A stretch of 38,258 nucleotides of DNA from a virus: the IMG/VR virus record IMGVR_UViG_3300030098_000142, positions 1-38,258 of that record. One strand, given 5' to 3'. The notes under the pieces were generated by a model. That model did no database searches. It worked only from the letters and a program-made list of their open reading frames with translations, and had not been told where the DNA came from. Numbering within the stretch: the first letter of the stretch is position 1; each line of letters starts with the position of its first letter. Shown in pieces: positions 1 to 38,258 of this stretch. A program made the translations under genes and the position numbers.

Positions 1-665
1 CTGCTAGTTCCAGCTAAATTAACTTGGTCAGATTTTGCCATCTTAAACCCAGCTTGAAAAGCATCTGTAGTAGTAGTATGAAAATTTGTACCAGACCCTA
101 GTGACCAACCAAAATACATACCAGCACCATTAGTAGTTAACCAAGTTCCAGAAGTATCTCCAGCTATTGTAAGAGTTTTCTTTTCCCAAGTATTTGCTGC
201 ATCTATGGTGTAACCAACAACAATGGAACGGTTAGCGGCTGAATTAAATCCAAAAACATAAAACGCACCAGTAAGACTAGATTTTACATAAAATGATAAT
301 GTGCAAGTTTTTGCACTAGAAGAACCATAATTAAGCTGGTTCATATTGTAACCTTCTATTGCAGTTATAAATCTTTGATATTGTCCTGCGGCTAAAGATG
401 TATCTGTTCCAGTTGTAGTAACTTTGCAAGAATATTCAAAATCTGTTGGTGCATCAGCAACTTGTTGACCAGTAAATGTAGCGTCACTGTAATTGCTTAT
501 TCTAAAGCGGTCTGTAATAAATGTGTCAGATGAAGATGATGCAGTAAGGGCAGAAGTTCCTCTTTGGCTTATAACTTGTGCGCCATTCATTAAAATATTA
601 CGGTTTGACAACGCAGAGTTATCATACACCGAACCTAATTCAGCTAGTTCTCTTGCTCTAGTCAT
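1..665 (-). CDS. Tail fibre / receptor-binding-type protein, 3' end cut by window edge
   Basis: The reading frame opens at ATG 665 and runs off the left edge without a stop, giving about 221 residues. The N-terminus reads MTRARELAELGSVYDN, followed about 22 residues in by NRNILMNGAQVISQRG, a pattern I recall from fibre and carbohydrate-binding-like modules of marine phage tail proteins. The rest is rich in Ser, Thr, Gly and aromatic residues with alternating beta-strand character. It is the last gene of the fibre cluster on this strand, 54 bp after the S74 fibre gene. A role in host recognition is inferred from position and composition only; the C-terminus, usually the receptor-binding part, is not in the window. 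Confidence 0.75.
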   Translation of the reverse strand, partial: MTRARELAELGSVYDNSALSNRNILMNGAQVISQRGTSALTASSSSDTFITDRFRISNYSDATFTGQQVADAPTDFEYSCKVTTTGTDTSLAAGQYQRFITAIEGYNMNQLNYGSSSAKTCTLSFYVKSSLTGAFYVFGFNSAANRSIVVGYTIDAANTWEKKTLTIAGDTSGTWLTTNGAGMYFGWSLGSGTNFHTTTTDAFQAGFKMAKSDQVNLAGTS

Positions 666-719
666 GGGTCACTCCTACTCTGGTAAGTTGTCTTCCAAGT
701 GTATGTTATTGCCATAAGC

Positions 720-1988
720 TTACCCTTCTAATGCTGCTAGTCTTGTTTCAATATTGGTTAATCTCTGTTCTGTTGCTGCGCCTATAAAAGCTAGCAACTC
801 AGGGTATCTTACACCCATGCGAGTATGCTCTGTTGCGCCCTCTGGTGCTTCATCTTTTGTGTCGTAATGGTCATTATCTTTTGTCCACCAAATATCAGAA
901 CACCAGAAAGCATACTTGCTTGCGTCTAGCCCTGCGTCTGACATTGCAGTTTGTACTTGCTGTGCAACAACCCCAGTATGTGTTCGAGCATTGTCACCTT
1001 TAGCTGCTACTTTGTCTTTCCATTTAAAGGTCTTGAATAGCTTGCTGATAGCTGTAGCGGCAGTAATCTCTGCGCTTGTAAGTGATGCAATGTTTTGCTT
1101 TTCGTTTTCATCAGATGTTTGGATGGTTCCGTTGGTAGCAAAGATGTCATCCCAACGAGTTCCAGATGCTCCTAAATTTATTTCATCATCTTGCAATCCA
1201 TCTTCATCACAAGGAAGCACACCACTATTAGCACCACCAATCCCTGCACCTTGTCCTGTTGCAGTTCTCAGAATAAGATTTGTTGCAACACCGCCACGAG
1301 AAGAAATACTCCCCACTGTAGCTCCGTCTTCACGAAATTGTGCTATAGCACCTTCTGATGATTTACGATTTAAACGTATAGGAGTGTTTCCGTCACAAGT
1401 TAATTCTAAACGACCACCAGATTGCAATGCAGTACCAACTGTATTTGCAGACACAGGTGTTGTTGTGCTAGATTGCCCTACTAAAATATTTTGACCGCTA
1501 TCTACCCTAAATGCCTCAGTAGGTGCATCATTGTCACTACCATCATTAGTCTTGAAGATTAAGTCACCCTTCTGGTCATCAGATGTACCATCGTGACTAG
1601 CTTGTATCTGAGCCAGTGTGCTTATCTCACCACCAGATTGCTCACCTTTAAATGATACTGCACTTTCTCTACCACCGTCTGTGTCTTCATGGGTAGGGTT
1701 CTTTAGTGTTACATTATCAAATGTTTGATCAACTAAACTAAAAGAGTTAAACGTTTCAAAGTCTAGTACGTCACTAGCACTAGCTGCAGATGCTAGTACA
1801 ACATCACTACCGTTTGTGGCTGTATAGTCTGTACCATTTACAAGGCGTACACCATTTAGAAATACATTAATAAATGCACCATCTGTATAACCGTTAGTGT
1901 TAAAAGTTGTCTGTCCTGAAGTTGCTGTAAAACTTTGTTTTTCTTGTATACCCTGTGGTACTGGTACTGGGCCTATATATCCTGACAT
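720..1988 (-). CDS. Tail fibre with self-cleaving S74 intramolecular chaperone domain
   Basis: 422 aa. The N-terminal part (about 1-90) has the GYIG / FTATSGQTTF / NVFLNGVRL pattern typical of marine phage fibre attachment regions. Residues about 98-164 form a module duplicated in the next fibre gene. The C-terminal ~130 residues look like a peptidase S74 chaperone: TSDENEKQNI at about 291-300 supplies the Ser292-Asp293 and Lys297 catalytic dyad, and the domain ends in a coiled-coil-like AATEQRLTNIETRLAALEG. In this family the chaperone assists trimer folding and is then released by autocleavage just before the Ser. The start has a good Shine-Dalgarno (AAGGAGA). Fibre role is family knowledge plus context. 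Confidence 0.88.
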   Translation of the reverse strand: MSGYIGPVPVPQGIQEKQSFTATSGQTTFNTNGYTDGAFINVFLNGVRLVNGTDYTATNGSDVVLASAASASDVLDFETFNSFSLVDQTFDNVTLKNPTHEDTDGGRESAVSFKGEQSGGEISTLAQIQASHDGTSDDQKGDLIFKTNDGSDNDAPTEAFRVDSGQNILVGQSSTTTPVSANTVGTALQSGGRLELTCDGNTPIRLNRKSSEGAIAQFREDGATVGSISSRGGVATNLILRTATGQGAGIGGANSGVLPCDEDGLQDDEINLGASGTRWDDIFATNGTIQTSDENEKQNIASLTSAEITAATAISKLFKTFKWKDKVAAKGDNARTHTGVVAQQVQTAMSDAGLDASKYAFWCSDIWWTKDNDHYDTKDEAPEGATEHTRMGVRYPELLAFIGAATEQRLTNIETRLAALEG

Positions 1989-1998
1989 TATTTTCTCC

Positions 1999-3354
1999 TT
2001 AACAAGCCATTAATACGCATGGCACTAAATATGATTCATCATCATATGTATGGCTCACGTTTGTTGATGTAACTTTTGCTATAGTTTTACTTCGAACAAT
2101 GTCATCGCCTTGTGGTTTAGCTGTGCCATCCCCTGCTGACATAAGTAAATCACCACGAGTTATAGTAACTCCTTTAGCAATACGAATAACCATATCACCT
2201 GTCATTGCTACATTCATGTCATTGAACTCGTCATCATCATCATCCCAATTCACAAAAACTCCTGCAACATTTGAGTCACCCTCTACAGATGACACAGCCA
2301 TACAGTTTAATTGTTCATTATCTTCCGTATAAGCATCTCTTGCGTCAACTGCTCTACTTACAAGATTACCATCATCACCTACTACTGCATCTTGTGCCTC
2401 TACTGCATCATGTGACCAAACAGCCATCTTATCTAAGTTGGTCATCACAGTGCCTTTGACGATGCTTGTATCTTTTGAACCGTCTGTTAATTGGGACCAA
2501 CGAGCTAAGTGACCACCGTTATAGGAAACAGTTGAGCCTGAAACAGAAATAGTTCCTTCTGTAGTTCCTGCTTGTTGAATACTTATAATAGTTCCATCAC
2601 TAGATGTTCTATTAAAACTAGCCACCCCTGCACCTGACCTAACAAAACCATTTCCTCCAGATGAAAAAGTTGCCCCTGAACTAGTATTGTCATCAGCCGA
2701 TTTGCCTACTAGAGTTACCCCATTTCCCAAAATACGCATTCTTTCAGCATACCCACCAGTTGAACCAATATTAGTGTTAAAAATTAAGTCTGCACCGGGG
2801 TCAGTAGCATGGTTAGAAGCTCTATAGGCTTCTATTCCTGCAATAGTAGCACCTGCTCCTGTTGCAGAGGCATCATTAAAAAATAAAGAAGCTACTCTTG
2901 TAGCATCAGTATCGTTACCATCACCAACAAGATTAATCATTGCAGTCTTGGCACTACCTGTGTCTGAAGCTACAGTTAAGATTCCATTACCTGCTCCAAA
3001 ACTATTAGCATCAGGTGAAGATGTATTAACCCCAACATGACCAAGAGAATCTATCCTAATTCTTTCAGTTGGACTAGCACCGTCAGAGCCATCATTGGTC
3101 TTGAATATGAGTTCACCTTTTTCATCGTCTGATGTACCGTCATGTGAAGCCTGTATCTGTGCTAGTGTAGTTTCTTCTCCACCAGACTGCTGTCCTTTAA
3201 ACGTGACTTTACCTTCACGCCCACCATCGGTATCTTCGTGTGTATCATTTACTATGATAACTTCTGGTGTAGCATCTGTAGTTGTAATATCTCCTGTTAC
3301 GTCTACAGTATCTGTGCTGAGACTTACTACAGGAGAACCAATATATTTGCTCAT
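1999..3354 (-). CDS. Tail fibre / virion surface protein sharing a module with the S74 fibre
   Basis: 451 aa. Residues about 37-102 repeat the S74 fibre's module (HEDTDGGRE, QIQASHDGTSDD, IFKTNDGSD), so the two fibres share an internal duplicated segment. The middle is Gly/Ser/Thr-rich beta-type sequence. The C-terminal ~150 residues differ from S74, carry an acidic run (NWDDDDDEFND) and the stretch ITRGDLLMSAGDGTAKPQ, seen in other phage fibre C-termini. I see no Ser-Asp/Lys dyad. Its TAA overlaps the ATG of nothing downstream, but its own ATG overlaps the stop of the preceding 102-aa gene (TAATG), showing translational coupling. Trimeric fibre or fibre-tip role is inferred. Confidence 0.8.
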   Translation of the reverse strand: MSKYIGSPVVSLSTDTVDVTGDITTTDATPEVIIVNDTHEDTDGGREGKVTFKGQQSGGEETTLAQIQASHDGTSDDEKGELIFKTNDGSDGASPTERIRIDSLGHVGVNTSSPDANSFGAGNGILTVASDTGSAKTAMINLVGDGNDTDATRVASLFFNDASATGAGATIAGIEAYRASNHATDPGADLIFNTNIGSTGGYAERMRILGNGVTLVGKSADDNTSSGATFSSGGNGFVRSGAGVASFNRTSSDGTIISIQQAGTTEGTISVSGSTVSYNGGHLARWSQLTDGSKDTSIVKGTVMTNLDKMAVWSHDAVEAQDAVVGDDGNLVSRAVDARDAYTEDNEQLNCMAVSSVEGDSNVAGVFVNWDDDDDEFNDMNVAMTGDMVIRIAKGVTITRGDLLMSAGDGTAKPQGDDIVRSKTIAKVTSTNVSHTYDDESYLVPCVLMAC

Positions 3355-3662
3355 TATGTTTGCTCCAATGCACTCACTATTACATCAGCACTACTTGCTG
3401 TATTAGATGTTACTTTTACAGTATCTGTTGTTTCTGCAATTATCTTACCGTCTAAAACAGATATTGCAGAGTTTGCAGGTACAGGTACTTCTTTTACAAC
3501 ATGTGTGTCTGCTACCTTTACAGTGACTCTTATTTGACTACTTGTTACATTGGCTACGTTACAACCAATAATAACTGCAGTAGTACTTGATGGTACGGTG
3601 TAGACTGTTGTCTCTGAAGTTCCCACAGCCGCACTTACATAATTTTTAAATGTGTTTGCCAT
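3354..3662 (-). CDS. Small beta-rich virion-associated protein
   Basis: 102 aa, no domain I can name with certainty. The sequence alternates short hydrophobic strands (VYTVPSSTTAVIIGCNVAN, ADVIVSALEQT) with no charged helices, as expected of a compact beta sandwich. It lies inside the fibre cluster and overlaps the next gene by TAATG. Its pattern (a YTVP-like strand, then a hydrophobic strand, then a Gly turn near the middle) resembles the 118-aa protein at 23330-23686, so the two could be distant relatives. Probably a minor tail or fibre-associated protein; function not known. Confidence 0.7.
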   Translation of the reverse strand: MANTFKNYVSAAVGTSETTVYTVPSSTTAVIIGCNVANVTSSQIRVTVKVADTHVVKEVPVPANSAISVLDGKIIAETTDTVKVTSNTASSADVIVSALEQT

Positions 3663-3668
3663 ATTATT

Positions 3669-5225
3669 TTACCCTAAAGCTATTGCAAATGCAAGTGCAT
3701 TGCCGTCTGATTGTGCAGTACCAGTACCAGTAGCACCATCAACATATGCAGTTGTTGCTACTTTTGTACTGTCATCACCTGCACTTTGTGTTGTTGCTGT
3801 TGTAGCTGATGATATAGTACCGTCTAATGCACCACTAAAAGTAGTTGCAGCTATTGCACCTGTCAAAGTTGCACCAGTGGCACTTGTTACAAATACATCC
3901 GAATTGTTATATTTTAGTTTAACGATACCAGTGCCATTCGGATTTATATCAATGTTTCCATTGGTATCTGTTGATGTAATAGCATTACCATTTATGTTAA
4001 CGTTATCTACATCAAGATCAGTATTAATTATAACAGTACCTGTACCATTTGGTGACAAATTTATGTTACCATTAGTATCTGTAGAAGATATTGTGTTTGT
4101 ATCTACGTTAAGATTACCAACGCTAATATCTCCACTAACATCTACACCGTCTGCTGTTGTTTCTATTTTCTTTACATTGTTGTGATATAGGTTAACCGCA
4201 CCGTTAACATCCATATCCATATACTTTTCAGTACCGGTGTCACTTTGTATTGTAACACCATCTCCTTGTATTGTCAACTCCCCTGTTGTATTTACTATAG
4301 AAGAATTTGTACCATTGTGTTTAATTGTAAGATCATCACCTGTACCAAAAACAGCACTTGCATTATCTGGAAAGTCTAATGCGTTAGCACTAGTATCCCA
4401 TGCCATATCATAAGCTGCACCTTTAAATACTACGTCACCATCTGACTTAATACGTACACGCTCTGTAGCTGCAGCACTAGTATTTGTTTTAAATACAAGG
4501 GCAGTAGAGTTGTCTGCAGCACCAAAGTTATTTTCTGCCACCGCATCAATTTCTGCACCTACAAGTATAGCATCTGATCCACTATCTTCTAGTGGAGCAT
4601 TAAAACTAATCTTACCAATAGTGTTACCGTTGTCTACAGATATGTCTGATGTTTGTAGTAATAGTTGAAAACCACTAGCCGCTGTTGCTCCAAGTCCTGT
4701 GTCAGCTACGTGTGTAAGTTTAACATCATCATCTGCACCAAATGTAAGAACAGCAGCATCACTTTGCAACCTTACATCATCCGTCATAATAACTTCTGGT
4801 GAAGTAAATTTTACTTTTCCATCTGCTGCAACATCTAATTGACCATCTTCGCTAGAGTTAATAGATAAATCTGCATCACGAAACTGTAATTTATTATTCG
4901 TGTCAATAGACATATCTCCACTAAAAGTGTCTATATAAGCAACACCATCAACATATAAATCTTTAAATTGTAGTGATGATGTACCTAAATCTAACCCTGC
5001 ATTTGTACTAGGGTTAATAGCTGTAGATGTTGCAACTAGTTGTTGGGCAGGACCAATAACTGTAATAGCACCACCTTCAGCTGCAGTACCATCATGTGTG
5101 TGACCACTGGAAGAATTAAATGCAGCTTCGATGGCATCGTATTCACCGTCAAAGTCTGCAGCGTTAATAACGTTACCATCAGCAATATTATTTGCTGTAT
5201 CGTTACGTGTGTAGCCTGTTCCCAT
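3669..5225 (-). CDS. Tail fibre protein with tandem beta repeats
   Basis: 518 aa. The N-terminus (MGTGYTRNDTANNIADGNVI, then a DGEYDAIEAAF segment and SGHTHDGTAAEGGA) matches the start of many marine podovirus and cyanophage fibre proteins. The C-terminal half has two tandem copies of a ~30-residue unit with STDTNGNI followed by a PNGTG turn, consistent with a beta-helical or triple-beta shaft. The extreme C-terminus ATTAYVDGATGTGTAQSDGN is a recurrent fibre ending. It directly follows the nozzle gene with 4 bp between them, which suits a protein that attaches to the short tail. No chaperone domain is visible. Confidence 0.82.
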   Translation of the reverse strand: MGTGYTRNDTANNIADGNVINAADFDGEYDAIEAAFNSSSGHTHDGTAAEGGAITVIGPAQQLVATSTAINPSTNAGLDLGTSSLQFKDLYVDGVAYIDTFSGDMSIDTNNKLQFRDADLSINSSEDGQLDVAADGKVKFTSPEVIMTDDVRLQSDAAVLTFGADDDVKLTHVADTGLGATAASGFQLLLQTSDISVDNGNTIGKISFNAPLEDSGSDAILVGAEIDAVAENNFGAADNSTALVFKTNTSAAATERVRIKSDGDVVFKGAAYDMAWDTSANALDFPDNASAVFGTGDDLTIKHNGTNSSIVNTTGELTIQGDGVTIQSDTGTEKYMDMDVNGAVNLYHNNVKKIETTADGVDVSGDISVGNLNVDTNTISSTDTNGNINLSPNGTGTVIINTDLDVDNVNINGNAITSTDTNGNIDINPNGTGIVKLKYNNSDVFVTSATGATLTGAIAATTFSGALDGTISSATTATTQSAGDDSTKVATTAYVDGATGTGTAQSDGNALAFAIALG

Positions 5226-5229
5226 GTTT

Positions 5230-7656
5230 TTACCTTCTCGTGTTTGTAGCGTACTCTAATGTTATAGCATCTAAAGAAAATGGTGGATCTACGCTATCTG
5301 ATGTATACTGTAAAGATACGACAAATGCTGATCCGATTATTTGTGTTTCAAACAGTGTTTTTAGTTTAGAGCTATATACCGCTGTTGATCCGTATGTAGC
5401 CTGACCCATAAATGCAACTGTTCCTGTAGCGTTATTAAAGTCTATTTGTGTTGGCTGAACACTATTTTTTTGGTCAAAGTCTAGTTTTAAACTTACATCA
5501 AACGAAACACTACCCTGTGGATCGGTATATAAAAACATCTTATAAAATGTTTTACGTACCCTTGGATCGTTAATTGGCATATAAGGTGTAGCAAAAGTTG
5601 TTTGTATATTACTGCCATCAAAACTATTACCCTCTTCCATTTGATATAAATAACCATCGTTATTTGCAAATACAATTGTTTCTGAGTTTTGGTAAAACCT
5701 ACTATCTGCTACGTATGCTCTTATTCCTCTTATATCTGCCCATGACATTCCCTCACCACCTTGACCTGCCATCTGTGTGCCAAGTATACCTTGTGCGTTA
5801 GCTTGAGCAATATTATTATTATAACCTAATATTCTGTATTGTGACTTATTACGGATAACTACACTGGTAAAAGATGTATTAGCTGTAATAAAGTCTGTTA
5901 CTTCTTTCTGTATTGTTTTAGATACAACACCTAATCCAAAGTCACCAATTCTTTCTGTGCCACTTAAAAGTCGTAGTCCGTCTGGACCAAGGAACATTAT
6001 GTCACCACCGACTTCTTGTATTGTATCTTTATCTACACAACCTATGTCTATAGTTATTGGCTGTAACTGAAAATCATTTACTGTGTTTCCCGTCAACTGA
6101 GATATAGATGTTTCAGTAAAAATAATAAGTTGCTGTCTAAATACAACCAGACCGGTAATGTTTGCTCCCACAGATATTGTACCAGAACCATTAGCTGCTG
6201 TAAAGTCATTATCTGTAAAAGGTGCAGTAAAAGTTAATAAGTTACCTTTACCAAAAAATAATTGATTTTTAAAATTTACTACAAACTCTGCCGCATTTAC
6301 ATCTGTAGGTGCACTATTAAGTGCTGTAAACAAAGATCCATCGTATACTGCAGGTTTGTTAATACCATCAACAATAGCTATTTTTTCTGTTCCGGTATAG
6401 TTATACCTAGAAAATCTAGTTTTACCAGCATTTTCTCTTGACGTACTTAAAAAAGTTAACGCAGCGTTATTTGCAGGAGAACTAGCTAAAGCAGGATCAA
6501 TTGTTAAAGCTGCCTCCCCTGCATCATTAACTGTTGGTGTTGCAGTTAAGGTGTAAATTTTATCAACACCTGCAATTTTAAATACATCACCTATTTGTGG
6601 GGTAGAACTTAATCCATCTACGTTTAGTGTAGTACCAGTCTGTGATCCAGCATTTACAAGCACTGTTCCGTATACAGGTACATTTACTAGTGTAAATCCA
6701 CTGCCAGATGTTTTAATTAAACTTTCATTTCTGGCTACAATAACTGAGTCAAGAAATACACCACACCCTATTGTAAGATGATTTGTAGTTGTACTTGTAA
6801 ACTCTACTTCATCTCCGTTAGCAGGTGAAGCAGTAAGAGCAGGTGATATGCCTATTGTTGCTCTATTATCATCATCATCAAAAGTAATACTTGCACCAAT
6901 AGTATACTCAGTTTTAAACTCTAGTGCAGTATCATCTGCAAGTGTTAGTGATAAAGTATCGGCAGCACTACCTATTGTAACATTTGGTGATGAAAAAGCC
7001 TGTACTGTTGTGCCTCTTGGTATACCAGTGCCAACAACTTCCATACCTGTTTGTATAGTTCCTACTACACCGTCTACTGCAAAAGTAGTAGTTTTAAAAG
7101 TAAACTGTAAAGATAAGTTATCTGCTACAGTTACATTGCTAGACAGTACTACAGTAAAATTACCTGTTGCTCCTGCTGTAACACTAGACACTGTGACGTT
7201 ACTTGGAATACCTACGCCTGTTAAAGTTTGACCCTTTGCTATAGTACCTGAAGCAACAGTGTCTACAATAATAGTGTTGCTTGCTGTTACTGCACCGTTA
7301 ACAAGGGCAGTAGGCCCATTTGCAGTACCAATAGTAGATGTGCCATTTATGTTTGCAGTAACATGTACTAGTTTAAACTTGTCACCTTGTTCTGGTGTTT
7401 GTCTAATGTTTGCAATATTTAAAGTTGTACCAGTTTGACTTGCACCATGCACTACAGGTATACCATAAGGTGGTATTGTATCTAAATCGTATTTGTCATA
7501 TCCCAGTATTCTTTTATATCCACCTTCAATAGATGGCTCAAAGTTTCTTAGTATTCGTGCAGAACCGGGCATTTCAATACCTTGCTGCAAAGGACTCATA
7601 TTAGTTATAAGCCCACCACTAAACTTAATGGGATATGTTTCACGATTTGTAGGCAT
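5230..7656 (-). CDS. Tail nozzle / tail tubular protein B-like protein with inserted beta domains
   Basis: 808 aa. The start (IKFSGGLITNMSPLQQG, then LRNFEPSIEGGYKRILGYDKY) follows the plan of T7 gp12 and P22 gp10-type nozzle proteins, whose N-terminal strand reads as GG..Q.P followed by N.....GG..KR. The middle contains a beta module that appears twice (GASQTGTTLNI at about 70, AGSQTGTTLNV at about 330). The first copy is interrupted by ~140 residues carrying two GxGIPxGTxV-type repeats before its second half (ATIGISPALTASPANGDEV). The C-terminal half has propeller-like segments (VDGINKPAVYDG, IMFLGPDGLRLLSG). It lies directly downstream of the adaptor gene. Role: closing the DNA channel at the tail tip, by family and position. 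Confidence 0.75.
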   Translation of the reverse strand: MPTNRETYPIKFSGGLITNMSPLQQGIEMPGSARILRNFEPSIEGGYKRILGYDKYDLDTIPPYGIPVVHGASQTGTTLNIANIRQTPEQGDKFKLVHVTANINGTSTIGTANGPTALVNGAVTASNTIIVDTVASGTIAKGQTLTGVGIPSNVTVSSVTAGATGNFTVVLSSNVTVADNLSLQFTFKTTTFAVDGVVGTIQTGMEVVGTGIPRGTTVQAFSSPNVTIGSAADTLSLTLADDTALEFKTEYTIGASITFDDDDNRATIGISPALTASPANGDEVEFTSTTTNHLTIGCGVFLDSVIVARNESLIKTSGSGFTLVNVPVYGTVLVNAGSQTGTTLNVDGLSSTPQIGDVFKIAGVDKIYTLTATPTVNDAGEAALTIDPALASSPANNAALTFLSTSRENAGKTRFSRYNYTGTEKIAIVDGINKPAVYDGSLFTALNSAPTDVNAAEFVVNFKNQLFFGKGNLLTFTAPFTDNDFTAANGSGTISVGANITGLVVFRQQLIIFTETSISQLTGNTVNDFQLQPITIDIGCVDKDTIQEVGGDIMFLGPDGLRLLSGTERIGDFGLGVVSKTIQKEVTDFITANTSFTSVVIRNKSQYRILGYNNNIAQANAQGILGTQMAGQGGEGMSWADIRGIRAYVADSRFYQNSETIVFANNDGYLYQMEEGNSFDGSNIQTTFATPYMPINDPRVRKTFYKMFLYTDPQGSVSFDVSLKLDFDQKNSVQPTQIDFNNATGTVAFMGQATYGSTAVYSSKLKTLFETQIIGSAFVVSLQYTSDSVDPPFSLDAITLEYATNTRR

Positions 7657-7659
7657 TTA

Positions 7660-8379
7660 TTAGTTGACCTGAATAGTAGTAGCGGCTGTATTTCTGTTTA
7701 CAATAGTAGATCTAAGATAGTCATAACGATTAATATACAGACCTCTCATTTGTTTTATTTCAGTTTCAAACTTTTGTTGCATAAGCATAGCTTCTTGTGA
7801 CTCACCCCTAAACATATAAGCAAAGTGCATTGCACCATTTACAATTACATGTCTAAATTGTTCTGGCACTGTAGGTACATCAGTACTATTAATCAAATCA
7901 ACAGGTAATCTATAATATTCATAAACTAATTCGTATGCTTTATCTGGTGGAGCTATTATACCAAATCCATCATCTGGAGTTCTAAAAACAAACTCTGGTA
8001 AAGCACGTACATTAGTTGAAGTATTATATTCGTAATCAGAATATTTTTCTAAATATTCTTCGTAAGATAATAAACGAAGTTTTCTAGTTTCGTTTCCTAG
8101 TGTGTCATTTCGTTTAATACGAAAGCTATCAAAATCTATTGTTTTAGAATCAGTAGGAGATGCATACCTTACTAAACCTGCAGTTAATGTTTCAGTTTCT
8201 TCTACGTGGTTAAAAGGCCACTCGTATTCATGTTGATTAATAAAACGAATTGCAGAATTAACTGCATCTTTAATCATAGAATATTCACCAGTTGCTGTAG
8301 AAAAATTAGTTGCTGTAAGCTCTACTTCGTTAAGTCTACGGTTTATGTCATTTATAATTCCAATATAATCATAAGCCAT
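7660..8379 (-). CDS. Head-tail adaptor (T7 gp11 / P22 gp4-like)
   Basis: 239 aa, the usual size for short-tail adaptors. It starts with a helical segment (DYIGIINDINRRLNEVELT), then AVNSAIRFINQHEYEWPFN, which matches the N-terminal helix and WPFL-like motif of gp11/gp4-type adaptors, followed by a beta region with PPDKAYELVYEYYRLP, a very common strand in this family, and a C-terminal long helix (MLMQQKFETEIKQMRGLY). In relatives, twelve copies bind under the portal ring and connect to the nozzle. The gene sits immediately upstream of the nozzle gene (3 bp), the conserved order. Confidence 0.82.
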   Translation of the reverse strand: MAYDYIGIINDINRRLNEVELTATNFSTATGEYSMIKDAVNSAIRFINQHEYEWPFNHVEETETLTAGLVRYASPTDSKTIDFDSFRIKRNDTLGNETRKLRLLSYEEYLEKYSDYEYNTSTNVRALPEFVFRTPDDGFGIIAPPDKAYELVYEYYRLPVDLINSTDVPTVPEQFRHVIVNGAMHFAYMFRGESQEAMLMQQKFETEIKQMRGLYINRYDYLRSTIVNRNTAATTIQVN

Positions 8380-8380
8380 C

Positions 8381-8728
8381 TTAACGTTCCTTTAATCGTA
8401 ATTTAATACTACGTTCTGCTGTACTTCCTGTATCATCTGTCATCTGGCAAAAGAAAGTATACTCTACATTGTTTGATCCACCAGATATATTTATTGTTGC
8501 AACAGTATTAGTATTTGTTTGAGATACATTTTGTATTGTGTCTGTAACTGCATTGCTAGAAGCATTGGTTAAGTTTTGCCCTGCATTTAATCTTGTTTTT
8601 ACATTGTAGGTATTAGACTTAACAAACCATATTACGGAGTTAATTGTAGCTGTGTCAAGAAATCTTGACCAGTCTACGCTGTAGTCTAACGTTTCATCAG
8701 GGTCTTTGCTCGGCCAACGAAAACTCAT
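8381..8728 (-). CDS. Small structural protein, fibre-tail adaptor-like
   Basis: 115 aa. The N-terminus RWPSKDPDETLDYSVDWS resembles the DPDE..DY..DW signature of small phage fibre-tail or head-tail adaptor proteins, with a C-terminal Ig-like strand pair (NNVEYTFFCQMTDDTGS and SIKLRLKER). It is 1 bp from the adaptor gene and 2 bp from the next small gene, so it belongs to the connector/tail cluster. The family match is from memory of the motif; the precise position in the virion is not established here. Confidence 0.68.
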   Translation of the reverse strand: MSFRWPSKDPDETLDYSVDWSRFLDTATINSVIWFVKSNTYNVKTRLNAGQNLTNASSNAVTDTIQNVSQTNTNTVATINISGGSNNVEYTFFCQMTDDTGSTAERSIKLRLKER

Positions 8729-8730
8729 TT

Positions 8731-8916
8731 TTAATCCTCATTTGCGTAGACAACACGATCTGCTGATCTAGGCTTTCTTTTTATAAATACAAATCTATTT
8801 TGTTTTTCTACTGTTACTGTTCTATCTTTAGAACTGGTAGTAGTTTGTGCGTCTATAAAAACTAATCTATTTTGCGGTCTTACTAATACAGTTCTTTCTG
8901 AAGGTGAGGTAGGCAT
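8731..8916 (-). CDS. Small repeat protein, unknown function
   Basis: 61 aa with two copies of one beta-strand unit: RTVLVRPQNRLVFID at about 8-22 and RTVTVEKQNRFVFIK at about 32-46. The pairing suggests a small symmetrical beta structure. Proteins of this kind are common beside adaptor genes in marine phages in my recollection, but no function is known to me. Its ATG overlaps the stop codon of the preceding repeat protein gene (TAATG), so the two are translationally coupled. Confidence 0.65.
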   Translation of the reverse strand: MPTSPSERTVLVRPQNRLVFIDAQTTTSSKDRTVTVEKQNRFVFIKRKPRSADRVVYANED

Positions 8917-9755
8917 TATGCAACCCTCGGTAGTAAAACAGTTCTTCTTTTGTTATATCTATGTTTAACCGCTTCATAATCAAACTGTATTGATGCTACG
9001 TTTGCTGAAGGTAGATTTACTACAGCAGAAGCAGATGCACTTGCTAGTTTTTCAGTAATACCTACATTAATACTACCTACTGATATTGTTGCAGATACAC
9101 TTTGTAGTGATTCGTCTACTACTGGTTCTGGTGCATTTATAGAACCAGTTAATTCTAGTCCTACTATCTCTGCTTTAGAAGATGATCTAGCTGTTGCTGC
9201 AGTGATACCAAATGTACCAACTACTGTTCCTAGTGTTTCAGATACATTAGGTTTAATTGTACCTACTGTAAATGTAGCTATTACACTTAGTAAATCTTCA
9301 GAGGTCTTAGCTTCTACTGTACCTATTGCACCTGTAGCAGATACGCTTGCTAAACTTTCGTCTACATTTACTTTGAGTGTACCTATTGAGCCTGTAGCAG
9401 ATACACTAAGTAAGTCTTCATCTACTTGTGGCTCTACTGTGCCTACAGCACCTGTAGCAGATACACTACCTAATTCTTCTGCAACATTTTCTTTTACTGT
9501 GTTTATGCTACCTGTAGCACTTACACCAGTAAGTGTTGCACTATTACCTACTCCGACAGAACCAATTGCACCTGTTGCTGATACACTAAGTAGGTTTTCA
9601 GATATGTCAATTTCAAAACCACCAACGCTTACAGTTTCTATTGCGCCAGTTGCACTAACTCCCGATACGGCTACATTGGGTGATACTTTACCGTATCTAG
9701 CAGTGCCATGCCTACCTGTGCCATATAGGGCATCAGAGGAGTCATAGAAAGACAT
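8916..9755 (-). CDS. Virion protein built of ~20-residue SVSATGAIGTV repeats
   Basis: 279 aa, made almost entirely of about ten tandem units near 20-22 residues with the consensus L.SVSATGAIGTV...V.E. Each unit has a hydrophobic strand, a Gly turn and an acidic end (DEDLLSVSATGSIGT, DESLASVSATGAIGT). The end changes to a basic tail (YNKRRTVLLPRVA). The N-terminus MSFYDSSDALYGTGRHGTARYG suggests a separate attachment segment. Similar repeat proteins occur in other marine phages; they probably form an extended beta structure on head or tail. Repeat number may vary by recombination because the DNA of neighbouring units is also similar. Confidence 0.75.
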   Translation of the reverse strand: MSFYDSSDALYGTGRHGTARYGKVSPNVAVSGVSATGAIETVSVGGFEIDISENLLSVSATGAIGSVGVGNSATLTGVSATGSINTVKENVAEELGSVSATGAVGTVEPQVDEDLLSVSATGSIGTLKVNVDESLASVSATGAIGTVEAKTSEDLLSVIATFTVGTIKPNVSETLGTVVGTFGITAATARSSSKAEIVGLELTGSINAPEPVVDESLQSVSATISVGSINVGITEKLASASASAVVNLPSANVASIQFDYEAVKHRYNKRRTVLLPRVA

Positions 9756-9758
9756 TTA

Positions 9759-10196
9759 TTAGGCAATACGTATTACGGCTGTACTCGCTGCTGCTGCAGG
9801 AAATTCTATTGTTAAGTCACCTGCTGTAGCACTTACAGTACCACCAAAAGAAATTACGCATATTGCTTTGTTCGATGCAGAGGAATTATATATTATACAA
9901 CCTGCTGCAGAACATGTTACGTTAGAAAATACTTCATCTGCAAAGTCTACAATTGCAGTTGTACCGTCTGTAGAAATAGTAGCACTATCTAGGTTTTGTC
10001 CACCTGCAGAATAGTTAGTACCACTAGCTTCATCAGAGTTACCTGTAACATCTGAGTAATTAGTGGTTGCTGCACCGTATGTACCAGACTCACCACTTTT
10101 AATTAGTGCAAGTTTTAAAGTATGGGTATCCAGATCGTGGACACCGCCAAGAACTTCCGATTTAAAACTTGTACACATTGCTGTTGTAATGCCCAT
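9759..10196 (-). CDS. Minor virion structural protein
   Basis: 145 aa. N-terminus AMCTSFKSEVLGGVHDLDTHTLKLALIKS resembles a recurrent phage structural family with FK.E...G.HD....TFK.AL; the rest is a Ser/Thr/Gly-rich beta domain (NYSAGGQNLDSATIS, FADEVFSNVTCSAAGC). It lies between the capsid group and the repeat protein. The family is usually found near capsid and tail connector genes, so a minor capsid or tail role is likely, but this is by position and pattern only. Confidence 0.68.
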   Translation of the reverse strand: MGITTAMCTSFKSEVLGGVHDLDTHTLKLALIKSGESGTYGAATTNYSDVTGNSDEASGTNYSAGGQNLDSATISTDGTTAIVDFADEVFSNVTCSAAGCIIYNSSASNKAICVISFGGTVSATAGDLTIEFPAAAASTAVIRIA

Positions 10197-10212
10197 GTTT
10201 GAATCCCTTTGT

Positions 10213-10605
10213 TTAAAAGTCTACGCAGTAATCCATCTTAGTTGTTTCTAATACTGCATCTTTATCTTGCCAAGTTGGAACATAAACACATTCTATTTGT
10301 GTATATCCATTTTCTTTAGCATAATTAAATCTGTTGTTTCCTATAGCACAACGATACTTTAAATTTGTATCTACAAGTTTATTAGGATCTTGCCTGTGTG
10401 GTTGCTCTTGACAATAAACTAAAAAAGTTTTTTGTGTCCAAACTATAGGAGGCCAAAGCATACCTTTATCATCTAATGATTTTTTTATAGCAGCTAAAAA
10501 ATTTCTATCTAATAAAGCAGCTTCATCCATTTGTGAATATACTTCACTTATGTTAAATATCCTAATATCCCAATCAGATAATTTATTTTTAGCCTTAAGT
10601 ATCAT
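10213..10605 (-). CDS. ParB-N-like domain protein
   Basis: 130 aa. The segment KYRCAIGNNRFNYAKENG (about 84-100) followed by YTQIECVYV matches the ParB/Srx N-terminal pattern in which a D/G-G-N-H/N-R motif precedes an alpha helix and a strand (G-x-R...A...G). The upstream WPPIVWTQKTFLVY corresponds to the beta strand before it. In ParB relatives this fold binds nucleotide or acts as a nuclease; here the catalytic state is unknown and no HTH follows. It is unusual among virion genes, lying between two structural genes, and its start ATG at 10605 follows directly after a hairpin. Confidence 0.65.
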   Translation of the reverse strand: MILKAKNKLSDWDIRIFNISEVYSQMDEAALLDRNFLAAIKKSLDDKGMLWPPIVWTQKTFLVYCQEQPHRQDPNKLVDTNLKYRCAIGNNRFNYAKENGYTQIECVYVPTWQDKDAVLETTKMDYCVDF

Positions 10606-10618
10606 TTAGATGTTCTAA

Positions 10619-10642
10619 AGGGGCCACCCTAAAGCAGCCCCT
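10619..10642 (-). terminator. GC-rich hairpin after the capsid transcript, weak terminator
   Basis: Read on the minus strand, AGGGGC (10642-10637) and GCCCCT (10624-10619) form a 6-bp GC-rich stem with a 12-nt loop, followed by TTTAG. It sits in the 46-bp gap between the stop of the 137-aa gene and the start of the ParB-like gene. The T-tract is short, so it may be an attenuating terminator or an RNA-end stabiliser limiting read-through from the strong capsid transcript. Confidence 0.5.
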
Positions 10643-10651
10643 AAAGTTATT

Positions 10652-11065
10652 TTATGCTAGTAGATCACGATCTACTTCAGCAGCTGCTCCTGTACCACCC
10701 ATAGGGGCATATACTACAAAGAACTTAAATGAACCTGCTGAAGGTGCATTTGAACCTGCAGTTAGAGCAGTAAATGTTGTTGATGCAGTGGTAACATTTG
10801 TAATGCCGTTTACTGTAGTAGTAGAAGCACCCAAAGTTTTAGCTCCATTGATATCTGCTGTTCCCAACATATCAGTGTCGCCACCTGTTACACCAAAGCT
10901 CACTGCATTAGCACCACCAATAGTAGCGGCTGCAGTACACTCAGCACCAGCAGCAAGGATTACACAGTTATCTGGAACCGTACCGATGTCGTGAGTTGAG
11001 CTAGTAGTAAGAGAGCCGTGAGCAATCTCAGCGGTCTCAATGCGAGTTACGTCTCGTAAAGCCAT
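10652..11065 (-). CDS. Capsid-associated (possible decoration) protein
   Basis: 137 aa, low charge, beta-rich, mostly Ala/Gly/Thr (CVILAAGAECTAAATIGGAN, TTASTTFTALTAGSNAPSAG). It directly follows the major capsid gene (14 bp) and ends before a hairpin, so both share the capsid transcript. Small abundant proteins in this slot are often head decoration or cementing proteins, or head completion proteins. I cannot name a domain; a decoration role is inferred from position, size and expression unit. Confidence 0.65.
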   Translation of the reverse strand: MALRDVTRIETAEIAHGSLTTSSTHDIGTVPDNCVILAAGAECTAAATIGGANAVSFGVTGGDTDMLGTADINGAKTLGASTTTVNGITNVTTASTTFTALTAGSNAPSAGSFKFFVVYAPMGGTGAAAEVDRDLLA

Positions 11066-11079
11066 TGTTTATCCCTCCC

Positions 11080-12153
11080 TTACGCTGCGTTATATTTAGC
11101 AGTAACGATTGCTTCTGGACGAAGAATCTTTCTGCCATATAGATGCATACCACGAACAATGTCAGCAAAGCTGTCAGTGTCACGATATGTTTCAGTTTTG
11201 TTGATTTGCTCCGCAGTTGCGACAGCAGAATCATGTCCACCTACGATGACACCGTAGTTGGAGTTTTGGTTTGCAGAACCGGATGTACCTGATCCTGTAC
11301 CAACTGACGGTAAGTTGCTTGAAGTATATACACGGAAGCCGTGGAAGTTATTCAAGACAAGACCGTTACGTAGTCCACCAGACTCACCGAAATCTGCATT
11401 CATGAAGCGTGAATCTTCATCTGCTAGAATTTCCATAAATACTGGATCTACAACTAGCCAACGTCCTTGACTGTCAACTTGTTGTTGGTCAAGCAAACGC
11501 TTCATTCTTGCTACAACCATAGCAGGGGAAGCAGTTGCAGTTGGTAGTGCTGTTGCACCGGGCAAACGAGCTGCCACTGGAATCGAATGATCACCAGCAG
11601 AAGTTGTTGTAATGTTGCCGAATGAATCCTTACGGAGTTTCATTGATGTCAACAGTTCATCTGAACCTGCAGTGCTTACTGCTTTAGTACCGTTTACTTG
11701 ATCGTTAACAGCACCTGCATTTGCATGTAGGGCAGATTGTTTAAAACCTGACAAGTAACCAAGAACTTCTTGATCATACTGATCAGATAGACGATATGCG
11801 GCTCGGTTTGTAGCCAAGTCCATGAAGTTTACATGTGAGTGAGCTTCTTCAATGTCGTCAATTTTAAAAGCAAAGTAGTTTGCTTTATCGACAACAAGTG
11901 AGAAATCTTCATCGTCAAGATCTTGTGCAGTGATTGTTGTACCACGAGCATAAGAACTAACTGAGATTTCAGGTTCTTTGATAATTTTAACGGTATCGCC
12001 TTGAGCAGCAATCTCGCCAAAATAGTCAGAGTTTGTGATGTCACCGCAAACCGTAGACTTACGGAATGCAAGTTGCACCTTTTTGGAATATATTACGGAA
12101 CTAAAATTACCGTTTGGTAAGTTTCCATGTCCCGCTGCGGAAGTAAAAGCCAT
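11080..12153 (-). CDS. Major capsid protein (P22/HK97-fold type)
   Basis: 357 aa. The N-terminal part (FSSVIYSKKVQLAFRKSTV, DYFGEIAAQGDTVKIIKEP) and the middle (LATNRAAYRLSDQYDQEVLG) fit coat proteins of the P22-like branch of the HK97 fold: an N-arm, an E-loop region and a long spine helix. The C-terminal half includes MKRLLDQQQVDSQGRWLVVD and RNGLVLNNFHGFRVY, typical of the A-domain. It is shorter than P22 coat (430 aa), without an evident insertion domain. It follows a scaffold gene, the usual order, and has its own strong promoter and a long leader. The start has SD AAGGAGAAG six nt away. Confidence 0.85.
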   Translation of the reverse strand: MAFTSAAGHGNLPNGNFSSVIYSKKVQLAFRKSTVCGDITNSDYFGEIAAQGDTVKIIKEPEISVSSYARGTTITAQDLDDEDFSLVVDKANYFAFKIDDIEEAHSHVNFMDLATNRAAYRLSDQYDQEVLGYLSGFKQSALHANAGAVNDQVNGTKAVSTAGSDELLTSMKLRKDSFGNITTTSAGDHSIPVAARLPGATALPTATASPAMVVARMKRLLDQQQVDSQGRWLVVDPVFMEILADEDSRFMNADFGESGGLRNGLVLNNFHGFRVYTSSNLPSVGTGSGTSGSANQNSNYGVIVGGHDSAVATAEQINKTETYRDTDSFADIVRGMHLYGRKILRPEAIVTAKYNAA

Positions 12154-12240
12154 TGTTCTTCTCCTTAGAATTTATTGGCGTTTCAATTTGCGGAACCCAA
12201 ACAACCGTAATAAGAGGCTAAACGTTTTCTAGGGTGCGTT

Positions 12241-12268
12241 AGGATAACAGTCGGCCAACCGTTATCCT
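12241..12268 (-). promoter_or_regulatory. Stem-loop in the capsid mRNA leader
   Basis: The 245-bp gap between scaffold and capsid genes holds no gene. Perfect 8-bp arms AGGATAAC (12241-12248) and GTTATCCT (12261-12268) enclose a 12-nt loop, about 90 nt upstream of the capsid ATG. It is not followed by a T-tract on the minus strand, so it is more likely an mRNA-stability or processing element in the ~208-nt leader than a terminator. Confidence 0.5.
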
Positions 12269-12367
12269 TACGGGCCTGTACTTGCTTAGGTAGTTCCCAT
12301 CTGTGTTTAAGTTTTTAGTGAGAGTAAGAGAGGTAGTCCCGGATGGGAGGCTCTTTAAATACTCCTA

Positions 12368-12395
12368 GTTATACACTAAGGTTTTGTTTTGTCAA
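12368..12395 (-). promoter_or_regulatory. Sigma-70-type promoter for the capsid gene
   Basis: On the minus strand TTGACA (12395-12390, perfect -35) is separated by 16 bp from TATAAC (12373-12368, five of six to the -10 consensus). It begins just after the scaffold stop codon and points at the capsid gene; transcription would start near 12361, giving a leader of about 208 nt. The best promoter match I found in the window. It would allow capsid protein to be made in excess over the rest of the late block. Confidence 0.72.
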
Positions 12396-12398
12396 CAC

Positions 12399-13343
12399 CT
12401 ATCGTGCATTACCTGTCATATCATAGATGAATTTACCGCTACGCATAGCTTGGTTAATCTCATCTTGACGTTTTTCAAATTCTTTTGCAGACATTTTAGA
12501 GACCTCTGACTCTCTTATTTGAGCAGAAGATTCATCTACATCTACATTAGCCTTTGAGTTTTTGCTTACCAAAGATGCGGCAGCTTTTTTGCTTGCCTTC
12601 TTTGCAGTTTTAGTAAGTCCTTTATCGACCTTGTACAGATCAATAACTCTTACGACAGAAGCTGGATCATCTGCGTTTTCGTAGATTGCATCTTGAACCC
12701 ATTTAGGTTGTGCTTCTGCCCAGTCATGAAACTCATCTGCTTTACGTAGTGTATCAAAGTCTGGATGTGTTTCACGAATTGTTGCTTCTGCTGATTTACG
12801 AGTAGCTTCATATTGTATTTCATCTAACTCAGCTAGACGTGATTCAGCTTTCTTATACATCTCTTGGGCTTTCTTAGCTGCAATAGTCTCCACTATTCCT
12901 GCTACATCTGGGTATTCTTTAGCCCACTCTTCAATGTCTTGGTCTGACTTGGGTGGTATAATAGACTCACCCTTCATTCTGTTTTCGAGTGCTTGTAACT
13001 TATCATTCCACTCTTTTTCTTTTTCAGACATGTGCCTTCTAAGATCACCGTATCGTTTCTTAAAAGACTTTTCTTCCCGACTTAAGTTAGAATCATCTTC
13101 TTGTGCTTCTTCTTTAATGTCGGTTTCTTTTTGTTCGGTATCACCTGTGGCCTGTACTTCGGTTGTCTCAGATCCTTCGCCATCGGGTTCATTTTCTTCA
13201 ACTTCTTCACCACGTTGCTCTGCCTCTAATTTAGCAATTTCTTCTTCTTCTTTTTTTAACCGTTCTTGTTTACGTGCATAGTTACTTCCACGTTGTACAA
13301 AACCGGCAGTCTTTGGGGTTTCTACTGCTTGTAATTCAGGCAT
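12399..13343 (-). CDS. Capsid scaffolding protein
   Basis: 314 aa, close to P22 gp8 (303 aa). Strongly charged and predicted mostly helical: a Glu/Lys-rich N-terminal half with coiled-coil runs (QERLKKEEEEIAKLEAEQRG), a second helix group (KSFKKRYGDLRRHMSEKEKE), a WVQDAIYENADDPASVVRVI segment, and a basic C-terminal region (KTAKKASKKAAASLVSKNSK), which in P22-like scaffolds binds coat protein. It directly precedes the capsid gene and follows the portal-side virion genes, the conserved order. Scaffolds guide procapsid assembly and leave before or during packaging. No protease gene is seen nearby. Confidence 0.82.
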   Translation of the reverse strand: MPELQAVETPKTAGFVQRGSNYARKQERLKKEEEEIAKLEAEQRGEEVEENEPDGEGSETTEVQATGDTEQKETDIKEEAQEDDSNLSREEKSFKKRYGDLRRHMSEKEKEWNDKLQALENRMKGESIIPPKSDQDIEEWAKEYPDVAGIVETIAAKKAQEMYKKAESRLAELDEIQYEATRKSAEATIRETHPDFDTLRKADEFHDWAEAQPKWVQDAIYENADDPASVVRVIDLYKVDKGLTKTAKKASKKAAASLVSKNSKANVDVDESSAQIRESEVSKMSAKEFEKRQDEINQAMRSGKFIYDMTGNAR

Positions 13344-13364
13344 TGTATTCTCCTTATGTTGGGG

Positions 13365-13380
13365 CCAGCGTTATTGCTGG
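13365..13380 (-). other. Short hairpin just upstream of the scaffold gene
   Basis: CCAGC (13365-13369) and GCTGG (13376-13380) pair over a 6-nt loop in the 60-bp gap between the 617-aa protein gene and scaffold. No T-tract follows on the minus strand. It could protect the 5' end of a processed scaffold mRNA; it is too small to say more. Confidence 0.35.
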
Positions 13381-13403
13381 GTAGCCTTATAGTTATTCGG
13401 ATG

Positions 13404-15257
13404 TTATTTCTTTTTCTTTGTCATCAAGCCGCCTTTGTTAATTCCTTGAACGAACATCTGCTCTTCTCTTGTTGGTTTTTTGGATGGTGACTTTTTAGTT
13501 GGTGACTTTTTAGGTGTAGAACTTCTAAATCCCGGGCCACCTACGTTAACAGAGCTTTCTTGTTCTTTTTTAATATCTATTTTTGTAGTTGGTTTTGGTC
13601 TAGGCTTTGGTCTTGGTGTTGTAGGTCCGGGTTTATAAATAGGTGTTCCACTATCCCCTGTACCAATTCTTGTACCGCCTAAGTATGTATCATCTCCGGG
13701 TTTTTCTGGTGTTGTTTCTTCGGCAACTTGTTTTTGTTTTTCTTTAACAGCAGCGTCATACTTAACTCTATACTTTTCATAGTCTCTATCATTTCTAAAC
13801 AGTGGTTTATTATCTATAGGACTAATCATATCTCTATCTAATAATATGCCATGTTCTCCAGCTGCTTGTATAGCAAATCTATCTCCATCAATCATTTCTT
13901 TTGGAGTTAATTTTAAAGCACCTGTTCTTGCTTTATTCCATTGTTCTAACAACTGACCAGCTTCTCCCTCTCTACCTTGAGCTTGTAAAAGAATAATATT
14001 GGCTGCACTATGAGCCATTGTTACACCTTTATCAAAAGTTCCAATCAAGCCGGGAAGGTCTGAACCTCCAGCTATTGCAGCTTTTGTTTGATCAAAAAGA
14101 TTATTCAAACCTTCATCAGTACCGCTATAATCATATTTTTCCATCCATGCATCAGGATCTGGCTTAGGCATATTTGCAAAAGGATCACCATCATCACTAC
14201 CACCACCAGTCTGTTGCGGTGTTTGTGCTACTGCTTTAGGTATACATATTTTAGCTACTGGATCGTAATCCATACCCATCTTGGCACAGTTTTCTTCTGA
14301 AGGAATAGAAGAGTCTACTCCGCCAGTAGGAGGAACCATTGTTGATGGCGATGGTGGAGTCATGTAAGTAGCACCCGGAGTTGCAAATACTGGGTTTAAT
14401 GTTGTAGGACTAGTAATGTAATTACGAGCTGCTATTTCACTAGCAGTTAATCCACCGGGGTTAAAACCTCTAGGAGATGGTGGTGGTGGATTAATTCTAT
14501 CCATCTGTTCTGCAGTCATCATAGCTTGAGTACGGTTTTGCATATCCATATTTTGTGGGTTGTCAGCCATAACGTTTCTAACTTGCTGATCCATTTTAGT
14601 AGGATCGTTATAAAGGTTTGATGTCATACCACCAACGTTGTATCCTACGCCTGTATCTACTGGCATTGTTGGCTCATTGCCTTGCATCATACCACCCTGA
14701 TTCATATCTGATGGGGGCATGTCCATAGGCTCACCACCTATTCTACCATTAGATTCCATGTCAGCTAAACCTCTTTTAGCTTCCATTCTTAAATCTTCAA
14801 AAAACTTTACACCAAAGTATTGTACGACATCAGCAGGAACTACATACTCGCCTTCAGATAGTTGAGCAGGTATATCATCTCTAACCTCACTAGCCATAGA
14901 ACCCGGAGGTACTTCGTTACCTGACACTGGATCTATATCCATACCGTCATCTCTTAAACCACCTTCTTGCATGAAGGCCATCTGCATTTGATCTTTCATA
15001 ACTGTACCACCTTTATTGTATAAATCTTCACCTTTTTTCCATTTTCTATATAAGTCTGGGTATTTTTGTTTAGCTTTTCTTTCATCTTTTCTTAAGTCCT
15101 GATAAAAAGCACGTACAATCGGTGGACCTGTTTTAAAAGAAATTTCGTCAATACCTATTGCATCATAAGCATCTTTTAAATATTCTATGGCTTCTTTAAA
15201 CGCTGGTTTTACAAGCCCTTCAAAACGATTCTTAGGTTTTTTCTTTCTACTGCTCAC
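13404..15257 (-). CDS. Large virion protein, probable internal/ejection-type protein
   Basis: About 617 aa from GTG 15257, which I chose over the GTG at 15272 because GGAGGA lies 7 nt before it. No ATG start is near. The N-terminal half has a conserved phage stretch (DDIPAQLSEGEYVVPADVV, then YFGVKFFEDLRMEAKRGLAD), found in large marine phage virion proteins. The middle is Pro/Met/Asn-rich and probably disordered; the C-terminus is Lys/Pro-rich (RPKPRPKPTTKID) and ends KKKK. It overlaps the end of the 1062-aa gene and precedes scaffold. A role as a protein packaged inside the head and ejected with DNA is inferred from position and composition. Confidence 0.7.
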   Translation of the reverse strand: MSSRKKKPKNRFEGLVKPAFKEAIEYLKDAYDAIGIDEISFKTGPPIVRAFYQDLRKDERKAKQKYPDLYRKWKKGEDLYNKGGTVMKDQMQMAFMQEGGLRDDGMDIDPVSGNEVPPGSMASEVRDDIPAQLSEGEYVVPADVVQYFGVKFFEDLRMEAKRGLADMESNGRIGGEPMDMPPSDMNQGGMMQGNEPTMPVDTGVGYNVGGMTSNLYNDPTKMDQQVRNVMADNPQNMDMQNRTQAMMTAEQMDRINPPPPSPRGFNPGGLTASEIAARNYITSPTTLNPVFATPGATYMTPPSPSTMVPPTGGVDSSIPSEENCAKMGMDYDPVAKICIPKAVAQTPQQTGGGSDDGDPFANMPKPDPDAWMEKYDYSGTDEGLNNLFDQTKAAIAGGSDLPGLIGTFDKGVTMAHSAANIILLQAQGREGEAGQLLEQWNKARTGALKLTPKEMIDGDRFAIQAAGEHGILLDRDMISPIDNKPLFRNDRDYEKYRVKYDAAVKEKQKQVAEETTPEKPGDDTYLGGTRIGTGDSGTPIYKPGPTTPRPKPRPKPTTKIDIKKEQESSVNVGGPGFRSSTPKKSPTKKSPSKKPTREEQMFVQGINKGGLMTKKKK

Positions 15258-18200
15258 GGACAAGTCCTCCACCGCTAAACTTTGGTTTTGATAAATCGTA
15301 TACTTCTTTCATCTTTGATATATCAATTACAACACCCTTTGTACTAAGACCTTCTGTGTTTGCATAAGGTTTATATGGTAATTCTACATCAGTTTCTATT
15401 ATTATTTCTGGATATTCTTTTTTAAATTTATTTAAAGCTTTATAAAAATTGTCTACATAATTTCGATAAAGAGCATTGCCTTCTGTAAGAACAGGATTAC
15501 CATCATTATCATATATAGGATCATCTTGAAGATCCTTCTTAATTGATTTATTATCTATTGCAGCTTTTAATTCGTCACCTTTAAATCTCATTGCAGCAAT
15601 CATATCGAAATTAGGAAAGACAATCTTATCTATACCCATATCGTTAGCTTGATTAATTAAAGTTTGTATGTTTAACTCAACAGCCTCAATGTTCTTTTTA
15701 ATAGGTGGAGATCCAAATCTTTCAGGGTATCTTCTTGCATCTTTATTTATAGCTCTTTGTTGGGCTATATTTTTATTACCTAATATGTACTTACTTTCTG
15801 AAGCAAAGTAACCCGGTTCTTGTACATAAGTTAAAATCTGAGCTAATAGTTCTTGGGCATCATCTCCTTCAGCAAATGAAATTTTACCATCTGCTATATC
15901 TTTTTGTATACGCTCTGTATATTTATTAGTTAACTTTGTATGAACTTTATCAGGGTCTGGCATGTCTTTATAAGGATCGTACCGATTCTCATCTAATAGT
16001 TCTTGGGCTTCATCTCCAAAATACTCACTTCTTTTTTGAGGAGGTGTGTTATCTAACTTATCAAAAAATTCAGTAATATCTTTTGCAAGATCATCTGAAT
16101 AACTTTTTAAATAAGTTGATGCTTCTGGAAATAAATTCTTTGCATTAAAAATTGTTGCATCTACAACTCGTTTAGTTTTTTCTACTGTGTAAGGAATCCT
16201 TTTAAATTTTCGATAACCGTAAGCCAGTAAGTCTGATTGAAGTTCCTCTACTAAAATAAAGTTTTCACCTTCTGTTAAACGATCAAATATACCCGTATTT
16301 TGATCTGTAATTCTAAGTGCGTTTGTAGGCTCATATACGCTAAATCTTACATGAGATAGTGCATCAGAACCATAGTGTTCTTTTTGAGCTATAAAACCTG
16401 CTCCTCTTTCTCCCGTACCTAAACGACTGTATACAGGAACTTCGTAAGTTTTATCTTTAGCACCACCTTCAAATCCAGCTGTACCCTGTAGCTGATAGTG
16501 TGCATACCTAGGCGTAGTTAATGGAGAAGCTCTAACATTAAAAGATTCTTCTCCAACCTGATCTATTATGTCTTCTCCAACATCACCAAGGGTAATTTTT
16601 CTATTTTTAAACTCTTGAGTTTTCATAAACTCAGGAATGTTTTTAACATTCATTCTAGGATCGTTTTCAAGTAACTTTAAAAGATCTGCACCTAATACAG
16701 TTTTATTTATTTTTTCTTTATCTATTTGACCATATTCTTTTGAAAACGGATGAAGACGATATGCACCACCTGTTTCTTTATCTATAAAATCTATTAGTAT
16801 TTCTTGACCAAGATTTTCAAACTCTTCAAAATTTACATCTATTACTTCTTTTTTATCTGTTAATTTTTTATCAATAGAATCTACTATATCTTGAAATGTT
16901 ACCTCTGTATCAAAAGCTTCTGGGCTGCGTTCTGCTGGAGTTAAATCTTCTCCCTCTAACATTCTACGTTCACCAACATAAGTTACCTTAGTTTTTGGAT
17001 CTATCCTATTGTCAAACTCCATTATTAAACTTCTAGTAAGAGGGGATCTAAAGGTATCTTCTAAAGCTTCAGTTCCAAACACTTCATCAAAATCATAAAC
17101 ACCATAATCCCAACCTTCGTCTTTAAACAAACCACTTGGAGATGGAGATACTAATCTTTCAATCTGAGCACCGGTTTCATCTACATCAGTTACTTTAAAT
17201 GTAAATTCCCTATCTTTAAAAATTCCAGCGGGATCTGGAGTATATACTATTGGAGTTTCATTAAAAAATCTATCCAGTATTTCTACTATAGTAGTTGTTT
17301 GTAAAGCATCTGCTGCCCTAGCCTTTGAAGCAACCATACTCATTTCTGCAGGGGACACGTCTTCGTATCTAGTAAATTGATCTAGATCTCTATACTTATT
17401 TTTTAATTTTGTAGCTGCTGATAACTTTAAAACTAAACCGGGCTGTTCTGTTAAAAATCTATTAAACTTTTCTTTAACTTGATTAGATACTATGTCAGTA
17501 GTTATTTTTATAAAATCATCTCTTTCTTTTACAAATTCTTCTCTTTTTTTATCTTTGTTAACTCTTGACTTAGTATCAAAAAAAGTTTTAGAACCTTCTT
17601 TTATTTTAGATACATCAAGCATTGGGCCATACTTATCAAGTATTTTTTTGCCTACTTTAGCCTTTAATCTAGTATCAAAAAATTTAGGATCTAAAAGTAT
17701 AGACCTTCTTCCAACAGGTTCATCAAATTTTAAAGGTTTAAAATCTTCTTTAATAACATCGTTATAAGTTAAATTATAAACATTTTGTACTCTAGGATTA
17801 AATGCCTTCATAATATTGGCATCTTCATCTATTAAATCTACAAGTTTACTTTCGTCTAAATCGACTTCAACTGGTGCTAGATATTCTTCAACTGGAGTTT
17901 TCTTTTTTCCAAACATTCCAGCTACACTAGCCATTCTTAATGAATCTTCTGGAACATTAAAAGCTGATGCACCAAGAGTTGTCATAGTGGCTACATCTGC
18001 AACATCCATCATACTAACGTCAGCTGCAGATTTTTCTCCTGTTAGTAAATCTTTAGGTATGCTAACAGTTTCTTTAACTCCTTCTGCAATTGCTTTAGCT
18101 ACACCTACTGCTTGTTCTTTGGTAGGCATCTTAGGATCTTTTAAGTATTCTTTTGCAGCTGGTATAAAATCTTCTTGTATTTTAGCTCTAAGATTTCTTT

Positions 18201-18435
18201 GATCTGGATCTAACCTTACTGTATATGTATCACCCAGTTTAGTTTTAAAAACAGGATTACCCATGTCATCTGTGCCTACTTGAGGATCTCTAGTACTAGC
18301 ACTCATAGGTCTATCAAAGAATGGTACACTTTCTAAAGGATGTCTAACCTCTTCAACTACAGGTCTGTCTTTACGTCTTCTTCGACCTTCAGCATCGAAT
18401 AGACTATCCATTTGTTTAGCAAGACTAGTCGCCAT
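15247..18435 (-). CDS. Very large virion protein with a conserved HVRF / EELQSD domain
   Basis: 1062 aa. The N-terminal ~200 residues are mixed charged and Ala-rich (VSMMDVADVATMTTLGASAF); the middle is helical and acidic. The C-terminal third has a conserved block: YAHYQLQGTAG and YEVPVYSRLG, then SHVRFSVYEP (about 697), FILVEELQSD (about 731) and DMGIDKIVFPNFD (about 935). The HVRF...EE.QSD pattern recurs in giant phage proteins but has no activity known to me; the paired acidic residues could be catalytic. The gene is upstream of the 617-aa gene and downstream of portal, the position of internal virion proteins. Ejected-protein role is inferred. Confidence 0.7.
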   Translation of the reverse strand: MATSLAKQMDSLFDAEGRRRRKDRPVVEEVRHPLESVPFFDRPMSASTRDPQVGTDDMGNPVFKTKLGDTYTVRLDPDQRNLRAKIQEDFIPAAKEYLKDPKMPTKEQAVGVAKAIAEGVKETVSIPKDLLTGEKSAADVSMMDVADVATMTTLGASAFNVPEDSLRMASVAGMFGKKKTPVEEYLAPVEVDLDESKLVDLIDEDANIMKAFNPRVQNVYNLTYNDVIKEDFKPLKFDEPVGRRSILLDPKFFDTRLKAKVGKKILDKYGPMLDVSKIKEGSKTFFDTKSRVNKDKKREEFVKERDDFIKITTDIVSNQVKEKFNRFLTEQPGLVLKLSAATKLKNKYRDLDQFTRYEDVSPAEMSMVASKARAADALQTTTIVEILDRFFNETPIVYTPDPAGIFKDREFTFKVTDVDETGAQIERLVSPSPSGLFKDEGWDYGVYDFDEVFGTEALEDTFRSPLTRSLIMEFDNRIDPKTKVTYVGERRMLEGEDLTPAERSPEAFDTEVTFQDIVDSIDKKLTDKKEVIDVNFEEFENLGQEILIDFIDKETGGAYRLHPFSKEYGQIDKEKINKTVLGADLLKLLENDPRMNVKNIPEFMKTQEFKNRKITLGDVGEDIIDQVGEESFNVRASPLTTPRYAHYQLQGTAGFEGGAKDKTYEVPVYSRLGTGERGAGFIAQKEHYGSDALSHVRFSVYEPTNALRITDQNTGIFDRLTEGENFILVEELQSDLLAYGYRKFKRIPYTVEKTKRVVDATIFNAKNLFPEASTYLKSYSDDLAKDITEFFDKLDNTPPQKRSEYFGDEAQELLDENRYDPYKDMPDPDKVHTKLTNKYTERIQKDIADGKISFAEGDDAQELLAQILTYVQEPGYFASESKYILGNKNIAQQRAINKDARRYPERFGSPPIKKNIEAVELNIQTLINQANDMGIDKIVFPNFDMIAAMRFKGDELKAAIDNKSIKKDLQDDPIYDNDGNPVLTEGNALYRNYVDNFYKALNKFKKEYPEIIIETDVELPYKPYANTEGLSTKGVVIDISKMKEVYDLSKPKFSGGGLVREQ

Positions 18436-18622
18436 CTGTATTTACTCTGTCCCTAAGCATAGCTAAAGATTTTAATGCACGAATCTCTCCTTGAAGTCTA
18501 TAAATCTCTTCAAGTTCTGTTCGTTGTTCTAACTGTTTATATGCAAATGCAATACGAATATTAAACTCATCAAGCATTGCATCCCATTGAGGTTTATTAT
18601 TAACTACTAATTTTAGGCTCAT
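18425..18622 (-). CDS. Small helical protein between portal and internal virion genes
   Basis: 65 aa, predicted all-helical: WDAMLDEFNIRIAFAYKQLE then EEIYRLQGEIRALKSLAMLR. It overlaps the portal stop by ATGA (18619-18622) and the 1062-aa gene start by 11 nt, so translation of all three is probably coupled. Small helical proteins in this place are frequent in podovirus-like genomes; assembly or portal-associated role is only a guess. Confidence 0.7.
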   Translation of the reverse strand: MSLKLVVNNKPQWDAMLDEFNIRIAFAYKQLEQRTELEEIYRLQGEIRALKSLAMLRDRVNTDGD

Positions 18623-20751
18623 GCAGCACCCTGTTGCCCAGTATTAGCTGAGAAGCCCTGTTCTCCTGGCTGAGGCACTGTACCTATACCCATGTTACCT
18701 CCCCCACCTCCAGCGGTATCCTGTACTTGTGGAGCTGCTCCTTGCCCCTGTGGAGCTGCCGGCTGTCCAGCAGGTTCAACTTGTGGTTGTTGTTGAGGTG
18801 GTGGGTTTGCTTCTTGAAACTTCTTAAGTATCTCTGCCTGTACTGCTGCATCAGACATAGAGTTTACCAACTTGTCTGGATCAAGATCCATAGCCTTGGC
18901 AATTTCACGAATAATATAATCCATCTTAGCAAACGGTGCTAGTACTGGATTCTGTACAACCTGTAAGAACTGCATCAGTCTCTGGCTACGTACTTCGTTA
19001 GCCATTAAGCTTTCAGTACCACGAGCCTTTACATCTAAGTCACCTTTAATCTCTGGATCAAAGTCAAACTGCATGTTAAAATGATAAAATGATTTTGCTA
19101 TTGGTGCTAGTAAATAATCATCCACATTTTTGATAACGTTACGTATGCTGCCGTTAGCAGCAGACATAAGCATACTGATTCCAGAAGCAGTACGCCCCAC
19201 TCCTTGAACTCCTGTTTGACCATGTGCAAAAGATGGAAAACCTGTCGATTCATCTGCTAATACCCTCGCCTTATCAAACATTTGCATGTTTTCACTTGAT
19301 ACGTTAGGAAACTTAGTTCCAAAGATAGCCTGACCCGGAGCACCGCCCTGTCTGCGGAAGACCTTGCCCGGATATACCGACAAGTCTTGACCCGGAGTTA
19401 GGTTTGTCTCATCAACCTCGATGAGCATGTTACCCGACAATGCAGCGTTATCAACTGCCATACGCATAAAACCATTCATCAATGTCTGTGTATCGTCCAT
19501 GTTTTCTGCTAGACCAACGCCAAACATATTGTATGGATTTACCTCATATGGAACTGCATAGTAAGGTATAATAGATGGGGTGAACGGATTCATGACAAGT
19601 CTGAGAACTTGACCATTACATGTCCAAATGTTTACGGATACTTGATCCATATCTTTTAGATCATCTGGAATGTCTACATCATGTCCTTCTAAGACATCAG
19701 TATCAACGTTCCCCCAAAACTCAAGAACTTCAAACCTTTCGGTTCTAGTTTCCTGAGCATCATCTTCCATGACTTGCTCCCACCACTCCTTGGTATAAGA
19801 CTCACCCATAGATATTGCAGTGTCGATGGCATTCTCACGGAAGAAAGGACGATTCTTAAGAGAGCGTATTTGTGATCTAGACATCTTGTGTCTTTCCACT
19901 ACGTACTCGGCCTCGTCCATGTTAGCTGCATCTGGATCTGGATAAAAGTTCCATATAGATACAGAAGAAGTTTGTGGTACTGTTTTAAACGTAGGTGAGT
20001 ATTCACCTTCATCATTCCAATTAGAGTATTCTTTGTCTACAGCAAACGGACCTTTCATAACTCCAGTGCCAAACAGTGCGGTTTCAAATGCTGCAACACG
20101 TAATTGTTTCTTTGCACCGGACTCTTCTAGCTGATCGTGGATTTTCTTTTCCATCTTTTTAGCTGAGACCATTGCTGGATGTATAGTGATTTCTGTGGGT
20201 GTTTTACCTTCACCCTCTTCTAACTTGTCTACGACTGGTGTTAGCTTTTGTTCCATACTAGCTAAACGTTCACGTAGGTCTACGATAGTTTCACCGGGTC
20301 TAAGTTTTGTATCTTCGGGAGCAAACTGTTGTTTAGCTTCATCCATCTGATCGTTAGACTCAAAGTGTACAGATTCAGCTGCACCCTCTGGTAAAGTTGT
20401 TGGGTCTATAGATATAGGAAACCTATTGTTTCCAAAAAGAACTTCTACAATTTGACCGTAGGCTGCAAGCACTTTTGTTTTTGTAACTTTAACAAACACC
20501 TGAGATTTTTCTGTGGAAGTAAATTGAACATCAGGACCGTACAAACCACGATAGTTTCTATATGCTTTTACCCAACGTTGTTCTTCTGTTTCACGAGCTG
20601 TAGATGCTTTACTATAACGATCTTTAACTAAACCTACGATACTTCCTGCTAAAGGATCTGAGTATGTTTCTTTATCTACATCTTCAACAGCTTGGCTTTC
20701 TATAGAGTCCATTGCCATTTCGTTTTCAAAAGTTTCTTCTTCTTCTGCCAT
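18619..20751 (-). CDS. Portal protein
   Basis: 710 aa, close to P22 gp1 (725 aa). It has the expected N-terminal acidic region, then RETEEQRWVKAYRNYRGLYG and FVKVTKTKVLAAYGQIVEVL (wing/stem entry), a central beta region (VSIWNFYPDPDAANMDEAEY, then YVVERHKMSRSQIRSLKNR), a long helical part with FARMAVDNAALSGN-like sequence, and a low-complexity Pro/Gln/Gly C-terminal tail. The motif WNFYPDP and the following M...EA.Y pattern are typical of this portal type. Twelve copies form the ring through which DNA enters and exits. It lies between terminase and the internal virion genes; its start overlaps the stop of the 66-aa gene (TAATG). Confidence 0.87.
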   Translation of the reverse strand: MAEEEETFENEMAMDSIESQAVEDVDKETYSDPLAGSIVGLVKDRYSKASTARETEEQRWVKAYRNYRGLYGPDVQFTSTEKSQVFVKVTKTKVLAAYGQIVEVLFGNNRFPISIDPTTLPEGAAESVHFESNDQMDEAKQQFAPEDTKLRPGETIVDLRERLASMEQKLTPVVDKLEEGEGKTPTEITIHPAMVSAKKMEKKIHDQLEESGAKKQLRVAAFETALFGTGVMKGPFAVDKEYSNWNDEGEYSPTFKTVPQTSSVSIWNFYPDPDAANMDEAEYVVERHKMSRSQIRSLKNRPFFRENAIDTAISMGESYTKEWWEQVMEDDAQETRTERFEVLEFWGNVDTDVLEGHDVDIPDDLKDMDQVSVNIWTCNGQVLRLVMNPFTPSIIPYYAVPYEVNPYNMFGVGLAENMDDTQTLMNGFMRMAVDNAALSGNMLIEVDETNLTPGQDLSVYPGKVFRRQGGAPGQAIFGTKFPNVSSENMQMFDKARVLADESTGFPSFAHGQTGVQGVGRTASGISMLMSAANGSIRNVIKNVDDYLLAPIAKSFYHFNMQFDFDPEIKGDLDVKARGTESLMANEVRSQRLMQFLQVVQNPVLAPFAKMDYIIREIAKAMDLDPDKLVNSMSDAAVQAEILKKFQEANPPPQQQPQVEPAGQPAAPQGQGAAPQVQDTAGGGGGNMGIGTVPQPGEQGFSANTGQQGAA

Positions 20752-20951
20752 TATTGGTTATCCTCATTAAAACAGTCAAACTGTAAATCGTAGTATTGGT
20801 TTTGTCTAAACTTATTCCAGTTAGAACTATCAACAATTTGTTCACATTGCTCTTTTGTAAATAATTCATTCATAACATATTGATTACCGGTGTACACCCA
20901 ATCAGTACCGTTATTACCCCATATACTTACAACAACTACAAAAGTTTTCAT
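20751..20951 (-). CDS. Small protein with hydrophobic N-terminus and two Cys
   Basis: 66 aa. The N-terminus MKTFVVVVSIWG is hydrophobic like a short export signal or membrane anchor, followed by a likely beta hairpin (TDWVYTGNQYVM), a helix with Cys36 (FTKEQCEQIV) and a terminal strand with Cys60 (YDLQFDCFNE). The same plan occurs in three other small genes here (26075-26263, 36420-36590, 36587-36805). It overlaps both neighbours (ATGA with the zinc-ribbon gene upstream, TAATG with portal). Function unknown; a disulfide-linked periplasmic protein is one possibility. Confidence 0.65.
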   Translation of the reverse strand: MKTFVVVVSIWGNNGTDWVYTGNQYVMNELFTKEQCEQIVDSSNWNKFRQNQYYDLQFDCFNEDNQ

Positions 20952-21064
20952 TCGTTATTTTTCCAAGGTCCGTTATCAAAATCTTGTTGCTCTTGACATC
21001 TAGGACAATATGAAAACTTATCTTCATTATAAATTGTTGAACACTTAGAACAAGTTACTAACAT
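20948..21064 (-). CDS. 38-aa zinc-ribbon microprotein
   Basis: Too short for standard gene calling. ATG 21064 follows the terminase stop by one base; TGA overlaps the next gene's ATG (ATGA, 20948-20951). The protein starts MLVTCSKCSTIYNEDK and has Cys5-x2-Cys8 and Cys20-x2-Cys23 (SYCPRCQ), the classic zinc-ribbon spacing, with an acidic, Trp-containing tail. Perfect packing between two genes supports it as real. It might bind nucleic acid or a partner protein; no specific role can be given. Confidence 0.68.
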   Translation of the reverse strand: MLVTCSKCSTIYNEDKFSYCPRCQEQQDFDNGPWKNNE

Positions 21065-21065
21065 A

Positions 21066-22625
21066 TCAGTATCCAAAGGTTGCATCACTTACTTGAAATC
21101 CTGCATTTGAAACAGGTGTATAATCAAACAAACTACTCTTTGGTCTCGTCATAACACCATACCTTAAAGCATCGTAAAGGTGATCTTCTGCTTTTGTATC
21201 TACATCCTCTGGATTATTTTTATCCAAAGGTATAGCTGGTAGTTGAGATATTAAGTTTTTACAATTATCGAAGATTACCATTCTAGGTTCTTCTGTAAAT
21301 TCATCTACCTGTAGTCTTCTATGTATTTCATTTTTACCTGAGACACGAGATCCTTTTGATCTATCTGCTGGTCTCCATCTACAACCACGAACAATCATTT
21401 GTTCTGCTAAACTTGGGCCAGTGTCTCCACGTTTGTGCCACAATGAAGAGTCAAGAACACCATAACGTATTTTTTCTTCTGACTCTGCTTCTAAAATCAT
21501 GTCAGCTAAATCTGTAGCAAGAACTTTATTAACGTACATTTCACGATATACTATTAATTGTTCGTCAGGTGCAACTACTATCCATACAACTCCTGTATAA
21601 GAACTGTAACCATAATCACACGCTCTAAACCTAGGCCAGTTATTAGGAATATCAAAAGGTTCTACAACATGAATCTTTCGATTAAACTCTGGAAACGCTG
21701 CACCTTCATTTATATCCCAGTCACCTTCTAGTAATTGTCTGCGTTGGTGTTCTGGTAACGACAAAAGATTGGCTTCATACATTCCATCTTCTGCTAAATA
21801 AGGGTTGTCAAATAAGTTAGCAGGTATAAACCTACGTTTAAACAACGGCTTATCTTCTTTAGTATGGCCTTTAGGCCAACATATAATCTCACCAGTATCT
21901 GGATCTGTAGCCCAAAAAGATTTATTGGGTGTCTGTGGGTCTATAAAAGTTTTTTTAACCCATTGATGACCGGGGCCACCGGGGTTACTAGTAGCTCTCA
22001 TGTATAAAGGTAGCCCACTAGCTTTGGTTGTACGAAGACGTGACCTCATATAATTCCAAGGATAGGGTGTAGGCCATTGCGTTAATTCGTCAAAACCAAT
22101 CCAGTTAAATGCCTGTCCCTGATATCTCATAACGTCATCGTCACGGTCAAGGTAAGACATCCAGAGTGTAGCTCCACTAGGGGCTACCCAAGTCTTATCT
22201 CGTTCCATAAACTTGATACCCGGAATTGCTTTAGGATATAACTGTTTAGAAACAGAGATAAGTTCCCTTAGCTCTTCAGTGCTTCTACGTACTAGAAGCA
22301 TACGAGCATTTGGATTATTTAAGTACCTGACAGGGTCGGCAACCATCGCATATGATTTACCACCACCTGCAGATCCTCCATATAAAACTTCCTGCTCTGT
22401 TGAAGCTAGAAAGTCTGTCTGTGGACCGGGGTTAGGTTCAAAGATTACCTCTCTTTGTACCTGCTCTACTTCAATATCCGGTGTGCTGATCGAAGTTGTC
22501 GGTTTCAACTCTACGTCTTGCACCAATTCTTTCTTTTTTGAGCTTCTCCGCCTTTTCTGCTGCCGCTTTGTACCTTTGGGCATAGAAATCTTGGACTGAA
22601 GCTGCGTTCTTACGTCTTTGCTCAA
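21066..22625 (-). CDS. terL: Terminase large subunit
   Basis: 519 aa from TTG 22625 (AAGGG six nt upstream); ATG 22583 is an alternative but lacks a Shine-Dalgarno. Packaging ATPase-nuclease. After a very basic N-terminus, the ATPase has Walker A YGGSAGGGKSYAM at about 82-94, an adenine/arginine-finger region (RMLLVRRSTEEL), and Walker B plus catalytic Glu in FNWIGFDELTQW. The motif ATSNPGGPGHQW is the coupling motif III. The RNase H-like nuclease shows RFRACDYGY, RYGVLDSS and AEDHLYDALRYG, which give the acidic cluster. It is followed by the zinc-ribbon and portal genes and overlaps the preceding gene by 155 nt in another frame. Confidence 0.93.
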   Translation of the reverse strand: MSKDVRTQLQSKISMPKGTKRQQKRRRSSKKKELVQDVELKPTTSISTPDIEVEQVQREVIFEPNPGPQTDFLASTEQEVLYGGSAGGGKSYAMVADPVRYLNNPNARMLLVRRSTEELRELISVSKQLYPKAIPGIKFMERDKTWVAPSGATLWMSYLDRDDDVMRYQGQAFNWIGFDELTQWPTPYPWNYMRSRLRTTKASGLPLYMRATSNPGGPGHQWVKKTFIDPQTPNKSFWATDPDTGEIICWPKGHTKEDKPLFKRRFIPANLFDNPYLAEDGMYEANLLSLPEHQRRQLLEGDWDINEGAAFPEFNRKIHVVEPFDIPNNWPRFRACDYGYSSYTGVVWIVVAPDEQLIVYREMYVNKVLATDLADMILEAESEEKIRYGVLDSSLWHKRGDTGPSLAEQMIVRGCRWRPADRSKGSRVSGKNEIHRRLQVDEFTEEPRMVIFDNCKNLISQLPAIPLDKNNPEDVDTKAEDHLYDALRYGVMTRPKSSLFDYTPVSNAGFQVSDATFGY

Positions 22626-22899
22626 GTTTTACCCTTTTAAATAAACCTACATGGGAGATCATTCTACCAGAGGTTGTACTTAACCAAGCAGATACTTCTC
22701 TATAACTATATCTCTTTAAATGTTTCTTAGCTTCTTCAAAAAGTTCTAGTTCTTCTGGTATAGGTAGCAGAATATCTGCATCTTCTGGGTCTTGTTTGTA
22801 GCCAAAGGGTATAGTTCTACCAATTCTTACTACTGGAACCCACTCATATTCGTCATCTACCTTCTCAGGCTTAGGTAACTGCCAAGTTTTAGTCTTCAT
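22471..22899 (-). CDS. HTH-like protein overlapping terminase large subunit
   Basis: 142 aa. A helix-turn-helix-like stretch KRYSYREVSAWLSTTSGRMI followed by SHVGLFKRV (about 62-90) is flanked by charged helices; the C-terminal third is Lys/Glu/Arg-rich (YKAAAEKAEKLKKERIGARR). It starts 10 nt inside the terminase small-subunit gene and its last 51 codons overlap the large-subunit gene in a different frame. It may recognise DNA for packaging or bridge the two terminase subunits; both are inferences from its place between them and the HTH pattern. Confidence 0.65.
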   Translation of the reverse strand: MKTKTWQLPKPEKVDDEYEWVPVVRIGRTIPFGYKQDPEDADILLPIPEELELFEEAKKHLKRYSYREVSAWLSTTSGRMISHVGLFKRVKLEQRRKNAASVQDFYAQRYKAAAEKAEKLKKERIGARRRVETDNFDQHTGY

Positions 22900-23254
22900 C
22901 TGCTTTCGGAGGCAAAATAAACAAGGGGCTTTCTGATTTTACTTCGACTTTTTCTGTTTTTACAAAGCCAGCTCGGTCTAGAAAGTCTTTAGCTGCTGCC
23001 ATTTTCTCTTTATTGCCCAAGTCGGTGGGGTTTTCTAGTACATGCATCATAGACCACACTGCTTTTGGGCCACTTGTTGCAATAAAATCTCTAGTTTTTT
23101 CTGCAATTTCTTCTTTTAGTGGAGCCATTACAGAAGTTGTAGACACGCCATCAGCATATCCTGCAAGCTTTTTAGCTTGTACAGGATTGCCTCTAGCTTC
23201 ATTAAACAATGCGTTTAAAAATGCCTGTTGTTTTTCAGTGAGTTCTCTCGCCAT
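22889..23254 (-). CDS. terS: Terminase small subunit
   Basis: 121 aa. The N-terminus ELTEKQQAFLNALFNEARGN followed by PVQAKKLAGYADG fits the small-terminase HTH pattern (LT.KQ..F...Y....N...A...AGYS), then helices (APLKEEIAEKTRDFIATSGP, EKMAAAKDFLDRAGF) for ring assembly, and a C-terminal strand (SPLFILPPKAD) that could contact the large subunit. It recognises the packaging site in related phages. Directly upstream of the HTH protein and terL, and just downstream of a candidate promoter. The Shine-Dalgarno is weak (AAGAGA). Confidence 0.75.
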   Translation of the reverse strand: MARELTEKQQAFLNALFNEARGNPVQAKKLAGYADGVSTTSVMAPLKEEIAEKTRDFIATSGPKAVWSMMHVLENPTDLGNKEKMAAAKDFLDRAGFVKTEKVEVKSESPLFILPPKADED

Positions 23255-23288
23255 ATATTTTTTCTCTTATTTGAGTTATATTCGATTA

Positions 23289-23317
23289 GTTATAGCACAC
23301 TATAAACAATAATGCAA
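23289..23317 (-). promoter_or_regulatory. Candidate promoter for the terminase-portal genes
   Basis: On the minus strand TTGCAT (23317-23312) is followed after 17 bp by TATAAC (23294-23289), in a 75-bp gap before the terminase small subunit. The same pair of hexamers with the same spacing occurs upstream of the integrase operon (34655-34683). The -35 matches only three of six positions of the sigma-70 consensus, so support comes mainly from the -10 and the recurrence. Confidence 0.5.
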
Positions 23318-23329
23318 GCTTGTTATACA

Positions 23330-23686
23330 TTAAGTTGGTTGAAAATGTTCTTCGCCAGATAATATTACATGAAAGTCTGAGCTACTTTCTTCAAAACCTA
23401 TTATCTTATCACCTGCAGATAACGCAATAAATCCACCACCTTCTATAACTTTATCATTTGTACTGGCTGCTAAACTTATTTCATCTGCAATACTGTGATA
23501 AGTAGTTGCAGCTAACTCATACCATTGTAGGCTATACTTCTTAGAGCTTGTCGCTCCATTCGATACAAGTAAAAATTTAACTAACGCAATAAAATTATTA
23601 GGACAAGTGTATATTACGTCACCACTTGCCCCACCTGATGTAGCAGATAAGTTTTTTGCCTTAGTAAAATATTTAGGTTCAGTCAT
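23330..23686 (-). CDS. Small beta-rich protein, probable minor virion protein
   Basis: 118 aa. Alternating strands: ASGDVIYTCPNNFIALVKFL, SKKYSLQWYELAATTYHSIA, and a Gly turn with strand GGGFIALSAGDKIIGFEE. This matches the plan of small phage head or tail proteins whose second half has an ALSAGD.I... turn. It lies upstream of the terminase genes and is separated from them by a promoter. Resembles the 102-aa protein at 3354-3662 in order of strands. Structural role likely, exact one unknown. Confidence 0.65.
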   Translation of the reverse strand: MTEPKYFTKAKNLSATSGGASGDVIYTCPNNFIALVKFLLVSNGATSSKKYSLQWYELAATTYHSIADEISLAASTNDKVIEGGGFIALSAGDKIIGFEESSSDFHVILSGEEHFQPT

Positions 23687-23691
23687 TTAAC

Positions 23692-24201
23692 TTACTTTAA
23701 TTTATTAATCATAGCAGTAAGTTTTTTAATTCTAGCTGATGCAGCTTTATCATCCTTACCTTTTCGTCTGGCGTTAGCTATTTTTGTTCGAAGTTTTCTT
23801 TGCTCTGCTTTTAATTGTTTTATGCGATCTAATTTACTTCCAGCAGAAATTGCTATTTCAGCACGTCTTATTAAAACCTCATTTTTATTATCACCACGAC
23901 CACTACCAGTTTTTTCAAGAGTTTTAACTGTAACTTTCGGTCTTTCACCTGCACCTAATTTTTCTCTCTTAGGTCTTACTTTAGGTTTTGGTATTGGTTT
24001 GACTTTAGGTTTAGCTTTCTTTAAATCTTCTGCATAGACAGCTGCCATTACTTTACCATCTTTATTAGTATAGTAAAGTGCGCCAGCTTTTTTAGCTGCA
24101 GCAATACTTTTGTATTTACCAGCCTTAGCTTTTTCTTTGGCAAGGCTAGAACCTTTTGCTTTTATCTGGTTATTTAAATATGTACGAAGTGACATAGCCA
24201 T
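23692..24201 (-). CDS. Strongly basic protein, unknown function
   Basis: 169 aa, very rich in Lys and Arg. N-terminal SLRTYLNNQIKAKGSSLAKE is followed by GKYKSIAAAKKAGALYYTNK and DGKVMAAVYAEDL, a motif that recurs in marine phage proteins; then a Pro/Lys linker (KPKVKPIPKPKVRPKREK) and a C-terminal basic coiled coil (RIKQLKAEQRKLRTKIANAR). The composition suggests DNA or RNA binding, perhaps as an internal head protein. Start could be the second Met (24195). Confidence 0.65.
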   Translation of the reverse strand: MAMSLRTYLNNQIKAKGSSLAKEKAKAGKYKSIAAAKKAGALYYTNKDGKVMAAVYAEDLKKAKPKVKPIPKPKVRPKREKLGAGERPKVTVKTLEKTGSGRGDNKNEVLIRRAEIAISAGSKLDRIKQLKAEQRKLRTKIANARRKGKDDKAASARIKKLTAMINKLK

Positions 24202-24212
24202 GTTATTGTTCC

Positions 24213-24515
24213 TTATTTATAAGTATTTTTGGCAGTCTTAACGCCAGTGTTTATTGTACCTGTATTTTTAACCATGCCGCCTTGATTGTACATAGCTACC
24301 TTACCACCTTTAGCGTATGCTTTCTTTTTCATTCCAGCACCACCTTTGGCATAACCTTTTTTCATCATACCACCTTTGTTCATAAAGCCCATTTTGTTAC
24401 GAACATTTTTAGGTAGAGAAGCTGCACCTTTATTTGGAGCTGGTTTTAAACCACCTGCAGCATAACCTTTTTTCTTCATTCCGCCCTTAGCGTAACCCTT
24501 CTTTTTCATCTTCAT
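24213..24515 (-). CDS. KGYAKGG repeat protein
   Basis: 100 aa of Lys/Gly/Tyr/Met repeats (KKKGYAKGGMKKKGYAAGG, then MKKGYAKGGAGMKKKAYAKG). Strongly basic and likely disordered. Such proteins are frequent in cyanophages and other marine phages; they may coat or compact DNA in the head, but this is conjecture. Its start ATG overlaps the stop of the 228-aa gene (ATGA), showing coupling. The C-terminus is less repetitive (GTINTGVKTAKNTYK). Confidence 0.68.
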   Translation of the reverse strand: MKMKKKGYAKGGMKKKGYAAGGLKPAPNKGAASLPKNVRNKMGFMNKGGMMKKGYAKGGAGMKKKAYAKGGKVAMYNQGGMVKNTGTINTGVKTAKNTYK

Positions 24516-25198
24516 TGATATTCCTTATCCTCACTATATAAATTATTAAACACTCGTTGCGTATCCCAAACATAGTCTACGTTTTCTTTCGAGTTGTATA
24601 CATGTTGATTTGGTTTAAAGTCAGGTGCACCTTCTCCTGTTTCAAACCAAGCTGGGTGAGTTACTCTCACTCTGTTATTGGGTAACGCAACAATGTTACC
24701 AGTATATTCTTCAGCGTCTAGCAACTCTAATACATGAGATTGTTTGTGCTGCGCTGGGTCATCTGCAACTTCACTGTCTGTGTAGTCTACAGTAAAATAA
24801 TATTTAGCTGGGTAGAACTCTCCGTCTACCTTGGCTATCCAAGGAGCTGGAGTTGCTCTTTCTAATTTGTACACACTGTGGTGGTGCGACATACAATCCC
24901 AAGGTTGTGCTAGATAAGGTGGTAACTCTTGAGGCCATTCTTCTAGGGGGGTGTCTGCCACCAAAGCTACCAAAGGTAATCTAGCCCACATCGCACCACC
25001 ATGTATATTGGGGCTATCACTATCATCAGACTCACAGCCTGTAAAAATAACTTGAAAGCTGAGAGTCCTGTTTGGCATAGTAGTGACACCAATGACCATG
25101 CAATGTAAGAACTCTCCATGATACTCCTCTAAGTTCTTTGTATATTCTCTGCGTACCCACGCTTTGAAGTGAGGAATACTACTTGTTAGATAAGGCAT
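24512..25198 (-). CDS. Conserved marine-phage protein of unknown function
   Basis: 228 aa, highly conserved type in marine phages by my recollection. It begins MPYLTSSIPHFKAWVRREYT and contains FQVIFTGCESDDSDSPNIHG, GAMWARLPLVALVADTPLEE, LAQPWDCMSHHHSVYKLER, YYFTVDYTDSEVADDPAQH, and KQSHVLELLDAEEYTGNIVA followed by LPNNRVRV. The many His, Trp and Asp residues in conserved motifs suggest a soluble enzyme or a host-takeover factor, but I know no activity. Its stop overlaps the KGYAKGG gene. Confidence 0.72.
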   Translation of the reverse strand: MPYLTSSIPHFKAWVRREYTKNLEEYHGEFLHCMVIGVTTMPNRTLSFQVIFTGCESDDSDSPNIHGGAMWARLPLVALVADTPLEEWPQELPPYLAQPWDCMSHHHSVYKLERATPAPWIAKVDGEFYPAKYYFTVDYTDSEVADDPAQHKQSHVLELLDAEEYTGNIVALPNNRVRVTHPAWFETGEGAPDFKPNQHVYNSKENVDYVWDTQRVFNNLYSEDKEYQ

Positions 25199-25450
25199 TT
25201 ATCTGTGGGCTTTCGTTTTCTTTGCAATTTTCTTAGGTTGAGCCACATACTGCTTACCTGCCTTAGTGCCTTTTCGTTTTGCTCTGGAAGTGGCTGCGTA
25301 CTCACTAGCACTAAGAGACTTAATAGCCGAAGTAGGTAAGTAACGTTCACCAGTAGCTTTAGGGCCTTGCGTAGATGGCTTACCACTTTTAGTACGCCAC
25401 TTTTGTTTTGTCCATTTCTTTAGACTTTTTTGTGATTTAGAGAGTGCCAC
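25199..25450 (-). CDS. DUF5872-like small basic protein
   Basis: 83 aa from GTG 25450, the base after the preceding TAG. The pattern LKKWTKQKWRTKSGKPSTQG, PKATGERYLP, LSASEYAATSRAKRKGTKAG and KQYVAQPKKI matches the DUF5872 family as I remember it, known from phages and some bacteria. Strongly basic, likely nucleic-acid associated. No activity is known to me. Genes around it encode other small basic proteins. Confidence 0.7.
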   Translation of the reverse strand: MALSKSQKSLKKWTKQKWRTKSGKPSTQGPKATGERYLPTSAIKSLSASEYAATSRAKRKGTKAGKQYVAQPKKIAKKTKAHR

Positions 25451-25525
25451 CTAACAACACTCACATTCTGGATTACATTTACGATTTAGTAAGGCACACC
25501 ATAGTCTCTTTAAATACCTCCTCAT
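25451..25525 (-). CDS. 24-aa Cys-rich microprotein
   Basis: ATG 25525 overlaps the TGA of the 59-aa gene (ATGA) and its TAG abuts the GTG of the DUF5872-like gene, so it fills the gap exactly. Preceded by AAAGGAGGAGG, a very strong Shine-Dalgarno. The peptide starts MRRYLKRLWCALLNRK and ends with four Cys in eight residues (CNPECECC). A basic amphipathic helix plus Cys cluster suggests membrane or metal binding; function unknown. Supported by the ribosome site and packing only. Confidence 0.6.
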   Translation of the reverse strand: MRRYLKRLWCALLNRKCNPECECC

Positions 25526-25701
25526 CTGTATCCTCCTCCTTTTGCTTTGTATTGTTTGGCAACCATCTGGGCTTTTCTCGCAGACCATTGTCCAGGTTTG
25601 CCACCTTTTGAACCTGCTTTAATTCTTGCAACCAAGTTTTTACGCATAGTCGGTTTGGTGTAGTTACCAGCAGCATTAACTTTACTTTTCTTTGCAGCCA
25701 T
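25522..25701 (-). CDS. 59-aa basic conserved phage protein
   Basis: Below usual calling limits. ATG 25701 has AGGAG six nt upstream; TGA overlaps the next small gene. The sequence MAAKKSKVNAAGNYTKPTMR, KNLVARIKAGSKGGKPGQWS and ARKAQMVAKQYKAKGGGYR follows a small family I recall from cyanophages and other marine phages (AAGNYTKP..R...). The GGKPGQWSARKAQ part is the conserved core. It lies among Lys-rich accessory genes; role unknown. Confidence 0.72.
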   Translation of the reverse strand: MAAKKSKVNAAGNYTKPTMRKNLVARIKAGSKGGKPGQWSARKAQMVAKQYKAKGGGYR

Positions 25702-25714
25702 TAGAAACTCCTAA

Positions 25715-26065
25715 TTAAAATGAAAACTTTGCACCCATTGTAATATCACCAAATTCAAAGTCAGCATCTGATGATACTTCTGTGTATGTTGTTAGACCTT
25801 TCCAAGCGTATTCAGCTTTCCAGTCTACTCCTGTAAAGATGTCACCATTGTTAATGTCTAACACATCTACAGTTGTTTCAGCAGAAAAAGAAACTCCGTA
25901 TGCACCCATGCTTAGTTTAGGTGTAACATCTAGTTCCCATGTTTCAGTTCCTGTTGTATAACTCATATCTGTAGTAGCACCAATAGATAATCCATAACCA
26001 ATATCCATAGCCGACACTGATGTTCCTGCAACTGCTACTGCAGTCGCTAATAATAACTTCTTCAT
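25715..26065 (-). CDS. Small outer-membrane beta-barrel-like protein with signal peptide
   Basis: 116 aa. Clear signal peptide: MKKLLLATAVAVAGTSVSA with a cleavage site after Ala19. The mature part alternates hydrophobic and polar residues in short strands (DIGYGLSIGATTDMSYT, WELDVTPKLSMGAYGVSF, ADFEFGDITMGAKFSF), and it ends in Phe, the classic signal for outer-membrane barrel assembly. Length suits about six to eight short strands. A phage-made outer-membrane protein could change the cell surface, block superinfection, or help lysis. Independent small gene with SD AGGAG; not clearly coupled to neighbours. Function inferred. Confidence 0.7.
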   Translation of the reverse strand: MKKLLLATAVAVAGTSVSAMDIGYGLSIGATTDMSYTTGTETWELDVTPKLSMGAYGVSFSAETTVDVLDINNGDIFTGVDWKAEYAWKGLTTYTEVSSDADFEFGDITMGAKFSF

Positions 26066-26074
26066 TTTAAACTC

Positions 26075-26263
26075 CTATAAGTTTGTTCCAATTTCAAAAC
26101 AGGCAGGTCTAGCATAGAAACCTTGAGCTTCCATTTTATCTACACCCATATATGCTTCTTCTTTACATGCTTCTTCTGTTGCAAATAAAACATCATTTTT
26201 TGCATACACAATACACGAATGAGCGTATGGTGTACCACAAGCTAATACGATAGCAAGCCACAT
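26075..26263 (-). CDS. Small exported or membrane protein with Cys residues
   Basis: 62 aa from ATG 26263, which overlaps the preceding TAA (TAATG); an upstream TTG is less likely. The N-terminus MWLAIVLACGTPYAHS is hydrophobic, followed by a strand (CIVYAKNDVLFAT), a helix with Cys33 (EEACKEEAYM) and Cys55 (RPACFEIG). This is the same plan as the 66-aa protein at 20751 and two early proteins near 36500. Possibly periplasmic with one disulfide; function unknown. Confidence 0.65.
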   Translation of the reverse strand: MWLAIVLACGTPYAHSCIVYAKNDVLFATEEACKEEAYMGVDKMEAQGFYARPACFEIGTNL

Positions 26264-26547
26264 TACCAAGCCTTACAAGACCAATAACGTGCAGTAAACT
26301 TGTCAGTTGCTGTATCACAGTTATGTCTTGCCCTAAAACTTTTACGTCTTCCCGGCTGATCTTTTTTAATACTCATGTTAGGATCTCCAAAACGAACAAT
26401 CTTTACCTCTTTGCCTTTCTTGGCAAGGACAGCAGATTTTTTAGATTCACCGGGAGTTTTCTTTGGTTTATTATAACCCGGAAATGTTTCACCCCTATAT
26501 TTTAGTTTGCCACTAGGTAGACGTTCTACGTCTTTGGTTGTTGCCAT
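26263..26547 (-). CDS. DUF6321-like protein
   Basis: 94 aa. The C-terminal part has the conserved string KSAVLAKKGKEVKIVRFGDP, then GRRKSFRARHNCDTATDKFT and ARYWSCKAW, which I recognise as the DUF6321 pattern with two invariant Cys (HNCD, WSCK) and His. N-terminus is basic and flexible (RLPSGKLKYRGETFPGYNKP). Possibly a small metal- or nucleic-acid-binding protein; activity unknown. It is 2 bp downstream of the endolysin gene. Confidence 0.75.
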   Translation of the reverse strand: MATTKDVERLPSGKLKYRGETFPGYNKPKKTPGESKKSAVLAKKGKEVKIVRFGDPNMSIKKDQPGRRKSFRARHNCDTATDKFTARYWSCKAW

Positions 26548-26549
26548 AT

Positions 26550-27005
26550 CTACACCATCAATTCAAAATGTGGTCCATCAATAAAAGGTCTACGTCCCTG
26601 AGACCTACGTAGATCAATATATTCATTCATTGCGTCTTCCATAGATCCTTCGTAGTCACCGATATTATCTATGTGCCAAGCTGCACCCCAACGAACTTTA
26701 CATCCGACAAAGTCTGCACCTTCTTTCATAGCGTCAGCTAAGTCATCGTACAAGTTTAGCTCCCAAGAGCCACGACCATTAATATAGGCCATCAGATCTA
26801 CTGCCAGTCCCTCTAGGTGCTTACTCTTCATAGTCTGGCTTGCGCCCTTTGCCACCAGCTCTTTTTGTTGTTCTAAAGTTCTCATACCTTGGATAACTCC
26901 AAAGTCAGTTTTTGTTGCTGTGATAGCATGTTTAACAACTGCTACCATTCTCTCGTCAACACCCTCTAGCCTATCAAGGCTACGTCTACTTAATTTAAAT
27001 GCCAT
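26550..27005 (-). CDS. Endolysin, M15-family L,D-type peptidase
   Basis: 151 aa. It cuts the peptide stems of murein (L-alanyl-D-glutamate or related peptidase). Zinc site of the M15/VanY type: SKHLEGLAVD gives His63 and Asp70, and DGPHFEL gives His146; RWGAAW is the loop before the last ligand typical of phage M15C enzymes. No cell-wall-binding domain and no signal peptide, so release depends on the holin next door. It lies 2 bp after the holin gene in a lysis cassette, and upstream of the late structural genes on the same strand. Confidence 0.88.
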   Translation of the reverse strand: MAFKLSRRSLDRLEGVDERMVAVVKHAITATKTDFGVIQGMRTLEQQKELVAKGASQTMKSKHLEGLAVDLMAYINGRGSWELNLYDDLADAMKEGADFVGCKVRWGAAWHIDNIGDYEGSMEDAMNEYIDLRRSQGRRPFIDGPHFELMV

Positions 27006-27007
27006 GT

Positions 27008-27391
27008 CTATTTCCCAAAAAACTTAGTAGCTGACCTTACACCAAAACTAGCAGCCACGATTACTCCAAGTGTGTATTGATACCACTGAGGCATAGTCTC
27101 AAGTGCAGCAAAACCATTTGCTACTATTTCTCTGCCCCAGTCACCTGTGAACACAAGCACAAGTGGTATTGAAAACAAAATAGTCAGCCATTCGTCTTTC
27201 CACGAAGACTGGCTACCTTGTGCCATAATCTTTTCCCAATCTGCCTCACTGGTTGCACGAGACAACATAATCTGCGCCTCAGCTTCAGCTTTGGCAACTT
27301 TTGCTTTAGTCTCTGCAGCTTTTGTTTCAACTTTTCCATTTAACCATGTTCCTGCTAAACTTGCTATAGGTCCAATCAAACCTTGTATCAT
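27008..27391 (-). CDS. Holin of the 3TM type
   Basis: 127 aa. An amphipathic Ala/Lys/Glu-rich N-terminal helix (ETKAKVAKAEAEAQIML) is followed by SSWKDEWLTILFSIPLVLVF (membrane segment about 69-83), a loop with WYQYT, and a second segment (GVIVAASFGV, about 106-119), ending in FGK. The KDEW...IP pattern followed by a P.WY loop matches the holin_3TM family. It would form the lesion that lets the endolysin out. Adjacent to the endolysin and overlapping the EF-hand protein gene by 4 nt. Confidence 0.78.
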   Translation of the reverse strand: MIQGLIGPIASLAGTWLNGKVETKAAETKAKVAKAEAEAQIMLSRATSEADWEKIMAQGSQSSWKDEWLTILFSIPLVLVFTGDWGREIVANGFAALETMPQWYQYTLGVIVAASFGVRSATKFFGK

Positions 27392-27690
27392 TTTTTACTT
27401 CCCATCGCTGTAAATCCAAAGTATGCACCAACAAGTGCTGATACAGATACGACATAGATGTTAGCTATATCTGCTATTAACATTGCTGCTGTATCCATGC
27501 CCAGTAGTGTACAGAGAAAGATACCCATAGGATAGAGTACCATTCCTGATAAAGCAAACCAAGTCATGTTGCGTTGGGCATCACGCTTGGCATCTTCGTC
27601 TTCCATCTTTCTACGTCTATCTTCTAAATAGATCTCACGTTCTTCGGCATCTAGTTTACCGTTTTTATCTAAGTCGTATTCTTCTACCAT
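27388..27690 (-). CDS. EF-hand membrane protein of the lysis cassette
   Basis: 100 aa. Residues 6-17 (DLDKNGKLDAEE) form a complete 12-residue EF-hand loop: Asp6, Asp8, Asn10, Gly11, Leu13, Asp14, Glu17. Two hydrophobic segments follow (WFALSGMVLYPMGIFLC about 44-60 and YVVSVSALVGAYFGFTA about 79-95). The combination of one calcium-type loop with two membrane spans occurs in marine phages beside lysis genes. It may be a holin partner or antiholin sensing Ca2+, which is speculative. Stop overlaps the holin start (ATGA). Confidence 0.72.
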   Translation of the reverse strand: MVEEYDLDKNGKLDAEEREIYLEDRRRKMEDEDAKRDAQRNMTWFALSGMVLYPMGIFLCTLLGMDTAAMLIADIANIYVVSVSALVGAYFGFTAMGSKK

Positions 27691-27914
27691 TAGTTAAACA
27701 ATCCGTTTTTTCTAAGATCAGTGTGACCTGCCTTAATTAAACCACCTCTGTTTTTCTTAACAAGTTTTGGCTTTGTTTTATTCGATTTTAAAAAATAACT
27801 TACACCATCAGGTTGTACTATTTTTAATCCGTAGTCAGTTTTTAATAGTTGGTCTTCCCCTGAACGTTCTGCAGCTGACAAGGCTTTGTACCTATCTTTA
27901 AAAATTTTAGCCAC
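27690..27914 (-). CDS. Small basic protein, unknown function
   Basis: 74 aa from GTG 27914 (GGGAA upstream). Sequence KIFKDRYKALSAAERSGEDQ, LKIVQPDGVSYFLKSNKTKP, then a basic end (LVKKNRGGLIKAGHTDLRKN). The DG.SYFLK part looks like a beta strand pair. It lies between the first late gene and the EF-hand gene and abuts both. I do not recognise a family. Confidence 0.6.
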   Translation of the reverse strand: MAKIFKDRYKALSAAERSGEDQLLKTDYGLKIVQPDGVSYFLKSNKTKPKLVKKNRGGLIKAGHTDLRKNGLFN

Positions 27915-27915
27915 T

Positions 27916-28167
27916 TTATTCCCAATCTCTTATTCTTTCGGGGTCTAACACGTCCTGCTTATTAAGATGCCCCTCCAAATACATAGCACGTTCTACTCTA
28001 TCTAGAGTATACCTGACACCTGTGTTTTGATGAATAGCTTCTCGTACATAGAATACGTCTGAACGTGGTATATGTACTCTTCGTAGTTTTGCTTCGTTGT
28101 TATCAGCTAGTGCTTTGTAAAATTCCTCTATGACGGAATCCGAAGCAAACATTTTTTTCTTGGACAT
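27916..28167 (-). CDS. First gene of the late block, small unknown protein
   Basis: 83 aa. Starts KKKMFASDSVIEEFYKALAD and continues with ARRVHIPRSD-like and YVREAIHQNTGVRYTLDRVE sequence, mainly helical, with an acidic end (DVLDPERIRDWE). No Shine-Dalgarno is visible before the ATG (CTACCA), and the candidate promoter just upstream would place transcription at or next to this ATG. A leaderless message, or a start at the Met of residue 6, are both possible. Family not recognised; position next to the control region hints at a regulatory or switch-related role, but only that. Confidence 0.62.
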   Translation of the reverse strand: MSKKKMFASDSVIEEFYKALADNNEAKLRRVHIPRSDVFYVREAIHQNTGVRYTLDRVERAMYLEGHLNKQDVLDPERIRDWE

Positions 28168-28172
28168 TGGTA

Positions 28173-28200
28173 GTTATACTTTAAGTTTTGGGAAAAGCAA
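28173..28200 (-). promoter_or_regulatory. Candidate late-block promoter overlapping an ACTTAAAGT site
   Basis: On the minus strand TTGCTT (28200-28195), 16 bp, TATAAC (28178-28173). The motif ACTTAAAGT (28186-28178) lies against the -10, so a protein bound there would block polymerase. The 16-mer ACTTAAAGTATAACTA at 28186-28171 is identical to 34670-34685 on the plus strand. Transcription would start close to the ATG of the first late gene. Confidence 0.58.
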
Positions 28201-28268
28201 GTACTTTTATAGGGACGACAGAAAAAAGTTGTAAAAACTCTTATCGTTACTAGTAAGGATAAAGTATT

Positions 28269-28289
28269 ACTTTAAGTATTACTTTAAGT
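28269..28289 (-). repeat. Two ACTTAAAGT motifs 12 bp apart
   Basis: ACTTTAAGT (plus strand) occurs at 28269-28277 and 28281-28289, spaced one-and-a-bit helical turns (12 bp). The motif is a 4-1-4 palindrome (ACTT-N-AAGT). The same pair with the same 12-bp period lies at 34721-34741. Centre is about 110 bp upstream of the expected late transcript start, a place for an activator or an auxiliary operator. Confidence 0.6.
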
Positions 28290-28306
28290 TTAACTCTTAG
28301 TATCTA

Positions 28307-28340
28307 TTAACTCTAATTAATTTAGTAATAGTAGAGTTAA
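28307..28340. repeat. 9-bp inverted repeat
   Basis: TTAACTCTA (28307-28315) and TAGAGTTAA (28332-28340) are perfect complements over a 16-nt loop. No T-tract on either side. A related half-copy TTAACTCTT starts at 28289. Could be a protein-binding pair or a hairpin at the 3' end of an unseen transcript. Confidence 0.45.
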
Positions 28341-28410
28341 GTTAAGCTTTAAGTAATACGTTATGTATACATAATTATATCTCATACTGCCCCCGCTGTC
28401 AAGTATTAAT

Positions 28411-28490
28411 TTATACACAATTTGTTACAACATATTACAGTCTATACACAAATTGTTTCAATTGTAACAAGTTTAAAACAATGTGGTTAA
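28411..28490. other. Candidate replication origin: DnaA-box-like sites and 19-nt direct repeats
   Basis: TTATACACA at 28411-28419 fits the DnaA box TTATNCACA exactly; CTATACACA at 28442-28450 has one mismatch, and TGTGGTTAA at 28482-28490 is a poorer inverted one. Two 19-nt direct repeats (TATACACAATTTGTTACAA at 28412-28430; 28443-28461 with two differences) are spaced 31 bp. An 18-bp near-palindrome lies at 28453-28470 (TTGTTTCAA / TTGTAACAA). The DNA is very AT-rich. No origin is proven. Confidence 0.45.
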
Positions 28491-28518
28491 CAACCTAATT
28501 TTCCTAATTTCTGTCATT

Positions 28519-28580
28519 CTGGGTATATATGTACGTGTACACCCCCAGTGTCCCATACCGGTATGCTATGTTATAACATA
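28519..28580. repeat. Cluster of three palindromes
   Basis: Within 62 bp: arms CTGGG (28519-28523) and CCCAG (28544-28548) enclosing the palindrome TGTAC-GT-GTACA (28530-28541); a perfect 12-bp palindrome CATACCGGTATG (28554-28565); and a perfect 14-bp palindrome TATGTTATAACATA (28567-28580). Such clustering is typical of origins or of multi-protein switch regions. Each could be a separate dimer-binding site. Confidence 0.6.
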
Positions 28581-28681
28581 ACACTAGGTCAAAAGATAAA
28601 AAAAGTATCTCTTTTTCGTTTAACATACTGTATTTATTAAGTATTTTACACAATATACTATTAAGAATATACATTTTGTAG

Positions 28682-28690
28682 TGTTATAAT
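28682..28690 (+). promoter_or_regulatory. Extended -10 promoter candidate
   Basis: TGTTATAAT at 28682-28690 is a TGn extension plus a perfect -10 hexamer; a weak TTAAGA lies 18 bp upstream (28661-28666). It points toward the RNA region and early genes on the plus strand. AT-rich context makes chance matches easy. Confidence 0.38.
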
Positions 28691-28792
28691 GTAACATTTT
28701 GAAAAACATTGCTCAAAATTAGGTAAGTTATGCATACCTATATCCCCTATTTACAGTGTCCAAAATACCTACCCCACAAAACTAATTCACCA

Positions 28793-28829
28793 TTAAACTA
28801 TATTTCAAAAGTAGTTTAACGTTAAACTA
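28793..28829. repeat. TTAAACTA repeats with an 18-bp perfect palindrome
   Basis: TTAAACTATATT occurs at 28793-28804 and again at 28822-28833, and an inverted copy of its core precedes the second, making the perfect palindrome TAGTTTAACGTTAAACTA at 28812-28829. A further inverted copy TATAGTTTAA lies at 29354-29363. Three sites in 40 bp look like an operator array for a dimeric regulator. Confidence 0.6.
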
Positions 28830-29043
28830 TATTAGTAGAACAAACAGTAAACAGAACGATAACAAAACGCTCAGAAGCGCTGTACTGCTCGCTGAGTAGG
28901 GTAAACACTTTTTAGGCTACCTACCCCCCAGAAAATAAAGTACCCGAAATAAACCCTTTTTGTTCTATCTTTGTTCTTTAGCTAGTTATTACACATATTA
29001 TATATAAAAAATAATTAGGTCATAACTGTTTACCTAAATAAAA

Positions 29044-29058
29044 GTGACGTAACGTCAC
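29044..29058. promoter_or_regulatory. 15-bp perfect palindrome GTGACGT-A-ACGTCAC (operator-like)
   Basis: Seven-base arms around one centre base. A second palindrome of identical geometry and the same outer GTGAC/GTCAC arms (GTGACAC-T-GTGTCAC) lies at 34622-34636, upstream of the integrase operon promoter. Its place about 50-100 bp before the structured RNA region suggests an operator or activator site for that transcript. Confidence 0.6.
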
Positions 29059-29104
29059 AATTTACAAATTAGAATATTACTATATGTCGATTTCAAGGCA
29101 TGGC

Positions 29105-29662
29105 ATTAGTCGGAAATATTAGCCCTTACCAGTAAGCCCACGTTATTTGAAAATTGGAGCCGTAAAACCTAAGCATCAACACCAGTTGCTAATATTAGGT
29201 TAAGTTTAAACCCTTGTTACTGGGTGCTAGAGATTAGCAAAACTTTTTTACGGTAACCCATCGGAGCTAGTGAGTATAAGACTAGCAAAAGTAAAGTAAC
29301 CTAATCGTTATGGTAAAGCGATTAGATACCGAATATAAGCGGATGTTTTGAAGTATAGTTTAACCTAGTTTATTGCTCATGGTAATAAATGAAATAAACC
29401 GCCTATCATATAGATAGATTGTTTTAGAGTTAAAATGCTTAATTGACTACAGAGAAAAACAAAAGTTTTAAAAGGGTATCCGACAGCAGAGCAAAGTCGG
29501 GAAATGAAAAAGAGATATAGTGCTAATTAGCAATGCGCTATAAGATTATAACGTTTGATTTTATCAAAATATTTTATAGCAAGTGGCTAGTTTATTAAAA
29601 CCTATTAGCAAGGGTTTAATAGTACGCATAACCGCTCAAAAGTAAGTAAAGTGAAAAGCTTG
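29105..29662 (+). ncRNA. Probable large structured non-coding RNA
   Basis: About 550 nt without reading frames but dense in complementary arms. Perfect pairs: CCGTAAAA/TTTTACGG (29160-67 / 29246-53), AACCTAA/TTAGGTT (29166-72 / 29195-201), TTGCTAAT/ATTAGCAA (29186-93 / 29233-40), GCTAGT/ACTAGC (29266-71 / 29281-86), CTAATCG/CGATTAG (29301-07 / 29319-25) and an enclosing TCGG/CCGA (29261-64 / 29329-32), GTTTATT/AATAAAC (29368-74 / 29393-99), CTATC/GATAG, CCGAC/GTCGG (29480-84 / 29496-500), TTTGAT/ATCAAA (29554-59 / 29563-68). The loop of the second helix contains an arm of the third, a pseudoknot-like arrangement, or else alternatives. TATAGTGC/GCGCTATA (29516-23 / 29535-42) needs one U-G pair, allowed only if the plus strand is transcribed. 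Boundaries are approximate; class not identified. Confidence 0.55.
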
Positions 29663-29691
29663 TAGGCATGAGATAATTTATCTTGTGCCTA
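29663..29691 (+). terminator. 13-bp hairpin closing the RNA region
   Basis: TAGGCATGAGATA (29663-29675) pairs fully with TATCTTGTGCCTA (29679-29691) over a 3-nt loop. Two of the pairs are U-G and G-U, possible only in a plus-strand RNA. A T-rich tract (GGTTTTTA) begins six nt later. Probably the 3' terminator of the structured RNA, although the T-run is not immediately adjacent. Confidence 0.55.
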
Positions 29692-29697
29692 TTATGG

Positions 29698-29715
29698 TTT
29701 TTACTTTGGTAAAAA
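29698..29715 (+). terminator. Second short hairpin before the first early gene
   Basis: TTTTTAC (29698-29704) and GTAAAAA (29709-29715) form a 7-bp A/T stem with a 4-nt loop, about 35 nt before the ATG at 29751. It could act with the previous hairpin in termination, or occur in the leader of the 163-aa gene. Confidence 0.4.
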
Positions 29716-29750
29716 TCGTTTGTCATTAATTTATAGAGAGGATTAAAAAA

Positions 29751-30242
29751 ATGACTTCAATTATTGAAAATGTAGTAAAGAATTTTTCAAACAATATCGG
29801 TAACGGTATCAACTTAGGTATTCATTTTAAATCTATTGTAGATCATGTTATTAAAACTGGTGATACTACACCAATAGTTAAAGCTATGAACGCCTCAATC
29901 AATAGAGGTGATACAGCATTGACTAGTCAACTTAGGGTAACAACTGGTAAAATTTGGATAGGTGCGAAAATCAAATCTAAAAATGGTAAAGTTATTTCCA
30001 TTAAGATTAAAGACGCTAAACTTTCAAATAGTGCCGTTAAAGCTTTATCTGAAGTGTCTGGTACTGTTTCAATGCGAGGCACTAATTGGAAAAAAGCCTT
30101 TGCATCTGATACTGAGCCGAAAGCTTTTGATGTTGCACTATGGGCAGCTAGACAGGCAACGGCTAGACCAGATCAATTAGAGGCAATGATAGCCGCATTG
30201 CAAGCGCAACGTGCTACAGTTAGCAAGAAAAAAGCTGCTTAA
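29751..30242 (+). CDS. 163-aa orphan protein directly after the structured RNA
   Basis: First plus-strand gene; SD GAGAGG before ATG. N-terminal half: VVKNFSNNIGNGINLGIHFK, VDHVIKTGDTTPIVKAMNAS; middle strands WIGAKIKSKNGKVISIKIKD; C-terminal helices FDVALWAARQATARPDQLEA, then a basic end VSKKKAA. The net basic character fits nucleic acid binding. I do not recognise a family. It is bracketed by the RNA hairpins and a hairpin terminator, so RNA plus gene form a separate unit from the small genes that follow. Its linkage makes it a candidate partner of the RNA; this is inference. Confidence 0.75.
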   Translation: MTSIIENVVKNFSNNIGNGINLGIHFKSIVDHVIKTGDTTPIVKAMNASINRGDTALTSQLRVTTGKIWIGAKIKSKNGKVISIKIKDAKLSNSAVKALSEVSGTVSMRGTNWKKAFASDTEPKAFDVALWAARQATARPDQLEAMIAALQAQRATVSKKKAA

Positions 30243-30248
30243 TCAAAC

Positions 30249-30257
30249 ACTTAAAGT
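30249..30257 (+). repeat. Single ACTTAAAGT copy after the 163-aa gene
   Basis: A ninth-base-perfect copy of the motif found at both control regions lies 7 bp after the stop, followed by AAATATAG. It is not next to a clear promoter; it may be a lone binding site or chance. Confidence 0.35.
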
Positions 30258-30268
30258 AAATATAGTCT

Positions 30269-30296
30269 AAGCCCTTGCATTAATTTGTGAGGGCTT
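30269..30296 (+). terminator. Hairpin terminator after the 163-aa gene
   Basis: AAGCCCT (30269-30275) and AGGGCTT (30290-30296) form a 7-bp stem with a 14-nt loop, followed by TAATATAT. GC content in the middle of the stem and the following A/T run fit an intrinsic terminator, although the T-tract is imperfect. Confidence 0.6.
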
Positions 30297-30323
30297 TAAT
30301 ATATCTACTTAGAAATAGTACGA

Positions 30324-30329
30324 TATAAT
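30324..30329 (+). promoter_or_regulatory. -10 element of a candidate promoter for the small early genes
   Basis: Perfect TATAAT 28 nt before the ATG at 30357, preceded by AGTACGA. No good -35 is seen 16-18 bp upstream, so it would need an activator or be weak. Position just after a terminator and before a gene series supports it. Confidence 0.42.
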
Positions 30330-30356
30330 TGTGTCCAATCAACAAAGAGGTGTAAT

Positions 30357-30560
30357 ATGAATTTTCTGGATTACAAAAATAAAATAATAGATATGTTTGC
30401 TAAATATGGGTTCGTATTTTGTCCATTAGATGATGGAATGATAGACCTATTGTATAGTGATGATGTGAGCATTGATAAAGCCTATGGTATAGGTTGTGAT
30501 GTGAACGCAGGAGTTAGCTTTCTAAGGGCTGTAGTATCTAATCATGGAGGTGAAATGTAA
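30357..30560 (+). CDS. Small acidic protein, unknown function
   Basis: 67 aa with SD AGAGGTG. Sequence MNFLDYKNKIIDMFAKYGFV, then CPLDDGMIDLLYSDDVSIDK and a C-terminal helix GVSFLRAVVSNHGG. Acidic alpha/beta appearance. No family recognised. First of a run of small early genes joined by ATGA or near-overlaps, a common layout for phage host-takeover genes. Confidence 0.65.
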   Translation: MNFLDYKNKIIDMFAKYGFVFCPLDDGMIDLLYSDDVSIDKAYGIGCDVNAGVSFLRAVVSNHGGEM

Positions 30561-30561
30561 C

Positions 30562-30804
30562 ATGAGTTATAGAATAAATGTGTCTAAGCGTAAGCTAGAA
30601 CGTAGGTGGACTGTAGGTATGAATGATTATGTCTACGTCCATTACTTCAGGATAAACACACCCTTATTGCCTAAAGATAAATGGAATAATGGCGACAATT
30701 TAACAGACTTGGTGAGTGAAATGCGTTCTGTTTATCCTGAGCCTGAGTTCAAAGTGGACGTATGGGAAACCCCAAGAGTGAATGATGTAAAGGTGGATAT
30801 ATGA
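30562..30804 (+). CDS. Small protein, unknown function
   Basis: 80 aa from ATG 30562, chosen because GGAGGTGA precedes it and it follows the previous stop by one base; an upstream in-frame ATG at 30544 would overlap. Sequence: SYRINVSKRKLERRWTVGMN, DYVYVHYFRINTPLLP, LVSEMRSVYPEPEFKVDVWE. Beta-rich with basic N-terminus. Stop overlaps the next gene (ATGA). Confidence 0.65.
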   Translation: MSYRINVSKRKLERRWTVGMNDYVYVHYFRINTPLLPKDKWNNGDNLTDLVSEMRSVYPEPEFKVDVWETPRVNDVKVDI

Positions 30805-30914
30805 GAATAGTAAAAAGTGGCAAGAAGTACGTCCTTTATGATGATAATGGGCGTGTTGTAATTATAACAAGTTATCGTAGAATATGTGAAGGGATTATGA
30901 ATGATGACGCATAA
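30801..30914 (+). CDS. 37-aa microprotein
   Basis: Short gene found by translating the gap: ATG 30801 overlaps the previous TGA, SD AAGGTGG, stop TAA 30914. Sequence MRIVKSGKKYVLYDDNGRVV followed by IITSYRRICEGIMNDDA, which reads like a beta hairpin (KYVLYDDNGRVVIIT) plus a short helix. Small early phage proteins of this kind often bind a host target; nothing specific can be said. Confidence 0.6.
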   Translation: MRIVKSGKKYVLYDDNGRVVIITSYRRICEGIMNDDA

Positions 30915-31119
30915 AGTTATATTGGAAGGTTGGTATGAAACTGATGGTGGTTTCATGCCTATCTATGAGGAGGGCACTAGCCTCAATGAAATAGTGTATC
31001 GTCTGCAAAAGGATGATGAGGACTTTGGTCATACTGATATGGAGTTTGAATTAGAACTCCCTAGTGGTGAGGTCAAGGATGTAAGTAAACTAATCAGTCG
31101 CATTGTAACCAATGCTTAA
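30901..31119 (+). CDS. Small acidic protein, unknown function
   Basis: 72 aa (ATG 30901 or the next codon), SD GAAGGG, overlapping the previous gene by 14 nt. N-terminal strand pair HKVILEGWYETDGGFMPIYE, then NEIVYRLQKDDEDFGHTDME and FELELPSGEVKDVSKLISRI. Acidic, alpha/beta. Last of the first small-gene group; 24 nt precede the HTH gene. Confidence 0.65.
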   Translation: MMTHKVILEGWYETDGGFMPIYEEGTSLNEIVYRLQKDDEDFGHTDMEFELELPSGEVKDVSKLISRIVTNA

Positions 31120-31143
31120 TGTTCATGTAGAGGAGATATAAAC

Positions 31144-31527
31144 ATGGCAAATTCTAAACAACATCGTTACCCAAACTCATTCAAGCATGAGGTGTGTCAA
31201 TACTATGAGCATCATACTATGGTTCAAACAATAGAGAAGTATGATTTAAGTCCACATACTATCTGTAGGTGGAGGGCTACGATGGGTTATCGTAACAAAC
31301 ATCGTGGGTACAATCTGTACACTGAAGGTATGCAACCTGCCTTGAAGAAACGTGAGCGTAGAGACTTCATGGTTACGAAAATGGATAATGCTTTTCTGCT
31401 AGCTGAGGTAACTGATTTAAAGAATGAACTCAAGGATAAAGACTTGGATAGTCTGTGGCTAAAAAAGAAGCTAATAGACATAGCTGATGCTATTAAAACA
31501 ATACAATATATAGCAGAGGAGGACTAA
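31144..31527 (+). CDS. HTH DNA-binding protein with coiled coil, possible regulator
   Basis: 127 aa with SD AGAGGAGA. Residues about 8-45 (RYPNSFKHEVCQYYEHHTMV, then QTIEKYDLSPHTICRWRATM) follow the transposase/IS3 OrfA-type HTH pattern: F..E....Y.....S......Y..S..TI.RW. The C-terminal half is a charged coiled coil (AEVTDLKNELKDKDLDSLWL, KKKLIDIADAIKT), suitable for dimerisation. No catalytic domain or insertion sequence ends nearby, so it is not part of a transposon. It is the only clear regulator candidate in the early block and could bind one of the palindromic sites; that link is inferred. Confidence 0.68.
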   Translation: MANSKQHRYPNSFKHEVCQYYEHHTMVQTIEKYDLSPHTICRWRATMGYRNKHRGYNLYTEGMQPALKKRERRDFMVTKMDNAFLLAEVTDLKNELKDKDLDSLWLKKKLIDIADAIKTIQYIAEED

Positions 31528-32018
31528 TGAATATATTTGCATTTGACAAGTGTCCGATGCGGTCTGCACTGTGGTTGGATGACATTCGTAAAAACAAGAT
31601 GATACTTGAGTCTGCACAAATGTTGTCCACCGCAGTGAGGGCTTTGTGTCCTGACACTACACTTGAAGTCTACAAAACTGCATACCTAAACCACCCATGC
31701 AGTAAGTGGGCAAGACAATCTCGTGCTAACTTCCAGTGGTTACTACACCATATGAGTTGGCTATACAATCAAAAGTCTGGCGAACATAAGTCTGCCCGAC
31801 TGATACCTGAGTTCCAAAAGTATGTAGATGATGGAGATTTTCCAGATGAATACTTGACACCGTTTGCAAACTGTGCTAGGAATTTAGAACGTGGAGTTGA
31901 TTATTCAGATATAGATGATGTGCATCAAGCATATCGAATGTACATGAATGATCGTTGGAAAGAACGTAACATCACCTTGACATGGCGTTGGGGTGAGGAG
32001 CCAGATTGGAGGTCTTAA
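31527..32018 (+). CDS. Conserved phage protein with MNIF / KMILESAQ / NHPC motifs
   Basis: 163 aa. Start MNIFAFDKCPMRSALWLDD, then NKMILESAQMLSTAVRALCP, AYLNHPCSKWARQSRANFQW and SGEHKSARLIPEF; the family is widespread in phages, sometimes annotated as a pyrimidine-dimer glycosylase-like protein, which I cannot confirm. The conserved K/E/H/W positions suggest an enzyme active on nucleic acid or nucleotide. ATG overlaps the preceding stop (TAATG) with SD GAGGAGG. Followed by the 541-aa gene after one base. Function uncertain. Confidence 0.72.
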   Translation: MNIFAFDKCPMRSALWLDDIRKNKMILESAQMLSTAVRALCPDTTLEVYKTAYLNHPCSKWARQSRANFQWLLHHMSWLYNQKSGEHKSARLIPEFQKYVDDGDFPDEYLTPFANCARNLERGVDYSDIDDVHQAYRMYMNDRWKERNITLTWRWGEEPDWRS

Positions 32019-32019
32019 T

Positions 32020-33645
32020 ATGGCAAATTACACACTCGTTCCAGTAAATACTGATGAGATTAGAAATCATTATGGTGATGATATATGTGACAGGCTTGTA
32101 CCATATCAACCACACCTGTTTGATAATCTTATGTGGGGTAGTGACAATGGTAAACCCGCACTCGTTGGTGGTAACATACAGCTATCTGATGGTAGTATGT
32201 TCTACTTGGTTACACCTGACAAGTATGGTTTCGTAGTCAAGAAACAGTATCGTGAAGATCCTAACGAGTCTGACCCTGTGCTTCGTGCATGGGGTGACTA
32301 TGATGGTGTATTGTTTTCAGCTAGTGATCACATACTACAAGATTGGTTTATGGACATTATCAATCAGACTGATATATCTTATCAAGGTGATAAGTTATTT
32401 ACCAGTGATGCCTTCAAACCTAAGTACAGGTTACGTGCATTCAACTGTAGACGTTCACAACAGTACACAGGTAAGATCACCTTGTATAAATCACACAAGG
32501 ATTTAGATGATGATCGTGAGACTGCTATGCGACCTGCTCGTGCTATCAAACTTATGTTTCCTGAGTTCGATCACAATACACTCAATGAGATTACTGATGC
32601 GTACCTACAGAAGTTTGCACCACGTAAGCTAGTACTCCATACCTCTGAGTCTCCAGATGACTTCAAGCTTGCATACTCTGGTGAGCAGTCTAACAGTGAG
32701 AACATCCAGACTAGCTACAAGAGAAAGCATATGTCTCACAGCTGTATGCGGTATGAGTTCTCTAACTTACCTCAGCACCCTGTCGAGGCTTATGCTAGTG
32801 GTGACTTCAAGATCATCTATGTACTAGATCAAGATGGTCTGGTGTGTAGTAGATGTGTGGTAGCTGTACATGGAGATACACCACAAGCTGGACCGGTCTA
32901 CGGTGTATCTGAGCAGTCTATTGACATGATTAACAATCACCTGACTGATGTTATGAATGCAATACAGGCAGGTAGTGCTGACTGGTCTGGTGCTAGGCTG
33001 TGTAGGATACCTTACCCTGACGGTGAGGGTTTCGTTGCACCTTACCTAGACATATGTCCACAACATCTAAATGATGACGGTGAGTATCTTATTGTAGATA
33101 GTTACGGTGAGATTGATGCCAGTAATTACAGTGGTATACTTGGTGGACATGAGTATCACTGCCACTGTTGTGAAGAGGGTCTTACTGAAGATCAGTACTA
33201 CTTCTCAGAAACTACAGAAGAACACTACTGTGAGTCCTGTTACTATGAGGAGCATATCTATTGTGAGTATGCAGGAGAAGATGTACACAGGGATTGTACT
33301 ACCAGCGTACAAATCATGGGTGGTAGTGGTCACAGTTATACTGAGTTGGTTGCTACCAGTGTCATTGAGTATAGTGATGACTTTATCTATTGTGAGAGTG
33401 ACGGTGAGTATTGGGATAACGACAGTGCTGTATACATTGAGTCTGAGGATATCTGGTGTGACCCAATCAATCTTGAGGCTGATTACTTCGAGTGTGACTG
33501 GACTAACGAGTGGTATCGCAATGATGATATGTGTAGAACTGAGGACGGTGAGAAGGTGTGTAAGCAAGCACTGGACGACCATGATGAAGAGTGGTCTTAC
33601 AATGAGACCGATGGACTTTATTATACAAATAAGGAGGAGCTATAA
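32020..33645 (+). CDS. 541-aa protein with SCM motif and C-terminal Cys-rich metal-binding region
   Basis: Starts at ATG 32020 with SD GGAGG. Residues to about 230 are alpha/beta without a recognised fold. About 240 onward: SHSCMRYEF, then HPVEAYASGDFKIIYVLDQD and LVCSRCVVAV, a pattern recurrent in phage early proteins (SCM..., PVE.Y, ...L...R.VV). From about 378 there are dense Cys/His pairs: YHCHCCEE, HYCESCYYEE, IYCEYAGED, VHRDC, then FIYCESDGEYWD, IWCDP, FECDW and MCRTEDG, which could bind several zinc ions in LIM-like repeats. Very acidic at the end. Role unknown; translationally coupled (TAATG) to the peptidase gene. Confidence 0.75.
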   Translation: MANYTLVPVNTDEIRNHYGDDICDRLVPYQPHLFDNLMWGSDNGKPALVGGNIQLSDGSMFYLVTPDKYGFVVKKQYREDPNESDPVLRAWGDYDGVLFSASDHILQDWFMDIINQTDISYQGDKLFTSDAFKPKYRLRAFNCRRSQQYTGKITLYKSHKDLDDDRETAMRPARAIKLMFPEFDHNTLNEITDAYLQKFAPRKLVLHTSESPDDFKLAYSGEQSNSENIQTSYKRKHMSHSCMRYEFSNLPQHPVEAYASGDFKIIYVLDQDGLVCSRCVVAVHGDTPQAGPVYGVSEQSIDMINNHLTDVMNAIQAGSADWSGARLCRIPYPDGEGFVAPYLDICPQHLNDDGEYLIVDSYGEIDASNYSGILGGHEYHCHCCEEGLTEDQYYFSETTEEHYCESCYYEEHIYCEYAGEDVHRDCTTSVQIMGGSGHSYTELVATSVIEYSDDFIYCESDGEYWDNDSAVYIESEDIWCDPINLEADYFECDWTNEWYRNDDMCRTEDGEKVCKQALDDHDEEWSYNETDGLYYTNKEEL

Positions 33646-34625
33646 TGTATAGTATAATAGAAATGTTGGGGTACATGAGACCCCAAGGATCAATCACACA
33701 AAAATTATTTTGTGAACGATTTATTGAACCAACCTTTGGCGAACCTGATGAGCATGGTAATTACATCTTACAGGTAGGTCATAAACCTAAGCTATGCTTT
33801 ACTGCACACCATGACACTGTGCATAAGCAAGCAGGTATACAAAAGCTAGTTGTTACTAATGATGTAGTAACTGTAGCTGACCCCAAAGTATCTAGCTGTC
33901 TAGGTGCTGACTGTACCTCTGGTGTGTATGTCATACTCTGTATGATTGAAGCAGGTATCGAGGGTACGTATGTTATTCATTCGGCTGAGGAGATTGGCTG
34001 TCAGGGTAGTAGTGAGTTGATCAAAGACTACCCGATGTGGCTTACCTACACCAAGGCTGTAATATCTTTTGACAGGTACGGTGACAACTCTGTGATCACA
34101 CACCAGATGGGCTTTCGTACTGCATCAGATGCCTTTGCAGAATCATTTGCAGATGCACTCGATATGCCACAACTAAAAGCTGATACTGGTGGTTCATACA
34201 CCGACAGTAATGAGTATGCTGATATTGTATCTGAGTGTACTAACATCAGCGTTGGTTACTACAGTCAACACAGTACCACTGAGTCACAGGACTTGGATTA
34301 CTTGCAGAGGTTAGTGTATGCATTGGAGAATGCTGACTGGTCTAAGTTAGTGTTTGAGCGTGATCCAAGTATTGTTGAGAACCTTAACAGAGGTAGTCGA
34401 CTGACCTATAGCTCAGATTATTGGTACGGTTATGACGACAGTAGTACCTATCAAGGTAGTATGGATAACGTAGGTCAACTGTTTGAGATTGTCGCAGATA
34501 ATACCTATGCTGTCGCTGAGTTACTAGACTCTTTAGGTATGACACCGTTAGACTTAATGGAGGAGTGTAATATAGATGATGCTAACTTGTATACTAAAAT
34601 ATCTAATACTAGATATAGTATGTGA
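33645..34625 (+). CDS. Di-zinc aminopeptidase-like protein (M20/M28/M42 superfamily)
   Basis: 326 aa. Metal ligands in order: CFTAHHDTVH (His55, Asp57), CLGADCTSGV (Asp89), IHSAEEIGCQGSS (Glu115 general base, Glu116), VISFDRYGDN (Asp143) and YYSQHSTTE (His209). That is the complete set of the M28/M20 co-catalytic site. The C-terminal ~100 residues add a domain rich in Tyr and Ser with no known pattern, ending in a helix (GQLFEIVADNTYAVAELLDS). No signal peptide, so cytoplasmic. It could trim peptides or deacylate small substrates; phage role unknown. SD AAGGAGGAG; ATG overlaps the previous stop. Confidence 0.82.
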   Translation: MYSIIEMLGYMRPQGSITQKLFCERFIEPTFGEPDEHGNYILQVGHKPKLCFTAHHDTVHKQAGIQKLVVTNDVVTVADPKVSSCLGADCTSGVYVILCMIEAGIEGTYVIHSAEEIGCQGSSELIKDYPMWLTYTKAVISFDRYGDNSVITHQMGFRTASDAFAESFADALDMPQLKADTGGSYTDSNEYADIVSECTNISVGYYSQHSTTESQDLDYLQRLVYALENADWSKLVFERDPSIVENLNRGSRLTYSSDYWYGYDDSSTYQGSMDNVGQLFEIVADNTYAVAELLDSLGMTPLDLMEECNIDDANLYTKISNTRYSM

Positions 34626-34636
34626 CACTGTGTCAC
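34622..34636. promoter_or_regulatory. 15-bp perfect palindrome GTGACAC-T-GTGTCAC (operator-like)
   Basis: It overlaps the stop codon of the peptidase gene and lies 19 bp before the -35 of the integrase promoter. Same size, spacing and outer arms as the palindrome at 29044-29058. Could also fold as a hairpin, but no T-tract follows, so a protein site is more likely. Confidence 0.6.
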
Positions 34637-34654
34637 GCTTGACTAAGATATGAT

Positions 34655-34683
34655 TTGCATATATGTATTACTTAAAGTATAAC
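34655..34683 (+). promoter_or_regulatory. Candidate promoter of the integrase operon with embedded ACTTAAAGT
   Basis: TTGCAT (34655-34660), 17 bp, TATAAC (34678-34683). ACTTAAAGT at 34670-34678 touches the -10, as at the late promoter. A second possible -35 TTGACT lies at 34639-34644 but has only a poor -10 (TATGTA). Transcription would start near 34690, 65 nt before the leader gene. Confidence 0.58.
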
Positions 34684-34741
34684 TATAAGTATTTAATAAT
34701 TATAATTAAAGTTATTAGATACTTTAAGTTATACTTTAAGT
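34670..34741. repeat. ACTTAAAGT operator-like array upstream of the integrase
   Basis: One motif on the plus strand at 34670-34678, inside the 16-mer ACTTAAAGTATAACTA shared with the late promoter, and two inverted copies at 34721-34729 and 34733-34741 with a 12-bp period; the last is part of a 15-nt match to the same 16-mer. The two downstream copies lie in the leader just before the Shine-Dalgarno of the 21-codon gene, so bound protein could also block elongation. Confidence 0.62.
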
Positions 34742-34754
34742 AGGAAAGGATAAC

Positions 34755-34820
34755 ATGGAAGTATACCAAAAACCTGACGACTCACATGATGATTGCACAC
34801 ACTGGATAGGAAAGATATGA
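34755..34820 (+). CDS. 21-aa leader peptide gene coupled to integrase
   Basis: ATG 34755 follows AGGAAAGGA; the peptide MEVYQKPDDSHDDCTHWIGK-I ends at TGA 34818-34820, which overlaps the integrase ATG (34817-34819). The strong ribosome site and exact ATGA overlap suggest that translation of this peptide sets integrase expression. No known function for the acidic His/Asp-rich peptide. Confidence 0.55.
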   Translation: MEVYQKPDDSHDDCTHWIGKI

Positions 34821-35701
34821 AACTAAAAGATGCTATGGAGAAATACTTTAGAACCAGACAGTTTAGCTCCCTGTCTAGATCCTCTCAACTAAACTATGAG
34901 TATGCTCTAGCATCTATCTGTCGTATGTCTGTTATGGGCAAGACACTTGGCAATGTTAACATCAAGAAGCTTAACCCTGCTATGTGTCTAGAGATATACG
35001 ATACAGTAGAACTGGGAACCTCAACAGCAAACGCAAACCATATTGCCAGAGTGTTTTCAGTTCTCATGAATTTTCTAATCTCAATAGATGAGATACCAAA
35101 CAACCCGATGGCTAGAGTTAAGAAGAGATCAAGCGAACCTCGATCTGTGATATGGACACATGACCAAGTGATGTCTTTTCTTGACACTGCCTTCGGTAAT
35201 TTTGAGTGGAGAAACATAGGGCTAATTGTTCTCATGTGTTATGAGTGGGGGCAAAGACCTATAGACATTCGTAACTTGACTTGGGAATCAGTTGACTTAG
35301 AACAAGGTAAAGTTACAATCACTCAAAGTAAACGTGGTGCTACCGTTGAACTACCAATACCTGACAACTTATTAGAAATGCTAACTGAACAGAAAAAGGA
35401 TTGGGACTTTCAAGAATATGTAGTACCTCATCACAGGCCACAGGACAGTGCCTACAGGCCACTAACAGTATCCCAGATGACCTCCCTGCTTGGAGAAGTT
35501 AAGGCTACTGTAGGGCTTCCTGATGACCTGCGAGTTGGTGACTTGAGAAAGACTGCGATAGTACAGATGATAGAAAGTGGGGTAGATCACCTAGCTATTC
35601 AGTCTGTCTCTGGTCACAAGAGTGTATCAAGTTTAAATCCCTATAATAAATTTAGTTTAAAAACAGCACAGTCTGCATTAGAGAGGAGACAAAGACAATG
35701 A
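34817..35701 (+). CDS. int: Tyrosine integrase
   Basis: 294 aa from ATG 34817 (GGAAAG upstream); a TTG further upstream is unlikely. N-terminal SAM-like core-binding region (SLSRSSQLNYEYALASICRM). Catalytic domain: Arg147 in WGQRPIDIRNLTW, Lys172 in ITQSKRGATVEL, box II Arg244 in VGDLRKTAIVQM, His267 in VSGHKSV and nucleophile Tyr276 in LNPYNKFS. The usual box II His is replaced by Gly241. It inserts the phage into the host chromosome, so the phage is probably temperate. No excisionase and no tRNA-like attachment site were recognised. Its stop overlaps the next gene by ATGA. Confidence 0.88.
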   Translation: MKLKDAMEKYFRTRQFSSLSRSSQLNYEYALASICRMSVMGKTLGNVNIKKLNPAMCLEIYDTVELGTSTANANHIARVFSVLMNFLISIDEIPNNPMARVKKRSSEPRSVIWTHDQVMSFLDTAFGNFEWRNIGLIVLMCYEWGQRPIDIRNLTWESVDLEQGKVTITQSKRGATVELPIPDNLLEMLTEQKKDWDFQEYVVPHHRPQDSAYRPLTVSQMTSLLGEVKATVGLPDDLRVGDLRKTAIVQMIESGVDHLAIQSVSGHKSVSSLNPYNKFSLKTAQSALERRQRQ

Positions 35702-36018
35702 AACTATACAAGAATAGTAACGGTGTATGGGCAGGTACACAAGCCGATGCACGTAAGATGTGCGGCAAGGACTACACCGTAGTTGATGTACCAGTGGACA
35801 AGCCTAGCCTACTGAAGTTCCTTAACCTCAATCAGGTTGGCTCTCTTACTAGTAACGATAAGCCAGACGTAGGTCATCCATATGAAGTTGACGTACTAAA
35901 CAAACAGGCATTGTCATGGATCAGGTGGAGCTATGATAAGATATGCAGTGGTCAGTATGAGGATTGCAGAGAGATGTTACGTAAAGGATTGGAGTTAGCT
36001 AGAAAGGAGAAGATCTAA
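35698..36018 (+). CDS. Small protein after integrase, unknown function
   Basis: 106 aa; ATG overlaps the integrase TGA (SD GAGGAG). N-terminal MKLYKNSNGVWAGTQADARK, then DYTVVDVPVDKPSLLKFLNL; C-terminal helices with WIRWSYDKICSGQYEDCREM and LRKGLELARKEKI. The N-terminal part looks like a short beta unit that begins many phage proteins (LYK...G.WAGTQ.DA). Possibly DNA-binding or an excision accessory protein because of its coupling, but nothing shows it directly. Confidence 0.65.
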   Translation: MKLYKNSNGVWAGTQADARKMCGKDYTVVDVPVDKPSLLKFLNLNQVGSLTSNDKPDVGHPYEVDVLNKQALSWIRWSYDKICSGQYEDCREMLRKGLELARKEKI

Positions 36019-36194
36019 TGAAAAGTGAGAAGTTAAATATAGAGGTGACGTTATCTAGTGAGAACTCATGCTACTTAGGTATAAAGGATTACATCATATA
36101 CGTAGAGGTGAGCCAAGCTACAGAGAACAAACCCCTTGTAAGTTTTTGGAAGAAAGGATGGGATGATGATAGAACTGTTACTCTCAGTCATTGA
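36018..36194 (+). CDS. 58-aa small protein
   Basis: Found by translating the gap: ATG 36018 overlaps the previous TAA (TAATG) with SD AAGGAG; TGA 36192-36194. Sequence MKSEKLNIEVTLSSENSCYL, GIKDYIIYVEVSQATENKPL, VSFWKKGWDDDRTVTLSH. Beta-rich. The last line (W.KKGWDDD) recalls small phage early proteins. Function unknown. Confidence 0.65.
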   Translation: MKSEKLNIEVTLSSENSCYLGIKDYIIYVEVSQATENKPLVSFWKKGWDDDRTVTLSH

Positions 36195-36228
36195 GGGTGT
36201 AAAAGCAACTGAAGAAGGAGAGGACTGA
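36163..36228 (+). CDS. Possible 21-aa microprotein
   Basis: ATG 36163 (or 36166) to TGA 36226-36228, overlapping the end of the 58-aa gene in another frame and coupled to the next gene by ATGA. Sequence MMIELLLSVIEGVKATEEGE-D. AAAGGA lies nearby. Supported only by the overlap chain in this operon; could be chance. Confidence 0.4.
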   Translation: MMIELLLSVIEGVKATEEGED

Positions 36229-36419
36229 TGATAATTAATGAAACAAACAAACAGATGATACGAGAGATTGTAGTGGAACTGTTTAAAGAGATAACAGATC
36301 CCAATAATAGAAACAACGAGGTGTTTCATTTAGAACAACACCTACACGATATCATAAGTGATAAGGTTGATAAGTATGAAGTAAATGTTTATGGTGTATC
36401 ATTACAGGAGAGATTATAG
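36228..36419 (+). CDS. Small helical protein, unknown function
   Basis: 63 aa with SD AAGGAGAGG. Helical start MIINETNKQMIREIVVELFK, then HLEQHLHDIISDKVDKYEVN and a short beta end (VYGVSLQERL). Lies in the chain of overlapping early genes; its stop codon is followed at once by the next ATG. No family recognised. Confidence 0.62.
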   Translation: MIINETNKQMIREIVVELFKEITDPNNRNNEVFHLEQHLHDIISDKVDKYEVNVYGVSLQERL

Positions 36420-36590
36420 ATGATGTGGATATTAGTATGGATGCAACTTGTAACTAATCAAGGAGTTGATTACTACCAGTTAGGATCTTATGGTAAGAAA
36501 GAAGATTGCCAGTTGGCATTGAAAGAAGCGGTGGTGCTAGTCAACCACAGCTCAGAAACACTGGCTTGCTTAGAGGTGGACACAAGATGA
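36420..36590 (+). CDS. Small protein with hydrophobic N-terminus and two Cys
   Basis: 56 aa; ATG 36420 directly follows the previous TAG, SD AGGAGAG (the second ATG at 36423 is equally possible). MMWILVWMQLVTNQG is hydrophobic; then DYYQLGSYGKKEDCQLALKE with Cys30 and SSETLACLEVDTR with Cys50. The plan matches the 66-aa and 62-aa late proteins and the next gene. Probably exported or membrane-anchored with a disulfide; function unknown. Confidence 0.65.
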   Translation: MMWILVWMQLVTNQGVDYYQLGSYGKKEDCQLALKEAVVLVNHSSETLACLEVDTR

Positions 36591-36805
36591 ACTGGGTAAT
36601 ACTAGTGACCTTAACTGTAGGCAATCCTTTCATTGTCTTTAATAAATCTTTTGAACATGAGTATGCTTGCGTAAGTTATGTCAACAACCCTAACAATTCT
36701 GATACACTTGCGATAGAGATAATAGCAGTGGCAGGTTTCAATGATCCTGTTACAGGTATAGTTTGCCTACCAGAAAACAAAGTTAATAAAAGGAGAGAGG
36801 GATGA
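36587..36805 (+). CDS. Small protein with hydrophobic N-terminus and two Cys
   Basis: 72 aa from ATG 36587, which overlaps the previous TGA (ATGA) and has SD GAGGTGG; a longer in-frame start at 36506 would run across the whole preceding gene and is rejected. MNWVILVTLTVGNPFIVFNK then a helix/strand with Cys28 (FEHEYACVSYV), and TGIVCLPENK with Cys60. Fourth member of the small Cys family in the window. The end is basic (KVNKRREG). Confidence 0.65.
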   Translation: MNWVILVTLTVGNPFIVFNKSFEHEYACVSYVNNPNNSDTLAIEIIAVAGFNDPVTGIVCLPENKVNKRREG

Positions 36806-37143
36806 CAGACCAATGGCATATAGAAAGTTGGGATGAAGAAATGTATATGCACTATAAAAAACGATGGATGAAAGGAATAACTATGAAATATGCAGTGCTA
36901 ATTGATGTGGATGGAGACATGATGTACGTGCCAGAAGATGCAAAAGCACTTCCTAACCACCCAGAACCTAAATTGTTTGATACTTATGAAGATGCTGTAG
37001 TTGAACAAAAAAATTGGAATACTGGTATTATTGTTGAATATAATGATAACAAACATTATAACAATTCAATACGTGAAATGACAGACGATGAAAGGTTACG
37101 TGCAATGCACAGAAGTAAGATAAACAAAAGGACAAACTCATGA
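36802..37143 (+). CDS. Early protein of unknown function
   Basis: 113 aa; ATG overlaps the previous TGA, SD AAAGGAGAGAGG. Acidic N-terminal helix (QWHIESWDEEMYMHYKKRWM), then MKYAVLIDVDGDMMYVPEDA, a beta strand with acidic residues, TYEDAVVEQKNWNTGIIVEY, and a basic end. An internal ATG at 36883 has its own AAAGGA, so a shorter 86-aa form starting MKYAV may also be made. I do not recognise a family. Confidence 0.65.
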   Translation: MTDQWHIESWDEEMYMHYKKRWMKGITMKYAVLIDVDGDMMYVPEDAKALPNHPEPKLFDTYEDAVVEQKNWNTGIIVEYNDNKHYNNSIREMTDDERLRAMHRSKINKRTNS

Positions 37144-37316
37144 GTATGTATTTTTCAGGAATGGTTCTCTATTTACTAGGTGCTATCCTAGTATTAACCA
37201 TAGTAGAAGAGGTAGAATATGGCAGCCCTTTAATTTTTGCCTTGACATGGCCGATAATTTCTGTATTAGTAATCTTGGAAACACTTTGGGATCTGATATA
37301 TGGCAGAAAACGATAA
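37140..37316 (+). CDS. 58-aa membrane protein
   Basis: ATG 37140 overlaps the previous TGA (ATGA), SD AAAGGA; stop TAA 37314-37316. Two hydrophobic segments: FSGMVLYLLGAILVLTIVEE and SPLIFALTWPIISVLVILET, separated by EEVEYG, ending in a basic RKR. A small two-span inner-membrane protein; could be a superinfection-exclusion or lysis-control protein, which is speculative. It overlaps the primase-helicase gene by 17 nt. Confidence 0.65.
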   Translation: MSMYFSGMVLYLLGAILVLTIVEEVEYGSPLIFALTWPIISVLVILETLWDLIYGRKR

Positions 37317-38258
37317 CCCACATTTAGCTTGTCCGTATGTAGATTGCGGATCAAGTGATGCATTTAACTGGAATGATGATGGCTATGGTCACTGTCATTC
37401 ATGCGGTAATTCCTACCCGATGAAAAACATGCCAGAAGTTTTTGACTGGGTAGCACAAGAGTATCCACTTAAGGAGAGGAGAAATATTATGGATATAGAA
37501 ATTGATGGTATGACTTACGATGGCATCAGAAGTATTGATGCTGATGTCTGTGAGTTATACGGGATACAGTTACAGACTAGTGAGGGCAGACCGATACGCT
37601 ATGCCTACAAGTATCCACACACTATTAAGTACAGAGCCTATCAAGATAAGTCCAAGACTTGGATGAAAGACAAGGGACTTGGCATGCACTTCTTGTTTGG
37701 CCCTGAGTTTAACGCAGGTACTAGCCAACGTATCTATATAACTGAGGGTGAGTTCGATGCTGCATCTCTCTATCAAATACTTGGTAAAACATTTCCTGTT
37801 AAGTCTTTACCCAGCGCAAGCATTGGTGAAAAGTTTATCAAGCACAACCATGCTTACCTGTCGTCATTCAAAGAGATTATCTATGCCGGTGAACTAGATG
37901 ACGCAGGGCGTAGAGCCGCTGACAAATTATATCAAGCATTTCCAGATAAGTTCTGGTATGTTCCTATGACCAAACACAAAGATGCCAATGACTTTCTAGA
38001 GCATGGCGATGGTAACGATCTGATGTGGGCTGCAAAGAAACCACAGCGTTACTCACCAGAAAATTTCTTCTGCTCTGATGTAGATGTCGAACAGGCAATC
38101 TTAAACGAAAACCCTTACGAGTACGTACCCACTGGTCATTCTGGCCTCGATGACAAGATACGTGGTATGGTTAAGGGAGGTCTTACCTTTATCAAAGCTC
38201 CTCGTGGTACAGGTAAGACCGAAGTTATTCGGTACTTTGAGACCGGGCTATTGCGTGA
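37300..38258 (+). CDS. Primase-helicase (T7 gp4-like), 3' end beyond window
   Basis: 319 residues readable. Zinc-binding domain CPYVDCGSSD and GHCHSCGNSYP (Cys11, Cys16, Cys32, Cys35) recognises the primer template. TOPRIM primase: ITEGEFDAASLYQ (Glu149, Glu151, Asp153) and YAGELDDAGRRAA (the usual D-x-D appears as E198-x-D200). Short linker region, then the hexameric helicase start TGHSGLDDKIRGMVKGGLT and Walker A IKAPRGTGKTEV (Lys306, Thr307). The remaining helicase motifs are past the edge. It opens DNA ahead of the replisome and makes primers. Starts within the preceding gene. Confidence 0.88.
   Translation, partial: MAENDNPHLACPYVDCGSSDAFNWNDDGYGHCHSCGNSYPMKNMPEVFDWVAQEYPLKERRNIMDIEIDGMTYDGIRSIDADVCELYGIQLQTSEGRPIRYAYKYPHTIKYRAYQDKSKTWMKDKGLGMHFLFGPEFNAGTSQRIYITEGEFDAASLYQILGKTFPVKSLPSASIGEKFIKHNHAYLSSFKEIIYAGELDDAGRRAADKLYQAFPDKFWYVPMTKHKDANDFLEHGDGNDLMWAAKKPQRYSPENFFCSDVDVEQAILNENPYEYVPTGHSGLDDKIRGMVKGGLTFIKAPRGTGKTEVIRYFETGLLR

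Follow-up and report, generated by a model that had tools for sequence, protein, structure and literature searches.

A large structured RNA behind a host rRNA-type boxA, upstream of the early genes of marine phages related to the HMO-2011 type

In bacteria, boxA elements are known to precede long RNAs that are not translated, for example 16S rRNA and CRISPR arrays (PMC7862264), and in the rRNA of E. coli the rrn boxA is the site bound by NusB and NusE (S10) (PMC4807359). In E. coli, boxA further serves the Nus factors in repressing a gene, as found for the suhB leader (PMC5725501). In phage lambda, the N-dependent nut sites combine boxA and boxB in the leaders of early transcripts, whereas GOLLD and ROOL represent ornate, pseudoknotted and phage-borne RNAs of several hundred nucleotides, with a conserved 3' domain and variable inserts. 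The locus described here resembles each of these systems in part. As in the 16S leaders of Rhodobacteraceae, an identical 16-mer boxA lies 5' of a long structured untranslated RNA and, as in the boxB-boxA order of rRNA leaders, a hairpin is found just upstream of it. Unlike an rRNA leader, the locus resides in a phage genome, its body bears no similarity to rRNA and it is followed by protein-coding early genes. With the nut sites it shares a boxA in what would be the leader of an early phage transcript, but the hairpin precedes boxA, hundreds of nucleotides of conserved structure follow, and no N protein was recognized in the phage, although N proteins are not recognizable by sequence. In common with boxA-led CRISPR arrays, boxA stands ahead of what would be a long untranslated transcript, which is, however, phage-encoded and without repeats or spacers. 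Finally, the RNA is similar to GOLLD and ROOL in size and architecture but differs in having no match in Rfam, no nearby tRNAs, a position directly upstream of an early gene and a boxA.

The boxA element and its carriers

The window, by which we refer to the entire analysed stretch of 38 kb (38,258 nucleotides), is a virus record with a terminase that shares 80% identity with its counterpart in Roseobacter phage CRP-13 and is also close to those of other HMO-2011-type phages; judged from its sequence, the source phage is a relative of HMO-2011-type roseophages. The minus strand bears the structural genes, which extend up to 28167, the plus strand bears the early genes, which start at 29751, and 29105-29750 is free of genes. 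The region and its flanks contain the following features:

27916-28167, minus strand: conserved gene of 83 aa on the opposite flank of the intergenic region, which served to find relatives
29102-29124, plus strand: hairpin GGC...UCGGAAAUA...GCC just upstream of boxA, its stem kept in relatives (by inspection)
29139-29156, plus strand: rRNA-type boxA, CACGTTATTTGAAAATTG, with a 16-mer match to Sulfitobacter 16S leaders
29160-29253, plus strand: P1 domain directly 3' of boxA, closing helix 29160-29167/29246-29253, arm sequences replaced with pairing kept
29301-29330, plus strand: H-type pseudoknot, stem 29301-29307/29319-29325, loop GGU 29312-29314 with ACC 29328-29330
29403-29417, plus strand: AUAUA-loop hairpin, stem 29403-29407/29413-29417, loop conserved
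29480-29500, plus strand: hairpin Ha, stem 29480-29484/29496-29500, conserved AGCA(AAU)GCAAA loop
29520-29629, plus strand: 3' three-way-junction domain, from RNAalifold on alignment A4
29662-29692, plus strand: hairpin of 13-14 bp in the 3' domain, other stem sequences in relatives (by inspection)
29696-29717, plus strand: last hairpin before the RBS of the 163-aa gene, GGTTTTTAC/GTAAAAATC, in relatives for example GGATTTA/TAAATCC
29751-30242, plus strand: first gene of the early block, 163 aa, without a known family, found after every complete 3' domain

Among the conserved motifs of the region, the longest without a break is CACGTTATTTGA[AC]AATTG at 29139-29156. When bacterial genomes were scanned with this motif, most matches were scattered and chance-like, and we counted those in the rRNA operons of two uncultured Sulfitobacter contigs, which were checked and whose 16S was placed by Rfam. 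In these 16S leaders, the 16-mer CGTTATTTGAAAATTG is identical and located about 245-250 nt before 16S. The aligned element in the 16S leaders of other Rhodobacteraceae shows variants such as ACGCTCTTTGAAATT, ACGCTATTTGAAATC, ACGCTGTTTGACATT and CACGTTATTTGAAATT; the phage copies vary over a similar range, and their core G[CTA]T[AT]TTTGA differs from the commonest Rhodobacteraceae form GCTCTTTGA. By place and sequence, we thus regard 29139-29156 as an rrn boxA. Its position 5' of the RNA is fixed: each of the 26 loci tested has the core once, on the same strand and 158-446 nt upstream of Ha, compared to a background of 0.056 sites per kb; some of these loci were picked up by the Ha pattern alone and carry no boxA information from their selection. 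The window holds a single site and no second copy, and a longer boxA pattern matches exactly once in seven of eight related records. The helix of P1, which closes a long-range domain, starts ~14 nt after the start of the boxA core. In relatives, the stem of the hairpin preceding boxA (CUGA..UCAG and UUGA..UCAA, for example) surrounds a loop starting with UCGGA. Its position is like that of boxB in rRNA leaders, and by analogy it may have a related function. Two other assignments of the motif were discarded, one as −35 promoter element (TTGACA), since no −10 element follows, and one as pairing between ACGTTAT in boxA and ATAACGT (29547-29553), since the 3' element is absent in L003 and L020. 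No strong sigma-70 promoter was recognized upstream of boxA on the plus strand.

Copies of boxA were also found in other phages. In the viral contig L113 (4076-4094), a promoter-like sequence precedes it and a tRNA cluster follows after about 180 nt; the leader is nearly the same in L112, L119, L123 and L128 (the tRNA scan covered L113). The early-gene leader of roseophage SIO1 (L194, 9214-9230) contains CACGCTGTTTGACATTG, of which a 16-mer is common to a 16S leader. A short hairpin comes next and a long RNA body is absent; boxA in this phage must therefore serve the operon. A Cobavirinae record from oyster (PQ867845; L193, 582-900) carries a boxA, a CATATAG hairpin and an Ha-like hairpin (by inspection) before its first early ORF; a search of this record with R1, the covariance model introduced below, gave no match, and it is possibly a distant family member in a named subfamily. 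The occurrence of boxA in the early leaders of SIO1 and PQ867845 indicates that boxA early leaders are more widespread than the long RNA. A GGG..CCCCGAU hairpin, as found after the SIO1 boxA, was seen too in L010 and L116/L121. In one viral contig, a leader composed of boxA and a GGG..CCC hairpin is found in two places (L116 122-140 and L122 5496-5514), in at least one copy directly before a small ORF, and looks like a repeated leader element.

Structure, strand and relatives of the RNA

Relatives in the same gene context were found via the 163-aa gene, the 83-aa gene on the other flank and short conserved words of DNA. Their comparison bears out the proposal of a sequence-only reading of the window that a large structured RNA is located between the divergent gene blocks: covariation across many related contigs is strong, and conservation and compensatory changes in related phages, the absence of which that reading had named as refutation, are both present and speak in its favour. 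Judged from these sequences, the gene-free stretch is a real structured plus-strand RNA of ~600 bases with a fold preserved by evolution. The strand had been predicted from a few G-U pairs and is confirmed by three alignments, which combined contain 56 G-U cells but only 2 A-C cells (28 times fewer). As these 56 G-U cells would be mismatches on the minus strand, the RNA corresponds to the plus strand. The plus strand is also more stable than shuffled sequences, as had been anticipated (MFE −159.2 versus a shuffled mean of −136.9, z −2.9, with 0/20 shuffles as stable), but the minus strand reaches a z of −2.5 and single-sequence folding alone would thus not settle the matter. The span initially assigned to the RNA, 29105-29691, is indeed gene-free but too short, since the RNA runs past 29691 to about 29717.

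The 8-bp outer helix already recognized at 29160/29253 is real, covaries in close and distant relatives and stays paired despite almost unrelated arm sequences. In close relatives, CCGUAAAA/UUUUACGG is replaced by CCGC/GCGG, CUACC/GGUAG or CUGUA/UACAG, and in the equivalent helix of more distant relatives, where the arms are the best helix per locus and thus partly selected, 81/81 cells are paired and 21 double-changed, with 0/2000 shuffles being as good. P1 also contains a local hairpin (29225-29229/29235-29239). The crossing helices suspected within P1 (29166-29201 with 29186-29240) did not hold, as their 5' arm is not kept in the relatives L020 and L022, in which TTAGCA, the 3' arm, and TGCTA form the local hairpin at 29225-29229/29235-29239. 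A pseudoknot does exist, but at 29301-29330: in alignment A5 of 14 sequences, 126/126 cells are paired and seven of nine pairs double-changed (0/500 shuffles), and the pseudoknotted hairpin bears the conserved loop UUAUGGUAA. For the AUAUA hairpin, alignment A9, containing 10 distinct sequences excised by hand, is 96% paired with 17 double-changed cells and a covariation score reached in 0/500 shuffles. The DNA pattern of Ha alone retrieves further family members.

In the 3' part, a MAFFT alignment of 12 sequences (A4) yielded with RNAalifold a three-way junction of 39 pairs, 25 with compensatory changes, in the helices 29520-29523/29626-29629, 29525-29534/29583-29592, 29537-29546/29571-29580 and 29593-29602/29612-29621. 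Here, 95.1% of the cells are paired compared to 78% in shuffled alignments and 72 cells are double-changed compared to 21 (0/500 shuffles). Sliding the partner by one column reduces pairing to 36-39%, a control that is biased toward the structure since the latter was derived from A4, the count of double changes being less dependent on it. An 8-bp helix previously assumed at 29516/29542 is lost in most relatives, and both of its arms belong to covarying helices elsewhere, 29520-29523 pairing with 29626-29629 and 29537-29546 with 29571-29580. Conversely, the 13-bp hairpin described at 29663/29691 exists, and relatives have it with other stem sequences (by inspection). A first guess of the 3' domain, with a helix 29582-29586/29632-29636, was superseded by the better RNAalifold junction. 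The covariance model R1 was built on this superseded structure, which bears on all R1 searches; R1 detects the non-seed members L002, L037, L040, L061 and L070 and further contigs.

The RNA class is uncatalogued and absent from Rfam. At gathering thresholds, neither the window nor its relatives matched any Rfam family including GOLLD, ROOL, OLE, HEARO and group I and II introns, the comparison that the earlier reading had recommended, and its statement that no known consensus is recognizable is upheld; at relaxed threshold, the window and relatives gave chance-level matches to other families only. No tRNA or tmRNA was found in the window by ARAGORN or Rfam. The sequence GATATAGTCC in L001, considered as group I intron core, was dropped as it has no Rfam match and is unconserved. 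Four versions of the region, used as nucleotide queries against public phage records, returned no homolog. Cultured HMO-2011-type isolates contain about 0.5-1.3 kb of noncoding sequence at the same place, in which an R1 search found no match, and most cultured CRP isolates and HMO-2011 show no clear boxA, suggesting that the family may be restricted to uncultured relatives or be too divergent for R1 in these isolates.

The RNA is modular with respect to the gene that follows. A complete 3' domain was found in 21 loci, all of which (21/21) continue with a relative of the 163-aa gene, compared to 0/8 in the loci with boxA, core and Ha that lack a complete 3' domain and are followed by other genes (Fisher P 2e-7, with loci counted as independent despite shared ancestry). 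Among the 21 gene assignments, those of L020, L044 and L070 were made by tblastn or by eye and the rest by an ORF rule. The linkage may just reflect the inheritance of one cassette. The fold of the 163-aa early protein was modelled with a pLDDT of 85, and a fold search with it gave no convincing structural relative. A second subfamily (L007, L009-L011, L032, L057, L073, L089), which shares boxA and in part the AUAUA hairpin, has its own GC-richer body and stands outside the structure counts.

Possible roles of the RNA in the early region

On balance, we favour the view that the plus strand encodes an untranslated leader at the 5' end of the early transcript; this leader would recruit host Nus factors via boxA. 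Soon after initiation, the nascent RNA would display an rRNA-type boxA like that of the host. NusB-S10 and other Nus factors of the host could then bind to it and render the RNA polymerase resistant to Rho, allowing it to traverse ~600 nt of untranslated folded RNA, which might otherwise invite Rho, into the early operon. The leader appears to be modular, its core (P1, the pseudoknot hairpin, the AUAUA hairpin and Ha) accompanying boxA whichever gene follows, whereas the 3' three-way-junction domain, found only with the adjacent early gene, would most likely act in cis on this gene. In favour of this view are the covarying plus-strand structure, the identity of the motif to the boxA of 16S leaders, its fixed 5' position, its presence in the leaders of L113 and SIO1 and the linkage of 3' domain and gene. 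Antitermination in lambda requires only about 60 nt. A conserved fold of 600 nt thus exceeds the requirements of a boxA, which counts against this assignment, as do the less common form of the phage boxA core, the lack of a clear boxA in most cultured CRP isolates and HMO-2011, the failure to recognize a strong sigma-70 promoter upstream of boxA and the possibility that 3' domain and gene are merely inherited as one cassette.

The excess of structure is accommodated if the body is a stable trans-acting noncoding RNA, a new large ornate phage RNA that is possibly cut from the early transcript, a proposal we consider tenable but would advance only tentatively. BoxA would then be present because long untranslated RNAs, like rRNA, need a Rho-resistant polymerase. 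With the same reserve, one might speak of a new pseudoknotted class of trans-acting phage RNA that is transcribed like rRNA under a captured host rRNA antitermination signal. Its size, covarying domains, pseudoknot and conserved loops (AUAUA, AGCAAAUGCAAA and UUAUGGUAA) are beyond the needs of a simple leader, the core is retained when the downstream gene changes and the boxA of L113 stands ahead of a stable-RNA array. Against a function in trans, the RNA is always found directly before an open reading frame, its 3' domain is bound to one gene, no separate promoter or convincing terminator is found at its bounds and SIO1 has boxA without the body. For the folded body, we prefer a function in cis, controlling the early operon and its first gene, over an action in trans. 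The suggestion of a new class akin to GOLLD and ROOL is supported in so far as the RNA is not in Rfam, but it had overlooked the boxA at 29139-29156; given this element, a leader of the early operon is no less likely than a free-standing ornate RNA.

It appears improbable that boxA and structure mainly act on the first early gene, regulating its translation or premature termination, instead of serving processive antitermination: the suhB leader (PMC5725501) provides a precedent and the linkage of the 3' domain to the neighbouring gene agrees with it, but in the window about 600 nt separate boxA from the start codon, and loci of the short form retain boxA although other genes follow. A function as DNA, for example as replication origin or operator array with RNA folding as by-product, is highly improbable despite the divergent intergenic position and adjacent palindromes such as AGTTTAACGTTAAACT, since it is already disfavoured by the strand asymmetry, the prevalence of G-U over A-C being explained by selection on a plus-strand RNA and not on DNA, and since the strand that carries boxA is always the one leading into the early genes.

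Our results extend the RNA repertoire of marine relatives of HMO-2011-type phages by a family that Rfam lacks and link this family to a specific machinery of the host, the antitermination complex of Nus factors; a mechanism thereby becomes testable in culturable roseobacters. In roseophages of different lineages (HMO-2011-type, SIO1 and the tRNA-array phage), a host rRNA boxA would open early or noncoding transcripts, and the sequences suggest that its capture could be a simple strategy to escape Rho without a phage antiterminator protein.

Several other elements were observed in the region. On the minus strand, 28374-28402 is a perfect sigma-70-like promoter (TTGACA-17-TATAAT), which presumably drives the structural gene block. 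The palindrome AGTTTAACGTTAAACT at 28813-28828 lies in the divergent intergenic region, similar dyads (GTTTAAC[AG]TTAAAC) are found in relatives, CRP-9 and CRP-13, and several CRP isolates share TTTGTGATCACAAA dyads; both types are likely operators of a phage or host regulator. The palindrome GTGACGTAACGTCAC at 29044-29058, shortly upstream of boxA, is kept in L005 and nearly so in L001. Finally, the early block contains a tyrosine integrase gene (34793-35701), and the phage may thus be temperate.
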